A model generated the notes under the pieces. That model was not told where the DNA came from. It did not search any database and was given only the letters and a program-made list of their open reading frames with translations. Position numbers and translations under genes: made by a program. Shown here piece by piece: positions 1 through 64,000 of a DNA stretch of 64,000 nucleotides; position 1 is the first letter of the stretch; the number at the start of each line of letters is the position of its first letter. Source of the DNA: Closterium sp. NIES-65 (taxonomy: Eukaryota > Streptophyta > Zygnematophyceae > Desmidiales > Closteriaceae); NCBI GenBank assembly GCA_948144175.1, contig CANXME010000105.1:1632001-1696000 (forward strand). The letters run 5' to 3'.

Positions 1-1010
1 ATTTAATACATATTTCCCTATTTTATCCATTTCCCTATCCATAGGAACTGTTTTGAGCTCATTCGCACAACTACGCAGCACGTGACACTTGTTTGTGCGT
101 TCGATGGCCTGAATCTGTGCAAGGATAGGCCAGTACGCAACATGTCACCATTTACTCGTCGATATGGTTTTGTAACCCCTATTCCTTCACATAGTTCCCT
201 AGTTTATCCATTTCCCTAGCCATAGAAGCTGGTTTGAGCTCATTCGCACAACTACGCAGCACGTGACGCATGCTTGTACGTTCGATGGCCTGAAACTGTT
301 CAAGGATAGGCCAGTACGCAACATGTCACCGTTTCATCGTTTGGTTGTTTTTTTCAGCACCATTTCTTCACATATTCAGGTACTCTATTCAATTAAATTG
401 CCATAGGAACTGGTTTGACATAATTCGCACAACTACGCAGCACGTGACGCTTGTTTGTTCGTTCGATGGCCTGACACTGTGCAAGGAAAGGCCAGTACGC
501 AACATGTCACCGTTTCAACATATGGATGTTTTTTTTAGCCCTATTTATTCACATATTTCCCTAGTTCATTCATTTCCCTAGCCATATGAACTGGTTTGAG
601 CTCATTTGCACAACTATGCAGCACGTGACGCTTGTTTGTGCGTTTGATGGCCTGAATCTGTGCAAGGGTAGGCCTGTATGCACATGTCACCGTTTAATCG
701 TCTATATGGTTTTTTTTGCCCTATTTGTTCACATGATTCCCTAGTTTATCCATTTCTCTAGCCATAGGAGCTGGTTTGAGCGCATTCGCACAACTACGCA
801 GCACGTGATGCATGTTTGTACGTTCGATGGCCTGAAACTGTTCAAGGATAGGCCAGTACGCAACATGTCACCGTTTCATCATTTGGTTGGTATTTTTACC
901 ACCATTTCTTCACACATTCAGGTATTTCATTCAATTACCTTGCCATAAGAACTAGTTTGAGCTCATTTGCACAACTACGCAGCACGTGACCCTTGTTTGT
1001 GTGTGGGTTG
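1..1010. repeat. 181-bp satellite array with 3-unit higher-order period
   Basis: The motif CTACGCAGCACGTGA (with small changes) recurs at 71, 252, 433, 614, 794 and 975, giving a period of 180-181 bp. Units 1 and 4, 2 and 5, and 3 and 6 are more alike than neighbours. Units 2 and 5 share GCCTGAAACTGTTCAAGG, and the stretches after units 2 and 5 share a TTCACATATTCAGGTA-type motif. This gives a ~542-bp trimeric higher-order repeat. The array runs off the left edge. No coding capacity is credible here. Nucleosome-length satellites with higher-order structure are typical of centromeric or heterochromatic DNA, which is an inference for this site. Confidence 0.85.
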
Positions 1011-1039
1011 GGGCGTAACGGTGCAATGATAGCAGAATA

Positions 1040-1710
1040 TGGCTTCCTATCCAAGACATAGCATGGAAAACCTATCTAGCCTTATTGGATTGATCAGAAA
1101 ATGATAGGAGGGTCTATATATAGTGTCAGAGACTCTCATATAATTTGTAGAGCATTATGACAAGGTTTGATTGGTTGTTTGCACTAGAACACAATAACAG
1201 GCAATCTTGCACAAGATTCTAGCTTTCATTCCATAACATTACATGGCAAACCTACCTAGCCTTCATGGATTGATCTGAAAATGATATGGTGGTGTTAAAT
1301 TAGTGTCATGAGACTCTCCTGAGTTTTATGACAAGGTTTGGCTTGTGGCGGGAACTAAAATCCAAAAGCATGTAAATCTGCTGCAAAATCTGACTTCTCT
1401 CCATATCATTCCATGGAAAGCCTAACTTTCCTTTTGGATTTACCTGAAAATTGTAGGGGGGTCTTTCAATAGTGTCAAGAGACTCCTCAATGAATTACAA
1501 AGCTTTATGGCAAGGTTTAGTTTGCGTTTTAACATCAATACTAGGCATCGGCCACCATGGCAGAAACCATCACCCTACACCTATCTCTGCTTTCTGGATT
1601 GAGCTGAACATTGGTAGGGGATGTGGAAATATTGTCAAGAGGCTCCCCTTCGAAAATCAGAGCATTTGGACCAGAATACATTGGTCTGTAAACCTTCGTC
1701 CAAACGAGGC
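1040..1710. repeat. Second, diverged ~180-bp tandem repeat
   Basis: A block with CATGGAAAACCTA, then GGATTGATC-TGAAAATGATAGG, then GTCAAGAGACTC and a GACAAGGTTT motif recurs with starts near 1061, 1241 and 1421; a weaker fourth copy runs from about 1555. Spacing is 180 bp for the first three. The sequence is unrelated to the adjacent 181-bp satellite although the unit length is nearly equal. No gene is recognised; short open frames here do not resemble proteins. Confidence 0.7.
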
Positions 1711-2172
1711 AATGTCGTCGAAATCTCATGCAGGTTAGTGAGACAACCAAATATGCAGATGCAGACTGCCACCATAGGAGGTAATATGCGCAGCACATAC
1801 TTCTAATAAAACAAAAATCAATATTGAAGTAATCACATGTCCATGATCGCCATATAATGAGTTGTCATGTGCCAAGAGCTTCGTCGGTATAGCTTGGTCT
1901 TTGTGAATTTCACCCCAGAAATTTATATGTTATAGAACAGTAGAGGAGGTCCAAGGGAGATGGTAGAGCCATCAAAATGATGATTTGAGCCACAAACCAA
2001 GCGGCTATCAGCATTAAAAGGTATTAAAATAGGTGGGCGTTTGGCGCCACAAACCACCATTATATGTCTTTTTTTAAATTACTTCGGTTGTATTATGGTA
2101 GAGGGTACCTATATATATTGTAATAATGATTAAAAAACCCAACTTAAAATTCCCCAACACTTGGCCAATTCT
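1711..2172. other. AT-rich spacer, nothing recognised
   Basis: About 460 bp between the tandem repeats and the first retrotransposon. I see no gene, RNA or clear repeat in it. Its last five bases before the element (GTGGC, 2173-2177) form the left target-site duplication of element A1. Confidence 0.5.
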
Positions 2173-2177
2173 GTGGC

Positions 2178-2302
2178 TGTGAAAGAATGAGGAATGATTG
2201 ACTAAGGAATGAGTGTGATACAAATATGAAACGCTAGAATTGTGTACCCCTTAGTATCTAACCCGCTACAGCCTACACAAGCTAGATCATATAAGTCTGA
2301 CA
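2178..2302 (-). repeat. 3' LTR of A1
   Basis: This 125-bp LTR on the plus strand starts TGTGAAAGAATG and ends AAGTCTGACA. Next to it at 2303-2312 is CACCCCCATA, which in the sense strand is TATGGGGGTG, a purine-rich polypurine tract. It pairs with 30132-30256 with two mismatches. Confidence 0.93.
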
Positions 2303-2504
2303 CACCCCCATAGGCAAAGTGGGGGAGAACAAGGGGTCACAAGACCAGTTAAGCAAAGCAAGGCAAAGCAAGCTCAGGGTGGATCACAACGTCACCACAC
2401 ATTCCGAGCACAAGTTCAAGGCCACAAGGCCAGTTCACATGCAAGATCATATATAAAGGTAAACAAGCAAGTGCAGGTATAGATAGATCACAGTACAAGC
2501 AAGG

Positions 2505-4018
2505 TCAAGAAGTGAGCAAGTGAGGCCAAGTACGCACAAGACCTAGCATCGTACAAAAGCGCTGATGATCACAAGGCGGAAGTGCCTTGGTAAAGATATC
2601 AGCAGTGTTGGCCTGAGAGGCCACGTAAGCAAGGCGCAGCTGACCACACTGCTGCAGCTCACGACAAGGAAGTAGCGAAGAGCAATGTGCTTCGTTCTGT
2701 GCTCGAGTCTGTGCTCCCGACACAAGGCCAGCATGGCCTTGTTGTCTATGTACAGAACTGGAGGAGAACGAGGCGGCTTTCCTAGGTCAGTCAGCAGGTA
2801 GGTGAGCTAGCGTAGCTCCTGTGCAGCCATGGCCCCCGCGTAGATCTCAGCCTCACAGCTGGAGCCGAGAACAGAAGAAGAGCGGGTAGACCGCCACGAA
2901 ACAGAGCCAGAACCAAGGCTGAAGGTGTAACCCTGTGACGACCGCTGCGTAGCCTGGTCGTCAGCCCAAGAAGCGTCTCCGAAACCTGTGAGGACAACTG
3001 AACGCCGCCCTCCAAGCACTAGCCCCATGCCCGACGTACTGCACAAGTAGCGCAACACCCTCTTCGCTGCAGCCATGTGCTCCGGACTGTGTCTCCCAGG
3101 AACAACATAGCGTGCCAAGATGCTAAGAGGGTATGCAAGGTCAGGTCGAGTGCAGGTCATCGGGTACATGAGGCAGCCAACAAGCTCTGGGTACGGGCCA
3201 CTCGACTCTACAGACTCATCCGAAGGCAGAGCTGAGAGCGAGTGGCGAGTAGGCAGAGGAGTAGCCTGAGGCGAGGAGTACGTGAAGTCGAAGCGCTGAA
3301 GGACCTGCTGCACCATGTGTGACTGAGTTAGGGTAATGGTGCGCTGTGCTCTGTCCCGGGTGATCTGCAAGCCAAGGTAGCTGCGCAGTTCACCCAGATC
3401 TGTGCATGTGTGTCTCTTCTGCAGCTCGGAAGTTAAGTGGGCGAGTCCAGCAGTATCAGCAGTGGCAAAGACCAAGTCGTCGACGTACACGAGCATGTAG
3501 AGCGGCGGCAAAGAGGTGTCGGTGTGTAGAAACAACGACGGGTCGGCAGTAGAAGGAGCAAACCCAAGAGCCGCAAGTGTAGTCCTCAGTGTGTCGTGCC
3601 ACTCACGGGGCGCCTGGCGGAGACCGTAGACTAGCCGCCGGAGGCTCCACTGGGTACTAGGAGGAAAAGACCTAGTGAAGCCAGGTGGGCGGCGCAGCCA
3701 GATCTCCTCGTGCAGGCTGCCCTGCAAGAAAGCTGTGCTGAAGTCAAGAGAGTGAAGCTCGTAGTCGCGCTGAGCGGCTATGTGCAGCAGCACCCGAAGA
3801 GTGGTCATCTTCGGGGTGGGAGAGAAGGTCTGAAAGTAGTCAACTCCCTGCCGCTGACCGAAACCTCGAGCCACGTAACGCGCCTTGAAGACAGGCGGAG
3901 AACCCGGCGGCCGCTTCACCCTGAAAATCCACATGCCACTGACGATGTTCGCCCCAGGTGGGGGAACCTCGTCGACGTAGGTGCTTGTGGACTTCCAGGA
4001 AGCCATCTCTGCGTCCAT
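2505..4018 (-). pseudogene. A1 reverse transcriptase and RNase H, broken
   Basis: The frame 4018-2807 encodes the copia RT from MDAEMASWKS through the catalytic YVDDLVF to the RNase H blocks DASWADDQAT and SSCEAEIYAG. It stops just after AAQELR. The last RNase H part (SQANTADIFTKAL, 2505-2723) lies in another frame, so there is at least one frameshift near 2750-2810. Upstream, the join to the linker near 4019-4156 is also broken. Compared with the open A3 frame the domain order is normal. A1 therefore supplies no functional polymerase, although RT itself is open over about 400 codons. Confidence 0.85.
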
Positions 4019-4156
4019 GGTTGACTACCACTATGAGGAGTAGGGGCCCTCGATCGCCTTAGCGTACGATCGAGGAGTCGGGATGTCAGGTGCATCCGGG
4101 TCTCCCTCAGGGGCAATCAGCATGGACACAAGATGAGGCAAAGCAGTAGCAAAACA

Positions 4157-5266
4157 CTAGAACTCCTCCTGCCTGTCCTCAAGGACGTCCGTACTAAGAG
4201 CACACTCACCCCCGACGGACGGAGGACAGACAGACTCAGACTCAGCAACGAGACTAGTGGCATAGTCTAGACGACAGCGAGCAGCAAAGTCGACAAGCTC
4301 AGCAACTAGGGCAGACGCAACAGTGGACGCAAAGGAAGGGTCAGTGACAACAGTAGCCAGAAGACGCGTGTCAGTAGGGCTGGCAGCACGAAGAGACTCA
4401 GACGCCAGGTCAGCAAGAGCAGGAAGAGAGCACTCTGGAGGAGACGGCAACGGGACACGCAGTGGAGTAGTGGAAGGACGCAGTGCCATCTCGTGTGTGC
4501 CTGGGACCGCAAGAGGACGCGGACGCGGAACACGACTCCGAGTGCGAGCAGCACAAACAAGTGACGCAGGACGAGACGCAGGCCCACGACACTCGGCAAG
4601 ACCTCTAGTAGGACCGGTGTAGGGAGAGGGAGCAGGCAGTGGGGAGGCGGGCTGTAACTGCGACTCAGACTGGACAGGTGGCGGACACTCTAAGGAAGGA
4701 GCAGGACCAGCAGAAGGCGGGAGACGAAGAACATGCTCAAGGAGCGGAACGAAGTACGGCCGTGGCCGCGCAGCGCCTCGAGAGCCGGCAGGGACAGCAC
4801 CAGCACCCCCAGGGTAGCACTAGCGCCACTAGTACCCCCAGCTGCAGCACCGCCAACTCCAGCACCCTCAGAAGTACCAGCGCCAGCAGCACCTCCAGCG
4901 CCAACACCCTCAGCAGCTCCAGCTCCAGTCGGACCACCGGAAGACTCGACAGCCAGAGCTCCAGCACCTCCAGCAGCACCTGCTCCAGAAGCTCCACCAG
5001 CAGCTCCAGCACAAGGAGCACCCGCAGGCCCAGCAGCTCCAGTACCTCAAGTACGAGCACCTCCGGAACCCGTGGCACCAACACCCTCAGTAGCAGCAGA
5101 ACCAATAGTGCCAGCAGAACCTCTAACTCCAGCAGCACGGCTCCAGCGCCGAGCAAACCACTCGCGCAGCTCTTGAGGAGAGGGGAGCTCCCGCCGGGAC
5201 GAAGCACCCGAGGGACCCTCAGACCCAGCACCGCCAGACTCCACACAAGTAGGCCCAGCACCCTTA
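4157..5266 (-). pseudogene. A1 integrase-RT linker, 3' part
   Basis: This holds the hydrophilic linker between integrase and RT: a segment with PPESSLPALAD-type sequence followed in sense by an acidic stretch and a stop at 4157 (QEEF then stop), and a Gly/Ala/Pro-rich part encoded by degenerate 15-bp repeats. A2 has inserted inside this repeat tract at 5266/12796. Several long open frames on both strands are by-products of the GC-rich repeat and are not separate genes. Confidence 0.7.
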
Positions 5267-5391
5267 TGTGCAATTGAACGAGAATGAAAAGACTAAGGGA
5301 AAGTTGGGTACAAGTACAAACCCTAGAAAACTATACCCCATATGTGCTACCCCACTATAGCCTACAGTAGCTATGTCATATAAATCTGACA
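5267..5391 (-). repeat. 3' LTR of A2
   Basis: 125 bp, TGTGCAATTGAACG to AAATCTGACA, with the CACCCCCATA polypurine complement next to it. It shares with the other A-family LTRs a central block around TACCCCACTATAGCCTACA. Confidence 0.92.
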
Positions 5392-5600
5392 CACCCCCAT
5401 AGGCAAAGTGGGGGAGGACAAGGGGTCACAAGGCCAATCAAGCAAAGCAAAGCAAGCTCAGGGTGGATCACAACGTCACCACACATTCCGAGCACAAGTT
5501 CAAGACCACAAGGCCAGTTCACATGCAGGATTACATATATATATAAGGCTAAACAAGCAAGAGCAGGTGTATATATATATATGTAACTGTACAAACAAGG

Positions 5601-8600
5601 TCAAGGGGTGAGCAAGTGAGGCAAGGTAGGCACAAGACCGAGCTGAGTACAGAAGCGCTGATGATCACAAGGCACAAGTGCCTTGGTGAAGATATCAGCA
5701 GTGTTGGCCTGAGAGGCCACGTACGCAAGGCGCAGCTGACCACGCTGCTGCAGCTCACGAGCAAGGAAGAAGCGAAGAGCAATGTGCTTCGTTCTGTGCT
5801 CCAAACTCTGCTTCCGACACAAGGCCAGCATGGCCTTGTTGTCTACGTACAGCACTGGAGGAGAACGAGGCGGCTCTCCGAGGTCAGTCAGCAGGTAGGT
5901 GAGCCAGCAAAGCTCCTGTGCAGCAATGGCCCCTGCGTAGATCTCAGCCTCACAACTGGAGCCGAGAACAGAAGACGAGCGGGTAGCCCGCCACGAAACA
6001 GAGCCCGAACCAAGGCTGAAGGTGTAACCATGTGACGACCGCTGCGTAGCCTGGTCGTCAGCCCAAGAAGCGTCTGCGTGCCCAGTGAGGATCACTGGAC
6101 TCTGCCCTCCAAGCACAAGCCCCATGCCCGACGTACTGCACAAGTAGCGCAACACCCTCTTCGCTGCAGCCATGTGCTCCGGTCTGTGTCTCCCAGGAGC
6201 AACGTAGCGTGCGAGAATGCTAAGAGGGTATGCAAAGTCAGGTCGTGTGCAGGTCATCAGGTACATGAGGCAGCCAACAAGCTCTGGGTACGGGCCACTC
6301 GACTCTACGGACTCATCCGAAGGCAGAGCTGAGAGCGAGTGGCGAGTAGACAGAGGAGTGGCCTAAGGCGAGGAGTACGTGAAGTCGAAGCGCTGAAGGA
6401 CCTGCTGCACCATGTGTGACTGAGTCAGGGTAATGGTGCGGCGTGCTCTGTTCCGGGTGATCTGCAAGCCAAGGTAGCTGCGCAGTTCACCCAGGTCTGT
6501 GCATGTGTGTCTCTTCTGCAGCTCGGACTTCACGTGGGCGAGTCCAGCAGTGTCAGCTGTGGCAAAGACCAAGTCGTCGACGTACACGAGGATGTAGAAC
6601 GGCGGCAGAGAAGTGTCGGTGCGCAGAAACAGCGACGGGTCGGAACTAGAGGGAGCAAACCCAAGAGCCGCAAGCGTAGTCCTCAGTGTTTCGTGCCACT
6701 CACGCGGTGCCTGGCGGAGACCGTAGACTGGCCGCCGGAGGCTCCACTGGGTGCAAGGAGGAAAAGTCCCAGTGAAGCCAAGTGGGCGGCGCAGCCAGAT
6801 CTCCTCGTGCAGGCTGCCCTGCAAGAAAGCAGTGCTGAAGTCAAGAGAGTGTGGCTCGTAGTCACGGTGAGCAGCTATGTGCAGCAGTACCCGAAGAGTG
6901 GTCATCTTCGGGGTGGGAGAGAAGGTCTGAAAGTAGTCAACTCCCTGCCGCTGACTGAAGCCACGAGCCACGTAACGCGCCTTGAATACAGGCGGAGAAC
7001 CCGGCGGCCGCTTCACCCTGAAATCCACATGCCACTGACGATGTTCACCCCAGGCGGGGGAACCGCGTCAACGTAGGTGCCTGTGGACTTCCAGGAAGCC
7101 ATCTCTGCGTCCATAGCTACCTGCGACTGAGAGGAGTAGGGACCCTCTATCGCCTCCGCGTAAGAGCGCGGAGTCGGGATGTCAAGTGCATTCGGGTCTC
7201 CCTCGAGGGTAAGCAGTACGGACACGAGATGAGGTGAAGCAGCATCCAAAAACTGGAACTCCTCCTGCCTGTCCTTAAGGACGTCCGTGCCAAGGGCACA
7301 CTCACCCCCGACAGACGGAGGACAAACAGACTCAGACGCAGCAACAAGACTAGCAGCGTAGTCTAGACGACAGAGAGCAGCAAAGTCGACGAGCTCAGCA
7401 ACTAGGGCAGACGCAGCAGTGGACTCAAAGGAAGGGTCAGTGACAACAGTAGCAAGGAGACGCGTGACACTCGGACTGGCAGTACGAAGGGAGTCCGACT
7501 TTGGGTCAGCAAGAGCAGGAAGAGAGGACTCAGGAGGAGAAGGCAAAGGGGCACGCAGAGGAGCAGTGGACGGACGGAGAGACATTCGGCGCGTGCCGGG
7601 CACAGGGGGAGGACGCGGACGCGAACCACAACCACTAGCGCGAGCAGCACGGACAGGCAACGCAGGATGAGACGCAGGCTCACGACGCTCAGCAAGACCT
7701 CCAGTAGGACCAGTGTAGGGAGAAGGAGCAGGCAGTGGGGAGGCGGGCTGTAGCTGTAACTGTGACGGGACAGGCTATGGACACTCTAAGGGAGGAGGAG
7801 GACCAGTAAAAGGCGGGAGACCAAGAACCTGCTCAAGGAGCGGAACGAAGTACGGCCGAGGCCGCGCAGCGACTCCAAACACAGCAGGGACAGCTCGAGC
7901 ACCCCTATCGGTAGCACCATCGCCAGCAGCACCTCCAGCTCCAGTACCCCCAGCAGCTCGAGTAGCTCCAGGACCTCCAGCAGCACCAGTAGTACCCCGA
8001 GCAGGACCGCCTCCTGTACCGCCAGCGCCAACACCCTCTTCAGCTCCAGCTCCAGTCGGACCACGAGAAGACGCATAGGCTCCAGCTCCACTAGCACCCG
8101 CAGGCCCAGCAACTCCAATACTCCCAGTACGAACAACTCCGGCTCCAGAAGCAAGCCTCCAGCGCCGAGCAAACCACTCACGCTCCTCGTGTCGAGAGAG
8201 TGGCTCCCGTCGAGACGGAGCACCTGGAGAACCTCCAGGCCCAGCACCGCCAGACGCCACACGAGCAGGCCCAGCTCCCTCAGGCTCCACACCCCCAGGC
8301 TCAGCACCTCCAAGCGTAGCACCCCCAGGCTCAGCACCCCCAGTCGTAGCACCCCCAGGCTCAGCACCCCCAGACTCAGCACCCCCAGGCTCAGCATCCC
8401 CAAACGTAGCACCCTCGGGCTCAGCACCCCCAGGCTCAGTACCCCCAGGCGTAGCACCCACACGCTCAGCACCCCCAGAGTCAGCACCCCCAGGCTTAGT
8501 ACCCTCAGCAGCACCAGAGTCACCAGCGACCTCCACAGGCTCGACTGCGTCTACCTAGGACACACCTGAAGGGGCAGGACCCTGAGGGGGAAGGGGGTCT

Positions 8601-9030
8601 ACCGGGGGGGGGACCTGGCACAAGGAAGAGCGGTGGCGGGGGGAGGGACGGAGTGCGGTAGGGGAAGAGACGGTAGTAGGGGACCGACTCGTCAAACGTG
8701 ACGTCCTAGGAGGACAGAACACGGGGAGAGGTGGGGTGTTAGAACTGCCACCCTGGTGCGTCAGGGGGGGAAGCCAAGGAAGACGCAGGGAGCAGCACGA
8801 GGGGACAGCTTGTCCGCAGACAAGTCGCGGACAAACGCCCGAGATCCCCAGACACGGAACGCTGATGCATCGCCAACCTTCCCCGTCCACAGCAAAGCTA
8901 GGGAGGTCTCCGGCATGGAGACCCTGGGCTGAAGGTTGATCTGATGCGCCGCGTAACGAACGGCAAACGGCCACAGAAAATGGGGGGCAGCCGCATGCAT
9001 CATGGACGTACGGGCGTTGTCCATGACCAT
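5601..9030 (-). pseudogene. A2 integrase C-part, linker, RT and RNase H, broken
   Basis: In sense order: integrase fragments (RTSMMHAAAPHFLWPFAVRY, 9030-8761, and continuing in a second frame); a Gly-Gly-Ala-Glu-rich linker (8536-7775); the pre-RT acidic segment (7660-7013); RT with YVDDLVF (7028-6363); and RNase H (6266-5601, with ADASWADD, YVDNKAML and FTKAL). RT and RNase H are separated by TAG at 6363-6365, where A1 and A3 have CAG. Frame shifts occur near 7020 (one base lost after the DFRVKRPPG start) and between the linker blocks. No single frame spans the region. Confidence 0.85.
8270..8520 (-). repeat. 15-bp minisatellite in A2 linker
   Basis: Degenerate plus-strand units of the type GGCTCAGCACCCCCA, about 16 copies. 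In sense they encode pentapeptides of the type Gly-Gly-Ala-Glu-Pro between integrase and RT. The same block, with a different copy number, is at 12795-12940 (A1), 16310-16560 (A3) and 25700-25940 (A4). Confidence 0.8.
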
Positions 9031-9356
9031 GCCAATGCGGCGCTCAGCAATCCCATTTTGCTGTGGAGAGTCCGGAAGCGTGAAGGTCTGGCAGATGCCT
9101 CGTGCACGACAGTAGGCTCACGGAAGGCCAGAGGAGAACTCTCCGCCTCTGTCAGAGTGCAGACGCAGAACAAGAAAGTCCGAGCCGAAACTCTTCCTGA
9201 GCTAGAGACGAGCTGCGCGGATCCAGTCGATCAACACCTAAGTGACATCACCCTTGCTGCGCAAGGGGAAGACTGTGGTGTAACGCGAGTAGTCGTCAAC
9301 CACCAGCAAGAAGTAGCGCTCGTGACCCTGTCCACGGACGCACGTCCATGTGAAGC

Positions 9357-9604
9357 AGTCAGATTATAATGCATGTCTAGTCTACAGTGGGGTACTCAAA
9401 AGTGAGTATAACCCTTTTTGGGCTTACTACTTGTATTCCCCTCCTTTCTAGTTTCAACACTCTCCTTCTAAAATCTCTCGACATTTTCCTCACCCTACAA
9501 CTCAAACTTCACCACTAAGTCACTTAAACCCATGGCTCCTAAGCCTACTAATCTCTAGTATCTCAACAGAAGTGTTTGTCAAAGTTATGGCTTTGAACTT
9601 TAAC
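9357..9604. mobile_element. 248-bp unidentified insert in A2 integrase
   Basis: A1, A3 and A4 read straight through from CACGTCCATGTGAAG to the GCAACGG-type sequence. In A2 this join is interrupted by 248 bp of AT-rich sequence (AGTCAGATTATAATGC to GAACTTTAAC) unlike the rest of the element. AGC precedes it (9354-9356) and follows it (9605-9607), a possible 3-bp target duplication. I see no convincing terminal inverted repeats, LTR ends or poly-A. It contains the short inverted pair ACTCAAAAGTGAGT. Its class is unknown. Confidence 0.6.
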
Positions 9605-9609
9605 AGCGT

Positions 9610-10080
9610 CTACAGCGGGGCCTCTGTCGGAGGAAACTGGGAGGAGTGAGGGGCAGCACGCTGCCGCCCCTCGACACAGGGGACGCAGGTAGGGGCAGGC
9701 CCCGGAGGAAGGGGAGGGAGGGACCGGGGAAGACCAGAGACAAGGACACGAGAGGCCATGCCTCGGAGACGAGGCAGGGAGGGGTGACCAAGGCGGTGGT
9801 GCCAGAGGAGAGTCTCGTGCGACAGGAGGCGACACGAGCAGGGGGCAGACTCAGGACCAGACCTGGACGCTGCAGCAAACACCTGACCCGACGCAGCTGC
9901 CTGACCAGACGCAGTGACTAGAGGAGACTCAGTGGTTAGTGTGTACATGCTCGACCCCGGCCGACGTGTAAACGTGGCCAAGTGTCGGCCCGTCCGAGCG
10001 TCCGTGCAGTGGGTCACTCGCTGGCTCGCAAGAGTGAACTGGTGAACCCCCGCATCCTGTAGGTCAGCACCACTCACCAA
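9610..10080 (-). pseudogene. A2 protease end and integrase zinc-binding part
   Basis: Sense frame from 10080: SGADLQDAGVHQFTLASQRV, then the GAG-pre-integrase/integrase N-terminal motif WHHRLGHPSLPRLRGM with a downstream CVPCVEGRQR, the H-H-C-C zinc site. It is cut at 9604 by the 248-bp insert. It is in frame with neither neighbour because of the stop at 10102. Confidence 0.75.
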
Positions 10081-10101
10081 GTTCGTAGAGAACGAGGGGA
10101 G

Positions 10102-11830
10102 CTAAAGACCAGACAAGGTGCCAGAGGGGGCCGCCGGACACGGGAGGACAGTGGAGAAGTGAGCAAGGACAGGACCCCCAGAGGGGTCTGCCAGAGAGAC
10201 TGCAACTGGCCGACCAAGCGGCGTGAGTGTGGTGCGGTCTCGAAAGAAGGAGCGAGAAGCCCCCGAGTCAAGGGTGAAGGTGTGGGAGGCCAAAGCCGAC
10301 GCAGTACCTGAGAGAGCAGACTCACCAGCACCTGAGGAAGCAGACGCACTGGCACCTAGAGCAGCAACCTCGCTAGCACCTAGAGCAGCAGCCTCACCAG
10401 TACCTAGAGCAGCAGTCCGAATGCCCGGGTCGGGCGGAAAACACCGGTAACAGTCTTTCTCATCACTAATAGTCACAGCATACATGGCAGCAAGAATAGC
10501 ATCAAAGTCAAGGTCAAAGATAGCTACTCCCGCCCTAGACAGCTCGCCCCAGCGAGGGATCTCAGTGGCCTCAGGAAACTGGTGACGCCAAGCGTCCGTC
10601 AGGCGGCCAAAGCAGCGCTGGGTGGAGTGCGCACCCCCGCAAGGCTCACCCGCGCGGTCGCCAGTGCGTAGGACGTAGGTGCACGGACTAGTACCCCCAC
10701 CCCGCTGGCGTGCAGCGTACCACTCACGAAGCTGCTGAGGGGGCGGGGATCTCACGATTACGCTGCTGCTGCTGCTGGCGCAAACCACCACCGGAGCCGA
10801 CCCTCTGCGCAGAGCCACCCCGACCAGCTCCACCTCCTCCGCCGTCGCCTCCTCCACCGCCGCCACCTCCACCGCCGCCACCTCCGCCACCTCCGCTCCC
10901 ACCGCCACCGCCGCCGCCGCCTCCGCCTCCACTGCCGCCACCGACGCCCCCACCCCCGCCACCACCCCCACCGCCACCCCGACCCCCTCCGCCGCCTCCA
11001 CCGCCGCCTCCACCGCCCTCGCTAGCTCCTCCAGCGCCCCTGCCCCCCTTGCCCTTGCCAGTGCGGCGTCTCCCGCTAGGGGCAGACGCCGCACCGACCG
11101 ACTCAAGACCAACGAGTTCGGCCGCAGCAGCAGAGGCAACAGAGGGCAAGAGAGGAGAGGGGGAGCACCCCTCAAAGACAGGGGCACGAGGGTCACCACT
11201 AGAGGCTCCTACAGCGACTATGCTCTTCTCTGCTGCTAGGAGGCGCTCCTCGAGGAGGTCAACGGCGAGGGTGGTGGGGCAAATAGAGAGGAAGTGGTCC
11301 CTGACCGGGCGAAGGGTGTTAGGGAGACGGGTGACTATGTAGTAGAGGGTGATGTACATAGGGGGGGGGTTCTTCGCGCAAAACTCAGCGCAAAGGGCAG
11401 CGCGGTAGCGAATGTCACTAGTGCGAAGGTGCGTAATGAGGTTAGCGACTGTGGGAAAAGCAGCGAGGTCAAGGAAGAGGTACGGCAGGATGAGGCGGCT
11501 AAGTGCAGCAGTGGCAGGGGAAGAGTAGCGTGCAACTACAGCGTCGTACAAGGTCCTAGCACTCTTGTACTGGCTAAAGTGCGCACGCTCAGAGGTAGGC
11601 ATGTGGCGACGCACAGCAAGACGTGCAGCAGCATCGCGTGTGGCCCACTGGGAGCGAACAGTGGCGTCAGCATCAGCAGCAGGGGCAGGAGAGGCACCAG
11701 AAGTGAGGTCAAAGAGGGAGAGACCGTCTGACCTATCGCACTGTAGGAAAAGCTGCAGGTCATCTACCCAGACGTCAAAGTCAATGGCCCGACCCTCAGC
11801 GTCAAAAGCGAGAACGCTGGGGGTAGCCAT
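10102..11830 (-). pseudogene. A2 gag and protease, frameshifted
   Basis: The frame from 11830 begins MATPSVLAFDAEGRAIDF and encodes a copia gag of the UBN2/Retrotran_gag type (YITLYYIVTRLPNTLRPVRD) with a ~90-residue polyglycine tract. It runs to 10724. The nucleocapsid-like and protease parts continue in a second frame (to 10102). That part includes the Cys/His set CTYVL...EPCGGAHSTQRC, HTFTLDSGAS with the protease DSGA, and a TAG at 10102 in the SGL-YLPSF region. The polyglycine coding repeat (10800-11030) is the probable site of the frameshift. Confidence 0.8.
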
Positions 11831-11849
11831 GACAGCAGTAGACTAGCAG

Positions 11850-12640
11850 CGCAAGCAGTAGGCTAAGGGCAGCGCAGTGGTAGAGGTGCCGCTCTTACCG
11901 GACAGGGCGGCTCGGGCGGCTCGGTGGTTCGGCGGCTTGGCAGCAACTGCAGCTCGGCGGCTCGGCGGCTCGGGCGGCTCAGGTGGCTCGGGCGGCTTGG
12001 CAGCAGCGGCGGCTCGGCAGCACAGCGGCAACGGCGGCTCAGCGGCCCCGGCGGCTCGGTGGTGACGGCGGGGCCGCGTAGGGTGGCAGGGCCGCTGAAG
12101 GGACGGCGGCGGGGCCGGGTGGGGCGGCGACGAGGCCGCTGAGGGCGGCGGCGGGGCCACGAAGGGTGGCGATCGTCGCCTTAAGGGTGGGGCCGCGGGG
12201 TCGCAAGGGTGGGGCGACAGGGCCAGCAGAGGCGGCGCCGGGGCCGGAAGAGCGGCGGGGCCGCAAGGGTAGGCGACGGGGCCGCGAGGGCGGGGTGGAG
12301 GGATCGCTAGGGCGGCTCGAAGAGGCCGCGAGGGCGGCGCGAAAGGGTCGCAAGGGTGGCGCGACGCGACGGGGCCGCGAGGGCGGCGGAACGGGGCCGC
12401 GTGGGCGGCGCGACGAGGCCGCGAGGGCGGCGCGACGTGATGGGGCCGCGAGGGCAGCGCGACGGGGTTGCAAGGGCGACTCAACGGGGCCGCTAGGGAG
12501 GCGCGATGCGACGGGGCCGCTAAGGCGGCGCGACGGGGTCGTAAGGGTGGCCCGACGGGGTCGTGAGAGGGGAGCGCGACTCGGGCAGAGGCTGAACGCG
12601 CTCCGGGCAGGAAAAAAAAAAAATCGGTGGGCCCTAGGAA
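11850..12640 (-). repeat. A2 leader, GC-rich tandem repeats
   Basis: The 5' leader between primer site and gag is packed with short degenerate units such as GGGGCCGCGAGGGCGGCGC. The proline/arginine-rich open frames on both strands are repeat artefacts. Next to the primer site is the family-conserved stretch around GGTGGGCCCTAGG (12637-12650 region). Confidence 0.75.
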
Positions 12641-12670
12641 CAGTTCCCACAGAGAACCTACTCTATACCA

Positions 12671-12795
12671 TGTGAAATTGAACGAGAATGAAAAGACTAA
12701 GGGAAAGTTGGGTACAAGTACAAACCCTAGAAAACTGTACCCCATATGTGCTACCCCACTATAGCCTACAGCAGCTATGTCATATAAATCTGACA
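12671..12795 (-). repeat. 5' LTR of A2
   Basis: 125-bp partner of 5267-5391, differing at three positions. In sense it is followed by TGGTATAGAGTAGG, a mutated initiator-tRNA-Met primer site. Confidence 0.92.
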
Positions 12796-13371
12796 CCTTA
12801 GGCTCCACACCCCCAGGCTCAGCACCCCCAGGCTCAGCACCCCCAGAATCAACACCCCCAGGCTCAGCACCCCCAGACTCAGCACCCCCAGGCTCAGCAC
12901 CCCCAGGCCCCGCACCCGCAGGCTCAGCACCCCGAGCAGCACCTGAGTCAACAGCTACCTCGACAGGCTCGACTGCGTCAACCTAGGTCAAACCTGAGGG
13001 GGCAGGACCCTGAGGGGGAAGGGGGTCTACCGGGGGGGACCTGGCGCGAGGAAGAGCGGCGGCGGGGGGAGGGGCGCAGTGCGGTAGGGGAAGAGACGGT
13101 AGTAAGGAACCGACTCGTCAAAGGTGACGTCCTGGGAAGACAGAACACGACGCGAGGTGGGGAGGTAAAACTGCCAACCAGGCGCGTCAGGGGGGAAGCC
13201 AAGGAAGACGCAGGGAACAACACGGGGGGACAGCTTGTCCGTAGACAAGTCGCGGACAAAAGCCCGAGATCCGCAGACACGAAACGCAGACGCATCGCCA
13301 ACCTTCCCCGTCCACTGCAGAGTAGGGGAGGTCTCCGGCAAGGAGACTCGGGGCTGAAGGTTGATCTGATG
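12796..13371 (-). pseudogene. A1 linker 5' part and integrase C-terminal part
   Basis: After the A2 right target copy the A1 sequence resumes with the 15-bp linker repeats (to about 12940), then integrase C-terminal sequence 13341-13027: MPETSPTLQWTGKVGDASAF, ...RDLSTDKLSPR and VTFDESVPYYRLFPYR. The frame is broken after PGPPR. A3 inserted at 13371/19400 within the integrase sequence. Confidence 0.8.
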
Positions 13372-13502
13372 TGAGAAGATTGAAACGAGAATGAATGAAC
13401 TATGAATGAACTGAGTACAAGTACTAACCCTAATTGGGTTGTACCCCTTGTGGGCTACCCCACTATAGCCTACACAATAAGCACAAGCTATATGTTATGA
13501 CA
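13372..13502 (-). repeat. 3' LTR of A3
   Basis: 131 bp from TGAGAAGATTGAAACG to GTTATGACA, with the polypurine complement CACCCCCATA directly after it. Pairs with 19264-19394. Confidence 0.92.
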
Positions 13503-13548
13503 CACCCCCATAGGCAAAGTGGGGGAGAACAAGGGGTCACAAGACCAG

Positions 13549-16500
13549 TCAAGCAAAGCAAAGCAAAGCAAGCTCATGGTGGATCACAAAGTCACCACAC
13601 ATTCCGAGCACAAGTTCAAGGCCACAAGGCCAGTTCACATGCAGGAGTACATTTATATATAAAGCTAGACAAGCAAGAGCAGGTATATATATATGTAACA
13701 GTACAAGCAAGGTCAAGAGGTGAGCAAGTGAGGCAAGACCCAGCTGGGTGCAGAAGCGCTGATGATCACAAGGCGCAAGTGCCTTGGTGAAGACATCAGC
13801 AGTGTTGGCCTCAGAGGCCACGTACGCAAGCCGCAACTGACCACGCTGCTGTAGCTCACCAGGCAGGAAGTAGCGAAGAGCAATGTGCTTTGTTCTGTGC
13901 TCCAGTCTCTGCTCTCGACACAAGGCCAGCATGGCCTTTTTGTCTACGTACAGGACCGGAGGAGAACGAGGCGACTCTCCAAGGTCGGTCAGCAGGTAGG
14001 TGAGCCAGCGAAGCTCCTGTGCAGCCATGGCCCTGGCGTAGATCTCAGCCTCACAACTGGAGCCGAGAACAGAAGACGAGCGAGTAGCCCGCCACAAAAC
14101 AGAGCCCGAACCAAGGCTGAAGGTGTAACCCTGTGACGACCGCTGCGTAGCCTGGTCGTCAGCCCAAGAAGCTTCCGCATGCCCAGTGAGGACTACTGGA
14201 CTCCGCCCTCCAAGCACTAGCCCCATGCCCGACGTACTGCACAAGTAGCGCAACACCCTCTTCGCTGCAGCCATGTGCTCTAGTCGGTGTCTCCCAGGAG
14301 CAACATAGCGTGCGAGAATGCTAAGAGGGTATGCAAGGTCAGGTTGTGTGCAGGTCATCAGGTACATGAGACAGCCAACAAGCTCTGGATACGGGCCACT
14401 CGACTCTACGGACTCATCCGAAGGCAGAGCTGAGAGCGAGTGGCGAGTAGGCAGAGGAGTGGCCTGAGGGGAGGAGTATGTGAAGCCGAAGCGCTGAAGG
14501 ACCTGCTGCACCATGTGTGACTGAGTCAGGGTAATGTTGCGGCGTGCTATGTCCCGGGTGATCTGCAAGCCAAGGTAGCTGCGCAGTTCACCCAGGTCTG
14601 TGCACGTGTGTCTCTTCTGCAGCTCGGACTTCACGTAGGTGAGTCCAGCAGTGTCAGCTGTGGGAAAGACCAAGTCGTCGACGTACACGAGGATGTAGAA
14701 CGGCGGCAGAGAAGTGTCGGTGCGCAGAAACAGCGACGGGTCGGCAGTAGAAGGAGCAAACCCAAGAGCCGCAAGCGTAGTCCTCAGTGTGTCGTGCCAC
14801 TCACGTGGCGCCTCGCGGAGACCGTAGACTGGACGCCGGAGGCTCCACTGGGTACCAGGAGGAAAAGACCCAGTGAAGCCAGGTGGGCGGCGCAGCCAGA
14901 TCTCCTCGTGCAGGCTGCCCTGCAAGAAAGTTGTGCTGAAGTCGAGAGAGTGCAGCTCGTAGTCACGGTGAGCAGCTATGTGCAGCAGAACCCGAAGAGT
15001 GGTCATCTTCGGGGTGGGAGAGAAGGTCTGAAAGTAGTCAACTCTTAGCCGCTGACTGAAGCCACGAGCCACGTAACGCGCCTTGAAGACAGGCGGAGAA
15101 CCCGGCGGCCGCTTCACCCTGAAGATCCACATGCCACTGACGATGTTCGCCCCAGGAGGGGGGACAGCGTCAACGTAGGTGCCTGTGGACTTCCAGGAAG
15201 CCATCTCTGCATCCGTAGCTGCCAGCCATTGAGAAGAGTAGGGACCCTCTATCGCCTCCGCGTAAGAGCACGGAGTCAGGATGTCAAATGCATCCGGGTC
15301 TCCCTCAGGGGTAAGAAGTACGGACACGAGATGAGGTGAAGCAGCGGCCAAGCACTGGAACTCCTCCTGCCTTTCCTCAAGGACGTCCGTGCCAAGGGCA
15401 CACTCATCCCCGACGCACGGAGGACAGACAGACTCAGACTCAGCGATAAGACTAGCAGCGTATTCTAGGCGACAGCGAGCAGCAAAGGCGACGAGCTCAG
15501 CAACTAGGGCAGACGCAGCAGTGGACTCGAAAGAAGGGTCAGTGACGACAGTAGCCAGGAGACGCGTGACAGTAGGACTGGCAGCACGAAGAGAGTCCGA
15601 CTCCGGGTCGGCAAGTGCAGGAAGAGAGGACTCAGGAGGAGAAGGCAAAGGGGCACGCAGAGGAGCAGTGGACGGACGCAGAGACATCCTGTGCGTGCCA
15701 GGGACTGGAGGAGGATGCTGACGCGAACCACGACCACTAGCACGAGCAGCACGGACAGGCGACGCAGGGTGAGACGCAGGCTCACGACGCTCAGTTAGAC
15801 CTCCAGTAGGACCAGTGTAGGGAGAAGGAGCAGGCAAAGGGGAGGTAGGCTGCAGCTGTAACTGTGACGGAACTGGCTGTGGATACTCTAAAGAAGGCGG
15901 AAGACCAAGAACCTGCTGCAGGAGTGGAACGAAGTACGGTCGAGGCCGCGTGGCGACGCCAGACACAGCAGGTATAGCACCAGTACCCCCAGCAGGAGCA
16001 CCCGCTCCAGCTGCACCACCAGCAGCGCCAGAACCTCCAGCAGTACCAGGAGTACCCGCAATAGGACCGCCAGCAGTAGTCTCAGCTCCAACACCCTCAG
16101 CAGCACCAGCTCCAGTCGAACCCGCAGGCCTAGTAGCTCCAGTACTCCCAGGACGAGCACGGCCGGGACCCGCGACAGCAGCACCCTCAGTAGCCGAAGA
16201 ACCTCCAGCACCAGCAGCACGCCTCCAGCGCCGGGCAAACCACTCGCGCAGCTCCTGTGGAGAGAGTGGCTCCCGCAGAGACGAAGCACCCGGAGAACCT
16301 CCAGGCGGAGCACCTCCAAGCTCAGCACCCCCAGGCTCAGCACACCCAAGCTCAGCACCCCTAGGCTCAGCACCCCCAGGCTCAGCATCCCCAGGCGCAG
16401 CACCCCCAGACTCAGCACCCCCAGGCTCAGCACCCCTAGTCGCAGTACACCTAGGCCCAGCACCCCCAGGCTCACCACCCCCAGTCGCAGCACCCCCAGG

Positions 16501-17427
16501 CTCAGCACCCCCAGGCTCAGCACCCCCAGAGTCAGCACCCCCAGGCTCAGCACCCTCAGCAGCACTAGAGTCACCAGTGACCTCGACAGGCTCGACTGCG
16601 TCTACTTGGGACACACCTGAAGGGGCAGGACCCTGAGGGGGAAGGGGGTCTACCGGGGGGGGACCTGGTACAAGGAAGAGCGGCGGCGGGAGGAGGGACG
16701 GAGTGCGGTAGGGGAAGAGGCGGTAGTAGGGGACCGACTCGTCAAACGTGACGTCCTGGGAGGACAGAACACGGCGAGAGGTGGGGTGGTAGAACTGCCA
16801 CCCAGGCGCTTCAGGAGGGAACCCCAGGAAGACGCAAGGAGCAGCACGAGGGGACAGCTTGTCCGCAGACAGGTCGCGGACAAACGCCCGAGATCCCCAG
16901 ACCCGGAACGCCGACGCATCGCCAACCTTCCCCGTCCACAGCAAGGCTAGGGAGGTCTCCGGCCTGGAGATCCTGGGGTGTAGGTTGATCTGATGCGCCG
17001 CGTACCTCACCGCAAACGGCCACAGAAAATGGGGAGCAGCCGCATGCATCATAGACGTACGAGCTACGTCCATGACCATGCCAATGCGGCGCTCAGCAAT
17101 CCCATTTTGTTGCGGGGAGTCCGGAAGCGTGAAGGTCTTACGGATTCCTCGTGCGCGACAGTAGGCTCTCAGAAGGCCAGAAGAAAACTCTCCGCCTCTG
17201 TCCGAGTGCAGACGCAGAACAGGAAAGTCCGAGCCAAAGCTCTGCCTGAGCTGGAGACGAGCTGCGGGGATCCAGTCGATCAGCACCTTAGTGACATCAC
17301 CCTTGCTGCGCAAGGGGAAGACTGCGGTGTAACGCGAGTAGTCGTCAACAACGAGCAGGAAGTAGCGCTCGTGACCCTGTCCACGGACGCGGGCTGGGCC
17401 CCACACGTCCATGTGAAGCGTTTGCAA
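13549..17427 (-). CDS. A3 integrase core-RT-RNase H polyprotein fragment
   Basis: An uninterrupted frame of 1292 codons. The integrase catalytic triad is visible: Asp in HMDVWGP (residue ~5), Asp in LRLHSDRGGEF (~74) and Glu in NGIAERRIG (~108). Then the integrase C-terminal part, a Gly/Ala/Glu-rich linker (~285-375), RT with YVDDLVF (~914), and RNase H (YVDKKAML, HIALRYF, FTKAL). In RNase H the usual HADASWADD reads HAEASWADD, so the first catalytic Asp is Glu (codon 14173-14175). The frame has no proper upstream start: a TAG at 17473-17475 (CAG in A1) cuts it from the zinc-binding N-terminus. It also runs on past the usual end, FTKAL, by about 70 codons. It is probably not a functional polyprotein, but it is the best-preserved A-family pol here. 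Confidence 0.85.
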   Translation of the reverse strand: MQTLHMDVWGPARVRGQGHERYFLLVVDDYSRYTAVFPLRSKGDVTKVLIDWIPAARLQLRQSFGSDFPVLRLHSDRGGEFSSGLLRAYCRARGIRKTFTLPDSPQQNGIAERRIGMVMDVARTSMMHAAAPHFLWPFAVRYAAHQINLHPRISRPETSLALLWTGKVGDASAFRVWGSRAFVRDLSADKLSPRAAPCVFLGFPPEAPGWQFYHPTSRRVLSSQDVTFDESVPYYRLFPYRTPSLLPPPLFLVPGPPPVDPLPPQGPAPSGVSQVDAVEPVEVTGDSSAAEGAEPGGADSGGAEPGGAEPGGAATGGGEPGGAGPRCTATRGAEPGGAESGGAAPGDAEPGGAEPRGAELGCAEPGGAELGGAPPGGSPGASSLREPLSPQELREWFARRWRRAAGAGGSSATEGAAVAGPGRARPGSTGATRPAGSTGAGAAEGVGAETTAGGPIAGTPGTAGGSGAAGGAAGAGAPAGGTGAIPAVSGVATRPRPYFVPLLQQVLGLPPSLEYPQPVPSQLQLQPTSPLPAPSPYTGPTGGLTERREPASHPASPVRAARASGRGSRQHPPPVPGTHRMSLRPSTAPLRAPLPSPPESSLPALADPESDSLRAASPTVTRLLATVVTDPSFESTAASALVAELVAFAARCRLEYAASLIAESESVCPPCVGDECALGTDVLEERQEEFQCLAAASPHLVSVLLTPEGDPDAFDILTPCSYAEAIEGPYSSQWLAATDAEMASWKSTGTYVDAVPPPGANIVSGMWIFRVKRPPGSPPVFKARYVARGFSQRLRVDYFQTFSPTPKMTTLRVLLHIAAHRDYELHSLDFSTTFLQGSLHEEIWLRRPPGFTGSFPPGTQWSLRRPVYGLREAPREWHDTLRTTLAALGFAPSTADPSLFLRTDTSLPPFYILVYVDDLVFPTADTAGLTYVKSELQKRHTCTDLGELRSYLGLQITRDIARRNITLTQSHMVQQVLQRFGFTYSSPQATPLPTRHSLSALPSDESVESSGPYPELVGCLMYLMTCTQPDLAYPLSILARYVAPGRHRLEHMAAAKRVLRYLCSTSGMGLVLGGRSPVVLTGHAEASWADDQATQRSSQGYTFSLGSGSVLWRATRSSSVLGSSCEAEIYARAMAAQELRWLTYLLTDLGESPRSPPVLYVDKKAMLALCREQRLEHRTKHIALRYFLPGELQQRGQLRLAYVASEANTADVFTKALAPCDHQRFCTQLGLASLAHLLTLLVLLHIYIPALACLALYINVLLHVNWPCGLELVLGMCGDFVIHHELALLCFA
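16310..16560 (-). repeat. 15-bp minisatellite in A3 linker
   Basis: About 16 plus-strand units of the type GGCTCAGCACCCCCA, in frame in the A3 polyprotein as Gly-Gly-Ala-Glu-Pro-like pentapeptides. Because the unit is a multiple of three, copy-number change does not break the frame. Confidence 0.8.
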
Positions 17428-17472
17428 CGGGGCCTCTGTCGGAGGAAACTGGGAGGAGTGAGGGGCAGCCCG

Positions 17473-18386
17473 CTAGCGCCCCTCAACACAGGGGACACAG
17501 GTAGGGCCACGGCCCTGAGGAAGGAGAGGAAGGGACCGGGGGAGACCAGAAACAAGAAGACACGGAGGCCATGCCTCTGAGCCGAAGCAGAGAGGGGTGA
17601 CCAAGGCGTTGGTGCCAGAGGAGAGTCTCGTGAGACAGGAGACGACACGAACAGGGGGCAGACGCCGCACCGACCGACTTAAGACCAAGGAGGCCGGCCG
17701 CAGCAGTAGAGGCAACAAAGGGCAGAAGGGGGAAGGGGGGACACCCCTCAAAGATGGGGGTGCGCGGGTCACCACGAGAGGCCCCTACAACGACTATGCT
17801 CTTCTAGGTGGCTAGGAGGGACTTCTCGAGGAGGTCAACAGTGAGAGTGGTGGGACAGACTGAGAGGAAGTGGTCCCTGACAACGCGAAGGGAGTCAGGG
17901 AGGCGAGTTACTAAGTAGTATAGAGTGATGTACATGGGGGGGGGGGTTCTTGGCGCAGAAGTCAGCAGGAAGCGCAGCGCGGTAGCGAGTGTCACTAGTG
18001 CGGAGGTGCGTAATGAGGTCAGCGACTGTGGGAAAGGCAGCAAGGTCAGGGAAGAGGTACGATAGCATGAGGCGACTCAGTGCAGCAGTGGCAGGGGAAG
18101 AGTAGCGCGCAACTACAGCGTCGTACAAGGTCTGAGCACTCTTGTACTGACTAAAGTGCGCGCGCTCAGTGGTAGGAAGGTGGCGACGCACAGCAAGACG
18201 TGCAGCAGCATCGCGAGTGGCCCACTGTGAGCGAACAGTGGCGTCGGCATCGGCAGCAGGGGCAGGGGAAGCACCAGAGGTGAGGTCAAAGAGGGAGAGA
18301 CCGTCCACCCTATCGCACTGTAAGAACAGCTGCAGGTCATCTACCCAGACATCAGCGTCAAAAGTGAGAACACAGGGGGTAGCCAT
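17473..18386 (-). pseudogene. A3 gag remnant fused to integrase N-terminus by deletion
   Basis: Gag starts at 18386 (MATPCVLTFDADVWVDDLQ; a short in-frame gap relative to the A2 start) and runs to the C-run at 17936-17946, which has 11 C in sense against 9 in the open A2 frame, shifting the frame. The second part (18043-17804) resumes PMYITLYYLVTRLPDSLRVV. At 17654-17663 the sequence jumps from the gag end to the integrase zinc region across the shared 10-mer GGGGGCAGAC. The nucleocapsid and protease are therefore absent. A TAG follows at 17473-17475. Confidence 0.82.
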
Positions 18387-18589
18387 GACAGCAGTAGACT
18401 AGCAGCGCTAACTGTAGAGCAGGGGCAGTGCGGTGACAGAGGCGCTGCGCTCACCAGACAGGGCGGTTCGGGCAGCTCGGGCGGCTCGGCAGTAACTGCA
18501 GCTCGGCGGCACCCGCGGCTCGCCTCCTCAGCTGCTCGGGCGGCTCGGGCGGCTCGGGCGGCTCGGGCGGCTCGGCTGCGTAGGCGTTC

Positions 18590-19130
18590 GAGCGGGGCCG
18601 TAGGTAGGACGACGGGGCCGGGTCGAAGGTAGGGCGACGGGGCCGGTGCGAAGGTAAGGCGACGGGCCCGGGGCCGGGCCGTAGGTAGGGCGACGGGGCC
18701 AGGGCCGGGTGGTAGGTAGGGTGACGGGGCCGGGGCCGGGCCGTAGATAGGGCGACGGGGCCGGGTCGAAGGTAGGGCGACGGGGCCGGGTCGAAGGTAG
18801 GGCGACGGGGCCGGGTCGAAGGTAGGGCGACGAGGCCGGTGCACAGGTAGGGCGACGGGGCCCGGGCCGGGCCGCAAGTAGGGTGACGGAGCCGAGTCGA
18901 CGGTAGGGCGACGGGGCCGGGGCCGGGCCGTAGGTAGGGCGACGGGGCCGGGGCCTGGTCGTAGGTAGGGCGACGGGGCCGGGGTCGCAAGGGGGGGGCG
19001 ACGGGGCCGGGGTCGCAGGTAGGGCGACGGGGCCGGGGCGCAGGTAGGGCGACGGGGCCGGGGCGCAGGTAGGGCGACGGGGCCGGGGCCGTAGGTAGGG
19101 CGACGGGGTCGCTAGAGTGATGAATCAGGG
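18590..19130 (-). repeat. A3 leader tandem repeats
   Basis: About 25 degenerate copies of a GTAGGGCGACGGGGCCGGG-type unit (plus strand; 20-27 bp) fill the 5' leader. They differ in sequence from the leader repeats of A1, A2 and A4. The Arg/Pro-rich open frames here are artefacts of the repeat. Confidence 0.8.
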
Positions 19131-19263
19131 GCCGCTAAGGCGGCTTGACGAAGCCAGAGAGGGGAGCGCGACTCGGGCTGAGCGCGCTCCGGGAAGGAAA
19201 ATAAAAAAATTCGACTTGGTGGGCCCTAGGCACAGTTCCCACGAGGGAACCTGCTCGATACCA

Positions 19264-19394
19264 TGAGAAGATTGAAACGAGAATGAATGAACTATGAATG
19301 AACTGAGTACAAGTACTAACCCTAATTGGGTTGTACCCCTTGTGGGCTACCCCACTTTAGCCTACACAATAAGCACAAGCTATATGTTTTGACA
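19264..19394 (-). repeat. 5' LTR of A3
   Basis: 131-bp partner of 13372-13502, differing at CTATAG/CTTTAG and GTTATG/GTTTTG. Preceded on the plus strand by CGATACCA, the complement of the TGGTATCG primer site. Confidence 0.92.
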
Positions 19395-22002
19395 TGATGC
19401 GCCGCGTACTGAACCGCGAACGACCACAGAAAATGGGGAGCAGCCGCATGAATCATGGACGTACGAGCGACGTCCATGACCATGCCAATGCGGCGCTCAG
19501 CAATCCCATTTTGCTGTGGAGAGGCCGGAAGCGTGAACGTCTGGCGGATGCCCTGCGCACGACAGAAGGCTCCCAGAGGGCCCGAGGAAAACTCTCCGCC
19601 TCTGTCAAAGTGCAGACGCAGAACAGGAAAGTCCGAGCCGAAACTCTCTCTGAGCTGGAGACGAGCTACGCGGATCCAGTCGATCACCACCTCAGTGACG
19701 TCACCCTTGCTGCGCAAGGGGAACACCGTGGTGTAACGCGAGTAGTCGTGAACCACCAACAGGAAGTAACGCTCGTGACCCTGGCCACGGACGCGGGCGG
19801 GGCCCCACACGTCCATGTGAAGAGTGTGCAGCGGAGCCTCTGTCGGAGGAAACTCGGAGGAGTGAGGGGCGGCGCGCTGCCGCCCCTCGACGCAGGGAAC
19901 GCAGGTAGGGGCAGGCCCCGGAGGGAGGGGAGGGAGGGACCGGGGGAGACCAGAGACAAGGTAACAGGAGGCCATGCCTCAGAGACGAGGCAGGGAGGGG
20001 TGACCAAGGCAGTGGTGCCAGAGGAGAGTCCGGTGGGACAGGAGACGACACGAGCAGGGAGCAGACTCAGGACCAGACCTGGACGCTGCAGCAAACACCT
20101 GACCCGACGCAGCTACCTGACCAGACTTAGCAACCGGAGGAGACTCAGTAGTCAGTGTGTACAGGCTCGACCCCGGCTGACGGGTAAACGTGGCTAAGTG
20201 TCGGCCCGTCCGAGCACACGTATAGTGGGTCACCCGCTGACTCGCAGGAGTGAACTGGTCAACCCCCCCATCCTGTAGATCAGCACCACTCACCAAGTTC
20301 GTAGAGAACGAGGGGAGGTAGAGACCTGACAGGGTGCCAGAGGGGGCCGCCGGACACGGTAAGACAGTGGAGAAGTGGGCAAGGACAGGACCCCCAGAGG
20401 GGTCCGCCAGGGAGACCGCAACTGGCCGACTAAGCGGCGTAAGCGTGGTGCGGTCTCGAAAGAAGGAGCGGGAAGCACCTGAGTCAAGGGTGACGGTGTG
20501 TAAGGCCTGAGCCGACGTGGTACCTGAGATAGGAGACTCACCAGCACCTGGGGCAGCAGACGCACTAGCACCTAGAGCAGCAGCCTCACCAGCACCTAGA
20601 GCAGCAGCCTCAATGCCCGGCTCAGGCGGAACACACGGGTAACAGTCACCCTCATCACTAGTAGACACAACATACATGGTAGCAAGAATAGCATCATAAT
20701 CCAGATCAAAGATAGCAACCCCCGACCTAAGCAGCTCGCCCCAGCGGGGGATCTCAGTGGCGCCAGGGAACTGGAGAAGCCAAGCGTTCGTCAGGCGGCC
20801 GAAGCAGCGCTGGGTGGTGTGCAGGCCGCCGCACGGCTCACCAGTGCGGTCGCCGGTACGCAGGACGTAGGCACAGGGACCAGCACCCCCACCCCGCTGA
20901 GGCGCAGCATACCACTCACGAAGCTGCTGGGGGGGCGGGGTCTCACGAGTGCGCTGCTGCTGCTGGCGCTGACCACCACCGAAGCCGCCCCGCTGCGCAG
21001 AGCCACCCTGACCAGCTCCACCTCCGCCGCCGCCACCTCCGCCACCGCCGCCACCGCCTCCTTCTCCGCTCCCACCGCCACCGCCGCCGCCGCCTCCGCC
21101 TCCACCGCCGCCACCGAAGCCCCCACCCCCGCCACCACTCCCACCGCCACCCCCACTCCCTCCGCCGCCTCCACCGCCACCTCCACCGCCCCTGCCAGCC
21201 CCTCCAGCGCCCTTGCCCCCCTTGCCCTTGCCGGTGCGGCGTCTCCCGCTAGGGGCAGACGCAGCGCCGACCGACTCGGTGCCAACGAAGTCGACGGCAG
21301 CAGCAGAGGCAACATAGGGCAAAAGTGGGGAGGGGGAGCACCCCTCAAAGAAGGGGGTACGAGGGTCACCACGAGAGGCTCCTACAGCGACTATACTCTT
21401 CTCAGCTGCCAGGAGGCGCTCCTCGAGGAGGTCAACGGTAAGTGTGGTGGGGCAAACAGAGAGGAAGTGGTCCCTGACCGAGCGAAGGGAATCAGGGAGC
21501 CGGGTGACTATGTAGTAGAGGGTGATGTACATGGGGGGGGTTTCTTGGCGCAGAACTCAGCAGGAAGCGCAGCGCCGTAGCGGGTGTCACTAGTGCAAAG
21601 GTGCGTAATGAGGTCAGCGACAGTGGGAAAGGCGGCGAGGTTAGGGAACAGGTACGGCAGCATGAGGCGGCTAAGGGCAGCAGAGGCAGGGGAAGATTAA
21701 AGTGCAACTACAGCGTCGTACAAGGTCTTAGCACTCTTGTACTGACTAAAGTGCGCGCGCTCAGTGGACGGCAAGTGACTACGCACAGCAAGAGGGGCAG
21801 CAGCATCGCGTGTGGCCCACTGGGAGCGAACAGTGCTGTCAGCATCGGCAGTAGGGGCAGGAGAGGCGCCAGACGTCAGATCGAACAGTGAGAGACCGTC
21901 TTTCCTATCGCACTGCAGGAAAAGCTGCAGATCATCGACCCAGACATCAAAGTCGACAGCCCGACCCTCAGCATCAAAGGTGAGAACGCTAGGGGTGGCC
22001 AT
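19395..22002 (-). pseudogene. A1 gag, protease and integrase N-terminal part
   Basis: Gag begins at 22002 (MATPSVLTFDAEGRAVDF) and stops at 21697 (DAVVAL then TAA). It resumes after the homopolymer C-run (8 C in sense near 21533-21540, against 9 in A2) as MYITLYYIVTRLPDSLR from 21532. The same frame then carries polyglycine, the Cys/His set CAYVL...EPCGGLHTTQRC, protease HTVTLDSGASRSFF, and WHHCLGHPSLPRL. There TGA (19979-19981; CGA in A2) breaks it, followed directly in frame by GMASCYLVSGLPRS and the integrase core (HMDVWGPARV, LHFDRGGEF, NGIAERRIG) up to the A3 insertion at 19400. Confidence 0.85.
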
Positions 22003-22029
22003 GACAGCAGTAGCAGCAGCAGGCTAGTA

Positions 22030-22700
22030 GCAGTAGCAGCAGGTGCGGCTCGGCGGTGCTCTTACCAGGGCGGGTGGGTAGGGGCCCGCAAGTGGTGGGG
22101 CAGGGCCGAGGCGCGTCGGGAGGGACAGGGCCGCGACGGCGGAAGCGCCTCCTGCTGTCGGCGGCGGCGGCTGTTGCGGCCCCGACAGCGGCGATGGCGG
22201 CGGTCACGGCAGCAGCGGCTGCGGCGGCCGCGGCCCCGGCAGTGGCGGCGTCGGCTGTCACGGCAGCGGCGGCGGCGGCTGCTGCTGTCGGCGGCGGCGG
22301 CTGCTGCTGTCGGCGGCGGCGGCTGCTGCTGTCGGCGGCGGCTACTGCTGTCGGCTGCTGCTGTTCGTGGAGGAGCCGAGAAGGGGCCGGTAAGGGCGGC
22401 GAAGGGGCCACGAAGGATCGTGAAGGAGCCGCGAAGGGCGGCGACGGGGCCGAGGAGGGCGGCGACGGGGCCGCGAAGGGCGGCGACGGGGCCGCGAAGG
22501 GGCCGCGAGGGGCCACGAAGGGGCCGCGAGGGGCCTGAAGGTGCCGCAAAGGGCCGTGAGAGGGGCCATGAGGGGCCGTGAGAGGGGCCGCTACGGGGCC
22601 GTAAGAGAGCGCGTCGGGCCGCTAAGGGTAGGGGATGGAACGGGAGGGCAGGCACGCGGGGCGCGACTCGGGCAGGGGCGAAGCGCGCTCCTTGCGGGAA
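22030..22700 (-). repeat. A1 leader, GGC/GCTGCTGTC tandem repeats
   Basis: The leader of A1 holds GGCGGCGGCGGCTGCTGCTGT-type repeats (22140-22360) and GGGGCCGCGAAGGGCGGCGAC-type units (22380-22560). No real gene is seen; all open frames are poly-Ala, Arg or Pro artefacts. A4 interrupts the leader close to the primer site, at 22740/30103. Confidence 0.75.
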
Positions 22701-22740
22701 AAAAAAGTTTCGATTTTCGGTGGGCCCTAGGAAACGTTCC

Positions 22741-22872
22741 TAAGAAAGTTAGAACGAGAATGAAATGACTATGAACAAAGTGAGTACAAATAGGAAACCC
22801 TAGTTGGGTTGTACCCCCTATGGGATACCCCACTATAGCCTACACAAATAAGTAAGCTATAATATTCTGACA
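22741..22872 (-). repeat. 3' LTR of A4
   Basis: 132 bp. Its first dinucleotide is TA instead of TG (partner has TG), the only difference between the pair. In sense this is a C-to-T change in the terminal CA. Followed by the CACCCCCATA polypurine complement. Confidence 0.92.
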
Positions 22873-23084
22873 CACCCCCATAGGCAAAGTGGGGGAGAAC
22901 AAGGGGTCACAAGACCAGTCAAGCAAAGCAAAGCAAAGCTCAGGGTGGATCACAAAGTCACCACACATTCCGAGCACAAGTTCAAGGGCCACAACGCCAG
23001 TTCACATGCAAGAGCATATATAGAGATATACAAGAGTCAAGCAAGCAAGAACAAGAGTATACATAGGTCAAGGTACAAGCAAGG

Positions 23085-26000
23085 TCAAGAAGTGAGCAAG
23101 TGAGGCAAGACAGGCACAAGACCCAGCTGCGTGCAGCAACGCTGATGATCACAAGGCGCAAGTGCCTTGGTGAAGACATCAGCAGTGTTGGCCTCAGAGG
23201 CCACGTACGCAAGTCGCAACTGTCCACGCTGCTGTAGCTCACAAGCAAGAAAGTAGCGGAGAGCAATGTGCTTTGTCCTGTGCTCCAGTCGCTGCTCTCG
23301 ACACAAGGCCAGCATGGCCTTGTTGTCTACGTACAGGACTGGAGGAGAACGAGGCGGCTCTCCAAGGTCGGTCAGCAGGTAGGTGAGCCAGCAAAGCTCC
23401 TGAGCACCCATAGCCCCGGCGTAGATCTCAGCCTCACAACTGGAGCCGAGAACAGAAGACGAGCGGGTAGCCCGCCACGAAACAGAGCCGAAACCAAGGC
23501 TGAAGGTGTAACCCTGTGACGACCGCTGCGTAGCCTGGTCGTCAGCCCAAGAAGCGTCCGCGTGCCCAGTGAGGACCACTGGACTGCGCCCTCCAAGCAC
23601 TAGCCCCATGCCCGACGTACTGCACAAGTAGCGCAACACCCTCTTTGCTGCAGCCATGTGCTCTGGTCGGTGTCTCCCAAGAGTAACATAGCGTGCGAGA
23701 ATGCTAAGAGGGTATGCAAGGTCAGGTCGAGTGCAGGTCATCAGGTACATGAGGCAGCCAACAAGCTCTGCATACGGACCACTCGACTCTACGGACTCAT
23801 CCAAAGGCAGAGCTGAGAGCGAGTGGCGAGTAGGCAGAGGAGTGGCCTAAGGCGAGGAGTACGTGAAGCCGAAGCGCTGAAGGACCTGCTGCACCATGTG
23901 TGACTGAGTCAGGGTAATGGTGCGGCGTGCTCTGTCCCGGGTGATCTGCAAGCCAAGGTAGTTGCGCAGTTCACCCAGGTCAGTGCACGTGTGTCTCTTC
24001 TGCAGCTCGGACTTCACGTAGGCGAGTCAAGCAGTGTCAACTGTGGCAAAGACCAAGTCGTCGACGTACACTAGGATGTAGAACGGCGGCAGAGAAGTGT
24101 CGGTGCGCAGAAACAGTGACGGGTCGGCAGTAGAAGGAGCAAACCCAAGAGCCGCAAGCGTAGTCCTCAGTGTGTCGTGCCACTCACGTGGCGCCTGGCC
24201 GAGACCGTAGACTGGACGCCGGAGACTCCACTGGGTACCAGGAGGGAAAGACCCAGTGAAGCCAGGTGGGCGACGCAGCCAGATCTCCTCGTGCAGGCTG
24301 CCCTGTAAGAAAGCATTGCTGAAGTCGAGAGAGTGCAGCTCGTAGTCACGGTGAGCAGCAACGTGCAGGAGTACCCGAAGAGTGGTCATCTTCGGGGTGG
24401 GAGAGAAGGTCTGAAAGTAGTCAACTCCTTGCCGCTGACTGAAGCCACGAGCCACGTAACGCGCCTTGAAGACAGGCGGAGAACCCGGCGGCCGCTTCAC
24501 CCTGAAGATCCACATGCCACTGACGATGTTCGCCCCAGGAGGGGGAACAGCGTCAACGTAGGTGCCTGTGGACCTCCAGGAAGCCATCTCTGCATCCATA
24601 GCTGCCTGCCACTGAGAGAAGTAGGGACCCTCTATCGCCTCCGCGTAAGAGCGCGGAGTCGGGATGTCTAGTGCATCCGGGTCTCCCTCAGGGGCAAGCA
24701 GTACAGACGCGAGATGAGGTGAAGCGGCGGCCAGACACTGGAACTCCTCCTGCCTGTCCTCAAGGACGTCCGTGCCAAGGGCACACTCACCCCCGACGGA
24801 CGGAGGACACGCAGACTCAGACTCAGCGACAAGACTAGTAGCGTAGTCTAGACCACAGCGCGCAGCAAAGTCGACGAGCTCAGTGACAAGGGCAGACGCA
24901 GCAGAAGACTCGAAAGAAGGGTTAGTGACAGCAGTAGCAAGGAGACGCGTGACAGTAGGACTGGCAGCACAAAGAGAGTCCGACTCCGGGTCGCCAAGGG
25001 CAGGAAGAGAGGACTCAGGAGGAGAAGGCAAAGGGGCACGCAGAGGAGCAGTGGACGGACGCAGAGACATCCGGTGCGTGCCAGGGACAGGAGGAGGACG
25101 CTGACGCAAACCGCGACCACTAGTGCGTGCAGGACGAACAGGAGATGCAGGCTCACGACGCTTAGTAAGACCTCCAGTCGGACCAGCGTAGGGAGAAGGA
25201 GCAGGCAAAGGGGAGGCAGGCTGTAGCTGTGACTGGGACTGGACAGGCTGTGGACCCTCTAAGGGAGGAGGAGGAGGACCAGGAGAAGGTGTAAGACCAA
25301 GAACCTGCTGCAGGAGCGGAATGAAGTACGGTCGGGGCCGCGTGGCGACGCCACAAACAGCAGGGACAGCACCAGTACTCCCAGAAGGAGTACTCACTCC
25401 AGCAGCACCTCCAGCAGCACCTCCAGTAGCTCCAGAACCCCCAGAAGGACCAGGAGCACTGCCAGTCAGACCGCCAGCAGTAGTCTCAGCGCCAACACCC
25501 TCAGCAGTACCACCTCCAGGAGAACCCTCAGGCCCAGCAGCTCCTGCACCCACCGCACGAGCACCTCCGGGACGCGCGGCAGCTGCACCCCCTGCAGCCG
25601 AAGAACCTCCAGCACCAGCAGCACGCCTCCAGCGCCGTGCAAACCACTCACGCAGCTCCTGTGGGGAGAGTGGCTCTCGGCGAGACGAAGCACCTCCAGG
25701 CGAAGAACCTCCAGGCAAGGCACCTCCAGGCGGAGCACCCCCAGTCTCAGCACCCCCAGGCTCACCACCCCCAGGCCCAGCACCCCCAGGCTCAGTCCCC
25801 CCAGACTCAGTACCCCCAGGCTCAGCACCCCCTGGCTCAGCACCCCCAAGCTCAGCACCCCCAGACTCCGCACCCCTAGGCTCAGCACCCCCAGGCTCAG
25901 CACCTCCAATCCCAGCACCCCCAGGCTCAGCTCCCGCAGCAGCACCAGAGTCACCAGTTACCTCGACAGGCTCGACCGCGTCTACCTGGGACACACCTGA

Positions 26001-26805
26001 AGGGGCAGGACCCTGAGGGGGGAGGGGGTCTACCGGGGGGGGACTTGGTACCAAGAAGAGCGGGGGCGGGGGGAGGGACGGAGTGCGGTAGGGGAAGAGG
26101 CGGTAGTAGGGTACCGACTCGTCGAACGTGACGTCCTGGGAGGACAGAACACGTCGAGTGGTGGGGTGGTAGAACTGCCACCCAGGGGCGTCGGGGGGAA
26201 CCCCAGAAGACGCAGGGAGCAGCGCGAGGGGACAGCTTGTCCACATACAAGTCGCGGACAAACGCCCGAGATCCCCAGACCCGGAACGCCGACGCATCGC
26301 CAACCTTCCCCGTCCACAGCAGGGCTAGGGAGGTCTCCGGCCTGGAGACCCTGGGGTGGAGGTTGATCTGATGCGCCGCGTACCTGACCGCAAACGGCCA
26401 CAGAAAATGGGGGGCAGCCGCATGCATCATAGACGTACGAGCGACGTCCATGACCATGCCAATGCGGCGCTCTGCAATCCCATTTTGCTGCGGTGAGTCC
26501 GGAAGCGTGAAGGTCTGGCGGATGCCTCGCGCACGACAGAAGGCACGCAGAATGCCAGAGGAGAACTCTCCGCCTCTGTCCGAGTGCAGACGCAACACAG
26601 GAAAGTCCGAGCCAAAGCTCTGCCTGAGCCGGAGACGAGCTGCGCGGATCCAGTCGATCAGCACCTCAGTGACATCACCCTTGCTGCGCAAGGGGAAGAC
26701 TGTGGTGTAACGCGAGTAGTCGTCAACCACCAACAGGAAGTAGCGCTCGTGACCGAGTCCACAGACGCGGGCAGGGCCCCACACGTCCATGTGAAGCGTC
26801 TGCAA
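23085..26805 (-). pseudogene. A4 integrase core, linker, RT and RNase H, broken by stops
   Basis: Sense frame 26805-25951 carries the integrase core (HMDVWGPARV, LHSDRGGEF, NGIAERRIG). After a frame change near 26220 the frame 26303-24027 carries the integrase end, the GGAEPGGAE-type linker and RT through YVDDLVF, ending at TGA (24027-24029; GGA in relatives). RNase H is in 23804-23085 (HADASWADD intact, YVDNKAML, FTKAL). TAG at 23847-23849 replaces the CAG of A1 and A3 and is at the same codon as the TAG in A2. The element cannot make a continuous pol. Confidence 0.86.
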
Positions 26806-26892
26806 CGGAGCCTCTGTCGGAGGAAACTGGGAGGAGTGAGGGGCAGCACGCTTGCGCCCCTCGACACTGGGGACACAGGCAGGGCCAGGGCC

Positions 26893-29007
26893 CTAAGGAA
26901 GGGGAGGGAGGGACTGGTGGAGACCAGACACAAGAAGACGGGAGGCCATGCCTCTGAGCCGAAGTAGAGAGGGGTGGCCAAGGCGGTGGTGCCAGAGGAG
27001 AGTCTTGTGAGACAGACGGCAACACGAACAGGGGGCAGACTCAGGACCAGACCTGGACGCTGCAGCTAACACGTGACCAGACGAAGGGACTCTACCAGAC
27101 TCAGCATCGGGAGGAGAAGTAGTGGTCAGTGTGTACAGGCCCGACCCTGGCTGACGTGTAAACGTAGCCAGGTGGCGACCTGTGCTAGCCTCTGTGCAGT
27201 GTGTCACCCGCTGACGAGCGGGAGTGAACTGGTGGACACCCACATCCTGTAGGTCAGCACCACTCACCAGGTTTGTAGAGAACGAGGGGAGGTAGAGACC
27301 AGTCAGGGTGCCAGAGGGAGCCGCCGGACACGGGAGGACTGTGGAGAAACGAGACAGGACAGGACCCCCAGAGGGTTCAGCCAGGGACACCGCAACCGGT
27401 CGACTAAGCGGCGTGAGAGTGGTGCGGTCCCGAAAGAAGGAGCGAGACGCCCCAGAGTCAAGGGTGAAGGTGTGAGAGGCCGAAGCCGACACGGTACCTG
27501 AGAGTGCAGACTCACTAGTACCTGGGAGCACAGACGCACTGGCACCTAGAGCAGCAGCCACACAGGCACCTGACGCAGCAGTACCAATGCTCGGGTCGGG
27601 CGGGAAACACCGGTAACAGTCACCCTCATCACTAACAGTCACAGCATACATGGCAGCAAGGATAGCATCAAAGTCAAGATCAAAGATGGCTACACCAGCC
27701 CTAGACAGCTCTCCCCAGCGGGGGATCTCAGAGGCCTCCGGAAACTGCTGGCGCCAAGCGTCGGTCAAGCGGGCAAAGCAGCGGCGGGCGGTGTGGGTGC
27801 CCCCACACTGCTCACCCGCGCGGTCGCCGGTGCGAAGGACGTAGGTGCAGGGACCGAACGCCCCACCACGCTGACGCTACGAGTACCACTCACGGAGCTG
27901 CTGAGGGGCGGGGACGTCGCGAGAGCGCTGCTGCTGCTGCTGCTGGCGCTGACCACCCCCAGTGCTGCTCCGCTGGGACGAGCCACTCCGACCACCTCCA
28001 CCACCGCCACCCCTGCCTCCGCCGCCACCGCCGCCACCGCCACCCTCGCCCCCGCCGCTCCCACCGCCACCTGCACCGCCACCTCCGCCGCCACCTCGGC
28101 CTCCACTGCCGCCACTAGGACCTCCACCCCCGCCACCACCTCCACCGCCACCCCCACTCCCCCCGCCGCCCCCACCTCCTCCGCTACCGCCCCCGCTAGC
28201 TCCACCCGCTCCCTTGCCCCCTTTGCCCTTGCGAGAGCGGCGCCTACCGCTGGGGGCAGACGCCGCACCGACCGACTCTAGACCAACGAGGTCGGCCGCA
28301 GCAGCAGAGGCGACAGAGGGTAACAGGGGGGAAGGAGAACACCCCTCAAAGATGGGGGTGCGGGGGTCACCATGAGAGGCCCCTACAGCGACTATGCTCT
28401 TCTCGGCCGCTAGCAGGGACTTCTCGAGGAGGTCGACAGTGAGGGTGGTGGGACAGACAGAGAGAAACTGGTCCCTAACAGCACGAAGGGACTCAGGGAG
28501 ACGGGTGACTAGAAAGTAGAGGGTGATGTACATGGGAGGGGGGTTTTCGGCGCAGAAGGCAGCAGGAAGCGCAGCTCGGTAGCGAGTGTCACTAGCGCGA
28601 AGGTGGGTAAAGAGGTCTGCGACTGTAGGAAAGGCAGCAAGGTCAGGGAAGAGGTACGGTAGCATGAGGCGGCTGAGTGTAGCAGAGGAAGGGGAGGAGT
28701 AGCGCGCAACTATAGCGTCGTACAAGGCCTGAGCGGTCTTGCACTGACTAAAGTGTGCGCGCTCGGAGGAAGGGAGGTGGCGACGCACAGCAAGACGTGC
28801 AGCAGCATCGCGTGAGGCCCACTTGGAGCGCACAGCGGGGTCAGCATCAGCAGGAGGGGCAGGTACAGCGCCAGAGACAAAGTCAAAGAGAGAAACTTCA
28901 TCTACCGTATCGCAAAGCAAGTACAGCTGCAGGTCGTCGACCCAGACCGCAAAGTCGATGGCGCGACCCTCAGCGTCAAAAGCCAGGACACTGGGGGTGG
29001 CCATGAT
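26893..29007 (-). pseudogene. A4 gag and protease
   Basis: The likely gag start is the MATPSVLAFDAEGRAIDF methionine (about 29004). A longer in-frame start at 29073 lacks counterparts in A1-A3. Gag includes YITLYFLVTRLPESLRAVRD and a long polyglycine/serine tract, and is open through the C-run, which is GGGAGGGGGG on the plus strand. It stops at 27877 in LREWYS. The next block (27768-26893, after a nucleocapsid-like Cys/His set) holds protease HTFTLDSGAS and integrase zinc residues WHHRLGHPSL. It ends at TAG 26893-26895, where A3 has CAG. Confidence 0.84.
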
Positions 29008-29099
29008 AGTAGCTGACAGTCTCACCGGACAGGAAGGGTCGGGTCGCTCAGTAGCACAGCAACACAGCAACACACCAACTCCGCCGGCCCAGGAGCAGT

Positions 29100-29830
29100 A
29101 GCAGCTCCACAGGAGCAGGAGCTCGGCACCTCAGACGGCTCGCGCGGCTCGGGCGGCTCGGGCGGCTCGGGCGGCTCGGGCGACTCGGGCGGCTCGGGCG
29201 GCTAGGGCGGCTCGGGCACGCAGCAGCACGGGCGGCTCGGGCGGCTCTGCTGCTCGGGTGACGCTGGGGCTCACGGGCGGCGCGGGCGTCGTGGCGGGCA
29301 GCTCACGGGCGGCTCACGGGCGGCTCGGGCGGCTCACGGGCGGCTCGTGGGGTTGCTGCACGGACGGCGCACGGGCGGCTGCACGGGCGGTTGCACGGGC
29401 GGTGCACAGGTGGCTCACGGGCGGCTGCACGGGTGGCGCGTCGGGCGGCAGCACGGGCGGGTGCACGGGTGGCTGCACGGGCGGTTCACGGGCGGCTGCA
29501 CGGACGGCTGTACGGGCGGCTGCACGGGCGGCGCGTCGGGCTGCTGAGGGCGACGCACGGGCAGCCCACGGGCGGCTAGCGGGCGTCGGGCGGCGCGCAG
29601 GCGACGGGCGGCTAGTGGGCGCCGGGCGGCTAGCGGGCGTCGGGCGGCTAGCGGGCGTCGGGCGGCTAGCGGGCGTCGGGCGGCTGGCGCGTCGGGCGGC
29701 TAGCGCACGGGCGGCTCTGGGTGGCGCACGGGCGGCTCTGGGCAGCGCGCGGGCGCTAGGGCGCTAGGGCGCTAGGGCGGGCAGCGGGTCGCGGGCGCTA
29801 AGGCGGCGCTCGGGCTGCTAGGGCGGGCGG
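29100..29830 (-). repeat. A4 leader, CGGGCGGCT-type tandem repeats
   Basis: A dense array of 9-18 bp units: GGGCGGCTC (29130-29210), CACGGGCGGCTG (29280-29540) and GGGCGTCGGGCGGCTAGC (29575-29700). It is the leader between gag and primer site. The pattern is unlike those of the sister elements. Open frames in it are Ala/Arg/Gly artefacts. Confidence 0.78.
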
Positions 29831-29970
29831 CGCGCTAAGGCGGCGCTCGGGCCGTATGGCATATCGAAAAAAAAGTAAGAGCAAGGGCCCGGAGTGCGCT
29901 CCGGGCAGAAAAAAAGTTCGATGTGGTGGGCCCTAAGCACAGTTCCCACGGGGGAACCTGCTCGATACCA

Positions 29971-30102
29971 TGAGAAAGTTAGAACGAGAATGAAATGACT
30001 ATGAACAAAGTGAGTACAAATAGGAAACCCTAGTTGGGTTGTACCCCCTATGGGATACCCCACTATAGCCTACACAAATAAGTAAGCTATAATATTCTGA
30101 CA
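29971..30102 (-). repeat. 5' LTR of A4
   Basis: 132 bp, TGAGAAAGTTAGAACG to AATATTCTGACA. In sense it is followed by TGGTATCGAGCAGG (29970 downwards), the primer site. Confidence 0.92.
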
Positions 30103-30131
30103 GTTCCCACTAGGGAACCTGCTCTATACCA
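30100..30131 (-). promoter_or_regulatory. A1 primer-binding site and adjacent hairpin
   Basis: In sense: TGGTATAGAGCAGG followed by the inverted pair GTTCCC-TAGT-GGGAAC. A3 and A4 have the same arrangement after TGGTATCGAGCAGG (19225-19263 and 29932-29970). The primer site fits initiator tRNA-Met. The hairpin is conserved in three of four copies, so it may be functional (packaging or dimerisation), which is an inference. The A4 insertion of target GTTCC split this hairpin in A1. Confidence 0.7.
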
Positions 30132-30256
30132 TGTGAAAGAATGAGGAATGATTGACTAAGGAATGAGTGTGATACAAATATGAAACCCTAGAATTGTGTA
30201 CCCCTTAGTATCTAACCCGCTACAGCCTACACAGGCTAGATCATATAAGTCTGACA
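30132..30256 (-). repeat. 5' LTR of A1
   Basis: The 125-bp partner of 2178-2302. In sense it is followed directly by TGGTATAGAGCAGG (30131 downwards), a slightly altered primer-binding site matching the initiator tRNA-Met type (TGGTATCAGAGC). The base after the LTR on the plus strand begins the GTGGC target copy. Confidence 0.93.
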
Positions 30257-30336
30257 GTGGCTTCCAATATGGCATGTCTATGAGACACTTTCTGAAATGT
30301 AATCTGTTCTGCTTGTTACTGATGACAGAACTCTAA

Positions 30337-30493
30337 GGACGCGTCCCCTCGATGGCGATCCTGCGAGAGATCAGACACAGGATCGTTTTTTATCGTGGTT
30401 AATAAAACCCGCCAGATGGTTTAAACTCAATACGCGGGAGTTGGTTGCGGTCGAAGATCGATTTTTGCACGATCGGCCAGAGGGGGCGCGTCC
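30337..30493. mobile_element. 157-bp MITE, Harbinger-like
   Basis: Terminal inverted repeats: GGACGCGTCCCCTCGATGGC at the left and the complement of GGACGCGCCCCCTCTGGCC at the right. Flanked by TAA on both sides (30334-30336, 30494-30496), the TWA target type of the PIF/Harbinger superfamily. It has no coding capacity. The same terminal sequence bounds a larger element at 54717-55203. Confidence 0.72.
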
Positions 30494-30496
30494 TAA

Positions 30497-31123
30497 TTAT
30501 TTTATCGGTTCCCACCCAGTGTGTTTTCGACCGTCTTATGGGAGCATGATGAGTGGTTACACCAAATCACATGGCAACGTGTGGTGGGTGTAACCATTAT
30601 CGAATTCTGCCACGCTGGACCAATGGTGCTGCACTTTTCTGAAGGTTACACTTGGCAGCTGTCGCGGCAAATATATTTGCAGCCAATCCTTGCTCAGGCC
30701 TTTGACACCGCAGCTGATGCACATCCTTCCCTGGCGATATGAGAGGTAGCGGCGGGTGATCCTTCGAGGCGACGAATCACAATCGTTGCTACGTTGCAAA
30801 GTGAAGTGCTCTTGTTGGTGCTTTGCTGGTGCACGAATCACAATCTTCGCAGTTGGTGCTTCGTTGTGCACCAGCAGGGAAGTGCTCTGCTCACCGCCTC
30901 GCTGGAGCACAACCGCCCAGTTTCTTGCTCCCTTGACTTCGAAAGAGCTTCAGCTCTCCCTTTAGAGAACTCACCATTTTTGCCATCTCTTCGTTTCTGT
31001 GTGTCTCAATGAAACTCCATCCGTCGCTCACGTTTCGCCCATGGGAACGACGGATCTGTCGCCCTCACAGCGACGTGTTGGTGCGACTGAAACCCTGCCA
31101 TTTCTGCGATCTCTTCGTTTCTG
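30497..31123. other. Gene-free stretch, possible 5' flank
   Basis: No recognisable gene. Two local duplications are visible: ACGAATCACAATC at 30773 and 30834, and a 28-bp block CCATTTTTGCCATCTCTTCG-type at 30973 that recurs with two changes at 31098, just before a candidate start codon at 31124. Confidence 0.4.
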
Positions 31124-31344
31124 ATGTCAGCTCCAGGGCCAGCGCCAGCGCCAGCGCCAATCGCAGCAGCAGCTATAGAGACTGATGCATATTTATTTTT
31201 TCGCGCTCGCCTTCTGCATACCTTCGACCCTTTTTCTTTTGCGTCTCTCTAATGTACTCGCTAATACCTTCGTTGCAGGGAATCATCCGTCTTTTGGAAG
31301 TCGTCATTAGTAGGTAGGGCTTGGCATGACCGTGATGTTTACTG
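31124..31344 (+). CDS. Candidate first exons of an unidentified gene
   Basis: ATG at 31124 opens MSAPGPAPAPAPIAAAA and continues to LLHTFDPFSFA. A possible 36-bp intron (GT at 31243, AG at 31277-31278) would join it to a segment containing SSVFWKSSLVGRAWHDRD, ending at TGA 31345-31347. A 36-bp intron is unusually short, and the homology is not recognised. The position and Ala/Pro-rich style would suit the 5' end of the downstream MYND gene, but this is inference. Treat as a lead. Confidence 0.25.
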
Positions 31345-32652
31345 AATTGTCGCGCAACGCTGCACGGTATGATCCTGCTTTTCCTTTTACTTCATGCGCC
31401 TTCCCGACACGATGTCTCTTCTTTTTACTTGCGTTGTCTGTCTCCCTCTACTATACAGGAATTATTGTTGTCGGTCTTCGTGGGCGTCTCGTCCCGTGGT
31501 GTGCCTGAAATTTTTATATTTGTTTGTTCTTTTGCAGGTTTCGTAATTATGAGCACTTTCGCACTATTGGTTGCTACTCACAACGTTATGACTGGTCACT
31601 TTGACCCAGATGCTTCATATCGACGCTAAGGTTCGGTAACTGGTTTAACTCTTGCAGTGGTGTTTCTTTTTTCTTATCGTTTGTTCTTTTTGCATGTCGT
31701 GTAATCATGTACGCTGATATCATGTGCAGGATTGTGCACGTATCTTGTGCTGGTATTCCGGAATGCAGGATTTATGCTGGGTCCTGTAATTATTCACGAG
31801 TTCTATAATGTATTTAACCCTTTTTTATTTAACATCACTATTTCCATGTCATGTAATGCCGTGTATATGACAGAAAGACCAATAAGCGTTTTCTATCCTG
31901 TGAAGGTTAATTTTAATGCTATATTCTGTATTTTGTAAAGCAAACACGGAATGCCAAAATCAAACCTGATGCCACCATCAAAAAATAGCCCATTCAATAG
32001 TGATGTAATCGAGTGCATATATCAAAATTAATTGTACAATTAAGATTACCGATGTAACGTAACAAAATCATACTAATTAGCAACAATCGGTAACCACTCA
32101 GTTATTGTAGCGCAGCCGCGCTCGTGATTCGTTGTAAGCAAACCTTATTTTGCGTACGAAAACATTTGCTTCAACAATTACATTTCACAATCTATTCAGT
32201 AGGCTTATGTGGGAAAATGTCGAGTCACTCTATGGCGAACAGTCACGCTTCGATTCATTCACAAATGTTTTGCTGCAACCCGAAACTCAGGACCCGGAAA
32301 ATAAAAAGTACAGGTTGTTTTCCGCAATTGGGTATGTACAGTGACTGCACGCTTTGGAAAATATCGAGTTCGATTGTGGAGGGAAAAGCAGGGGTTGGGA
32401 ATGATGCCGCGTGGGATGACGAATTCAAGTTGCAGGTGACACGCTGTAAGTGTGTATTGCAATACGCCAATCCCAGGCATCGCAAAAATCGCCCCAGCGA
32501 TGTCATTCAAACCTCAAGGGAATGGATGGCATCTGGATTGACACACAGGTATAGGTTCCGATGAAACTGCTGCTTACCATGCGAAGCACAAGAACGTTCA
32601 TTAGACAGCGAGAGAGAGCTGGAGGAAAGTCAGTCAGCGGCTCGGACCTAGC
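31345..32652. other. AT-rich stretch, no confident gene
   Basis: T-rich sequence with several GT...AG combinations that look like introns (for example 31366-31449 and 31480-31536), and an open frame 32124-32564 of 146 codons that matches nothing I know. The composition suits introns or decayed intergenic DNA. No RNA gene or repeat is seen. Confidence 0.35.
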
Positions 32653-32657
32653 AGGTC

Positions 32658-33033
32658 TGTTAGTAGAGCTACACTGTGAGATCCCCGATCGATCCTAGGG
32701 GGGGTTACAGGCGCGTTTTCCTGGGGTTTATGGGCGCACTGACCCGCTGCTGAAACAAGCCCTTTTATCCCAATGGTCTAGTGGTTGGGATTCTGACATG
32801 GTATCAGAGCGGTCTCGGGTTCGAATCCCGGTGTATGCATATGTTGGCTGTTGCCACTTTGCTCAGTCCTGGGCCTCCCAGTGTGGGGGGGTGTTAGTAG
32901 AGCTACAGTGTGAGATCCCCGATCGATCCTAGGGGGGGTTACAGGCGCGTTTGCCTGGGGGGTTATGGGCGCACTGACCCGCTACTGAAACAAGCCATTT
33001 TATCCCAATGGTCTAGTGGTTGGGATTCTGACA
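32658..33033 (+). mobile_element. TRIM (miniature LTR retrotransposon)
   Basis: Two LTR copies, 32658-32798 (141 bp) and 32892-33033 (142 bp), about 96% identical, both TGTTAGTAGAGC to GATTCTGACA. They enclose 93 bp with no coding capacity. The interior starts with TGGTATCAGAGC, the canonical primer site for initiator tRNA-Met, and ends with the polypurine run TGTGGGGGGG. AGGTC is duplicated at 32653-32657 and 33034-33038. Size and structure fit the plant TRIM class exactly. It lies directly upstream of the decayed MYND gene. Confidence 0.95.
32765..32842 (+). other. tRNA-like fold across TRIM LTR-primer-site junction
   Basis: The LTR end contains TGGTCTAGTGG (A-box-like). TCTGA of the LTR end pairs with TCAGA of the primer site around a 7-base loop CATGGTA. 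Then comes GGTTCGAATCC, a perfect B-box match, inside a T-arm-like stem (TCGGG/CCCGG). The D-arm, anticodon-arm and T-arm geometry is recognisable; an acceptor stem is not, and position 33 is not T. So this is tRNA-like and not a functional tRNA gene. Confidence 0.6.
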
Positions 33034-34968
33034 AGGTCCATTTCATGGTTCTTGGCCAGGTTGTTTACCTCTCGCCTGATTCAACCGTAGAACAAGCGAA
33101 GCTCAATTCGACTTCAATTATCAAGGTGCTTCCCGTGAAAGCTGTGCATATAGACGGACTGGATAAGGTCAAGGCTAAAGCTAAACAGGATGTGATTGGA
33201 CCTGCAGCTGCTCCTAGTGTTGTTACCACCGTTTCGCCTGTTGCTGTTGTGGTTCCTGCAGCTGCTCCTGCTGTTCCTCCTCCCACATTTCCTACTCCAG
33301 TTGCAGCACCTGCAGCTCCTGCGCTTCGTGATGCGGCTGCTCCTCTTGCTGCTGCTATCACCAAGCTCTATTGACTGCAGCAAACGGAATCACAACGTTT
33401 CTAGAATCGGGGAAGAGGATGAGAACGGGCAGATGGAAAGAGAAGAAGGCGGTAGGGGGTTAGGAAAGGCTCAGGCGTCAGTGCCTACTGTCGCTTCGAT
33501 CAACTCTGTGGATTCTGAACCTTCTCTCGCTTCATTGGCATCTTTGATCCATGTGGATTGTATGACTGACACGACCAGGGTTGATGACGAGCGAGTGGCT
33601 CTGAAGACAGTAGGGAGGAGTCTCGTTTGATGGAGAGACTAGAGAAGCTCCAATTTCCAAGCGATTGCGAAGGACTGGTTCAGGAAGAGGAGCAAACATT
33701 AGTGGATGGAGCATAGGGAATGGAGGATTATGGAGCACGAGAGACGTTTCGACTTCTGTCTCGAGCGGACATGGTTCATTACTTGGACGTGAGAGGTGGC
33801 TGGGATCTGAAGGCATGCGAGTGCTGCTTCGACCGGGCAGTGAGCAGCCGCGCACAGTGCGCTCTCGACATGGCCGACCTTAGTAGCTTTCGCCGTGAAA
33901 TGAAGAACTCGCTTTCTGATTACGTCCCTGCTCATCCACATCCCCGTGCATCCTGGTCCGAGCTCAAGTGGGAGATGAGGTATCCAGTGCGGGAGTCTGA
34001 ACGCCTGCAGGGGATGGCAGCGGTGGAGGAGCTGAAGAGGAAGGCAGCATTCGCGCCTTTACAATGTGCAGAAGCAATGATTCTCGAGTGGATGGCTGAG
34101 CCTCGTGTGGGTGTGCTCATGGACCTGGGGAGGTTGAGATCCTACCTCCCTGCCATTCTTCTGACTCGCGATTGTGATGCACCTGCCCCTGCTCCTGCTG
34201 CTTCCAGTCCTCCTTCTCTTTCTCTAGCTGAACCTGCAGTTGCTTCTGCAATGTGGTCCTGCTGCTGGCGCTGCAACAAATGCTGGGCCAGATACCGCCG
34301 TGCGATCAGCTTTGGTGCCTTCCTCGTGCTTGTAGCGAGCTCCCCATGCATTGTGACTCTATGGAAGGCTCAGAAGGAGCTCTCTGGTACAAACTATCCG
34401 CGCATGGCAATCGTACTGGGTGTCACTCGTCAAGAACAGCTGGACTGCTTGGCTTCCATGCTAGTGCAGGTGCTGGGGGTGAAGGAGAGTGCTGAACTGA
34501 AGGAAGGGTTTGGGTTCTTTGTGTAGCATGTGCTGTCAGGCGGGCTGGAGAAGGCGCATGCGAAGAGGAAGGAGGGAGCTGAAGGAAATACTTTTCAGAA
34601 GACGCAAAATAGGGAAATTGAGAAGAGGGGAGTAGGTGATGGCGGAAAGGGTACTGCAGGGGAGAAGAAAGGTGGCAGGGATGGGAAGGATGGGGATTGG
34701 AAGAAGCATTTGAAGGGGCGTGTGTGGGACAGGTATGTGGATGGCATGGCTTGGATTTTGGAGCGTGGAGGAGCGGAATGGAGGCAGTTTGGGTGCATCC
34801 ACTGCCAGATGGGCGGCGGCAGCGGTGGTGGCAGCGGTGGTGGCAGCGGCAGTATTGATGGGCTTGGCTGCCGGGGCAACAAGGAAGGCAGGAATATTCC
34901 CAAGGGCATGTATGTGAGTGGCGTGGGTGCCACTGACTTCGCCTTTACAGTCGCCACGTTGTTATCTA
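33034..34968 (+). pseudogene. MYND-finger protein gene, 5' part, decayed
   Basis: One reading phase carries most coding signal: HFMVLGQVVYLSPDSTVEQA and an Ala/Pro/Val-rich stretch to 33374, then METs from 33630 (MERLEKLQFPSDCEG), 33720 (MEDYGARETFRLLSRADMVH) and 34530 on to the B1 insertion at 34968. It is interrupted by in-phase TAG at 33714-33716 and 34524-34526. Between 33375 and 33630 the coding-like frame is shifted (SIDCSKRNHNVSRIGEEDEN), so either two compensating indels or an intron is present. The frame is open across the ancestral B1 target: ...LLS-K-VESCLEAQV when one ATCTA copy is removed. The function of this part is unknown; it is Cys-rich near 33805-33850 (KACECCFDRA). Confidence 0.6.
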
Positions 34969-35930
34969 TGCGGAGATAACTACAGCAACGGGAGCTAGGC
35001 TACGGGCTAGGCACGTGTGCTCGTGTGATCTCTGCGTTCTCTGTTCCTCAGTCGTTTTCCTTGTGCACACACTACTTGCTAGTTCACGGGGAAAGTTGGC
35101 AAGAGTTTCACTAGGAAAAGTTCAGAATAATTGGTACAATGAAGTTGGCATAGCATGACTACGTCAGAGCAAGCATTCAGGTCGGCCAACTGCCAGCGCA
35201 GCTTGGTCGACCGCGTTCCAGCACGACTTGGTCGACCGCACTCCAGCAAGGCAAGGTCGACGGCGTGCCAACGTCGCAGGTTGACGGCGTGCCAGCGTTG
35301 CTCACGCAGGACAGCAGTGCACCCGCCTCGCAGGTGTGCGTAGCTGATTGGCGTGCAGAGTCCCGTCACCTGCACAGCGCACACTCCACGTCAACCTCGA
35401 GCTGACGACTACCTCTGGTCCGCCACGACGACCTCGGGATACCACCACCGTGGTCGTGTTCGCCACCTTTGCCTGGGCGACCGTCGCACTTCTCCGCAGC
35501 ACTTCGTCACCCAGGTAACCTGGTCGACCGGGCAACCACGTCGACCAGCAGCTCTTGCACGTGCCCGTCGACCTCCCAAGTCGACGACCACCCCAAGTCG
35601 ACCTCCTCAGGTCGACCACTACTCCCTGGTCGACCAGCTCCAAGTCGACGTCACTCCTGGTCGACCAGAAGGGCTGGTCGACTTCCCAGGTCGACCAGGA
35701 TGGTCTGGTCGACGTCCCAGGTCGACCAGAAGGTCTGGTCGGCGTCCCGGGTCGACCAGACAAAGTTGGCGCCCTCCTGAAGTCGGCGCCCATGCAGTGG
35801 CTCCCCGTGCAGGTCGACTAACCTCGTCGACCAACTCGCCCACTGCTGCAGGTCGGCTGCACCCTACACCCGACCACGAAGTCGGCTCCGCCCAGGCGTG
35901 GACGGGGCCAACATACAACTCCCGTTGACA
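34969..35930 (-). repeat. 3' LTR of B1
   Basis: 962 bp, TGCGGAGATAAC to CCCGTTGACA. It contains many GTCGAC sites, including perfect CTGGTCGACCAG palindromes at 35626-35637 and 35657-35668. Next to it in sense is the polypurine tract GGCAGGGGAG (35931-35940). Long open frames in the LTR are coincidental. Confidence 0.95.
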
Positions 35931-36061
35931 CTCCCCTGCCGCGTTCACGCTTGGGCACCCAGCCCACACGGCAGTACAGTTCGGAGACTAGCTCGTCGAC
36001 GTGCACCCAACACATAGCACGTCGTCCACCGCACCAGCCATGCAAAAGGGCATGGCACCTA

Positions 36062-39000
36062 CTACTGCACGTCGTTGTCGCCGTCGCCCACGTCGGCCAA
36101 GCGCACTTGGCCGATTGCGACGGAGCACCGGTTGAAGGCCGGATAGTGCATCGCCTTCGTCAGGAAGTCGGCCGGCTGCTCAGCGGTCCGGATGTACTGC
36201 AGCGAGAACTTCGCGCGCCTCACCATGTGCTGCAGCCAGGCCTGTCGCCGCTCCATGTGCTTGAGGTTGCCCATCAACCCCATGCCCTCGGCAACCGTGA
36301 TGGCCGACTTGTTGTCCACACGCAGGACAGTCGGCTTCCCGGCGTCGAGTTGCCGGAACTCGGCGAGGAGGAAGCGAAGGCGGCGTCCCTCCTTGCCAGC
36401 TTCAGTGGCCGCCACGTACTCCGACTCGGTCGACGACAGCGTCGCGCACTTGATGCGCTGGCTCGACCAGGAGACTGCAGCCCCTCCGTAGACGAACACG
36501 TAGCCGCTCGTGCTCATCCTGTTCTGCTTGTCACCGGCGTCGTCGGCGTCCACGTAGCCGACCAGCTCCAGCGACTGAGGTCCACCGCCGAACTCCAGGG
36601 CGGTGTCGCGTGTGTTGGCGAGGTAGGCGAGGCAGCGATCGACCTCGTGCCAGTGCTGGTCGCTCCTCACCGTGAGGCCGCTCCCCAGCTTGCTGCATGC
36701 GAAGGCGACGTCCGGCCTCGTCGTCGTCGCCGCGAACTGCAGCGAGCCGACCTTCTGCCGGTACTCCTCCTCCTGACGTTCCCGCGCCTCCTCGTCATCG
36801 AAGGTGAGCTCGGCGTAGGCACCGACCGAGACCGGCGTCTTCGGGGTGCGCCCGTTCTGCTCCCCGTCGAGGAAGCGCCAACGCAGCTTGTCGGCGTAGC
36901 CCTGCTGGTGCAGCCACAGCTTCCCCGCCGACCTATCGCGTACGATCTCGAGCCCGAGGTACTTCTGAACCGGCGAGATCTCGCGCAGCTCGAAGGCGGC
37001 TTCCAGCAGCTCCCTCAGCTCCGTCAGCATCATGGCGCTGCTGCTGGCGGCAAGCAGGTCGTCGACGTAGACCAGCACCCAGCAGACTACCTCACCCTCG
37101 CCGACTTTGCAGTAAAGAGCCTCGTCAACATGGCTCTTCTTCCACCCGGCGCCAACCAGCACATCGTTGAGCGCCAAGTACCACAACAGCGGCGACTGCT
37201 TCAGCCCGTGCAGGCTCTTCAGTAGCTTACACACCCGGGCGGTTCCGTCGTTGAAGTAGTCCGGCTGAGACATGTACAGTACCCGATCGAGCTTGCTCTG
37301 CAGGAAGGCATTCTTCATGTCGAGCTGCATCAGGTTGAGGTCGAGGACAGCGACAATGCTGAGGAAAATCCTCAGCGTCACGTAGCTGCTCACCGGCGCG
37401 AACGTCTCGTCGTAGTCGGCGCCATACACCTGTGTGAAGCCCTTTACGACCAGCCTCGCCTTTTCTCGTTCGACGGTGTCGTCAATGTGGTACTTCGTCG
37501 TCAACACCCACCGGTTCTTCATGACGTTTACCCCCGGCGGGCGTTCGACCAGCTCCCAAGTGCCCATGTTGATGAGGCTGCGGATCTCCTCCTCCATGGC
37601 GGCCTTCACCGCCGGGCCCTTCCAGCTCACCAACGCCTCCTTCACTGTCATCGTCGAGATGTCCCAACGGTGCTCGGGGTCGGCTAGCATGTCGGGGTCG
37701 AGCTCCGGAAACTCCTCATCCTCCTCGGCGTCGTCGTACAGCAGGTCGTCGTCATCGTCCACGTCATACACCGTGGTGAAGGCAGCGGGGACGAAGAAGT
37801 CAGGCGGCCTTCGAAGTCGGCCGGAACGCCGTGGTCCCTGCTGGACCGCCGCGGCGTCCCCTCCATCGTCACTGTCGTCGCTGCCCTCGGCGTCCTGCTG
37901 CTCCTCAGCCGGCGTCCCAGCCGACTGCTCCACTGTGGTCGGCTTCCCAGCCGACTTCTCCCCTGTGGTCGGCTCCCCTGCCGACGTCCCGGTCGCCGAC
38001 TGCTCCGTGGTCGGCTTCACGGCAGCCTGCTCCCTTGTCGGCTGCTGCTCCCCTGTCGACTGCAATCCCACATCGATTCGCCGCTCGTCAAGTCGGCCGC
38101 CGGCGATGCACTTGGCCGGCGCCGAAGGCGGCGTCCCACTACTCCCCTCATCGCCGAAGGCCGACACCGAGGTCAGCCCACGAAGGTCGGCCACGAGGGG
38201 AGGGGCAGGAGTCAGAGGGAGAGGGGTAGAGGAGCGGACGTCCTCGACGTCCTCAGTAGCAAGCTCACCGACCTCGGCAAGCAGCGGCAGCGTCGCCGAC
38301 GAGGTGTCAGAGGGCAAGGTGGACGGCGAGCGGCCGGGTACCGGTCCATGCTCAGTCTTCCACTCGGCCAGCGACATTTCCTCGTAGAACACCACGTCCG
38401 ACGTGGTGACCACTCGGTCGGTGTCGACGTCGAGGAGCTCCCAGCCCTTGCTCGCCGCCGACACGCCAAGGTGCAGGCCCCACCTGGCCTTCGGCTTCAG
38501 CTTCCCACCACGCTGCGGCTCAGGGACAAGAAACTGCGCCATGCAGCCCCACACCCGCGCCAGCGACAAGTCGGGCTTCTTCCCTGTCAGCAGCTGGTAC
38601 GGCGTCGTCCCCGGCGGCAGCGTCGACCTCTCCAGGCAGTTGCGGACCCAGACGGCCTGCCGCAGAGCGAGGTGCCACCAGTGGTGCTGCACGCCCATGT
38701 GCAGCAGCATTGTCCGCACCGACTCTACCACCGTCCTCATCTCCCGCTCTGCCATGCCGTTTTGCTGCGGGGTATATGGGCTGGTCAGGTCGTGGACGAT
38801 CCCCTTGTCGTTCACGAAGTCGGTGAACTGCTTCCCGAGGAACTCCCCTCCCCGGTCTGAGCGCAGCATCAACACCGACTTCCTCGTCTGCCGCTCAGCC
38901 ACCGCCAGCCACTGTACGAACGCCTGCAACGCATCGGACTTCTTGGCGACCGGCTTCACCCACACGTAGCGGGTCTTGCGGTCCTTCAGCAGCAAGAAGT

Positions 39001-41218
39001 ACAGGCTGCCGTCCTTGGCAGCCACACGAAACGGCCCGCACAGGTCGATGTGCACGACGGCCAGCACGTCGTCGGCGTCGGAGCCTTGGTCGGGGAAGGT
39101 GTGCCGCGCCAGTTTCCCACCAACGCACGAGACACACGGGGAGTCGGCGTCCGTCGCCGACTTGAGGTCCAGCCCAATGGCGACCTCGTTCTTCGCCGAG
39201 CTCCGTATGGTGTCCATGCCGACGTGCGCAAGCCTCGCATGCATCCGGTCCGGCGTCGACTTCGCCTTCGAGACGATCGCCCGCAGAGCCACCACCTCCG
39301 TCATGGGCGGCGTCGACCTCGTCGCGCAGGGACGCAGGTCGGTGCAGAGGACTCGCCCAGAGTACGTCGCTCGCCCGAGCACCTCCCCTGCTGCCGAGAC
39401 GAGCAGCATGCCGTCTCCGTCCTCCTGCAGCTTCACACCATGCTCCTTCAGCCGGCCGGCCGACAGCAGGTTGGCTCCCACACCCGGGACGTACAACACG
39501 TCGGGGATGAGCACCTCCTTCCCGGCCTCTCCTTGCAAGGAGATGGTGCCGCAGCCCTGGACATCCTGCAGCGCCCCATTGAAGCCGCGCACATGCCTGA
39601 TGGCTCCACTCGGCTGCAAGTCGACGAAGGCTTCCTTCGTCCCCATCAGGTGGTGGGAGCAACCACTGTCGAGCAGGACCACCGCCGGGTTCGCCTGCAC
39701 AGCTGCCGCCACCGCTTGGAAGTCCTCTCCGGCCTCCGGCGCCAGAGAGATGGTCGGCTCCACGACGCCGACCAGCGAGCACGACGCCGTTTTGTCGTCT
39801 CGCCCCTTGCCGCCTGCAACGGAGTCGGCGTCCTTCGCCGAGGTCGATGTCTTGGTCGACTGCTTCTCCTTGCGCGGTTGGTTGCCTCCACGATGAGGAC
39901 GACGGCTGCCAGACCTCCCACGGCCTCCCTTAGCATCGTCGTTGTCGGAGTCGCTGCGGTTGGGACACTCGAAGGAGAGATGATCGGGATCGCCGCACAG
40001 CCAGCACTCCCGACGTCGACCTCCTCCTCCACGACCGCTGTCCTTGGTCGACTTCCTCTTGTCGACCTCCTTGGCCGGTTTCCAGCCACTGCTACCGCCA
40101 CCGCCGGATTGCCCGCGCTGCCCCGGTCGACCTCCTTGCTTCGCTGAGGTGACCAAGTTGGCCTGTGCCAAGAGCTCCTGCGACCGCTCAGCCTCCTGCA
40201 TCGCCTCGTCCTGCAGGATATACGAGGTCAAGTTGTCCTCGTTGAGCGTCGCCCTTGTGCTCGGCGCCATAGACAGCCGTTTCAGCAGGTTGTAGCTGCT
40301 AGAGAGACCCTGCATGACATGGGTGATATACGACGCCGTGGAGTACTGCGCTCCGGCCATCCTGATGGTGGCGAGAATTCGCCTGGCTCGGTTGCAGTAG
40401 TCGGTCGCACTCTCCTCGTCACCCATACGCAGGTGCGTCAGTTGTCCCTCCAGCTGGGCGATGAACAGGTCGTCGGTGACCTGGTACGTCGACTCGATGA
40501 AGTGCCACGCCCGGTGGCTAGCGTCGATGTATTCCCGGCACCACTTCAACGCGATCTGCACGCCCGGCGAGCAGCACCGCGAGATGACCGTGAAGGTCAA
40601 CAGCTGTACGGCGCGAAACTCCGCACGTAGGTCGGGGTGGTGCTCCCCCGGCGTCACCACGGTCCCTCGGGCGAAGCCGATCAGCCCGGCCATCTCCAGC
40701 TGGGGCTCGATGGCTTCCTTCCAGGTGAGAATGTCGGGTCGACCGACTAGCGGAGGGGTGACCGAGATCCTGTCCGGCGTAAACTTGAAGTAGCCGTAGC
40801 TCGGCGCAATTCCGCCCGCCGTCACCTGGGTCGCCGACATCGGCGACAGTCCACTTCGACGCCCACCAGCGTCGCCATGCGAGGAGCCTGCAGCCGCCGA
40901 AGACTGCATCCCTCGCGTCTGAACGCCGCCGACTTCACCGGCGTGTATCACACCTCTTTGCCTCGACGTGCCTCCAGCACTGCTGCCGACTTGACCGCCA
41001 CCGGCGTTGACGCCTACGTCGACGCCGCCTTCGTTGTTCACAGGACGAGGAGAGGCGGGTCGAGACGGGTGCTCCGTTGCCCACGTTGAGCGGAGTCCAG
41101 CCTCGACGACCGCCCAGGGCAAGTCGCCATACTCGTTGGCCTCATGCTTCCTCCTCGCATCCTCCAACCGTGCCTCCAGGGTGTCCACCACCCCCGCGTC
41201 ACCTACGGCTCCTACCAT
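36062..41218 (-). CDS. B1 gag-pol polyprotein
   Basis: 1718 residues, uninterrupted. Gag (about 135-375; LTWKEAIEPQLEMAGL, MGDEESATDYCNRARRI); a CCHC zinc knuckle CWLCGDPDHLSFEC (~404); protease DSGCSHHLM (~515); integrase zinc residues HARLAHVGMD and CVSC (~660-690); integrase core Asp in VVHIDLCGPF (~722), Asp in LRSDRGGEF (~786) and Glu in NGMAEREMR (~823); a proline-rich linker; RT with YVDDLLA (~1383); and RNase H GYVDADDAGD (~1553) to ADFLTKAMH. All are standard for Ty1/copia. The start chosen is the first ATG, 106 bp inside the 5' LTR-proximal leader. The protein would be cleaved by its own protease to build particles and copy and integrate the element. Confidence 0.94.
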   Translation of the reverse strand: MVGAVGDAGVVDTLEARLEDARRKHEANEYGDLPWAVVEAGLRSTWATEHPSRPASPRPVNNEGGVDVGVNAGGGQVGSSAGGTSRQRGVIHAGEVGGVQTRGMQSSAAAGSSHGDAGGRRSGLSPMSATQVTAGGIAPSYGYFKFTPDRISVTPPLVGRPDILTWKEAIEPQLEMAGLIGFARGTVVTPGEHHPDLRAEFRAVQLLTFTVISRCCSPGVQIALKWCREYIDASHRAWHFIESTYQVTDDLFIAQLEGQLTHLRMGDEESATDYCNRARRILATIRMAGAQYSTASYITHVMQGLSSSYNLLKRLSMAPSTRATLNEDNLTSYILQDEAMQEAERSQELLAQANLVTSAKQGGRPGQRGQSGGGGSSGWKPAKEVDKRKSTKDSGRGGGGRRRECWLCGDPDHLSFECPNRSDSDNDDAKGGRGRSGSRRPHRGGNQPRKEKQSTKTSTSAKDADSVAGGKGRDDKTASCSLVGVVEPTISLAPEAGEDFQAVAAAVQANPAVVLLDSGCSHHLMGTKEAFVDLQPSGAIRHVRGFNGALQDVQGCGTISLQGEAGKEVLIPDVLYVPGVGANLLSAGRLKEHGVKLQEDGDGMLLVSAAGEVLGRATYSGRVLCTDLRPCATRSTPPMTEVVALRAIVSKAKSTPDRMHARLAHVGMDTIRSSAKNEVAIGLDLKSATDADSPCVSCVGGKLARHTFPDQGSDADDVLAVVHIDLCGPFRVAAKDGSLYFLLLKDRKTRYVWVKPVAKKSDALQAFVQWLAVAERQTRKSVLMLRSDRGGEFLGKQFTDFVNDKGIVHDLTSPYTPQQNGMAEREMRTVVESVRTMLLHMGVQHHWWHLALRQAVWVRNCLERSTLPPGTTPYQLLTGKKPDLSLARVWGCMAQFLVPEPQRGGKLKPKARWGLHLGVSAASKGWELLDVDTDRVVTTSDVVFYEEMSLAEWKTEHGPVPGRSPSTLPSDTSSATLPLLAEVGELATEDVEDVRSSTPLPLTPAPPLVADLRGLTSVSAFGDEGSSGTPPSAPAKCIAGGRLDERRIDVGLQSTGEQQPTREQAAVKPTTEQSATGTSAGEPTTGEKSAGKPTTVEQSAGTPAEEQQDAEGSDDSDDGGDAAAVQQGPRRSGRLRRPPDFFVPAAFTTVYDVDDDDDLLYDDAEEDEEFPELDPDMLADPEHRWDISTMTVKEALVSWKGPAVKAAMEEEIRSLINMGTWELVERPPGVNVMKNRWVLTTKYHIDDTVEREKARLVVKGFTQVYGADYDETFAPVSSYVTLRIFLSIVAVLDLNLMQLDMKNAFLQSKLDRVLYMSQPDYFNDGTARVCKLLKSLHGLKQSPLLWYLALNDVLVGAGWKKSHVDEALYCKVGEGEVVCWVLVYVDDLLAASSSAMMLTELRELLEAAFELREISPVQKYLGLEIVRDRSAGKLWLHQQGYADKLRWRFLDGEQNGRTPKTPVSVGAYAELTFDDEEARERQEEEYRQKVGSLQFAATTTRPDVAFACSKLGSGLTVRSDQHWHEVDRCLAYLANTRDTALEFGGGPQSLELVGYVDADDAGDKQNRMSTSGYVFVYGGAAVSWSSQRIKCATLSSTESEYVAATEAGKEGRRLRFLLAEFRQLDAGKPTVLRVDNKSAITVAEGMGLMGNLKHMERRQAWLQHMVRRAKFSLQYIRTAEQPADFLTKAMHYPAFNRCSVAIGQVRLADVGDGDNDVQ

Positions 41219-41324
41219 AGTGACTACTGCACAGTCGCCGGCCTGTAACTACACAATAGGTAAGTGGTATCTACGTCGACTTGACTGAAAGGTAAGTCGT
41301 GTGCCGTCCACGCTCACCGCACCA

Positions 41325-42286
41325 TGCGGAGATAACTACAGCAACGGGAGCTAGGCTACGGGCTAGGCACGTGTGCTCGTGTGATCTCTGCGTTCTCTGT
41401 TCCTTAGTCGTTTTCCTTGTGCACACACTACTTGCTAGTTCACGGGGAAAGTTGGCAAGAGTTTCACTAGGAAAAGTTCAGAATAATTGGTACAATGAAG
41501 TTGGCATAGCATGACTACGTCAGAGCAAGCATTCAGGTCGGCCAACTGCCAGCGCAGCTTGGTCGACCGCGTTCCAGCACGACTTGGTCGACCGCACTCC
41601 AGCAAGGCAAGGTCGACGGCGTGCCAACGTCGCAGGTTGACGGCGTGCCAGCGTTGCTCACGCAGGACAGCAGTGCACCCGCCTCGCAGGTGTGCGTAGC
41701 TGATTGGCGTGCAGAGTCCCGTCACCTGCACAGCGCACACTCCACGTCAACCTCGAGCTGACGACTGCCTCTGGTCCGCCACGACGACCTCGGGATACCA
41801 CCACCGTGGTCGTGTTCGCCACCTTTGCCTGGGCGACCGTCGCACTTCTCCGCAGCACTTCGTCACCCAGGTAACCTGGTCGACCGGGCAACCACGTCGA
41901 CCAGCAGCTCTTGCACGTGCCCGTCGACCTCCCAAGTCGACGACCACCCCAAGTCGACCTCCTCAGGTCGACCACTACTCCCTGGTCGACCAGCTCCAAG
42001 TCGACGTCACTCCTGGTCGACCAGAAGGGCTGGTCGACTTCCCAGGTCGACCAGGATGGTCTGGTCGACGTCCCAGGTCGACCAGAAGGTCTGGTCGGCG
42101 TCCCGGGTCGACCAGACGAAGTTGGCGCCCTCCTGAAGTCGGCGCCCATGCAGTGGCTCCCCGTGCAGGTCGACTAACCTCGTCGACCAACTCGCCCACT
42201 GCTGCAGGTCGGCTGCACCCTACACCCGACCACGAAGTCGGCTCCGCCCAGGCGTGGACGGGGCCAACATACAACTCCCGTTGACA
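41325..42286 (-). repeat. 5' LTR of B1
   Basis: 962-bp partner of 34969-35930. In sense it is followed by TGGTGCGGTGAGCGTGGAC (41324 downwards), a primer site that begins with the expected TGG. I could not assign its tRNA. A closely similar site follows the LTR of relic B2 at 60830. Confidence 0.94.
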
Positions 42287-42291
42287 ATCTA

Positions 42292-44603
42292 AGGTCGAGA
42301 GTTGCCTAGAGGCGCAAGTCTTCATCCTAGATGGAAACAACGTGAGCAAGACACGCGTGGAGGATGCAGCTATTGAAGAGGCGAGAGTGAGGCTGGAAAG
42401 AGAGAGGCAGAGGAGGGATAGGCAGAGAAGGGATAGGCAGAGAAGGGAGACGAGTGAGACTGGAAGGGGATGTGGAGCCACAGGAGCAGGCGGAGGGGTG
42501 GCAGCAGGACATGCACCTACAGATGCAGCTGCAGCTGCAGAAGCACCACCACTGCTAGCTGCCTCTTCTCGTGGCGCTGCTCCCTCAGCCGGAGCCCCAA
42601 CTTCTGCTGCCTCCAGTGCAGTTTCCACTGCTGTGCGTGTGCCTGTCAATTCCAACCCTTTTCTTGCAGCCTTCACGTATCGGGTCAGTTGCATCTTGCA
42701 GTGGGTGCGCATCTACGGCTCGGATTCCATGTCAGCAAAGCAATGCTTCAAGGACACGCCACAAGAGCACAACCTGCCAATTCGCCACCCCTTTCACGAC
42801 CTTCCGAGCCTGCTGGTCAGGTTCGGTGCCATCCCCAAGCCTCTGGTTGGAGCCGAACATTTCTGTGAGTGGGACGAATGGCCCCAGGGTAGTGAAGATG
42901 CCATGAAGTTTCCTGATGACCCGAATGCAAGATTCTTTGGACTGAGAATCGTGGAGGAGAGTGAGGAGAGAGAGGAGAGTGAAGCGAGTGCCGAGAGTGA
43001 GGCAAGAGAGGATGGAGAGGAGCAAGGTGAGGGCAGTGAGCAAACATCTGTAAAGGCACCAAGACGAGGAGAAGGCAGCAAGTGCAAGGGTGGGAGGGGA
43101 CGAAGTGGCGGATGAAGGGGGGCAACCAGCCATAAGGGAGGTGGAAGGGGCGGAAGGAGCAACTGGGGTGGTCGCTCCCTGAGAAGCCACATCAATGCTC
43201 CAACACCTGTAGGCGGGATGCTGACTTCTAGGAAAGAGCTTCCCATTGCTCGCTGTAGGGCGGATATAGACTTCATTGTAGACGTCGCCAGCAGGTTGTT
43301 TCCTCCGCCAGCGTGTGCCGAATGCGCATCGTGCTTTTCCCGGTACAAATCCGCCATTCCCTTTGCTGCTGTCGTTGCCAACTTCGCGTACCTTCCCGCC
43401 TCTGTTCTCTTCAACCGCTTCGTCTATGTCTTTCCACCGCCCTCCTTGGAGATCACTCAGCTAGCAGACGCGCTGTGCTTGTACGACCCCGCCTGCTCAT
43501 ACCTGCCTATCCGTTTGCACCTGCGTGAGGTTCGTGATCTTGCGGAAAAGCTGCCCTTGCTCCTGCTGCTCGTGATCGCTCTGAAATGGGCCAGGGAGAT
43601 TGCCATGGTGCACGGGCGACTGGGAGCTAAGGGGAGGGTGGGTGAGCAGAAAAGTTCAAAAGGACGCAGGGCAGGGAGTGGAAGAAACGGAGTGGGGAAA
43701 GAGGAAGAGGGAGAGGAGGAGAATGAGGAGGATGTTTGGAAGGCATGGGAGGAGGTGCGTTCGTGGTGCGCCACAGCGGTGATGGCCTGGCCTGCAAGTG
43801 TGAGGGACGGACGCAAGTGGTACGACCCTGCGTCAATCTCTGCAGGGCTCAGCTTGGACTGCAAGGGCAGCACGGAACCGCAGAGGGAGGAGGTCACCGG
43901 GCAGATGATGATTGACATGTTCCGGGCGGCAACACAGACAAGGTTATGTGCTGACCTGGATGGCCAGGATGGGTCGGGTACAAGTAGTGTTGGTGGCAGT
44001 GGCAGCAGCGGCGGCGGCGGCGACGGTGGCAGCAGCAGCAGCAACAACAGGGGTAGCTGTGCCAGCAGTAGTGGCAGCAGAGGCACTAATGACAACAACA
44101 GAGAGGGGAAGGGCAAGAAGGAGGTGCCGGCATATCTGAAGCCATGGCCAGGGGGGACCAACCTGCTTGCATGTCTGCGAGAGATGCTGCTGGGGGAGCC
44201 GTGCTACCGCCCTGCCTCCCCTGCTGCTTCTTCCACCCATCCTACTGTGAAGGCCATTGCTGCAGTACCAAACCATGCAAGTGCACAAGCTTCGGTTTCA
44301 AAAGCTTCTGGTCATGCTGCTTACGAGGGGTATCCGTGCGGTGCTGAGGGATGTGACAGGGTAGGGGGCGGTGGTGTAAAGCTGAGGAATTGCGGTGGTT
44401 GTGGCAAGGTGACGTATTGCAGCAGAGAGTGCCAAAAGACGCACTGGCCCTCCCACAAGCTCACATGCCCATGCAAGACCAGCGGGAAGAAGAGTGGGAC
44501 CAACAGTGGCAAGGTGAGTGGCAAGGTGAGAGAGCAAGGACAGCAGCGAGCACAGAGGAATAGAGGTACAGTAGAAGCTAATAGCTGGTGTAGGTCTCAA
44601 TAG
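42292..44603 (+). pseudogene. MYND-finger protein gene, 3' part
   Basis: The same reading phase as 33034-34968 resumes after the B1 target copy: VESCLEAQVFILDGNNVSK, an Arg/Glu-rich segment, then VSCILQWVRIYGSDSMSAKQ and an acidic stretch to TGA at 43113-43115. After that stop it continues in phase to 44603: GGRSNWGGRSLRSHINAP, RLFPPPACAECASCFSRYKS, a Gly/Ser tract, and the C-terminal MYND zinc finger with CGAEGCD, CGGCGKVTYCSREC and WPSHKLTC (about 44334-44466). MYND fingers bind proline-rich partners or accompany SET domains; no SET domain is seen. The 43218-44603 part (461 codons) is fully open and might still be expressed as a shorter protein. A spliced intron removing the TGA cannot be excluded. 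Confidence 0.7.
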
Positions 44604-45877
44604 TTGCTGTGTGGTGGAGAGGAGTGGAGAAGAGTGATGACTAGGTTTACCACAGAGTAATAGGGTAGGTGCAAGCAGGGCTGATTTTATCAGGGTAATT
44701 ACCCTGATTTCAGGATGATTACGGGCTTCTCACATGGTGGTCCCTGAAATTTCAGAATTTATGACTTGTGAACACTGATCCATTCAGAATAGTGCTTTAG
44801 CGAACCCTGAAATATTGTATCTAGGCTCGTGTTCTTACTGACTCTGTCAATGTAGAGTACGCGTTCTGTGGACTCTGAAATTTCCTTCCGATAACCCCGC
44901 CTTCGGATTGGTCGTAGTACTGCAACAGCGTGAGCACCGCGCGGCAACATGTCTGACAGGTGAATACACTCTACGTATGTTAGTGTTACAGAAGTCGAAG
45001 ATGTCGGTCGTATTGTCGCAATTACGTGTGCGTGAAGTTATCAACACATTTTTTGCGTTTCGCACAATGAAGTTGGCGAATTGCGAGTAATCAGCGAATA
45101 GGAAATCTTGGCACATCTTTGATACCGAACTGTTTGGTGGACCGAAACTGCTCGTTTCTTCCCCGCGCTAAAACGTATGGAGAAATACAAATTTTATCGA
45201 AGTAACGGGTAAGAAAGTAAAGCGCACGAGGTGTGCACGAAATGATGTCGCGTTGTGATGGAATCCTGCGGGGTGAAACTTTTGTCCCCGTTAAATACAG
45301 CGCGCGTTACTACATTGATGTTCAGTTCTCGACCCTGAGCAATCAGAGTTAACTACTTTTCAACACTGAGCAATCAGAGTAGCCTATCTGTGGAAAATAT
45401 ACACCCATAATACAGGGGGGGGATTTTCCCGGGAATCAGGGAGGCTTAAAATGAAACGTCAGCCCTGGGTGCAAGGCTTGTGTTTCTGGTGTCAGTGTGA
45501 AACAATCGCTTCCCGCCAGTGAACAATGACCATACATGTGTTTTGGCTTCATCTGCTCGATTGAAGTCAAGATGTGGTTGCTTTCTCTGCTCCTCTTTCC
45601 TACTGCCGTTCTCTGTTCAGGATCTCCACATGTTATGACAACAAGTGGCTGCCAAATATCCCTCAGTCACGACACAAGACTAAGAATAGCACCTGTGCCT
45701 TCAACAAATCTTACTTTATATATATTCAAGTCAGAATTCAATGCTGGCGGAAATTGGCATCTGCAAACATCTAAAGCATCGGGTTTCTGGTTGCGTACAA
45801 TCTGTGTACCCCTAAAATTACCGGTATCTTGCCCCAAGGACCTCCGGTGCTCAGTAGAGAAGCTCGCATGTATCCGA
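44604..45877. other. Gene-poor stretch after the MYND gene
   Basis: Contains a perfect 20-bp palindrome at 44689-44708 (ATCAGGGTAATTACCCTGAT) and a 15-bp repeat CTGAGCAATCAGAGT at about 45334 and 45360. An open frame from 45572 starts MWLLSLLLFPTAVLCS, which resembles a signal peptide, but it runs into the MITE-like element at 45878 and has no other support. Confidence 0.4.
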
Positions 45878-46380
45878 ATGGCCCCGGATATAGGCGCCGT
45901 CCTATTAAAGGCGCCGGCGCTTATATCTGAAGCATGGCGCTTATGGCCGATCCTCAATTATAAGTGTCCCCCCTAGAAAACCTTTACTTATTATAAGCGC
46001 ACGTGCAATTTTAATATAAATTCTTGCTTAAAACGGTAAAAAAATACATTTTTGCAGCGAGTCGGATCTCAATTTCGCTTCGTTTGACTCGCGAAGACCT
46101 GACTGGCTGCGCGTCCAGTCAGGATGTGCTGGCATGACGTGTCTTTGCCTGTGTGTGAACCCAAAATATCGCTTGCGCGAGATTCTGCTTAGTGACGCTA
46201 AAACAATTCGACTCGGTTGAAATGGCAAGAAGGAAATGGACAATTTGGTGCCCTAAATATATAAATTCTTATTTGTCATCATATAACCGCCGGTGCCTAT
46301 GGCCGTTATTCAATTACAAGCGCCCCCCTTCAAAAAAATGAATCTATTGTAAGCGCATATGCGCTACTATCCGGGGCCAT
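45878..46380. mobile_element. MITE-like element, ~503 bp
   Basis: Left end ATGGCCCCGGATA (45878-45890) and right end TATCCGGGGCCAT (46368-46380) are exact inverted repeats. No coding capacity. Inside, a ~75-bp block (TATGGCCG...TCAATTA-AAG-G-CCCCCCT...) occurs twice in direct orientation near 45930-46000 and 46290-46360. No unambiguous target duplication is visible, so the superfamily is open. Confidence 0.5.
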
Positions 46381-46600
46381 ATGGTAGCACAATAAGATTT
46401 GCCATTGCGCAACAAGATGAGACTGGAAACCCTGCTCGAACATTGCCTTCTGCCATGCCAGTGATCGCGCCATAACGAACTTGCAATCCTATTGCCCCGG
46501 CGAACAAGTTCGTTGGGGCAAAGCTCATAAGTTCCGCCGGTAGCGAGATTAGTCAAAGCTCTCACTGAAAGCCGCCACATGCTAGGAATAGTGATTGGTG
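46381..46600. other. Short non-repeat stretch with a minus-strand open frame
   Basis: A minus-strand frame from ATG at 46580 (MWRLSVRALTNLATGGTYEL...) extends 78 codons into the MITE-like element. It has no recognised relatives and its last codons are element sequence. It could be an exon remnant; I give it little weight. Confidence 0.15.
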
Positions 46601-47600
46601 AGCGCTAAGGAAAAGATCAATGAGGTGGGGGGCGGAGGGGGGGAGAGGGGGGGGGGGGGGGGTTGGGGGGGAGGGGGGAGGACTGCTGGGTGCGTGTTGA
46701 AAGAATAACGCGCGTCTCAAACTAATGATGAGGGATGAGTGTAGGTGGACAATCATGGGTGAGCCAAGATGGGTGAGCGGGGGGGGGATGGCTGGGTGAG
46801 CGCTGGGAGACCACGTTCGTCCATCATCGTGCGAAAGAAACGATGATGGATGAGTGCAGGGGGGAATCATGGGTGGGCCTTTGGGGAAAGATGAGTGTGG
46901 AGTAGGGAGAATGCTGGGTGATGGCTGAAGATTTATTGGGGGTTAGTGTAGGAATGGTGAGGGATGAGGGCAAGGGGGAGTCATGAGTGGGCTTCTCGGG
47001 GAAAGAAAGGTGAAGGGGGGGGCGAATGGTGGATCTACTAGGGATATGCAGAATGGTGGGTGAGGGTACCGGGAGAGAGGGGTGAGCATAGAAGGGAAAA
47101 AAGGTAATTGCGTGGACAGCATGAGGGGTGAGCGCAGGGGTAATCAAGTGTTTTTTGAGAATTCTCAAAAAACACTCGTTGAGAATTCTCAAATCATAGC
47201 GCGGACGGCATGAGGGGTGAGCGCAAGGGTAATCAGGAGCGTACGTGCCAGGGCAGGCGAGTGGAGGGGTTAGCGGCGGGGAAATGTGGGGTGGGTGCAG
47301 GGGAGAAAGGGGTCAGCGTAGGGGGAATGAGGTGAGAGCATGGAGGGGCATGAGGGGTAAGTATATGGGGAATGACGGGCTTAGGGAAAGGGGGAATGGT
47401 TCGTGAGGGCACAGGGAGAGAGGGTCCTGCATAGGGGGGTTCGAGGAATGAGTGCGGATGCTGTGAGGTGTGAATGCAAGGGCATTCAGGAATGAACGTG
47501 CAAGGGCAGGTGGAATGAGGGGTGAGTGGGGGGAAGGGGAATGAGTGGAAAGGGCCGGGAGAGGGGTGAATGTCAGGTGGGCGATGTCAATCGTCCTGGT
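46600..47600. repeat. G-rich strand-biased region of diverged repeats
   Basis: The plus strand is strongly purine-rich, with a G run interrupted by few A/T at 46627-46680. Motifs such as GATGAGTGCAGGGGG-AATCATGGGTGGGC recur near 46735, 46848 and 46958, suggesting a decayed ~110-bp tandem repeat. Pro/Ser-rich minus-strand frames are composition artefacts. Confidence 0.6.
47110..47235. repeat. Palindrome locus P1: 37-bp direct repeat around palindromes
   Basis: Copies 47110-47146 and 47199-47235 (37 bp each, three mismatches) flank a perfect 30-bp palindrome at 47147-47176 with core TTTTGAGAATTCTCAAAA and a second 14-bp palindrome TTGAGAATTCTCAA at 47179-47192. Confidence 0.85.
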
Positions 47601-47631
47601 TTCAGTTTCCACGTTTTTTCATGTCCCTAGG

Positions 47632-47775
47632 TCCCTTTGTGTGAGTATCCGAAGTTTTTCTACTGTATCGGATTGGTGTGTACGCACTCCATTTTTTAGG
47701 CGCCTAAAAAATAGACTCCCTTTGTGTGTATATCCGAAGTTCCTCTACTGTATCAGATTGGTGTGTGCGCACTCC
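47632..47775. repeat. Palindrome locus P2: 59-bp direct repeat around palindrome
   Basis: Copies 47632-47690 and 47717-47775 (59 bp each, about 90% identical) flank the perfect 22-bp palindrome ATTTTTTAGGCGCCTAAAAAAT-type at 47691-47712 plus four bases. Confidence 0.87.
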
Positions 47776-48049
47776 AGAAATGTGCCTTCCTCTAGAAGTG
47801 GCAGCAAGTGGATTCCCTCATCCATCTTTGTTGGGGATACTGTGGGTACCACCAGGCAAACTCCAGCAAAATAGTTAACATGCCTTCAATCTCACAGTGA
47901 AAATCCATAGAATTCCTGCTTTTCAGAGTGCAGTTCGGATCTTCTTTGCCCTGGCATGGAGGTTCCTGATACAGAGACATCAAGTACGATGCCCAATATC
48001 CAACCAGAGCATTTGCACGCAAGAAACAGGGGGGTGAATAAGGGAAGGG

Positions 48050-48740
48050 TTGGTGGTGGCACCTCAAGAGCGAGGGAAGAGAGTAAGCTGAGGACTTTGG
48101 GTGGCCCCACATTGCCCCCAGCAACGAAAAGGAGTGAGACTACATGGATAGGCAAAAGGGTTGCACAGCACATGGGGAGGCTTGGAGGCACCTCAAGAGC
48201 AGGGAGATGGAAGAAGCTGAGAAGGTTGGGTGGCGCCACATTGCTCCCAGCAATGCACTCCGAAATGCATTTAGCAGGATGTGAGGAGGTGCTGCTGCTG
48301 CTGCTGCTTAGGGCCTGTGGGAGGAGGTGAGGGGAGCATAAGATGCAGGGGGAGTGGAAGAAGCTGAGAAGGTTGGGTGGCAGCACATTGCCCCCAGCAA
48401 TTCGGAGTTACGGTATCCCTGAACCTTGCTCAGGGAAGGGAGCGAGACTGCAAGGGCGACTTTTGAGGCGCCTCAAAGGATGGGGACACCTCAAGAGCAG
48501 GGGGAAAGACGAAGCTGAAAAGGTTGGGTGGCGCCACAATGCTCCCAGCAATGCGAAGTTACGGTATCCGTGAACCATTCACAGGGAAGGGAGCGATACT
48601 GGTACCATTTTTGAGTCGACTCAAAAGTAGACGAAGCTGAAATGGTTGTTTGGCGCCACATTGCTCCCAGCAATGCGAATTTACGGTATCCCTGAACCTT
48701 TCCCAGGGAAGGAAGTGAGACTGCAAGTTGAGGCATGTTG
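48050..48740. repeat. Five diverged ~105-150-bp units with palindromes P3 and P4 at junctions
   Basis: The block GGTTGGGTGGCGCCACATTG followed by CTCCCAGCAATGC recurs near 48094, 48221, 48370, 48521 and 48640. The last three units also share GTTACGGTATCC, CAGGGAAGGGAGCGA and GACTG. Palindromes lie exactly at two unit junctions: TTTGAGGCGCCTCAAA (48462-48477) and TTTTGAGTCGACTCAAAA (48609-48626). Confidence 0.8.
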
Positions 48741-48960
48741 ACTTGCAGTTGCTGCTTTAGTGCACGTGGGAGGAGAAGGTGAGGGAAGCATAGAATAAGC
48801 AGAGGAGATGTGGAGCAAAAATTAACAGTACAGCTGCCCTGGGCAGCAATGCACTTAGTAGGGCTACTTTAGCAGTTGCTGCTTAGTGCATATGAGAGAT
48901 CAAGGTGAGGGTAGCATAAAACAAGGGGAGAGGAACAGCAAAAACACATGTCAAAACATG
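48741..48960. repeat. Partial duplication of AGTTGCTGCTT module
   Basis: A module AGTTGCTGCTTTAGTGCA followed by GTGAGGGAAGCATAGAA occurs at about 48745 and, altered, at about 48876. A third relative, with CTGCTGCTTAGGGCC, is near 48296. It is part of the mosaic of short duplications in this region. Confidence 0.5.
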
Positions 48961-48975
48961 TACAGAGTTTTTCCA

Positions 48976-49046
48976 TGCGCATCCGGGGAATCGAACCCCG
49001 GTCAGTACCGTGGGAGGGTACTATGACACCACTACACTAGATGCGC
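48976..49046 (-). tRNA. tRNA-Gly(CCC)
   Basis: Minus-strand cloverleaf of 71 nt. Acceptor stem GCGCATC pairs with GATGCGC plus discriminator A. The anticodon stem GTACC/GGTAC holds loop CTCCCAC with anticodon CCC and T at position 33. The T-arm CCGGGGTTCGATTCCCCGG contains the B-box GGTTCGATTCC; the A-box-like part is TAGTGTAGTGG. Sequence and length match plant tRNA-Gly(CCC). The first T-run downstream on the minus strand (TTTT at about 48953-48956) could end transcription. It is the only conventional RNA gene seen. Confidence 0.95.
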
Positions 49047-49527
49047 ATATCATATATGCGCATACCATGCATTCCAGCGTTTCTCACCAACCCTGAACTG
49101 AACCATGTCCTCTCCTAATTTCCTCTCCAACCCTCTTTTCCTCGTAGCAGAGGTGGGGTTAGAGAGGAAATTTTGTTGAATCAAGAATTGAAGTGGTTGC
49201 GTTAGGAAGCACCACGCCCTGAAGAGTGGGGGGCGGGGGAAGCAGGAGAGGGGGGGGTTGTTGGAGAGGAGGGGGAGAAGGCGAGCGGAGGAGGGATTGG
49301 GAAGAAAGGATAGGAAGCAAGCAGAAGAAGGGTTGGGGAGTAGAGATTCGAGGGAGAGGGGATCAGGCAGGAGGAGCAAATGGACGGAGATTGACAACTG
49401 TAGGAAAGAAGCTTCACTGGATAGCAGGTGGCAGGAGGAAGAGAAAAGATCTAGTGGGGAGTGGTTGAGAGTAGGGAAGGAGGGGAAGAGCAAAAGGATG
49501 CACCTGATTGTTTGACTGTGTGTGGTT
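49047..49527. other. Stretch without a recognised gene
   Basis: Purine-rich on the plus strand from 49220 to 49500. Open frames on either strand are Ser/Pro or Arg/Gly-rich and match nothing known. No repeat structure beyond strand bias. Confidence 0.4.
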
Positions 49528-49686
49528 GGAACATGCATGGTGGCCTCGTGCCAGTAGGTTTGGGTGATGGGGCGGATTGGGTGACTTTTGCGTCGACTCA
49601 GAAGTCACCTCTTTTGGGTCGACTCAAAGGAACCTGCATGGTCGCCTGGTGCCACGAGGTTAGGGTGATGGGGCCGACTGAGTGAC
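49528..49686. repeat. Palindrome locus P5/P6: 58-bp direct repeat around two palindromes
   Basis: Copies 49528-49585 and 49629-49686 (58 bp each, about 84% identical) flank two GTCGAC-centred palindromes: a 28-bp one at 49581-49608 with two mismatched pairs (arms GTGACTTTTG) and a 16-bp one at 49613-49628 with one mismatched pair. Confidence 0.82.
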
Positions 49687-49779
49687 GTGGCTCAGAGTGC
49701 CTTCTTTGAGACTTGTCAAAAATAGCTCAGATTGGCGTTGACTGGAATCATATCAGCACACTCACATGGTGCGGTGCCA

Positions 49780-50130
49780 TGCTAGCAACACCTGCTTCTA
49801 CTGCCCCTAAGTATTTGCTGCCATGCATTGACCCATGGCCTCTAAGTGGGGCTCAATTGCAGCCATGCTAGCAACACCTACTTCTACCGCCCCTGCAGCC
49901 CTCATGCCATGTGAACAGGTGAGCTTGTGAGCATGTGAGCACGTGAGTATGTGAGTATGTGAGTATGAGAGCATGTGAGCATGTGAGAATGTGAGTATGT
50001 GAGCATGTGAGTAAGTGAGCATGTGAGCATCTGTCTGTGCCATCACAATGCCATACATACATGGTGCAGTGCCATGACTGCAACAACTGCTTCTACCTAC
50101 CGCCCCGGCAGTGCCATGGGAACAGGGTGT
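49780..50130. repeat. Duplicated CATGCTAGCAACACC module and 10-bp GTGAGCATGT array
   Basis: The module CCATGCTAGCAACACCTGCTTCTACTGCCCCT occurs at about 49787 and 49864, with a looser copy at about 50070. Between them, 49917-50034 is a tandem array of about 12 copies of a GTGAGCATGT-like decamer. No gene. Confidence 0.7.
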
Positions 50131-50399
50131 ACGCTATGAACCGCTTGTGATCTACTGATTAAATGTGCTAGGCTTACCTACACATGTTCTCGCCTTGTAC
50201 TCAGTGAGTTTAGTACTTAGATTGGTCATCACTGGTCGGTCAAACCGAACTTGGTGCTTTCTATCCGTTTTTCTTTTCTAAGTGCCATGCCATGACTGTA
50301 ACATGTGGTGCTTTCTATCCGTTTTTCTTTTCTATACCTACCACCCCTGCAGTGCCATGTGAGCATGCGGGCATCGCGTGCAATACAATGCAGTGCAAT

Positions 50400-50473
50400 A
50401 CTCACATGACAGCAGCATGTGACGTGTTTGGAGTCGACTCAAAACACCACACTCACATGACAGCAGTATGTGA
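50400..50473. repeat. Palindrome locus P7: 23-bp direct repeat around palindrome
   Basis: Copies 50400-50422 and 50451-50473 (one mismatch) flank a 24-bp palindrome at 50424-50447 (GTGTTTGGAG-TCGA-CTCAAAACAC, one mismatched pair). Confidence 0.82.
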
Positions 50474-50569
50474 GGGAGGGACATGCAGGAGATACTGCGC
50501 ATGTGAGCACACACAGTGCTATACTCACATCATGTCAAGCAACAGTGCCATGGCAGCACACTCACATGG

Positions 50570-50840
50570 TGTAGAGCCATGGCAGCAACGGCTACTTCCA
50601 CTCCACGGCCCCTGCAGCCCTGGTGTCATGGCATTCTATCCAGCTTTTGTATTGTGCAAGTGAGCATCATGGAAAATACAGTGCCACACTCACATGATGT
50701 AAAGCAATGGCAGCAACAGCTGCTTTCACTGCCCCTGCAGCCCTCATGTCATGGCATTCTATCCAGCTCTTGTATTGTGCAAGTAAGCATCATACAAAAT
50801 ACAGTGCAGCTGCTTCCACTGCCCCTGCGGCCCCCCAACA
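50570..50840. repeat. ~125-bp tandem duplication (CTGCCCCTGCAGCCCT module)
   Basis: A module from CCATGGCAGCAACGGCT through CATGGCATTCTATCCAGC, TTGTATTGTGCAAGTGAGC and AAAATACAGTGC occurs at 50578-50690 and again at 50706-50806, with a partial third copy after it. Open frames that cross it are repeat artefacts. Confidence 0.75.
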
Positions 50841-50954
50841 AATGACCCATCGCTCCCTGCCATGCACATGCACATGCACACATGCATATGTACAAGCACA
50901 TGCAGATGAAGAGAAAGAAATGTCTCCTGAGAGCACGTGCCAGTCGAACAAAAA

Positions 50955-51740
50955 TCAATGCTCAGGGTATGTGGCATATGCTCAAGGTATGTGGCATATG
51001 CTCAAGGTATGTGGCATATGCTCAAGGTATGTGGCATATGCTCAAGGTATGTGGCATATGCTCAGGGTATGTGGCATATGCTCAGGGTATGTGGCATATG
51101 CTCAGGGTATGTGGCATATGCTCAAGGTATGTGGCACATGCTCAAGGTATGTGGCATATGCTCAAGGTATGTGGCATATGCTCAAGGTATGTGGCATATG
51201 CTCTGGGTATGTGGCATATCCTCAGGGTATGTGGCATATGCTCAGGGTATGTGGCATATGCTCAAGGTATGTGGCATATGCTCAAGGTATGTGGCATATG
51301 CTCAAGGTATGTGGCATATGCTCAGGGTATGTGGCATATGGTCAGGGTATGTGGCATATGCTCAGGGTATGTGGCATATGCTCAGGGTATGTGGCATATG
51401 CTCAGGGTATGTGGCATATGGTCAGGGTATGTGGCATATGGTCAGGTGGCATATGCTCAGGGTATGTGGCATATGCTCAGGGTATGTGGCATATGCTCAG
51501 GGTATGTGGCATATGGTCAGGGTATGTGGCATATGCTCAGGGTATGTGGCATATGGTCAGGGTATGTGGCATATGCTCAGGGTATGTGGCATATGCTCAG
51601 GGTATGTGGCATATGCTCAGGGTATGTGGCATATGCTCAGGGTATGTGGCATATGTTCAGGGTATGTGGCATATGGTCAAGGTATGTGGCATATGCTCAG
51701 GGTATGTGGCATATGTTCAAGGCATGTAACATATGCTCAC
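50955..51740. repeat. 20-bp minisatellite, ~39 copies
   Basis: A perfect 20-bp period of GGTATGTGGCATATGCTCAG with limited variants (CTCAAGG, CTCAGGG, GGTCAGG). One unit near 51443 is shortened. No variant contains a stop in any forward frame, so all three forward frames stay open for over 300 codons. Because 20 is not a multiple of three, each shows the same 20-residue Met-Trp-His-like repeat. None should be taken as a gene. Confidence 0.93.
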
Positions 51741-51949
51741 GGTCATGGGGTATTTGGGGGGGAGAAACAAACCTCCACACCTTGCTGGAGGAGAAAGCAA
51801 GGCCGCCTGAAAGCACGTGCTGGTCAAAGACAGCCGTGAGCCCCTGCACCAAGAGAAAGAAATGCAGCAGGCATGTCATTGGCTGGAAGGAGGATGGGTT
51901 GGAGTGGGCAGAGGTACAAGGGAAATCGAAAGGGTACAAGGTACCCTCA

Positions 51950-52145
51950 CAGAGGGTAGTGGATGTGGTATGGGCGTTGTGTTGAGGTATCGTATCGTAT
52001 ATTTTTCAAAGAGAGAAAAACAAGTGGTACCCTTCCATTCGCCAATCTCTTTTGAGACATCTCAGAAAAGGAGGTACTGTCACATGTAAGGGTTTTGCTC
52101 ACCGGGGGGAGTGGAGGTGGCATGGGCGTTGAGGTATCCGTCACG
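51950..52145. repeat. Palindrome locus P8: degenerate direct repeat around degenerate palindrome
   Basis: GTGGATGTGGTATGGGCGTTG...GAGGTATC (51959-51992) and GTGGAGGTGGCATGGGCGTTGAGGTATC (52111-52138) flank CTTTTGAGACATCTCAGAAAAG at 52049-52070, a worn copy of the TTTTGAG-N4-CTCAAAA palindrome. This locus is weaker than the others. Confidence 0.55.
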
Positions 52146-52216
52146 CATGGTTGGACGGGCAGCAGTGCTGGAGAACCCGCTTGAGCAAGAAAGAACAAGA
52201 GTAAATAATACCCTAA

Positions 52217-53194
52217 CTAAGAGACTAATGGAAAGGCCTTCCCCCGCACAGGGCGTACCTGTGAAAACGACCAGCCGTCGCGGCGCGGGAGGGGGAGGTG
52301 GCAGCTGGGGGAGGTTCTTGTGCTGCGGTAATAGCTGATGTTGGTGCCGTGTAAACGGGGACCCTGGCAGTGCCACTGTGCTGGTGACCAGGGGAGGTTC
52401 TCGTGCTGCGGTGATGACTGATGTGGGGAATGGGCAAACGGGGACGACGGGGACGATGGCGGTGCTGCAGTGCTGGTAGAGAAAGGCGAGGGGAGTGAGT
52501 GAGAGGAGAGGGAGTGAGGGGAGGAGTGAGGGGAGAGGGAGTGAGGGGAGGAGTGAGGGGAGGAACGAGGGGAAGAGTGAGGGAAGGAGTGTGGGGAGGA
52601 GTGAGGGGAGGAGTGCGGGGGGAGGGAGTGAGGGGAGGGGTGAGGAGAGTGGGAGTGAGGTGAGAGGGAGTGAGGGGAGTGAGATTGAGGGAGGGGCGAG
52701 ATCGAATCGGCGGCTGCTATGGAAGGGTTTGACAAAGTTGAAGCTTCGGAAGGGCGTGAAGCAGACGAGAGCGTGCGAGATGACCCCCGTGCCAGCGCAG
52801 GTTCAGAAACGGCCGAGATTGCTGCTTCTGCGGAATGGACGGCCGAGATGAGCACTGGCGACGGGATGCAGGGAGCGGGCGAGGGCCTCGAGATCGCTGG
52901 TGTGAGTGGCCATGCTGGGAAAGTGCAAAATATATGACTTGGAATGAGATTTGAGAGATGTGGGACGGCAAAGAAAGACCGATAGAAAAGATTTGACTTG
53001 ATGGGTAGGGTTCTGAAAGCATGTGCAGCTGCCAACGCTGCGAATGCACCAGCTGCTGTCAATCCTGCAAAGGATCCTGCTGCTGCTGTTCTTGAGAACG
53101 CGCCTGCTGCTGCACGATGCTTCACGCGCACATGCCGCCGCTGCCGATGCTCTGAACGCGACTGTTTCTGCGATCTGCTAGCTTGCGCGCACAT
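52217..53194 (-). CDS. Uncertain Ser/Pro/His-rich open frame
   Basis: A 325-codon minus-strand frame with an Ala-rich N-terminal part, a Ser/Ala middle and a long Ser-Pro-His repeat (SPHSSPHS-type) produced by the purine repeat at 52494-52720. Nothing is recognised. The other strand gives an equally long Gly/Ser/Glu/Arg repeat. I regard it as probably non-coding and list it because of its length only. Confidence 0.15.
   Translation of the reverse strand: MCAQASRSQKQSRSEHRQRRHVRVKHRAAAGAFSRTAAAGSFAGLTAAGAFAALAAAHAFRTLPIKSNLFYRSFFAVPHLSNLIPSHIFCTFPAWPLTPAISRPSPAPCIPSPVLISAVHSAEAAISAVSEPALARGSSRTLSSASRPSEASTLSNPSIAAADSISPLPQSHSPHSLSPHSHSPHPSPHSLPPHSSPHSSPHSFPHSSPRSSPHSSPHSLSPHSSPHSLSSHSLPSPFSTSTAAPPSSPSSPFAHSPHQSSPQHENLPWSPAQWHCQGPRLHGTNISYYRSTRTSPSCHLPLPRRDGWSFSQVRPVRGKAFPLVS
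52494..52720. repeat. GAGTGAGGGGAG-type purine minisatellite
   Basis: About 18 degenerate copies of GGAGTGAGGGGA (11-14 bp) form an almost pure-purine plus strand. Just upstream, GGGAGGTTCTTGTGCTGCGGT occurs twice (about 52307 and 52393), another short local duplication. Confidence 0.75.
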
Positions 53195-53390
53195 AGATTT
53201 CTTGCTGGTGCGACGAATGATGCTCCGCGCACCTGCGCGCTCATAAATTTCTTGCTGCTGCCGCGAATGATGCTGCGCGCACCTGCGCGTTCGTAAGCTT
53301 CTGGTGCGGACCTGCTGCTGCCACGGATGCTTCTAGCGCGCACCTGCGTGCTCATAAGCTTCTAGCGCGCACCTGCTGCTGCTGCGTCGT
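53170..53390. repeat. ~60-bp tandem repeat, 3-4 copies
   Basis: Units of the type GCGCGCACCTGCGCGCTCATAA followed by TTCTTGCTGCTGCCGCGAATGATGC repeat at about 53190, 53230, 53280 and 53335 with loss of parts. Minus-strand frames across it repeat RAGARSIIRGSS-like residues and are not credible genes. Confidence 0.65.
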
Positions 53391-53735
53391 CCTCGTCCCA
53401 ACAAGGCTTGCCCACATGCACCGGCAGCTCCGCTTAAGCATCTGCCTGTGCGCATGTGCTGCCGTAGGAGTCCTACGTATTAGCGATTTGAGTTTTCAAG
53501 ACAATGCTCAAAATGCCATCTAGAGCTCTCCTTGTCAACAAATGCCGTGGATTACTTCTCCAGCGACAGCCCTTCACATTGAATCCTCTCCCGTTGTCTT
53601 GTTTCGTAACCAGGCTGCTGACAAAGGGAGCAGGCTCAGATATGGTCGTAGGCTTGCACCTCTTGACCTTCTTTCCGAACTTGACAAGGTATAATCAAAA
53701 AAGTCGTCGACCCAACAATGAGCGTCATGGTCTTG

Positions 53736-53891
53736 GAGCGCGTTCCGGAAGAAAGGGAAGAACGATCGCGTATCAGCTAGCTGCTACCTATTGAAGAAGT
53801 GTTTTGAGACGTCTCAAAACACTTCTTCAATCTCGAGCGCGTTCCGGAAGAAAGGGAAGAAAGATCGCGTATCGGCTAGCTGCTACCTATT
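53736..53891. repeat. Palindrome locus P9: 57-bp direct repeat around a perfect 40-bp palindrome
   Basis: Copies 53736-53792 and 53835-53891 (57 bp each, two mismatches) flank a perfect 40-bp palindrome at 53791-53830 whose core is TTTTGAGACGTCTCAAAA with outer arms TTGAAGAAGTG. The repeats are the best preserved of all the loci, so this may be the most recent event. Confidence 0.92.
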
Positions 53892-54716
53892 CGGAAGATA
53901 CGTTGAGAGAATGCTATGCAACAGCAGGAGATAGAATTGTCGCTGGATTCGTCGCTGGTTGTCGGACGTCGCAGCAGGCAGATCCAGTGAGAATCTTCGT
54001 GGACGTTCATATTCAATAAAAGTTCACCCGCGTCCGTTGTCAGTTTTAGTGCGGTGATGATCAAGCAGACGGCACTGGTTTGCTGCTCGGGGAAGAGTCA
54101 GATTCTCTGTCGACATAAATGGCAGCGCTTCAACGCTCGCGAAAAGCAGAAGATGTGGGAGCTTATGAATCGATGGAAGGTTGAAAAGCCGTCTGATGAG
54201 TTTCAAACAGATCTATCATGTCACATTCTCTGTCGACATACACAGCCGCACTCCTACGCTGGGGAAGACCGCACGACGAATCCATGGACGGCTAATCAAG
54301 ATACTGGAGATTCCAAAGCGAGTAGTAAGTATGAAATCGCTTGACAGGGATGAGATAGTCGAGTCAGGCTCTATGCTACTGATCAGGCTGAAATGAAAGC
54401 ATTCTGTGCTGTGCCACAGAAGCAGGTCCATATTATCGGTCGGACCTAGCAGGCGCAGTCTGGGATGTTTTCGACATTGCGCTAGTGCTGGAAGCCCGTT
54501 CCTCACACAGCCACGCCAAGAGCAGAGCAGTGCCCACCAAACCTCGCCCGAGCTTGGTGTTCGTGATTCCCGCACCTCAGCTGCGCCGGGCCTACGCCAG
54601 CCAAGCAAGCGAATCAAATTTCAGGGTGATAGGTACCGAAAGCTCCACCCTTGGACCTTGGCAAGCCGAATTTTTCGCGACATAGTGTACATCAGGAATA
54701 GCGAGAGTGGTATTTA
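53892..54716 (+). other. Possible exons of an unidentified gene
   Basis: Two coding-like stretches: about 54181-54396 (VTFSVDIHSRTPTLGKTARR, then RVVSMKSLDRDEIVESGSM) and about 54437-54685 (SDLAGAVWDVFDIALVLEAR to GPWQAEFFAT, stop TAG 54683-54685). They are in different frames with possible splice sites between. Neither matches a family I know. Could be a degraded gene. Confidence 0.25.
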
Positions 54717-55203
54717 GGACGCGTCACCTCCCTCGATCGAACCTGCGTAGGATCGATGTTTGGCATGCTACAGTTAATTTGTAGCATCGCAGTTAACATA
54801 CCCTTTTTCGAGACAGTTAACGAACGCCCAGTAACGGGTGCACCACGATCTTGTCACCTCCCCCCAATCGCGATTGTTGCATCATCATACACACACCGAT
54901 TTTGCGTGAGCTCCAAGCTCGCGCTCAAAGTGACAGGCAAGATCGATCGCCGTCGCACAGTTTGCAGGGTTACCTGTATCGTCTCATGTTTTTTATCGCA
55001 AACCATTCAGACGACGGTGCTGCATATTTTCGCCCAACCATGTCCCCTGTCGCAATACCGAACGCGTCACCCAGGGCTCGAAACCAACCTGCGATCGATG
55101 TTCAGCTGTCACCTCCCACCAATCGTGCCCCAATCCTGCGATCGGTGTGCCCGATCGGTTTTTCCTGGCGATCCTGCGATCGATCAAGGGAGGTGACGCG
55201 TCC
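54717..55203. mobile_element. 487-bp MITE, same family as 30337-30493
   Basis: Terminal inverted repeats GGACGCGTCACCTCCCTCGA (left) and the complement of GGACGCGTCACCTCCCTTGA (right). The outer flanks are TTA and TTC, compatible with a TWA target with one later change. Inside, GTCACCTCCCxCCAATCG occurs twice (about 54854 and 55109), as do CCTGCGATCGAT-type motifs. No transposase. The subterminal GATCCTGCGA is shared with the 157-bp element. Confidence 0.7.
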
Positions 55204-55667
55204 TTCTTCTCCTTACTAGAAAGTTTGTGAAAGTCGGACTACGGTACCTGAAAGGGCTGAGTCACTCTGGCCTCACTCTGACCACATAAGAGTTCTGGGT
55301 TGAGGTTCTAATTCCCACAAGGTTGATTGTCAGGACACCCTGTCCACTCATGACCAGGAGATTCAGATCAGAACACTACTTGTATCAGGGTAATAATATA
55401 TTGCAAGTCTATAACATTAGGCTAGCACAACAATTTACCCCTGATAGGGTCACTATGTTGGACCCTGGTCAAGAAAGATACATAAGCGCCTCTATACAAA
55501 TGGTGCGTTCTAATCGAACTACCACTGAGTCAGAACACGTGGCAGTGTGCTATTGGAGCTTGCCTACACTGTGATATCCTCTGACCTCCAGACCAGGGAG
55601 ATATCTGAAGCCTAATCTGTTTGCTGTCCGCGTAACATGCAGTATTGTAGAGACCGTTACAACACAG
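55204..55667. other. Stretch without a recognised gene; 3' flank of the inhibitor gene
   Basis: AT-rich. TATCAGGGTAATAA at 55385 and TTTACCCCTGATA at 55434 form a loose inverted pair. A plus-strand frame (55323-55574) has no recognised relatives. The region next to 55668 should contain the 3' untranslated part of the minus-strand gene. Confidence 0.4.
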
Positions 55668-56883
55668 TTAGCCGATTCTTGGAGGAACGCGAACGATGCC
55701 ATCCTTATCGACAAAGATACGAACACGGTTTGTGCGATAATCCATTGTGGCGAATCCCCTATTCGGTATAATTCGCACGTCCCAGTTACACTCTGGCATG
55801 GATGTCAAGATGTAATCGCGAGCCTTTTCGCCCGTCATGCCAACCACTTCTGGCCACGATGTTTTGCTGTTATGGGCAAAAAACGGGAAGATGTTGGAAA
55901 TATGGTTTGAGTAGGGAGCGGTAAGAGATAGGAAGGCAGTTCATGGAAAGGGGAAAAAGTGGGAATGCGTTGGAAGGGAAGAAATGAGGGGAGGAGGGGG
56001 GCGATGCGAGAGAGGGAGAGATGGCGGGAGAGAGGGAGAGGTGGCAGGAGGAGGGGTGAGGGGGAAGTGCATGGGAGGAGGGGACAGAAGAGGAGAAGAG
56101 GGGATAATGGGAAGGGTCGGAAAGAAGCTTGAAGTTTAACAATTACAGGAATGGGAAGGTAGGTCTGAGAACTAGGCCATAACACGATATCACCCTTGAT
56201 GCAACAGCTTTTCGATCAAAAAAATAGATTCATAAGCATTCCAAAAAAAGAAAGAAAGAAAAAAATATGCAACCCCACCTGCTACAGTCCTCCTCAGCAA
56301 TTTGCTTCGGTCGACGCGGCTTATTGGCGCCGCCGCCGCCGCCGCCACCGTTCTTACTCGTCTGGGCGCCACCGTTCTTGTTCGTCTGCGCGCCACCGTT
56401 CTTGTTCGTCTGCGCGCCACCGTTCTTGTTCGTCTGCGCGCCACCGTTCTTGTTCGTCTGCGCGCCACCGTTCTTGTTCGTCTGCGCGCCACCGTTCTTG
56501 TTCGTCTGCGCGCCACCGCCTCCGCCGCCATTCTTGTTCGGCTGCGCGCCACCGTTCTTCTGACCACTCGGCGCATTTCCATTCTTCACGTTTCCGTTCG
56601 TTGGCGGCTTTGGCGAAGGTCCCCCCGCCGCAGTGCCGTTCCCGCGATGGTGACCCTTGTTCGGATGCCCGCCCTTCGTTCGGTTCCCCGCCGCTGCCGT
56701 CCCGTTCGCCCCATGGCGCCGATGGCGGGGGGGGGTGGTGGTGTTTCCCCCCTTAGCTGGCGGAATCTCCCCACCTGTGGGCTGCTGCTTAGGCGGAAGA
56801 GTGCGCGAGGAGGCGAAGAGCGGTAGTAGTGCGACGGAGACGAGGAGGAGCAGTAGGAGGAGAGCGGGTCGAGGAAGCTTCAT
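55668..56883 (-). CDS. Secreted octapeptide-repeat protein with potato-inhibitor-I domain
   Basis: Two exons predicted. Exon 1 is 56883-56279, intron 55867-56278 (GT donor as AG-GTGGGG, AG acceptor as CCCATAACAG, pyrimidine-rich before it), exon 2 is 55866-55668, stop TAA. The phase matches (AG|C gives Ser) and the product is 267 residues. Residues 1-26 (MKLPRPALLLLLLLVSVALL...) are a clear signal peptide. The middle is Asn/Gly/Lys-rich with several N-glycosylation sequons, then about seven octapeptides GGAQTNKN, then polyglycine. Exon 2 is a complete potato type I serine-protease inhibitor: SWPEVVGMTGEKARDYI, a reactive loop with ATM-DYR (predicted P1 Met), NRVRIFVDKDG and VPPRIG. It would be secreted to the wall or matrix and inhibit subtilisin- or chymotrypsin-like proteases. 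Exon 2 alone is too short for an ORF-length screen. Confidence 0.82.
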
Positions 56884-57045
56884 AATGATCCTACCGAGCG
56901 GGCGGTTCGGAAGCTTCGTGCAAAATATGCCGAGTGCCGTTGCTGCGTGCGATTTCGTGCGTGAGGATCTGCTGGGGATGGGAGGGGGTGAAGGCATGTG
57001 TGTGAGAGGCATAAGTGAACCAGCCGAGCCGCTGTGACTCCCATC

Positions 57046-57152
57046 CTCGGCTAGCCGAGTTTTTGTGGCTCTCAGCCTCGGCTAGCCGAGCCTCTGTGGC
57101 TGTCAGTTTCGGCTAGACGAGCCTCTGTGGCTCTCAGCCTCGGCTAGCCGAG
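57046..57152. promoter_or_regulatory. Four 14-bp palindromes at 31-bp spacing upstream of the inhibitor gene
   Basis: CTCGGCTAGCCGAG occurs at 57046, 57077 and 57139, and with two changes at 57108. The spacer is CCTCTGTGGCTCTCAG-like. The array lies 163-269 bp upstream of the start codon of the minus-strand gene. Spacing of about three helical turns puts all sites on one DNA face. A role as transcription-factor sites is an inference; a simple tandem repeat is the alternative. Confidence 0.6.
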
Positions 57153-59215
57153 ATCATGGGACTCTGTTAGCTGGCCACAGATCATGCCGCCGTCGTCGTG
57201 ACGGGGATGGGAGGAGGATGGGAGAAGGAAGGGGCAAAGGGTCAGAGGAGGATGAGACGAGGGTGCGACGACGATCGAACAAGCTTGCGACGAGGTCGCG
57301 ACGAGGATGGGGATTAAGGAGGAAGCAAAGGGTAGGGGTGGACGAGAGGTAATGAGGCGGAGGTAGTTGTCAATCCTGACCGCATGGTTCGCTGTGCCTA
57401 TGATAAAGTATTAAACAAAGCTGACTCTAACGTAGACCAGTAACGTAGTTCGCAGTACCTGCGATATACGGCGCAACGCTTGGATATTGTAACGCTCGGA
57501 CCCGAGTCGCCGACGCAAATGCTACGGCGCAACGCGACGCAATGCTGCTGTTTCCGCTGTGAAATGGTCCTGGCGTGGGTAAAGGGGTGGGTGGAAAAGG
57601 AAGAGTGGGGAAAGGAGGGGGAGGAGTATTTTGCACTTCTGCTCCTGCTGCGACAAGTTTTGTCGTGTTGGAGAGGGCTCGAGAAGGATGGGGGAGATTG
57701 GAGGGGATGAAGTGAGGTAGAGCGCGGTAAGAACGGCCGGTGGGAGAATGCTGCCGAGGTCGTCTCAGAGTTTCGAAGTCGCCTTGGGTCAACATGTCCC
57801 GACGTGGACCAAACTTTCAAGGAGACAGGAATGTTAGAGGCCAAATTTTGCCTAGACAGAAACGAAGAGCTAGAGAGGTCGTAAGAAGAGGGGAGAAGTG
57901 GTCCGGAGCCGTACCCTGTGGGATGAGTTGGTGAAGAAGAGCGGAGGTGAACGAAATATATCTGGCAATGTAACACCGAACGATCGATCCGGAGCCTTCT
58001 AGAACGCGTTCTTGGAGCCTAACTTGTTCGGGACGCCGATGCAATGGTTGCCGCGCTGTTAAACGTGGAGATGCACTAATAGTTGATGGCTTTAGGTGCC
58101 TACGCAGTAGCTTTATAAATACTAGTTCCGACTCGAGAGAATACGTATGGCGGACGGAAACGTGAGAGCACGGAACGGGCGACAATGTAAAAAAATCGGA
58201 CTTTCAACAGGCGAAAAGCTGCTTTGAACCTGAGTGCATACAGCAATGCTGTGTACGAGTCGCATAAAGCCTTACTCAGTGGTTGATAACTTAATTTTTA
58301 CGGCTTCTCGAGCTTCGTCCCAGTTCGACCCCTTGCCCCAATCACCAATATCATCGGGGTTGATTGGGACGTGAGGTTCCCGCCTGATTTGGCGCACGTC
58401 TGAAAGGCGCGCCGCGCAGTGCGATTCCAAGGCTGAGTTTGATCTGCCAAGCAAATGTACCTGTGAGAACAGCCGAACCGTCCGATCCAATCCCATGCTG
58501 GTGACGGTGACATTTGCGCGGCGCCCCAAATGTCAGAACTGTTTCGAGGGTAGCCGTCACAATAACCCGCGTTACGTCATTTCTAACAGACCTTGGGTTG
58601 GGAAAACGGCGGGGGGTGCAGCTGTCACTAAGGTCTGCGATGTCGGTCAGCAAACACGACGAGCGATCGATTCTCGACTTCAGAAAAAAGTGCCTTGCCT
58701 CTGGTGAGTGCGTACGGTACCAGGCGGATTGGACGTGAGCCAATGCCCTTTTCCCGCCAATTAGCGTGGCCCGCTGGGGCAGCATATGAAAGTGAACCAT
58801 GAACACGAACGAATATGAGGGGGGTCCGATTCCTGCCTGAGAAAATAGCATCAAGCGACTGCAAGTCAACGGGGTCAGGCGCATGCGACCTGACCTGACC
58901 GGCACATCTCAACACGAACCACTTCCCCCCCCACCCCCTTCCTCTCCCTTCCCTCCGCGATAAAAAGAGAATCCATACAACCTCCAATACTTGCTGCATA
59001 AGAAGCACACCTAAGATGAATGCAACAGTATTAGAAAAACAGTTTTTAGCGAATACACATCCAAAGGATGGCACTGGCGCATATTGGTTGAGGATCGACG
59101 ACATGAAATTTCCCATGGAAAAAGCATACACAGGCTCAGATACACAGGCACATACACAGATATACGCACACACTGACACAGATACACACGCGTGCGTGTA
59201 GGGATTGGAGCAGTG
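57153..59215. other. Long stretch without a recognised gene
   Basis: About 2 kb with open frames on both strands up to 192 codons (57976-57398 minus; 59179-58628 minus), none resembling a known family or showing a consistent codon pattern. No RNA gene, LTR or MITE seen. Parts may be introns or flanks of genes beyond recognition. Confidence 0.4.
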
Positions 59216-59970
59216 CTGGCTTAGATGAACGGGGGAGTGGAGAAAGTAGAAACCTTTGCGAACCGGAGCTGCAACTCGGCCGAGGTGAAATGCTCATCAT
59301 ACAACGGGGAGGGGCTGGCGGTGGTCTGGGAAGATTCATTCCAGGGTGTACTTGAACGGGAGGAAGTTCTTGCTAATCATGGACCATCACCCATTGCTGT
59401 TGCTGACGCAGACTCCAGACCAGGCAGCCGCAACGCATGGTGGACGATGAAGCTGCAGGAGTATAATTTTGAGATGAGGCATCGCTGGGGGAAGACCATG
59501 CCGCACATGGATGGTGATTGCGAAGCGAGCGGACCAAGAGAGGGAGTGGGGTGAAAACAAGGGAGGGTCGTCAGATATATGGGAGAACTTGGAAGTGCCA
59601 TTCTGGATCAAGGAGGCAACAGTGGAAGAGGGGACTGTCTAAGCCAGAGCTGGGGCGCGAGGCAAGCACTACTGCTGGTTTTGAGGTCAAGTGCAGCTCC
59701 GTACAGCGGAAGGATGAAAGCATGTGCTAGCGCCGGCAAAACGAGAAGGCATTATCAAGGAAGTGCACATGAAGCTGGGACACTTTTGGCCACTTAGGAC
59801 AGACCAGCTGGTTTAAACGGGCTGATAGTGAACTGGCTTGAGGCAGGTCAAAAATTAAGTGGGGGAGTGTGAAGCCTGTGGCCAGGCAGCATTGGAGAGG
59901 GAGAACAAAGAGCTACAACCGATTCACATAGTGAGTCTGGGTTACTGGTGGTCACTAGATATAGCAGAGA
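59216..59970 (+). pseudogene. Ty3/gypsy pol relic (RNase H and integrase N-terminus)
   Basis: The frame 59225-59554 has the gypsy RT/RNase H sequence: FANRSCNSAEVKCSSYNGEG, LAVVW, then WWTMKLQEYNFEMRHRWGKT and a worn HMDGD where ADALSR is usual. After a broken part, KEVHMKLGHFWPL (59758-59796) and CEACGQAALERENKELQPI (from 59871) give the H-H-C-C zinc site of a gypsy integrase, followed by GYWWSLDIA. There it is cut by the LTR of B2. Frames change several times. The rest probably lies beyond the right edge. Confidence 0.8.
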
Positions 59971-60829
59971 TGTCGAAGAGAAAGGCCCCACTTGCGCTTG
60001 GGCGCGGCCGATCTCCCTATCGACGAGAAGAACCCGACGAAGTGGTCGTCGAGTGGGCCTTTAATAGTCGACCAGGCCCTTCTCGACAGGATGCAATCGA
60101 GGACGTGGACGGAAGTCGCCGATTAGTGACAGTGGTCGACGAGCTCGCTGAGAGGCGTTGGTTAACGAGTCCGTCGAGGAGCACTGGTTCACACGGTCCA
60201 TTCGACAGGTCAACGGCGAGTTGGTCGACTGAAGTTGCTCGAGTGCAAAAATTGGAAGGTCTACGAGTTCCGCGGAGGGAGGTTGGGCGAAGTAAACCGA
60301 CGTGCAGCATCACGTGATCGACGTGGTGCATCAGGCGCAACTGTTAGCACATGATTGACTTGGCTCCTGCGCTATACGCGGAACGAGGCACAACGTGCTC
60401 GATCGCCCATCAGCACCTGCAAAGTGGGTTCATATGTGCGCTATAGTCACCTACAACTGCAACGATGGCAAGTCGCCTTGCTGCAGCGTTGGCAAGCTGC
60501 CGTGGTGCAGCGCTGGCAGGTTGTTGACCTGAAGTGTTGGCAAACCGCCTCCCAGCTCCGATGGCATGACGTCGACTTGCTATGCTAGCAAGCCGCTTCC
60601 GAGCTATGCTAGAGGTCGACCTGCCTAGTTGCTAGGCTACTAGGTTCGAGATGTAGTCACTTTGCCATTGCCATTGCCTGATTGTGGACCCAAATTTTGG
60701 TAGTGAAAATCTTGCCAATATACCCTGTGATTGTGCAAGCAGAGAGTACACACGCAAAGCTAAAATCATTCCTACCACCCATGCCTTCCCACGTAGTTCA
60801 GCTACCCCTGTGTAGAGTGACTCTCTGTA
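59971..60829 (+). repeat. 5' LTR of B2, diverged
   Basis: Start TGTCGAAGAG with GGCCCC...TTGGGCGCGGCCGA aligns to the B1 LTR start (TGTCAACGGG, GGCCCC...CTGGGCGGAGCCGA). Later GTAGTGAAAATCTTGCCAA aligns to CTAGTGAAACTCTTGCCAA. GTCGAC-rich like B1 but only 859 bp, and ends TA where CA is expected. Confidence 0.75.
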
Positions 60830-61329
60830 TGGTGCGGTGAGTGTGGACAGCCCCGCGATATACCTTCAGATAGTGATCGACGTAGATGCGCCTTACCTAG
60901 GTCGTTGTTAGGCCGGCATCCATGTATACCATATAGGTCACCCTGGGAGAAGTCGCAAGTGTAGAGGATACCCTGGCAGTACGGGAGGCTGGTGTTTGAA
61001 GACGCCACGATGCTAGCGAATACGGCAGTGCGTCGCTGCTCTTAGCAACCCATGTACAGTGGTCCCATGAGCATTCTCCTTCCTGTGTTGAAGTAGATGG
61101 TGTGTTCGCCTCTCCTCGACCCGTGTGCAACGAAGTCGACGACTGCAACGAAGTCGGCGACAGAGGCACGAGGGTGAATCGTTGAGTGATTCGACCAATC
61201 GACATCAGGTATCGGCGGAATGCAAGGGCAATAATAGTGGTCAACAGCGTCTACATGCAGCTCGCACGGAGATGTCGACGGTCGATGTCGTTCTCCACAG
61301 CAGAGTGGAGTCAGGACGGGCTCATCGAC

Positions 61330-62041
61330 GCATGTGTCAGCTGGTCAAGATGGAGGCATAATGCTGGCATATGGATACTTAAAGTACTTGTCGGATAAGA
61401 TCGTGGTGCCGCACCCACTCGAAGGTCGAGACCTCATCATTTGGTCGGCGTCAATTGAGCCACAATTGGAGATTGCGGGACTGAAATCGTTCGTCGAGGG
61501 CGACGTGGAAACGCCGGACGAGGCCGACATCAAGCTCCGAGCAGAATTTCGCACTGCTCATTTGCTGACATTCATGGTCATCTCGCGGTGCTGCTAGCCA
61601 ATGGTGCAGGTCGCACTGAAACCTTGTCGACTGCGTGTGGACGATGGCTACCAAGCATGGCATTTCATCATGAGAACATACACAGCGACCGACGACCTGT
61701 GCATCAGCTAGCTTGAGCAGCGTCTGACCAACATTCGGATGGGCGAGCATAAGTCAGCGACGAAGTATTGCAATCGTGCTCGACAAATTCTGGCCGACTT
61801 GTGGATGGTTGGTGTCAAGTACTCGCTGGCATCCTATATTTTGGACGCCGTCAAGGGCCTGTTGTCGGGCTACAATCTGATGTGCCGGATGATGTCACTG
61901 CCCGGCATGCACTCGCAGCTCAACACGGATTGCTTAGCCAGCTTCATCAGTTACGATGAATTTATGCAAGAGTCCGAGTTACCCACTGAGCTTCCATTGC
62001 AAGCCAACTACGTCGCCCCGTCAAAGCAGGGACGGCAAGAT
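61330..62041 (+). pseudogene. B2 gag
   Basis: Aligns to B1 gag: SASIEPQLEIAGLKSFVEGD, LRAEFRTAHLLTFMVISRCC, then TAG at 61595-61597. It continues in phase as GYQAWHFIMRTYTATDDLC, with a second TAG at 61709-61711 where B1 has CAG. Then MGEHKSATKYCNRARQILAD to ELPLQANYVAPSKQG, where the LINE inserted. Confidence 0.83.
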
Positions 62042-62644
62042 TTGTGAGAGCCGAGTATCCTAACCGACTAGACTACAACGGATGTTATGCTCAAGCTGCA
62101 TTGCCACAAGATCTCCCCAACAACGTTCAAGTCGTTGGGAGATCTTCTTTATCAAAAAGAGGGCTCGGGGTCGGGCTTCCCAGAGTCAACACTCACCACT
62201 ATCGCGTTGCACAAGATCTGGGTGGAGAGGTGTGATGCTGCTTTTGAGAGGGGTCAGTTCCGGTCCAGAAGGGTGTTGCGTAAGATTGCGGCAGCCTTCT
62301 ACACTCATGCGAGGCTTCATCTTCGGGTCAAGATAGGAAACAAGCAGGCAGGTTTTATGCTGGGGCCAGGGCAGCGTCCTTTCTTAGAGCAGTTGGATCC
62401 GGATGAGTTTTGACTTCTCAGCAGGATTTGTGATAGCTCGGCTAAATCGCTTGCGTGGACCAGTGGTTTCACCTCCATCTGGGCTAACCCGCGCACAATT
62501 TTCCGTCCCCCATAGGGTGTCAGGATGGGTATGATGGTTGGTTGCTATCTAGGCCCATCGGCTACAGTTACAACTGTTAATGCTTGTATGCACTGCTATA
62601 GTGTATCTTGCATTGCCGGAAAAATAAAAAAAAACACACACAAA
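62042..62644 (+). mobile_element. 5'-truncated LINE insertion
   Basis: 603 bp ending in an A-rich tail (AAAAATAAAAAAAAACACACAC near 62619-62644), flanked by the 14-bp duplication AGGGACGGCAAGAT (62028-62041) and AGGGACGTCAAGAT (62645-62658), with one mismatch. The upstream part encodes about 100 residues (TLTTIALHKIWVERCDAAFE, HARLHLRVKIGNKQAG, stop TGA at 62411-62413) that look like the C-terminal end of a plant-type LINE RT protein. The rest is 3' untranslated. Structure and target duplication are those of target-primed reverse transcription. Confidence 0.82.
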
Positions 62645-62658
62645 AGGGACGTCAAGAT

Positions 62659-63216
62659 GGGCAATGTGGGAAGTCGGGTGGAGGCGGTGGCAGGACGTCG
62701 TCGAACATGAAGTCGGCGGAAAACACTGAACGTGGGAAGTCAGCTAAGGAAAGGGATCGTAGTGACAGTGGCTCGCGTCGAGAAGGACGTCGATGTTACA
62801 TCTGCGATGCTCGCAACCATCTCTCGTACGACTACCCCGACTACAACAAGTCAGACAATGACCGGGAAGCCAACTGCGGTTACTACAACGACGAGACTAG
62901 TCGCGTGTGCAAGCTGCTGAAGAGCTTTTACGACTTCAAGCGGTCGCCCCTAATGTGGTACTCGGTGCCCGATGTTGTGCTAGCCGGCGTCGGCCGGAAC
63001 AAGGGCCAGGTCGACGAGGCTCTTTATTTCAAGGTCGGCAACAGCGAAGTGGCATGCTGGGTGCTCATCGATAATGACGACCTTCTCGCCCGTAGCAGCA
63101 ACCTAGCGATGCTGAACGAGTTGCATGAGCTACTGGAGACTGCCTTTGAGTTGCGCGAGATCAGCCCACTTGAGAAGTACCTTGAGTTGGAGATCTTGCG
63201 CGACCGGCATGTGTGA
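62659..63216 (+). pseudogene. B2 zinc knuckle joined to RT by internal deletion
   Basis: A knuckle CYICDARNHLSYDY, with the last Cys replaced by Tyr, is followed within 20 residues by RT sequence DETSRVCKLLKSFYDFKRSP. In B1 these are separated by protease, integrase and half of RT, so about 2.7 kb is missing. The RT catalytic YVDD reads IDNDD. The frame ends at TGA 63214-63216. Confidence 0.82.
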
Positions 63217-64000
63217 AATTTGTGGCTCCACATGCAGTCAAATGTCGACAAGGTGCGTAGGCGCTTTATGGATGAAGAGCAGACCAAGCGAGCCTAATGT
63301 TTGACGATGAGGAATTCCAGTCGTGAGAAGAAGAAGATTACAGGAAGAACGTCTCATAGCTGCAGTTCGCAGCCACCACGACAAGGCCGGACATTGCATT
63401 CGCGTGCATCAAGTTGGGGACCGGCTTGACGGTGAGGATTGACCAGCACTGGAGCGAGGTCGACCGCAACCTCTCCTACCTCGCCGACACCCATGACGCC
63501 GCTCTAGAGTATGACAGTGGACCTGAGTCGCTGTGTGTAGTTGGATACGTTGATGCCGAAGACGCGGGCGATACATAGACACGTAGTAGCACTAACGACA
63601 ATGTTCCCGCCTTCAGCGGTGCTACTCTCTCTTGGATGAGGCACTGCATGAAGTGTGTGAGTTTGTCCTCAGCAGAGTCGGATTACATCGCGACCACTGA
63701 ATTCGGCAAGGAGGCTCGTCGCTTTCGCTTCCTCTTTGCCAAGTTCCAACTGCTTGACGCTGGGACGTGGAGTGTCATAAACGTGGACAACCAGTCGGCC
63801 ATCATGGTCACTGAGGGCTTGGGGCTGAAAGGAACCTCAAGCAAATGGAGAGAAACTACGTTTGGCTATAGTAAATGGTGCAGCACAAGAAGCTTGCACT
63901 ACAGCACATCCCAGACACCGAGCTGCCGGCGGACTTCCTCATGAAGGCGGTGCACTTTCCGTCCTTCAATCGGTGCTCCGTCAAGATCAGCCAAGTGCGT
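63217..64000 (+). pseudogene. B2 RNase H, broken, runs off the edge
   Basis: Recognisable blocks in changing frames: AATTTRPDIAFACIKLG-like sequence near 63370, GYVDAEDAGDT then TAG near 63577, LSSAESDYIATTEFGKEARR (63660-63720) and NVDNQSAIMVTEGLGLKG (63780-63830), then PADFLMKAVHFPSFNRCSVK at the edge. These match B1 RNase H in order. Confidence 0.82.

Follow-up and report, generated by a model that had tools for sequence, protein, structure and literature searches.

Short palindromes between long direct repeats of variable length: a genome-wide family in Closterium sp. NIES-65

MITEs are short, non-coding inverted-repeat elements found in very many copies in plants, and they have fixed ends, short target duplications of fixed length and an internal part. 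The bacterial elements IS1549 and IS1634 carry a transposase and terminal inverted repeats. Target repeats of 8-514 bp are recorded for these two in the excerpt available from the source, with no mechanism proposed at its date (PMC2266710). Palindromes are also described from organelles, among them the GC42 palindromic GC clusters of yeast mitochondria, which are 42 bp long with direct repeats of AG or ACT (excerpt of PMC4478555), and the dispersed palindromes in the organelle genomes of the green alga Volvox carteri, which are thought to be selfish (excerpt of PMC2670323). Nearby breaks in opposite strands that are repaired with DNA synthesis duplicate a stretch (Schimmel 2021, excerpt of PMC8355091), and tandem duplications have been attributed to staggered breaks (Vaughn and Bennetzen 2014, as cited in the same excerpt). 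Here we describe a family of palindromes with the core TTTTGAG-N4-CTCAAAA, which in most of the clusters read lie between two copies of a local sequence, called D below.

The window, that is, the whole stretch of 64,000 nucleotides analysed, contains 11 matches to TTTTGAGN4CTCAAAA with up to two mismatches (0.12 expected; maximum 2 in 100 shuffles), and 10 of the 11 lie at 47.1-53.9 kb. D was found there by aligning the left flank of each palindrome against its right flank; coordinates are given without strand. At Site A, flank alignment pairs a left D of 40 bp (47107..47146) at 90% identity with 47196..47235, and the insert between them (47147..47195) comprises two palindromes, both with the centre AATT, of which the first is perfect and 30 bp long (47147-47176) and the second is partial (47179-47192). 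Site B has a D of about 60 bp (47632..47691 and 47717..47776; 59 bp in the flank alignment, 90% identity) around an insert (47692..47716) with the palindrome TTTTTTAGGCGCCTAAAAAA, which has a variant core and the centre GCGC. The two sites at 48 kb are adjacent junctions in one array of diverged copies. The palindrome of Site C1 (48461..48478, centre GCGC) stands between a left D of 111 bp (48340..48450) and its 85% identical partner (48493..48601), which overlaps the left D of Site C2 (48507-48601); the palindrome of C2, TTTTGAGTCGACTCAAAA (48609..48626), is followed by a right D of 95 bp (48629..48723, 88% identity), and the gaps between D and palindrome are 11/15 and 7/2 nt, respectively. 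At Site D, a left D of about 58 bp (49528..49585; 51 bp in the flank alignment) is 84% identical to 49629..49686, and the insert (49586..49628) carries two palindromes, each with the centre TCGA, the first of which (49581) includes the last five bases of the left D, GTGAC, in mirrored form. Close by lies a decayed palindrome, CTTTGAGACTTGTCAAAA (49704..49721), with a repeat of about 15 bp seen by eye only (49689-49703 / 49724-49739; anchored score 15). The remaining two sites with D are Site E, where a D of 23 bp (50400..50422 and 50451..50473 in the flank alignment, 96% identity) encloses an insert (50423..50450) with a palindrome at 50424-50447 (centre TCGA), and Site F, where a D of about 57 bp (53736..53792 and 53835..53891; 54 bp in the flank alignment, 96% identity) encloses an insert (53793..53834) with a perfect 42-bp palindrome at 53790-53831 (centre ACGT).

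The preliminary description had placed each of its nine palindromes between copies of a local repeat. This holds for seven sites, with D identities of 84-96%, and is unconvincing at Site G (52049..52070), a decayed palindrome with the centre ACAT whose 46-bp repeat is 78% identical, is set apart from the palindrome (gaps 57/27) and, with a score of 10, does not pass the anchored flank test. D adjoins the palindrome at 47147, 47691, 49581, 50424 and 53790, with gaps of 0-1 nt on the left and 0-4 nt on the right. The seven D sites score 41-135, and of seven comparison sites in the window six score 13-20 and one, at 57046 within a 31-bp tandem repeat, scores 26. However, 400 random positions at 46.5-54.2 kb give a median of 31, an upper quartile of 59 and a 90th percentile of 124, a consequence of the many tandem arrays in this region; window scores alone therefore do not prove a link between palindrome and duplication, which is proved instead by abutment and by the genome-wide tests given below. 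A second copy of 47.0-50.8 kb is 98% identical and differs by 15 bases in length, and in this one comparison no allele free of the insertions was seen.

The family is real and extends across the genome: the exact pattern TTTTGAG-N4-CTCAAAA occurs 30,327 times in the 874-Mb host genome and the same pattern read backwards, used as a control, 4 times, which answers the question, posed in the preliminary description, of whether there is a genome-wide excess. The centre is self-complementary at 46 of 50 listed sites (TCGA, ACGT, GCGC or AATT); of the sixteen self-complementary centres that are possible, just these four occur among the 49 perfect family palindromes in 264 kb, and with up to one core mismatch allowed they account for 79 of 88 copies. 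The arm core TTTTGAG is common to four subfamilies, which are told apart by the two innermost bases (TC, AC, GC, AA) and by the outer arms. That the core is conserved in all four suggests that some protein needs it, which passive capture would not; this counts against the joining mechanism proposed below. In the fullest copies read, the palindrome is about 32-53 bp long, loop-free and non-coding. Arms end at varying points among copies, the two arms of one copy may be of unequal length, and there is no constant outer end. Some outer arms vary between copies but are mirrored within one copy. At one core position, mirrored variants number 183 genome-wide, some of which belong to an unrelated repeat; independent decay of one-sided variants would give about 44. 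The excess is modest, and as a test of mirrored change it is weak.

The extended palindrome GTGTTTTGAGN4CTCAAAACAC has no match in viral contigs or in prokaryotic genome contigs, and TTTTGAGTCGACTCAAAA has four prokaryotic records and no viral one. The 14-base pattern occurs in at least 120 viral stretches; among those listed, 119 matches were testable, none with a flank score above 26 and two with a self-complementary centre. The bare pattern thus does not itself bring duplications. Six literal forms of the palindrome found no match in the open PMC literature, a search with subscription papers mostly outside its scope, so an earlier description is possible.

Beyond the window, in stretches chosen around listed matches rather than at random, D is present on both sides of 63 of the 84 palindrome clusters read and in 1 of 317 mismatched flank pairs. 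The preliminary description had set an absence of flanking duplications outside this region against its own proposal; the association in fact recurs genome-wide. Random local positions in these tandem-repeat-rich stretches reach the D score in 49 of 250 cases. When D is required to measure less than 120 bp and to have each end no farther than 22 nt away, 33 of 78 sites and 64 of 2000 random positions qualify; when the length limit is dropped, the counts are 33 of 78 and 152 of 2000. At 34 clean sites among the 84 clusters D is 20 to 111 bp long (median 57.5 bp), and it is 8 bp at L166, one of a few cases with a short D by eye among the 21 clusters that miss the D score. Some D copies are 100% identical (60 bp at L145, 23 bp at L146, 32 bp at L164 and 19 bp at L157), and divergence among the clean sites reaches 23%. 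Of the 57 direct repeats found locally that have spacers of 16-50 bp, 23 contain the palindrome family and 34 do not. The ends of D, inspected by eye at 21 sites, have no clear motif; the strongest column, five bases ahead of D, shows G at 12 of these sites. Two other candidate readings were dropped. The motif GTRAGT occurs in 8 of 34 D, where 1.9 would be expected, but a control motif out of the four used is raised as well (GARTGT, 6 where 1.8 would be expected), and no claim of a splice-site link is made; the repeat at 32.7-33.0 kb of the window is not a SINE but a tandem duplication of 235 bp that includes a tRNA-like stretch.

Empty paralogs, diverged copies with one D and no palindrome, exist at three loci (three copies for L145:1299, two for L149:4183 and one for L146:971). 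Arm mismatch tracks D divergence across three age bins, at 0.025/0.023, 0.074/0.065 and 0.154/0.156 (34 sites), and therefore palindrome and D arose together and the palindromes were near perfect at birth. Insertion accompanied by target duplication is thus strongly supported. The preliminary description had left a choice between insertion of a small palindromic element, with duplication of the target, and a palindrome-forming event that makes the duplication. The empty paralogs and the equal ageing bear out the former; of the latter, a single repair event that makes both is conceivable, whereas formation of the palindrome beforehand is disfavoured by empty sites without a palindrome. Comparison of alleles by coordinates established no difference in palindrome presence in the stretches compared. 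On one contig (C1759), one palindrome of C9 (L151:4604-4635) has no self-inverted match, which may reflect a substitution.

At 22 comparable junctions, the native sequence prolongs the element arm by 1.36 nt, as opposed to 0.45 nt after shuffling, a value reached in 0 of 5000 shuffles; the arm consensuses of this test were taken from the same data, and no more than 26 of the 68 junctions were comparable. We infer a minimal nuclear mobile element, at most about 32-53 bp long, that would enter staggered breaks as a hairpin or duplex, with D formed from the overhangs once these are filled in, an account whose chances we judge to be even. The target would suffer a staggered break, its two strands being broken some 8 to 111 bp from each other, and no particular target sequence is evident. 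Between the broken ends a copy of the element, supplied from some source and probably in the form of a hairpin or of a short duplex trimmed at its ends, would be joined by a putative end-joining enzyme with the help of a few bases that happen to be homologous. Fill-in of the overhangs would double the stretch between the nicks and leave one copy on each side of the element, so that break, joining and fill-in would form one event, and unequal exchange of some D-palindrome-D units afterwards would give the short arrays seen. The mirrored, copy-specific outer arms, and the palindrome at 49581 that takes in bases of D, could follow from self-templated copying of a hairpin.

The core common to the four subfamilies and the tens of thousands of copies are also in keeping with palindromes that ride as non-autonomous passengers on a resident transposable element, one with an enzyme that cuts at variable stagger, for example an element that uses target-primed reverse transcription (non-LTR, Penelope-like) or an IS1549/IS1634-like transposase. 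Long variable duplications exist for the latter pair (excerpt of PMC2266710), and short homology at both junctions would be compatible with priming on a template; the absence of a clear motif at the ends of D, as inspected by eye at 21 sites, and the trimming of arms to different lengths, with fixed ends not seen, speak against such passengers, which are a serious but less likely candidate. Differing arm lengths, near-perfect palindromes at birth and the restriction to four centres would all be accommodated if identical templated 3' tails, each made up of an outer arm, TTTTGAG and a self-complementary tetranucleotide, were added to the two break ends, the tails then pairing at the tetranucleotide and being filled in, so that every palindrome is made anew by a repair event. 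This route is improbable, however, as both template and enzyme are hypothetical, several separate templates would be required, and single-arm inserts were not noticed in an informal, uncounted look at the listed D-spacer-D cases.

Some palindromes do stand in arrays (L145, L147, L148 and L156) and tandem repeats abound in the window, features that would suit duplications caused by cruciform breakage at pre-existing palindromes, or D-palindrome-D units produced by unequal exchange in tandem arrays; yet the empty paralogs have neither palindrome nor second D, and palindrome and D are of equal age in all three bins, which leaves this origin highly improbable. Palindromes are a known form of artefact, and assembly or library effects such as hairpin adaptors or chimeric reads might in principle produce them. 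With D copies up to 23% diverged at clean sites, the same sites present on several contigs and a near-equal-length second copy of the window stretch, the likelihood of an artefact is negligible.

Should insertion into staggered breaks prove true, the family would represent a nuclear mobile element of very small size that can do without its own gene and without a fixed target. Every insertion would record a break together with the exact overhang, amounting to a large genomic archive of staggered breaks dated by D divergence, and the frequency with which opposite-strand nicks turn into tandem duplications would become directly testable. Palindrome insertions would also be a possible seed for minisatellites, and the system would bear on the question of why some transposons give very long target duplications of variable length.

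How the family relates to described systems can now be stated. The preliminary description knew of no transposon class with target duplications this long, a view that has to be corrected for IS1549 and IS1634, which resemble the present family in target repeats that are long and variable in length (excerpt of PMC2266710); compared with IS1634, there is no DDE transposase gene inside the element, the inserts read being only tens of bp. The likeness to MITEs lies in a short, non-coding inverted-repeat element at very high copy number, but here the length of D varies, the ends vary and nothing lies between the arms. Target priming as in non-LTR retrotransposons and SINEs leaves a constant 3' end of the insert, which is absent here. 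The combination of palindrome and long D matches no transposon class found. GC42 clusters are likewise short palindromes held to be mobile, repeated and located between direct repeats, as far as the excerpt goes (PMC4478555), but they are mitochondrial with a very short repeat, whereas the elements here are nuclear and loop-free with a D of about 8-111 bp. The Volvox carteri palindromes are similarly dispersed but organellar, and the excerpt mentions no long target duplications (PMC2670323). As in tandem duplication at staggered breaks, the stretch occurs once in the empty site (three loci), twice after the event and in variable length; the available text of Schimmel (2021) describes no dedicated insert, whereas here one palindrome family lies between the copies. 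It may be, though we incline somewhat to doubt, that a gene-less, loop-free hairpin which multiplies to tens of thousands of nuclear copies through staggered breaks anywhere, duplicates the stretch between the nicks and has its perfect palindrome restored by copying of arm from arm represents a new mode of DNA mobility.

Palindromes of the form TTTTGAG-N4-CTCAAAA are a genuine, genome-wide feature of Closterium sp. NIES-65, and they very probably represent a palindromic element that inserts and duplicates its target. The genome-wide search for an excess that the preliminary description had proposed (874,075,685 bases, 2400 contigs) returned 30,327 exact sites versus 4 for the pattern read backwards; as the pattern equals its reverse complement, each site was counted once. 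The window (contig C105, 1632001-1696000) holds 11 matches with up to two mismatches where 0.12 are expected, ten of them at 47.1-53.9 kb. Among the matches listed, the four-base centre is TCGA, ACGT, GCGC or AATT in 46 of 50 genome sites. In the 264 kb formed by the window plus 20 stretches of 10 kb, the TTTTGAG core is present in 49 of the 66 perfect palindromes with arms of at least eight bases; these 49 are centred on TCGA (22), ACGT (14), GCGC (10) or AATT (3), and several of the remaining 17 are shorter or near-variant copies of the family. Since a perfect palindrome always has a self-complementary centre, the informative point is that just four of the sixteen possible centres occur.

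Beyond the core, the fullest outer arms listed are AGGTGAC- for the TCGA-centre copies, TATATGGGAGTGAC- for the AATT-centre copies and CACGTG-N2-TGAAGAAGTG- for the ACGT-centre copies; the GCGC-centre group is almost without an outer arm. A 32-base form with arms GAGTGAC occurs 49 times in the genome, 48 of them with centre AATT. Arms are cut back to varying lengths, and the left and right arm of a copy may differ. Outer arms can be unlike between copies of one subfamily yet match within a copy, as in CACGTGAAAGAAGGAGTG (locus L157) versus CACGTGTAGATAGGTTAT (L147), the latter mirrored, but for one mismatch, over 16 bases beyond the core, and in TATATGGGAGTGAC (L162) versus TATAATGGAGTGAC (L165). 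Such matching is a sign, though no proof, that one arm is copied from the other at insertion. A single substitution in one arm occurs 1116 and 1189 times in the genome, one-sided variants being common, and its mirrored version 183 times against about 44 expected from independent decay (1116 x 1189 / 30,327), a count that includes, among the matches listed, some copies of an unrelated repeat with centre TTCT; the excess is weak, and unequal copy ages could inflate it. Two inserts in the window (49586-49628 and 47147-47192) contain double palindromes with the same centre, the second of each looking as if copied from the first in the same event. A palindrome at L151:4604-4635 (contig C9) gave a self-inverted match and its counterpart on C1759 gave none, perhaps reflecting a substitution on one copy.

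Nine palindromes in the window had been described as lying between two copies of a local direct repeat (D). Seven of the nine places are indeed flanked on both sides, with D abutting the palindrome at five and the other two being junctions of one array; the flanks at 52049 are weak and do not abut. The palindromes at 49581 and 49613 form a single insert, and another at 49704, absent from that list, has a short repeat recognised only by eye. Positions drawn at random from this part of the window have a median flank score of 31 and a 90th percentile of 124, because it is full of arrays. As random positions often score as high, the case rests on abutment and on wider tests.

These covered the window and the 20 stretches of 10 kb, with six 401-base loci added in some. 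Eighteen of the stretches were chosen not at random but around the first sites of the genome listing (contigs C6, C9 and C10), and the two selected because they lie near the window (L158, L159) held no palindrome site in a scan allowing one mismatch. Flank-against-flank scores of at least 40 were obtained at 78% of 72 sites (at most one mismatch) versus 23.5% of 400 positions drawn at random from those stretches, and 18 of the 72 conformed to a strict abutment rule. When no more than 26 nt was allowed between D and the palindrome on either side (up to two mismatches in the palindrome), 63 of 84 clusters had an anchored score of at least 20, versus 1 of 317 pairs of a left flank with another site's right flank and 49 of 250 positions picked at random from these stretches, so that flanking duplication accompanies the palindrome outside the original region too. 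Both ends of D lay within 22 nt at 33 of 78 sites versus 152 of 2000 random positions; with D below 120 bp, all 33 sites qualify versus 64 of the 2000. Conversely, among local direct repeats, a palindrome with up to two mismatches is present in 37 of the 133 whose spacers measure 8-90 bp and in 23 of the 57 with spacers of 16-50 bp, so palindrome-free direct repeats are common too. In viral contigs, none of the 119 exact matches listed for the same 14-base pattern had a flank score above 26, and two had self-complementary centres.

Eight further loci (L160-L167) were selected because they contain the 32-base form; two pairs proved to be the same locus on two contigs, leaving six distinct loci, of which L164 alone has an abutting D by alignment. 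By reading, D is 25 bp at L162 and 8 bp at L166, and no clear D was seen at L160, L161 or L165. Short arrays of alternating D and palindrome occur at L145:62-156, L147:1438-1668, L148:1618-1779 and L156:6132-6323, with steps of about 37, 53, 34-72 and 42 bp, respectively, and look as if the D-palindrome-D unit could seed minisatellites.

At the 34 sites with a clearly delimited D (clean sites), D measures 20-111 bp (median 57.5). For the 21 sites whose D copies are at least 0.9 identical, no motif was evident by eye at the ends of D; the strongest column, five bases ahead of D, had G at 12 of the 21. Junctions could be compared with the subfamily arm in 26 of 68 cases, the others having another centre, an arm off consensus or a full-length arm. 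At these 26, native bases beside the insert continue the arm for a mean of 1.81 nt, versus 0.52 with D ends shuffled among sites (0 of 2000 shuffles). With four doubtful junctions dropped, two belonging to an array and two having gapped alignments, the remaining 22 give 1.36 versus 0.45 (0 of 5000 shuffles), and at least one base in 64% versus 27%. A GTRAGT motif is present in D at 8 of the 34 clean sites versus 1.9 expected; of four control motifs, one was also above expectation.

Empty sites with one repeat copy, the other check initially suggested, were found as diverged paralogs. The clean sites were compared with the loci read for non-self alignments spanning D on both sides. At L145:1299, two identical copies of a 60-bp D surround a 23-bp insert, and three tandem paralogs at the same locus (76-80% identical) pass from the left flank through a single D into the right flank. 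L149:4183 has two empty paralogs (81% and 85% identical) and L146:971 has one on L142 (71%). A paralog of L153:1264 was dropped as too repetitive, and matches at L151 and L164/L167, within arrays or duplicate contigs, were uninformative. Usable empty sites thus exist at 3 of the 34 loci, the others having no relative in the sequence covered.

Mean D divergence and mean arm mismatch, the latter scored on the nine innermost arm pairs, were 0.023 and 0.025 (9 sites), 0.065 and 0.074 (12) and 0.156 and 0.154 (13), with a Spearman correlation of 0.39 (p 0.024) over the 34 clean sites. With the caution that selecting sites by at most two core mismatches places a ceiling on arm mismatch, each palindrome has aged in step with its D, and palindromes at the youngest sites are nearly perfect. 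Identical D copies outside the window, at L145, L146, L164 and L157, indicate younger insertions. Contig C1780 carries another copy of window 47.0-50.8 kb, with 98% identity and, from alignment coordinates only, nearly equal length (3786 versus 3801), so the insertions are probably common to both copies.

The window is eukaryotic by content, with copia-type polyproteins (RVT_2 and integrase domains), a MYND zinc-finger protein and a tRNA-Gly. A plastid-type RuBisCO large subunit encoded in the assembly shares 91% identity with that of spinach, which places the host among the green plants or algae. Plastid-type rbcL lies on many contigs (C1848, C2174, C75 and C40 among them), several times on both strands of one contig, which implies that repeated or rearranged plastid DNA is present in the assembly. 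Other repeats in the window are a 20-bp tandem repeat (ATGCTCAGGGTATGTGGCAT, 39.5 copies, 94% matches) at 50958-51743, between the palindrome sites at 50424 and 52049; an 80-bp direct repeat, 95% identical, at 32723-33037, inside a 235-bp tandem duplication with a tRNA-like stretch and TGGTATCAGAGC, which we take to be a copia-type primer binding site; a 31-bp tandem repeat at 57022-57152, with a palindrome around CTCGGCTAGCCGAG in its units; and a perfect 20-bp palindrome, ATCAGGGTAATTACCCTGAT, at 44689-44708 without flanking repeats. A dispersed repeat of about 82 bp at L151:5470-5551, with an inner palindrome of about 44 bp that is nearly perfect (CCTGTTCGGTTCGCCTCGAAC..) and more than 20 copies among the matches listed, is a family distinct from the TTTTGAG palindromes.

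We infer that two opposite-strand nicks would produce a staggered break, that a palindrome copy would be joined between the broken ends with the aid of a few bases of homology, and that fill-in would leave D on both sides. A hairpin form would account for the zero-loop perfect palindromes, the mirrored outer arms and the five D bases mirrored at 49581. We give this combination of hairpin and end joining about an even chance of being correct. Its main rival is a resident transposon enzyme cutting with variable stagger, and IS1549 and IS1634 are a precedent for such duplications, for which the account of these elements proposed no mechanism at the date of the paper (PMC2266710).

A search of the open PMC literature found no earlier description of such a palindrome system. 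Work in mouse and human cells has shown tandem duplication at breaks formed by opposite-strand nicks, and natural insertions in plants have led to the same inference there (PMC8355091); the novel part is the dedicated palindrome at the duplication junction.
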